Assembly (NCBI RefSeq): GCF_000160855.1
Contig: NZ_GG700753.1
Location: forward strand, 86,732-97,110
Direction: 5' to 3'
DNA: 10,379 nucleotides
From: Lactobacillus helveticus DSM 20075 = CGMCC 1.1877
Lineage (GTDB): Bacteria > Bacillota > Bacilli > Lactobacillales > Lactobacillaceae
In this document: positions 1 through 10,379 of the stretch, in pieces
Layout: each line of letters starts with the position of its first letter
How positions within the stretch are numbered: the first letter of the stretch is position 1
Position numbers and translations under genes: made by a program
Notes under the pieces: generated by a model
What the model was told of the DNA's origin: nothing
The model's database searches: none
Seen by the model: the letters and a program-made list of their open reading frames with translations, nothing else

Positions 1-2446
1 TGAATTTGCTTTCATCAAAATCTTTTGAACGAATCTGAATACTTAGTTTTTGATAGATTTTAAAAATGGAATTTTCACTAAATTCTTTTAAATTTTGCAT
101 TCCTATATTTAACTTATTAAGAGACTCTACTATATTTGCAACTGCTTCACAATCAGTCAAGCTTGATGAATGAAATACTATTGGGATAATCTTTACCAGA
201 TATCTCTTGTCATTTTCTATTACATCATGTACGGAATGCACTGAATTTGAGTTATTAATAATAGTTAATCTTAAATTTCTACTGTAATCAGCAATCAAAT
301 GTTTAATTGTCTTATGATTTGTTTTCTGATTAGCTAAACTTATTAAACCTTGCCAAATATTTTCTCTAAATTTAACATATTCTGGAGTTTTAAAAGCAGG
401 AAAATTCTGCATTACCAGAAAAGATTTTTCATTTGGAATCTCACTTGCAGTGTGAAAACTCAATTTAAGAAAATCGGGACTAATAGCCAGAAAAATTCTT
501 TGTGCTGATTTTTCAGGAAAATTTTTTATTAGTTCATTAATAAGTGCAATTTGTTGTGTAAATTTATAAAACCTAAAAGTATTAAATTGTATTGACCAGA
601 ATTCATCTACTGCCAATTTAAACTGAGATACTTTTTGTGGCACTTTAACAAGGTATTTATAAAAAAGTTCTGCTGCTAACTCGGGCTCGTCATATGATAT
701 ACCTCCTATTATTTTTAGTAAATAATCATATAGAAAGGTGTCATTTTCAATTTTATTGTCCATATCAACTTTTACTGGCTTAACTTTTTTTATTTTAGCC
801 AATACTAAGCTAACAGATGAATTAATATCATAGCTACAAAACATAGAAACAAATTGCAAATATAGAATTTCATCTTGATCATGGAAGAATTGAAATGACT
901 TCTTTACTTGTTGTGTAACATAGCTATTATTTTCTTCATTCTGAAAAAAGCCACGCAAAGTTTGTACATTATCACGAACAATGTTAGAAGCATATCCAAA
1001 ATAATTATTAATCATAAAATTTAGAGAAATTAATTGTCGATCAAGAAACACTGTTTTTAATACATAGCTACAAATAATTTGATCCTCAAAAAATACATAT
1101 CTATGATTTACAACATTTATTAATTCCATTTGGGTGAGTATGTCAATATTTTCTTTGAATTTTTCTTCTGAAATTTTGTATTTTTCTAATACCGGTTTAT
1201 AATAGCTAATTCTTTTAATATCAACATTCTTTAAAAAAGCAATTATGCCCAATGAAATAAGACTATGTAAATCTAAATGTTTTCTAACTAAAACATCACC
1301 TAATAATTGCTTAAATACTTGACTAAAGTCACTAATATCTGAAAGTCGATGTCTTTTATTAAAGACTTTTGCTGAGAGTAATGCGAATCTTAAATTGCCA
1401 TGTGATATCGCCCCAATTCTATCCAAGACTATATCATCTTTAATATTATATATTTTTTCAATACATTCTCGAACTTGTATTGCCGAAAGCTGTGTTAATT
1501 CCAATATATCAGCATTAACCCAATGCCCCAGTTCTTCATAAACATCATTCTTTGCATAATTTCGTACTGTCAGTATGATTTTTATATCTGATTTTTTTAT
1601 TTTTCTTTGAAAAGCTTGAAAGACTTTTTCTAAATCATTAATTCGATTTGCATCGTCAAATACTATGACTTTCAAAGAAGAATCATCAATATAGCTTTGA
1701 ATTTCGGAAATTAATGCTCTTGTATCGAAGACATTGTTCACAAAGAAAACTTGATCACCATATTTTTTAGTGTACTCGTATGCTAGTCTAGTTTTTCCAA
1801 CACCACTTGATCCAGTTAATATAACCACATTTTTGTTTTGTAGCTTATCATTTAACTGTTCAAGCTCACCTTCCCTATATGCAAAATAATTATATGTTGA
1901 TGCCCCAGTATATTGATCATTAAAGTCTTTTTCAAACTCTTTAGCAGTCATTAATTGTCGTGGCTTTAATACGAAACCTAAATATTCTTCTGCAAGGCTT
2001 CTATACTTATCTCTAATATCTGTTGCCAAATCATAATTTGAAACAAATTCAAAATCTATATTTTTCTTTTTCAGAAGGTTTTGTATTGCCTGTATATCCT
2101 TCGGTTCAATATCTGAAGTTGCCGAAAAATATTTTATCTTCTTAATTTTATCTTTATCGATACTACTATTATCAATTTTGGATAAATCATCTTTAACCTT
2201 TTGAAATATTTTCTTTTTCTGAGATGTATACTCCATTAGTATATACTTATCGTCTGAGGTAATTATATATGAATCAGGAGTACCTTTAGTAGTTTTATTT
2301 TTTCCATCTTCTGAACCTAGAGGTACTATGCTAGCAACAATACCTTTCGTTTTACATTCGATTCTTTCATATTCATCACAAAGTTTTTGAAAAGTAGCTG
2401 GATCAATTTCTTTTATTGCTTGTTCTATACGATTTAATTCAGTCAA
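1..2446 (-). CDS. STAND-type NTPase with N-terminal PD-(D/E)XK-like domain, candidate BREX-embedded defence protein (3' end beyond window)
   Basis: This is an open frame of 815 codons running off the window at position 1. It starts at TTG (2446-2444), six bases after AGGTGA, with an in-frame TGA inside the ribosome site, so no upstream start is possible. The first in-frame ATG comes only near codon 71. Residues 1-140 resemble a restriction-endonuclease fold: GTPDSYI (D58) followed by YILMEYTSQKK (E72, T74, Q76), with Thr where the classical Lys would stand. The NTPase follows: Walker A GSSGVGKT at 212-219, Walker B VIVFDD at 260-265, a sensor-like ILTVRNY with R295, and HGNLRFALLSA near 349-359. 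Residues about 395-465 look like a winged helix. The rest is helical, without a recognised repeat. STAND proteins are ATP-driven switches that couple sensing of a ligand to an effector; Avs antiphage proteins are examples. I infer an antiphage role from architecture and position behind pglX. The trigger and the nuclease activity are unproven. The gene is AT-rich and rich in ATA codons (10 of the first 18 Ile), unlike brxC (3 of 18), which suggests transfer. Confidence 0.85.
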   Translation of the reverse strand, partial: MTELNRIEQAIKEIDPATFQKLCDEYERIECKTKGIVASIVPLGSEDGKNKTTKGTPDSYIITSDDKYILMEYTSQKKKIFQKVKDDLSKIDNSSIDKDKIKKIKYFSATSDIEPKDIQAIQNLLKKKNIDFEFVSNYDLATDIRDKYRSLAEEYLGFVLKPRQLMTAKEFEKDFNDQYTGASTYNYFAYREGELEQLNDKLQNKNVVILTGSSGVGKTRLAYEYTKKYGDQVFFVNNVFDTRALISEIQSYIDDSSLKVIVFDDANRINDLEKVFQAFQRKIKKSDIKIILTVRNYAKNDVYEELGHWVNADILELTQLSAIQVRECIEKIYNIKDDIVLDRIGAISHGNLRFALLSAKVFNKRHRLSDISDFSQVFKQLLGDVLVRKHLDLHSLISLGIIAFLKNVDIKRISYYKPVLEKYKISEEKFKENIDILTQMELINVVNHRYVFFEDQIICSYVLKTVFLDRQLISLNFMINNYFGYASNIVRDNVQTLRGFFQNEENNSYVTQQVKKSFQFFHDQDEILYLQFVSMFCSYDINSSVSLVLAKIKKVKPVKVDMDNKIENDTFLYDYLLKIIGGISYDEPELAAELFYKYLVKVPQKVSQFKLAVDEFWSIQFNTFRFYKFTQQIALINELIKNFPEKSAQRIFLAISPDFLKLSFHTASEIPNEKSFLVMQNFPAFKTPEYVKFRENIWQGLISLANQKTNHKTIKHLIADYSRNLRLTIINNSNSVHSVHDVIENDKRYLVKIIPIVFHSSSLTDCEAVANIVESLNKLNIGMQNLKEFSENSIFKIYQKLSIQIRSKDFDESKF

Positions 2447-2459
2447 ATATGATCACCTC
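2447..2459 (-). promoter_or_regulatory. Ribosome binding site fixing a TTG start for the STAND gene
   Basis: Read on the minus strand the site is GAGGTGATCATAT followed by TTG. AGGTGA is a good match to the 16S anti-Shine-Dalgarno, and six bases separate it from the start codon. A TGA in the gene's own frame lies within this site (2455-2453), so translation must begin at the TTG or much further in. A TTG start usually lowers initiation, which would suit a protein that is harmful when abundant; that purpose is inference. Confidence 0.75.
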
Positions 2460-2479
2460 AGAATATATGTTTTGTTTAA

Positions 2480-2488
2480 ATTATAACA
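2480..2488 (-). promoter_or_regulatory. Extended -10 promoter of the STAND gene
   Basis: The minus strand reads TGTTATAAT, a perfect TATAAT preceded by the TGn element of extended -10 promoters. No convincing -35 box lies 16-18 bases upstream, which extended -10 promoters can tolerate. Transcription would begin near 2473 and give a leader of about 27 bases before the TTG. The element overlaps the T-tract of the terminator behind pglX, so the end of one unit and the start of the next share the same bases. Confidence 0.55.
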
Positions 2489-2520
2489 AAAAGCCCTATC
2501 TGCTTCACAGATAAGACTTT
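2485..2520 (-). terminator. Rho-independent terminator behind pglX
   Basis: On the minus strand AAAGTCTTATCTG pairs with CAGATAGGGCTTT around the five-base loop TGAAG. This is a 13-pair stem with two G-U pairs and no mismatch, at 2520-2490. The 3' arm runs into TTTTTGTT. It lies 14 bases after the pglX stop and would separate pglX transcription from the STAND gene. The stem lies wholly inside the 15-codon ORF that starts at 2523, so ribosomes on that ORF could melt it. Confidence 0.7.
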
Positions 2521-2534
2521 CATTTTAAATCTCC

Positions 2535-5500
2535 TTATAACTTCGATAACAGCTTCTCGCCTTGTTGCAATTTATCATGGTTGACAAGCACACCATCATC
2601 CAGATCAAGGTCAACCGGATTTTGTGACAAGTGATCTAAAATTTGATCATATTTCATGATCTCGTTCATCTGCTTATTAAGAGTAGCAATTGTCTTACGA
2701 TATTTACTCTTAGCACTAGCTGTTGTTTCTTGATCGAGCAAGTTCTGATCAACTTCAATTAGATCATTCATTGCAGGCTGAAGCTCATGCAGATAATGAC
2801 GCACCATTGGAAGCTGTTCAGTGTTGTAACGATGTAGATACATCAATGCCTTGAAGCCTTTATTTCTGCCTGAATTAAATTCCCAGTAAATTGGACGCTT
2901 CTGATAGATCTTAGCATGATCCTTATAGAAATCATTTAAGAAATAGGTTCTAATAATATCTTCTGCACTTGTACCTCGTTCAAACTTTTTAGGTTCTAAT
3001 GTTTGAGCAATGAAGTCCATGTTTTCTGTCAATGTTTCAGGGTCAAAGGTTTTAGTTAGGAATTCTTTCAAACGGACAATAATATCACGATCATCATCGA
3101 AATACTGACGATCAGTTAACAGAATAATGTTTTCTTTGTTAGGCTTGAATGTCGTATATTTTGAATCATCCCAGTCGCCACCAGCATAGACTAAACCATC
3201 TTGATCTAATGAATAACGACCAAAGACACAGCCGATAAAGTAAGACAAAAATGCTTTGATGTCGCGAACTTGATCTGCTTTACGAACGGATACTTCTTCG
3301 TTGGATTTTAATTGGTTGAAACGTGTGAGTGCTTCATTGGACCAGCTATTGTAGGCTTGGTGGAGGGATGCAGCATTTTGTGTTAGAAATGGACTCTTTT
3401 TAAAATCCCATGAAGTTTCAAAGGCATCCCAATCCAATTTACTTAATCTTATATTTAAATTTACTAATTTATCTATTGCTATATCATCATTATTTATATA
3501 AGGAAGTTCAGAAATTGTGCCCGGTTGTATATTCATAGTAGGATTAAGGATACTTACATAATAATTAGAAACTACACTTCCCAAATACCCTAAAATTCTA
3601 AAAATATTAGAATCGTTAGTGAATAATTTAGACCCTGCATTATCAAATAAATGTCCTACCATAGTATATCTTATTGAAAGATTTCCCGATGTCAAAGCGC
3701 TCCATGTAAGTCCACTTTTAAATATATAATCTAAATTATAATTATGTGACCTTACCTTTCCATTCTTATTTTTAAAATTTCGTATTTCGATTCCATCTTT
3801 TTCCCAATTTACAACTAAATAATTATTGCCAAACCATTTTCTGAATTCGCCGCCTTTATCATACGGGAACCATTTCTTAGCTGATTCTTCAGCTACTTGT
3901 CGGTTCTTATAATTAAAACCAATGTTATTTAAGTCTATTTCATACCAAAATCTTACAAATTTCTTATTATCGGAAGTTGCCATCCCTAATCTTGTTTGAG
4001 ATATGTCTCCTAATTTCTCTTTGCTGAAAAGCTTAAAAGATTTTTGACTTATCCAATAAGCTATAGGACTGCCAGGTATCTTATCAAAATTTGATTGATC
4101 AGTATAATACAAGTACTTAACTTTTGGATCACCAATAGCTTCCAAAACTTTTTGCTCTTGAACAATCATTCCACCCTTAAAGTTACTTAATCGTAAATAA
4201 GTACCAACTTTATCATCATCTGAATTTTTCAACACAAATGTATCAATAGGAACTGTAGCTTCTTCAAAAGCTGAATATTCCATCTGAATTAAACTATCGA
4301 TCTTAAAATTATTGATAATATCATGTCTTAATGGTTCATATGTCTTAATAAACATCCAAACCAAAGGTGTCATATAGCCTGCATAGCCGCCTTTAACTAA
4401 TTGATGTACATTATGGTAAATAAAAACAGAGAACAGATCCTTAGAGTAATTCTTATAACTATCTCTCAAATACTTCTTCAAGGTTTTATCGAACTTATTC
4501 ATATAAGGTGGATTAGTAACAACAGTTTCATATTTAGTAGCCATCACTTTAATTATCTTTAAGGTCTTAAGAATCTGCTGTTGTATTTTCTTATAACCAA
4601 AAACATCAAGACCACTTTCAAAATCTAATCCAGCAACTACTTCTTCAATAGAATCCAAATCAATGCTTTCGTCAATTTTGATAATTGATCCTAATTCTGT
4701 TGCGTCAGAAAAATCCTTAACTACTTTCTTTAAGTTGGCTCTAACCACTTTATCTGAAATAAAATTATAAAATTCATCAGATACATGAAGATCTTCAAAA
4801 TAATAAAGATTTGTAGTTGGATTCCTTCTTAAAAAGCGTCGATCATACTCTCTCCCCTTCATCATGATAGAAAAGTAAGCTAACTGAAATGCACGTTTAT
4901 CGATTTCTAATCCAAAAAGATTATTCTCAATAATTTTTTGAGCAGCATCCCTCATTGAATATCCTTGCTCAATATACATCTTCATGAAAAGATCAAATGC
5001 ATATACCAAGATATGACCTGATCCCATTGCATTATCCAGTAATTTATAGTCAATAATATCTTGATTTTCATTAATAGCTTTTATTTCATCTGGTAATAAA
5101 TACTTTAATTCATGTTTAACTGTGCTATCAGGGTGTCTTTCAAGATAGTATTTTCCCAATGAATTATCTATCATATATCTGACAATCCAATCTGGAGTAA
5201 ATAACTGTGTAGCCGCAGGAATCTCGTCTTTTTGAATAGCCTTACCGTTCATATTCACTACTTCTTCATGAGGTGCATTATTGTAATACTGGTAAAGCCA
5301 ACCAATAATCTGGACTTGTCCTTCCCTTTTGACATCAAAATATTCTTCTGGAATTTCATTAACCAATTCTTTAATGACGCCACGATCATAATGTGGAGTG
5401 AACAACAACTTCAAATAATTAGATGTCTCTTCAAACAATCCAGGAAGAATCTCACTTAATGCATCACTTTGCTTAATAAATAGCATGGTATACAAACTAT

Positions 5501-5996
5501 CCATTAATTCAGGAGTCTTTTCTGTTAATGCAGTAGTGATTAGTTCTTTTTCTTCAATACTATAGCCACCAAGATCATCACCAATTTCCATTGCTTCATT
5601 GATAATGTCAGGTTCATTTCTACCTTCTTCACTAGAAAGAACCCGCACTCTACTTGGCAAGTAATTATTAACTTCCATAAAACGAATAGCAATTATTCGG
5701 TTGAACCAAGTGTAAGCTACTTCTTCTACAAAATCCTTATATGCAGTCTTAGAGTCTTCTTGATATCCGTGGCGATTTAATTCTGCTACAATATCTTTGC
5801 GCCAGCCAATTTGTGCACCGGTTAATGCATTAGCTTCATTATCATCAACATAGTATTCCTTGTCTGGGGTTGAAATCGACAATTTGTCTTGAATCTCATT
5901 TTCATCAATGCCTAAAGTTGATAGTTTAACTTTAATAGCATTAATTAATTCTGTTCTTGCATTAATCGCATATTTTTTAATCTTATTCTTATCCAT
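2535..5996 (-). CDS. pglX: BREX-1 adenine-specific DNA methyltransferase PglX
   Basis: A full-length protein of 1153 residues, the usual size for BREX-1 PglX. It transfers a methyl group from S-adenosylmethionine to N6 of adenine in a short target site. In characterised BREX-1 systems this marks host DNA, and PglX is also needed to block phage. The AdoMet motif is DNAMGSGH at 321-328, preceded by QLFTPDWIVRYM at 264-275, a common feature of N6-adenine methylases. FGLEIDKRAF at 361-370 supplies the acidic motif II region. The catalytic NPPY is at 495-498. Residues about 600-870 should form the target-recognition domain, and the helical C-terminal part follows. The ATG is preceded by AAGGA nine bases upstream. 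It follows brxC but has its own terminator-promoter junction in front, so it can be transcribed separately. Codons about 640-849 differ sharply in composition from both sides (see the block entry). No frameshift or missing motif is seen. Confidence 0.97.
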   Translation of the reverse strand: MDKNKIKKYAINARTELINAIKVKLSTLGIDENEIQDKLSISTPDKEYYVDDNEANALTGAQIGWRKDIVAELNRHGYQEDSKTAYKDFVEEVAYTWFNRIIAIRFMEVNNYLPSRVRVLSSEEGRNEPDIINEAMEIGDDLGGYSIEEKELITTALTEKTPELMDSLYTMLFIKQSDALSEILPGLFEETSNYLKLLFTPHYDRGVIKELVNEIPEEYFDVKREGQVQIIGWLYQYYNNAPHEEVVNMNGKAIQKDEIPAATQLFTPDWIVRYMIDNSLGKYYLERHPDSTVKHELKYLLPDEIKAINENQDIIDYKLLDNAMGSGHILVYAFDLFMKMYIEQGYSMRDAAQKIIENNLFGLEIDKRAFQLAYFSIMMKGREYDRRFLRRNPTTNLYYFEDLHVSDEFYNFISDKVVRANLKKVVKDFSDATELGSIIKIDESIDLDSIEEVVAGLDFESGLDVFGYKKIQQQILKTLKIIKVMATKYETVVTNPPYMNKFDKTLKKYLRDSYKNYSKDLFSVFIYHNVHQLVKGGYAGYMTPLVWMFIKTYEPLRHDIINNFKIDSLIQMEYSAFEEATVPIDTFVLKNSDDDKVGTYLRLSNFKGGMIVQEQKVLEAIGDPKVKYLYYTDQSNFDKIPGSPIAYWISQKSFKLFSKEKLGDISQTRLGMATSDNKKFVRFWYEIDLNNIGFNYKNRQVAEESAKKWFPYDKGGEFRKWFGNNYLVVNWEKDGIEIRNFKNKNGKVRSHNYNLDYIFKSGLTWSALTSGNLSIRYTMVGHLFDNAGSKLFTNDSNIFRILGYLGSVVSNYYVSILNPTMNIQPGTISELPYINNDDIAIDKLVNLNIRLSKLDWDAFETSWDFKKSPFLTQNAASLHQAYNSWSNEALTRFNQLKSNEEVSVRKADQVRDIKAFLSYFIGCVFGRYSLDQDGLVYAGGDWDDSKYTTFKPNKENIILLTDRQYFDDDRDIIVRLKEFLTKTFDPETLTENMDFIAQTLEPKKFERGTSAEDIIRTYFLNDFYKDHAKIYQKRPIYWEFNSGRNKGFKALMYLHRYNTEQLPMVRHYLHELQPAMNDLIEVDQNLLDQETTASAKSKYRKTIATLNKQMNEIMKYDQILDHLSQNPVDLDLDDGVLVNHDKLQQGEKLLSKL
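3420..4100 (-). other. Compositionally foreign block in pglX matching the target-recognition domain
   Basis: Isoleucine codons change abruptly inside pglX. Codons 527-621 hold nine Ile, none ATA. Codons 640-849 hold 19 Ile, 13 of them ATA. Codons 913-1036 hold 11 Ile, none ATA. GC also falls from about 40 percent over 3241-3400 to 23-28 percent in several 60-base lines above 3420. The edges lie somewhere within 4136-4077 and 3452-3258; the coordinates given are approximate. The block falls where PglX proteins carry the specificity domain, so a swap by recombination is the simplest explanation. The reading frame is intact across both edges. Confidence 0.6.
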
Positions 5997-6029
5997 TTAG
6001 TTGATTCCTTAATTTATATAATTATCTAA

Positions 6030-6038
6030 ATTATAGCA
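6030..6038 (-). promoter_or_regulatory. Extended -10 promoter of pglX
   Basis: The minus strand reads TGCTATAAT, again a perfect TATAAT with an upstream TGn. No good -35 box is seen at the normal distance, where the arm of the terminator hairpin lies. The predicted start near 6023 gives a leader of about 26 bases carrying AAGGA in front of the pglX ATG. It shares the string TTTGnTATAATTTA with the promoter of the STAND gene. Confidence 0.55.
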
Positions 6039-6042
6039 AACT

Positions 6043-6078
6043 AAAGACACTCATGAGTAATACGCTCTGAGTGCCTTT
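6043..6078 (-). terminator. Stem-loop terminator behind brxC
   Basis: Beginning four bases after the brxC stop, minus-strand AAAGGCACTCA pairs with TGAGTGTCTTT (11 pairs, one G-U). The stem continues inward with GAG pairing to CTC across one unpaired base, around a loop of seven. The downstream T-run is modest (TCTTTAGTTTG), so termination may be partial and some brxBC transcript could read into pglX. Confidence 0.6.
6049..6058 (-). promoter_or_regulatory. Perfect 10-base palindrome at the -35 region of the pglX promoter
   Basis: ACTCATGAGT is its own reverse complement and covers roughly -35 to -26 relative to the predicted start. A repressor or activator dimer could bind here. The same bases form part of the terminator hairpin, which explains most of the symmetry, so an operator role is only a possibility. 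Confidence 0.2.
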
Positions 6079-6082
6079 ACTT

Positions 6083-9000
6083 TTATTTGAAGTCTACATT
6101 TAAGATATCTGTATGTTGAAGTTCTTGTTTAATATTCTTTCTTAATTCAGCTAAATATTTATCAAGATCTTCTTCATTCGTGATCTTCCATGAATCTTCA
6201 TGAACTAGTTCGGTAATATCTTTAGATTTATTACTCTTAACTCTAATAATAGGTTTAGTTTTATTAGATACGGGAGCTACAGAAACAGGTTCTTTCTTGT
6301 CATTTTCTTCTGCTGCAGTTTTCTTTTCTCGAAGTTCTTGCTCTTTTCTAGCCTGTTCAGCTAATTCTGAACTAACTCGAGCAATATTTTCCTTCTGCTC
6401 ATTAGTTTGACCATCAATATTGTTTTTTAGTCCAACCAATGATACATAAGCATCTTCACTAGCGCTATTGCTGTATTCCTTAGCTTTTTGCAATAAAGTA
6501 TTGAAGACATTTTCCGCCATATCATTTAATTCGCGGTCTTTATCTTCCGGAAAATCTGATTCCGCAATTCTCTTCTTTATTACATCAAGACTTATTTGAA
6601 TTTGTGCCTCAATCTTATCGTAAGCCTCTTGAATAATATCATTGTATTTATCCGCAAACTGAGTGTTTAACTCTTTAAGCTTAGGAATTGTATTGTTGAA
6701 GTTATCATTTTCTAGGCAACCTTTAATCTTTTGAGCTATTCCGATTAAGTCTTGGTCTTCAATCATACTCTTAGCGTAATTGTAGCGATCAAGATAGCGA
6801 TGTGCTTTATTCCAAATTGCTTGTTGGCTACTTGTTTGCTCTACATCCCCGTAAAACTCAAGAATAGCTTTATCTTCGAGTTCTTCATGCCAATCTTCAT
6901 AATCATCTAAATGATCTGAAATAATCTGGAAGACACGGTCACTATCTTTAACGTTAACAATAGCATTTAGGTCATGAACACCTTCAGCTAATAATTTATG
7001 ACCAGGATAAGGCGTATCAAAATTATACTTTTTACGCATTAATGCATTTAAACAATCGACAAAACGTTTTGTTTTGTTTTTAATATCGTCTGCCATTTGC
7101 TCAGAAGTAGTATTTTCATCTACTGTTAAACGCATATCAAGGATATCATTGACAAAGTCTTTTGCATCCCTCTTTTGACGCATCGATATTTCTTTAACTG
7201 GCTTAATTGTCAACTTAGCGATATTATTCTTGCCGATTAAGTAACGTTGCGTTCCTTTGGGATCCTCTTGAGCACTAGTCAATGAAATCTGTTCATTGTT
7301 AAAATAGAACTTAACTTTACCGTTAACAAATGCTTTAGCTACCATCCAAGCAATATCAGTTGGTTTATAACCATAAGGGATTTCACCAAAACGTTTAATC
7401 ACATTAGCCAATGAAACATTATTCATGTTGCTAGCTTGGACGCTGATATAATTGATGATTTCTTTAATTGCCTGTTCATCATCACTGAACAAGTCATTTT
7501 TATTTTTACCCTTTAGGGTATCAAGGATATCTTGATCCGTCTTAACCGCAGTCAAATAATGTAAATTACGATAATTACTATCAATTATTTCCTTCTTGGC
7601 TTGCTCTAATCGACTTTCAAAATTACTACCCTTAGGTAAAACATCATCCAAGACATAAATATCAGCATCAATCAGATCATCCTTGATCATCTTCTGAGTG
7701 GCTTCTTCTACCTGCTTAGATTCAGCCTTTCTATTAAAGGCAATTTCTTGCTTTTTATCATCTGATCGACTTTCCGGTTTTTGCAAGTAAGCATTAATCT
7801 TTTCAATATGACGATAGTTTTCAATATAACGATCATCGTCTTTAAGAACGATAATGATGTTCTTACCATCACTAGCCTTTTGTTGGAAGTCAATTTCTCT
7901 ATAATCATCAGCAATCAATGTAGAGATAATCTGAATATTGAGATTATTGCTTAAACGGTTTAACCCCATTTCATCAATATATTCATTGAACTCAAAGATA
8001 TATTGATTCTTCATATGAGGGTAAGTATATTTTGCGTCAATCAAATTAGATGTTAATAAATATGAACCAATCTTTTGAGCTACCTTACGATCATCAACCT
8101 CAATTGCATTAATTGCTTCATTAACTTCTCGTTCTGAATCAGTCAAGAATTGGTAAGTATCTAGCTTCTTTTGAATATAATTCTGTCTCATTAAGACATT
8201 TAAAGCATCCTTAACTTCTGCAGTTAAAGCTTGTCTATCCTGATCAACACTATCTAGCAGTAAAGTAACTATATTTTCTAAAGTTGAAGGATAATTATCA
8301 ACATAACGTACCATGAAGAGAACGGCTAATACTTGAATATTAAAACAATAGTCTTCATTATTTTTGTTAACATACCTATCGGTTTGAGCTCGATCAAATA
8401 CCACTTGGTGATCATGACTTAAGAACTCTTTCATCCCGATAAAGAATGCAGAAAATGGTACTAACCTACCTAATTCATCATTCTCATATCTCTTGGTAGC
8501 TTCCTGGAAAGTTCCCAGCATTGAACGTTCACCATCAGACATGTGACTACCATTTGCACCATGTTGACGAACTGCAGTTAAGACCTCTTTTAATAAACTA
8601 AATTGATAAGGAATAAATGGATAGTTTTCGACAAATTCTTGAGCATTATCAAATTTTTGACGCTTGATTGCATCACTGAAATTAATCTTATTATTAATGC
8701 TATATTGCTCTTTAGAGTATATATCTGCCAATTGATCACTTACTAGTGGCTTTTTAGTCAGTAATCTTTTACGAATAACTTCATCTGCGTTGGCAGAACT
8801 CATATTGATCAAAGTATTAAAACGACCTTGAATTTTAGAGAAATCTCGTTCATATTTAGAAAAGTTGCTGGCGACTTCATCCATTTGTTGCTGAGAAGTA
8901 ACTACTACCCACGCACGACCTTGACATTGGACACCCAGTTGCTCAACGATTGTCTGTAAGTTAAGCATTCTACTATTATTGTCACCAATAAACTGACCAA

Positions 9001-9808
9001 CTTCATCAGCTAGGAATACAAAATGAGCATCATTACCTTTTTTATCAAGATAATTTTTAACCAACTTAGCAAAAGCTGTTGCATCAATGCTAAATTTTTT
9101 AGTTAACAGAGTTTGAACATAATTATTTGCATCTGTTTCATCCAATGCACCACAATTTACTAAAGCAGTCTTAATCTTAGTTGACATTAATGCATAATTT
9201 TTTCTAAGTTCAACCCAGCTAGAATGATCCGTTGTAGCTAAATCTGCAAAAGCTTGCTTAAAGGCCTCATATTTACCAATGCTATCAAGCCAGCGTTCCA
9301 TATCTGCTACTACTGCAATTGGTGAATATCCTAATTGCTCGTTAAAGACTTTAAGAAAGACATCTAGAATTGAATTATCATTATTTGCAGCGTTCGAATC
9401 AGCCTTTGAATCAATATTGAATAAAGCAACTTCGGTCGGTACACTAGTAGCTTTATTAATGGCATCAGCTAAATGATCATCATCGAATTTACCATCTTGT
9501 AAGAAGTAATCAATTGCTTGACGTCCTTTTACCGTATCATTCTCTAATAAATAGGAAAGGATTTTTAAGAAGTGAGATTTACCTGATCCAAAGAAACCGC
9601 TAATCCATGCTCCCATTTCATCGGTAGGATTATTAATACTCTTATCATAAGCATCAAAAAAACGAGTAAAGTTACGTTTTAATTCATCAGTTACAACATA
9701 TTCTTCGAGTTCTTGTTGTTTAATATCATCACTATCTTGACCAATTTTAATGACGCCACGAATATCTCTATTTATATCTTTTGCAAAAATATCTTTTATT
9801 TGTATCAT
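6083..9808 (-). CDS. brxC: BREX ATPase BrxC
   Basis: The product has 1241 residues, about the usual length for BrxC, the large P-loop ATPase of BREX-1 that works in the cytoplasm with BrxB, PglX and PglZ. Walker A is GFFGSGKS at 71-78, in the setting AWISGFFGSGKSHFLKIL typical of the family. Walker B is FVFLADE at 263-269, followed closely by the segment RAWVVVTSQQQMDEV that carries the sensor region. The long middle and C-terminal parts are mostly helical. Residues about 1137-1173 are strongly charged and probably coiled coil, followed by a Pro/Val/Lys linker and a small C-terminal unit. ATG (9808-9806) lies six bases after AAAGG, which overlaps the brxB stop, so brxB and brxC are very likely co-transcribed and translationally coupled. 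A terminator hairpin begins four bases after the stop. No defects are seen. Ile codon use is mostly ATT, which serves here as the local reference. Confidence 0.97.
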   Translation of the reverse strand: MIQIKDIFAKDINRDIRGVIKIGQDSDDIKQQELEEYVVTDELKRNFTRFFDAYDKSINNPTDEMGAWISGFFGSGKSHFLKILSYLLENDTVKGRQAIDYFLQDGKFDDDHLADAINKATSVPTEVALFNIDSKADSNAANNDNSILDVFLKVFNEQLGYSPIAVVADMERWLDSIGKYEAFKQAFADLATTDHSSWVELRKNYALMSTKIKTALVNCGALDETDANNYVQTLLTKKFSIDATAFAKLVKNYLDKKGNDAHFVFLADEVGQFIGDNNSRMLNLQTIVEQLGVQCQGRAWVVVTSQQQMDEVASNFSKYERDFSKIQGRFNTLINMSSANADEVIRKRLLTKKPLVSDQLADIYSKEQYSINNKINFSDAIKRQKFDNAQEFVENYPFIPYQFSLLKEVLTAVRQHGANGSHMSDGERSMLGTFQEATKRYENDELGRLVPFSAFFIGMKEFLSHDHQVVFDRAQTDRYVNKNNEDYCFNIQVLAVLFMVRYVDNYPSTLENIVTLLLDSVDQDRQALTAEVKDALNVLMRQNYIQKKLDTYQFLTDSEREVNEAINAIEVDDRKVAQKIGSYLLTSNLIDAKYTYPHMKNQYIFEFNEYIDEMGLNRLSNNLNIQIISTLIADDYREIDFQQKASDGKNIIIVLKDDDRYIENYRHIEKINAYLQKPESRSDDKKQEIAFNRKAESKQVEEATQKMIKDDLIDADIYVLDDVLPKGSNFESRLEQAKKEIIDSNYRNLHYLTAVKTDQDILDTLKGKNKNDLFSDDEQAIKEIINYISVQASNMNNVSLANVIKRFGEIPYGYKPTDIAWMVAKAFVNGKVKFYFNNEQISLTSAQEDPKGTQRYLIGKNNIAKLTIKPVKEISMRQKRDAKDFVNDILDMRLTVDENTTSEQMADDIKNKTKRFVDCLNALMRKKYNFDTPYPGHKLLAEGVHDLNAIVNVKDSDRVFQIISDHLDDYEDWHEELEDKAILEFYGDVEQTSSQQAIWNKAHRYLDRYNYAKSMIEDQDLIGIAQKIKGCLENDNFNNTIPKLKELNTQFADKYNDIIQEAYDKIEAQIQISLDVIKKRIAESDFPEDKDRELNDMAENVFNTLLQKAKEYSNSASEDAYVSLVGLKNNIDGQTNEQKENIARVSSELAEQARKEQELREKKTAAEENDKKEPVSVAPVSNKTKPIIRVKSNKSKDITELVHEDSWKITNEEDLDKYLAELRKNIKQELQHTDILNVDFK

Positions 9809-9817
9809 AATATGCCT

Positions 9818-10379
9818 TTAATCTATTCTGAATGCTCTATAGTAATTCTGATCTTTAATTTCACCAAATGCACGCAAGCTCATTTCATCGTAGTTTCCAG
9901 GATAGAACATAACAACTGGATTATTATCTAATACTTGATGCATAGTGTTTAAAATTTTATGAGCGCGAATAATTGGATAGACTTTGCCTAGTCCAGTCAG
10001 AAATACAATACATTGTCCATCCCTTTCTGGAATTCTTTCTTTAATATATCCAACAATCAAATTATTATTTTCACTCATTTCAAGAATGTTGTTTATCTGT
10101 TCGATTAAAACATCGAATCCTTGATTTTTCTCAATATCCTCTAAAATCGGAATAGGATCAGATCCAGTATATTTTTCTTGATCCTTGAGCAAATGCATCA
10201 TAATGTCATAAATATCAAATACTTTTATATTAACTCTTGCTGCACGGGGGCTTTCTTGAATTTTATCAATCTGCTTCCGCATATAAAGTTCCTGATCTGC
10301 TGGATAATCAAAAACATAATAGCCTACTTCATTTGATAAACCTTCGTTATGTCGAAACTTAGAATCGTCCATTTTTTCT
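9818..10379 (-). CDS. brxB: BREX protein BrxB (DUF1788 family), 5' end probably outside the window
   Basis: BrxB is a small core BREX-1 protein without enzymatic motifs, thought to help assemble the complex. Counting from the ATG at 10372, family features include NEVGYYVFDYPADQELYMRK at 14-33, CIVFLTGLGKVYPIIRAHKI at 121-140, and the closing run FYPGNYDEMSLRAFG and NYYRAFRID, all characteristic of DUF1788. The ATG is doubtful as the start. The frame stays open to the window edge (codons for Glu-Lys precede it), the seven bases in front hold no ribosome site, and BrxB proteins usually carry some tens of residues before the GNEVGYY-like motif. I therefore treat the gene as 5'-partial. The stop TAA (9820-9818) overlaps the ribosome site of brxC, nine bases separating the two genes. 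brxA would be expected just upstream. Confidence 0.93.
   Translation of the reverse strand, partial: EKMDDSKFRHNEGLSNEVGYYVFDYPADQELYMRKQIDKIQESPRAARVNIKVFDIYDIMMHLLKDQEKYTGSDPIPILEDIEKNQGFDVLIEQINNILEMSENNNLIVGYIKERIPERDGQCIVFLTGLGKVYPIIRAHKILNTMHQVLDNNPVVMFYPGNYDEMSLRAFGEIKDQNYYRAFRID

Follow-up and report, generated by a model that had tools for sequence, protein, structure and literature searches.

A STAND NTPase with a restriction-endonuclease-like N-terminal domain behind pglX of a Lactobacillus helveticus BREX-1 locus: a probable Avs-like antiphage cargo gene

The gene behind pglX in a BREX-1 locus of Lactobacillus helveticus is best explained, with a probability of roughly 60%, as encoding an independent, single-protein, Avs-like antiphage sensor-effector of the STAND type, carried as cargo in the pglX–pglZ slot. 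The stretch of DNA that was analysed, hereafter the window, is 10,379 nucleotides long and runs from the start of brxB to the inside of the STAND gene; because it ends within that gene and at the brxB start, pglZ, brxA and brxL are outside view. All features of the window described here lie on the minus strand, where brxB (9818–10372; PF08747, 122.8 bits), brxC (6083–9808; NF033441, 1024.6 bits), pglX, the BREX-1 methyltransferase gene (2535–5996; NF033452, 1232.5 bits), and the 5′ 815 codons of the STAND gene (2–2446) follow one another in this order, all co-oriented; the 3′ end of the last lies outside the window. The STAND gene begins with TTG at 2446, a start that is preceded, as judged by eye, by a GAGGTG-type ribosome site and that coincides in the alignment with the starts of full-length relatives. 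An earlier note on this DNA had described a frame of at least 815 codons behind pglX, in the orientation of a BREX-1 locus, with GSSGVGKT, VIVFDD, a sensor arginine, GTPD and EYTSQ, and this description was borne out: the frame runs from 2446 to 2 and is open at the edge, all five elements are found in the STAND protein, and PglX, BrxC and BrxB are encoded on the same strand.

The closest relative, P0002, has 1242 amino acids and is 99% identical to the STAND protein of the window, and further named relatives come from Lactobacillus helveticus (92% identity), L. crispatus (81%) and L. paragasseri (41%). Alignments of 28 relatives and, for counts of invariance, of 109 rows both show, fragments aside, one colinear architecture of about 1240 amino acids. 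The protein is built of three parts: a domain with the fold of Mrr-like restriction endonucleases at the N-terminus, then a STAND NTPase and, at the C-terminus, an array of helices. The NTPase region (residues 188–470; 1037–1885) belongs to nSTAND3 (PF20720), with a Pfam match of 45.8 bits against a curated cut-off of 27.2, and contains the Walker A motif GSSGVGKT (residues 212–219; 1790–1813), the Walker B motif VIVFDD (residues 260–265; 1652–1669) and TVRNYA (residues 293–298; 1553–1570), in which the sensor arginine is R295. The residues invariant in the 109 rows are K83, D87, G215, G217, K218, D264, D265, R295, Y297, I344, N351 and R353. The first part of the helical array, as seen in AF2 models, occupies residues 480–815 (2–1009).

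In predicted structure the protein is similar to solved Avs proteins, Avs4 being the top structural match for both predicted models. An N-terminal effector, a STAND NTPase and a long C-terminal repeat array are common to it and to Avs4, Avs3 and Avs5 (AVAST), the effector role being a presumed one here. It differs from them in that no sequence relation to the window protein was detected, in that its N-terminal site is non-canonical, and in that its family has an apparently fixed architecture of about 1245 amino acids, whereas Avs effectors are often swapped. According to a description of the Avs architecture, Avs5 carries nSTAND3 (PMC12931631), as the STAND protein here does. In the PDB, a search by profile found 51 matches to E 1, the best at E 0.0013, nearly all to the P-loop and none named Avs. 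PADLOC includes Avs models, and no Avs-named model matched at E ≤ 1; the weak matches (VakA, PDC-S01, mad8 and others) were nearly all to the P-loop. Foldseek against viral predicted structures returned mostly AAA and clamp-loader proteins, with an uncharacterised Sylvanvirus protein at rank 1 and a siphovirus-contig protein named after an NLR at rank 3 (E 4.7e-6). The STAND protein looks like a bacterial counterpart of an animal or plant immune sensor. It represents a family for which no name was found; the general plan of Avs is already known, and the conserved effector site is unusual. In the proposed mechanism, the helical C-terminal array would bind a phage component, and this binding would free the STAND NTPase to oligomerise with ATP; the restriction-endonuclease-like N-terminal domains, once gathered, would attack or clamp DNA, and infection would be halted, probably at a cost to the cell.

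The N-terminal domain (residues 1–160; 1967–2446) is assigned its Mrr-like fold from the AF2 topology and from a match to the Mrr_cat profile. As in restriction endonucleases, the model runs from helices through three strands to a helix, a strand, a further helix and a last strand, and it thus has the alpha-beta-beta-beta-alpha-beta core of Mrr-like PD-(D/E)XK nucleases together with their profile similarity; its least sure part is residues 41–60, with pLDDT of 60–69. Pfam, run on this domain alone for four members, gave no family above cut-off. In hhalign, 7 Mrr-type sequences gave a weak match at first (probability 6% in global and 51% in local mode), and with 23 Mrr_cat sequences the domain was aligned along its length at a probability of 49–67%. 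The global score to Mrr_cat was 28.1, whereas the highest of 40 column-shuffled controls reached 8.7, the STAND part 4.4 and the helical part 5.7; the local score was 32.9, as against 16.2 for the best shuffle, 17.7 for the STAND part and 12.2 for the helical part. An NA-iREase1-type identity was also tried and rejected, since four fetched sequences of that type gave no profile match to the domain.

In the Mrr_cat alignment, D58 of GTPD (residues 55–58; 2273–2284) is matched to the catalytic Asp of Mrr, and E72-Y73-T74 of EYTSQ (residues 72–76; 2219–2233) to Q-x-K, the site of the (D/E/Q)xK motif, so that T74 takes the place of the Lys. D58 is present in 107/107 ungapped sequences; at position 72, E and M occur in 46 of the 109 each and A in 10, while at position 74 there are 80 T, 29 G and no K, and the catalytic D...(D/E/Q)xK motif of Mrr-like PD-(D/E)XK nucleases is therefore lacking. 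Because the canonical Lys is absent from 109/109 and E72 occurs in only 46/109, the effector may not cut DNA, and the word nuclease is unproven for it. The reading in the earlier note of a STAND sensor-effector with a nuclease-like N-terminus is thus supported as regards the STAND protein and the nuclease-type fold, with the qualification that the canonical lysine is missing. K83 and D87 (2186–2200), each present in 109/109, lie in the helix after strand 3; in Cfr10I and NgoMIV an acidic residue is shifted to that helix with similar spacing, which offers a lead. Between P0002 and the sister-clade members P0007 and P0009, identity is 55–59% in the N-terminal domain, 43–45% in the STAND part and 25–37% in the rest. 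The N-terminal domain, being the best conserved part, therefore matters, and its conserved non-canonical site may have a chemistry of its own; a decaying domain would not be expected to exceed the STAND and C-terminal parts in identity.

The missing lysine (0/109) and the glutamate confined to 46/109 are also what would be seen if the domain were a dead restriction-endonuclease fold, serving as a DNA-binding or docking module, with the damage coming from oligomerisation itself or from a nuclease acting as partner, for instance the product of a PDC-S19 gene. There is a precedent in Pfam, the family 'NACHT-associated inactive Restriction Endonuclease', and a PDC-S19-related gene follows the STAND gene in 3/3 L. 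johnsonii-type loci (L001, L141 and L142): a DUF3644 plus EC042_2821 gene, which in L141 matches the PADLOC candidate PDC-S19, is nearly whole in L141 (5721–6563, minus strand) and in pieces in L001 (14529–14771) and L142 (5692–6465, minus strand). This reading is nevertheless judged unlikely, as the N-terminal domain is the best conserved one, the presence of D58, K83 and D87 in all covering sequences suggests chemistry, the NA-iREase1-type sequences gave no match, and the STAND frame is open in the two of three loci where the putative partner gene is fragmented.

Between pglX and the STAND gene of the window lies a terminator-like hairpin with a U run (2489–2521; z −2.84), which has 15 pairs and was equalled in folding by 2/200 shuffles. 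The scan for terminator-like structures gave 5 matches, as against 3.0 in shuffles (sd 1.8), and that at 2521–2489 has the longest stem by far; the scan of the window for promoter-like sequences gave 54 matches, as against 56.2 in shuffles, and so no excess. The hairpin after pglX in L141 has a different sequence and a like design, empty slots such as L143 and L190 show by eye a similar hairpin after pglX, and the hairpin sequence was absent from IMG/VR on search. Since the terminator-like hairpin closes the pglX unit, the STAND gene looks autonomous; the hairpin would end a brxA-brxB-brxC-pglX unit, and the STAND gene would probably be expressed alone, perhaps from its own promoter, and act with or without BREX. 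With such hairpins after pglX, brxA-to-pglX and pglZ look like two transcription units and the gap between them like a natural landing place; that the slot seems to separate two transcription units is a possible reason for its carrying cargo in Lactobacillaceae. The pglX–STAND gap, short in L141, is larger in L. johnsonii, where the stretch L001:9795–9945 has, by eye, the inverted ends gtgtccgggaaaaaa and ttttttcccagacac and resembles a minor insertion into the region of the hairpin.

A PglZ match was found in 54/397 Lactobacillaceae genomes, and the survey of the slot took in 51 loci (G071 and G193, with a contig end or a fragment, and the broken G310 were left out), of which seven had no pglX in the available sequence, so that 44 were counted. 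In 33 of these the slot contains a partial copy of pglX in inverted orientation, in 8 it is empty and in 3 (L001, L141 and L142) it contains the STAND gene. The inverted partial pglX (L145–L184) stands nearly always beside an ORF of about 310–394 amino acids, the one that was checked being an integrase-type recombinase, a pattern as expected for phase-variable methylase specificity. The STAND gene is visible within the slot from the pglX side only in the window and from both sides in L001, L141 and L142. The search for homologues between pglX and pglZ that the earlier note had suggested, run in Lactobacillaceae, therefore found them at 3/44 BREX loci; the gene is not a regular part of BREX-1, and the view that it is no BREX core component is supported. 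At all four clade loci of known context (the window, L001, L141 and L142) the STAND gene adjoins pglX in the same orientation, as a dedicated accessory subunit of this BREX subtype, required for methylation or restriction, might do; its absence from the pglX–pglZ gap in 41/44 Lactobacillaceae loci and the presence of BREX beside 1/80 family loci make such a role extremely improbable. The BrxL ATPase domain (PF13337) was not found in G001, G198, G242 and G180 (the genomes of L001, L141, L142 and L143), which do carry the remaining BREX-1 genes. When the window is compared with the three L. johnsonii-type loci, identity is 78% for BrxB, 63% for BrxC, 57–69% for PglX and 41% for the STAND protein, and the sensor thus evolves faster than the adjoining BREX core.

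In Salmonella, PARIS is said to sit exactly between pglX and pglZ. The Salmonella study describes PARIS (ariA-ariB) as an additional defence carried inside a BREX-1 locus (PMC11341690), and the STAND gene likewise lies between pglX and pglZ in L001, L141 and L142. PARIS consists of an OLD-type ABC ATPase and a TOPRIM nuclease encoded by two genes (PMC12839542), and this pair was not found here, where one STAND protein carries an Mrr-like fold. A second likeness is to BxaP (BREX/R-M-associated anti-phage protein), a rare single gene that is inserted in BREX and R-M loci and confers protection by itself; it comes from type 3 BREX, is compared with HEPN-containing toxins and is thus another kind of protein (PMC10799925). 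BrxU and other back-up nucleases are likewise accessory effectors in BREX loci (PMC11341690, PMC12839542). By analogy with PARIS and BxaP, a back-up or BREX-guarding role of the STAND protein is possible. The main text of Rakesh and Krishnan 2026, which lists back-up nucleases of BREX, contains none of AVAST, Avs, NACHT, nSTAND or Mrr as a whole word (PMC12839542), and among open-licence PMC articles on BREX with STAND or Avs insertions or on gasseri/johnsonii BREX, no description was recognised as the STAND gene here. It has been reported by Went et al. 2024 that about 9,000 genomes have pglZ and pglX together, that about 7,000 have genes between them, and that about 5,000 of the pglX–pglZ gaps are without a known defence system (PMC11341690). 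The STAND gene would be one concrete content of these unexplained gaps, namely an Avs-like STAND sensor.

Outside this slot the family is widespread. A single-sequence scan of species genomes found no relative of the STAND protein and a scan with an alignment profile found 205, whose record titles name Bacillota, Cyanobacteria, Bacteroidota, Campylobacterota and others; 80 loci were kept as the sample for context. With the N-terminal domain of P0021 as query, in a search reaching proteins 0.55–1.75 times the query length, 404 proteins matched, and among the 120 of them listed, 3 are without a precomputed Pfam label and the others, as read by eye, carry nSTAND3 or nSTAND_NTPase5, so that the architecture looks fixed among these matches; the N-terminal domain of the window as query found three proteins only, of 100–113 amino acids. 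The family lends itself to testing, with an architecture that seems constant and an effector site that is both unusual and strictly conserved. In flanks of up to 10 kb on each side, shorter on short contigs, no relatives of BrxB, BrxC and PglX were found at 79/80 family loci, a count that very diverged BREX types could escape, and the sole BREX-flanked locus is L001 of L. johnsonii. PglZ scores above cut-off in 10/50 family genomes; in one of the 50, that of L001, it is by eye no more than 10 kb from the STAND gene. In the Lactobacillus clade, 4/4 loci of known context are BREX-1. The label 'BREX-associated', which the earlier note had given to the protein, consequently fits its own Lactobacillus clade and does not fit the family. 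On the tree, the BREX-slot label takes three changes; rows without context were scored as 'no group', so this count speaks neither for nor against one acquisition.

Among the 397 Lactobacillaceae genomes, 64 profile matches were obtained, of which 10 are real (8 open frames and 2 broken) and the other 54 are short stretches, nearly all of the P-loop. Three of the 8 open copies lie between pglX and pglZ (L001, L141 and L142), three of the other five, distant members of the family, follow rlmH (L193–L195; Pfam was checked for one, and the others cluster with it), and the remaining two stand after a gene read as rpsI and beside genes read as resolvases. rlmH is the SCC integration site. In L196, a broken distant copy lies behind rlmH with one reversed gene between. 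Several relatives thus adjoin housekeeping genes (rlmH, rpsI, RlmD-type), as might a STAND regulator with no part in defence, selfish or housekeeping in nature, that inserts at hotspots. Such a role is very improbable, for the presence of the gene is patchy (10/397 Lactobacillaceae genomes, 2 of the 10 broken), its C-terminal part diverges fast and its predicted fold is Avs-like.

The operon-like neighbours number 135 in 79 loci, and 97 of them were analysed, short or repeated ones having been dropped by hand. Their commonest Pfam labels are RhuM (9), uracil-5-methyltransferase of the RlmD type (6), HsdS (4), ResIII (4) and Fic (4), and their commonest PADLOC labels are the candidate families PDC-S05 (10) and PDC-S23 (9). 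In L017 and L076 the STAND gene comes directly after an hsdR, and in L030 an hsdS overlaps it. Among the matches listed, counted by eye, at least 4/50 genomes have an N6-methyltransferase no farther than 10 kb from the STAND gene, as against 1.13 expected (P 0.028); with the BREX genome removed, at least 3 genomes remain among the matches listed, as against 1.06 expected (P 0.09). This proximity is barely over chance, and the tie to modification systems is therefore weak as a family trait. The defence neighbourhood of the family is not proven by an excess of this size, which counts against the preferred reading as an Avs-like cargo gene. A strict R-M or BREX tie as a family trait was rejected on the counts of flanks, PglZ and N6-methyltransferases.

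These contexts also bear on whether the STAND protein guards BREX, sensing its failure or inhibition, for example by a DNA-mimic inhibitor on PglX, and then killing the cell, as PARIS and PrrC do elsewhere. The type I R-M neighbours in L017, L076 and L030, the 4/4 BREX-1 loci of the clade and the likeness of the slot to that of PARIS, embedded in a Salmonella BREX-1 locus (PMC11341690), would agree with a guard. Against it stand the 79/80 family loci near which no BREX was found, PglZ within 10 kb in 1/50 genomes, the weak methyltransferase proximity, the hairpin that parts the STAND gene from pglX and the failure of Ocr to activate PARIS in the Salmonella study (PMC11341690), so that a guard is conceivable and unlikely. 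Decidedly unlikely is the more far-reaching proposal of a widespread STAND family with a rearranged nuclease site, formed by the PD motif with K83 and D87, that serves in BREX and type I R-M loci as a guard triggered by inhibition of the methylase arm; if it were true, one protein would couple NLR-like sensing to surveillance of DNA-modification defences.

As regards mobile elements, no near copy of the STAND gene was found in plasmid records, where a search by protein gave only distant relatives of about 25% identity in 13 Leptospira records, and no relative was found in phage records. In IMG/VR, 4 loci matched, two of them over little more than a P-loop stretch, and L254 and L255, contigs classed there as viral, carry distant relatives with 24–26% identity over 626 and 732 residues.
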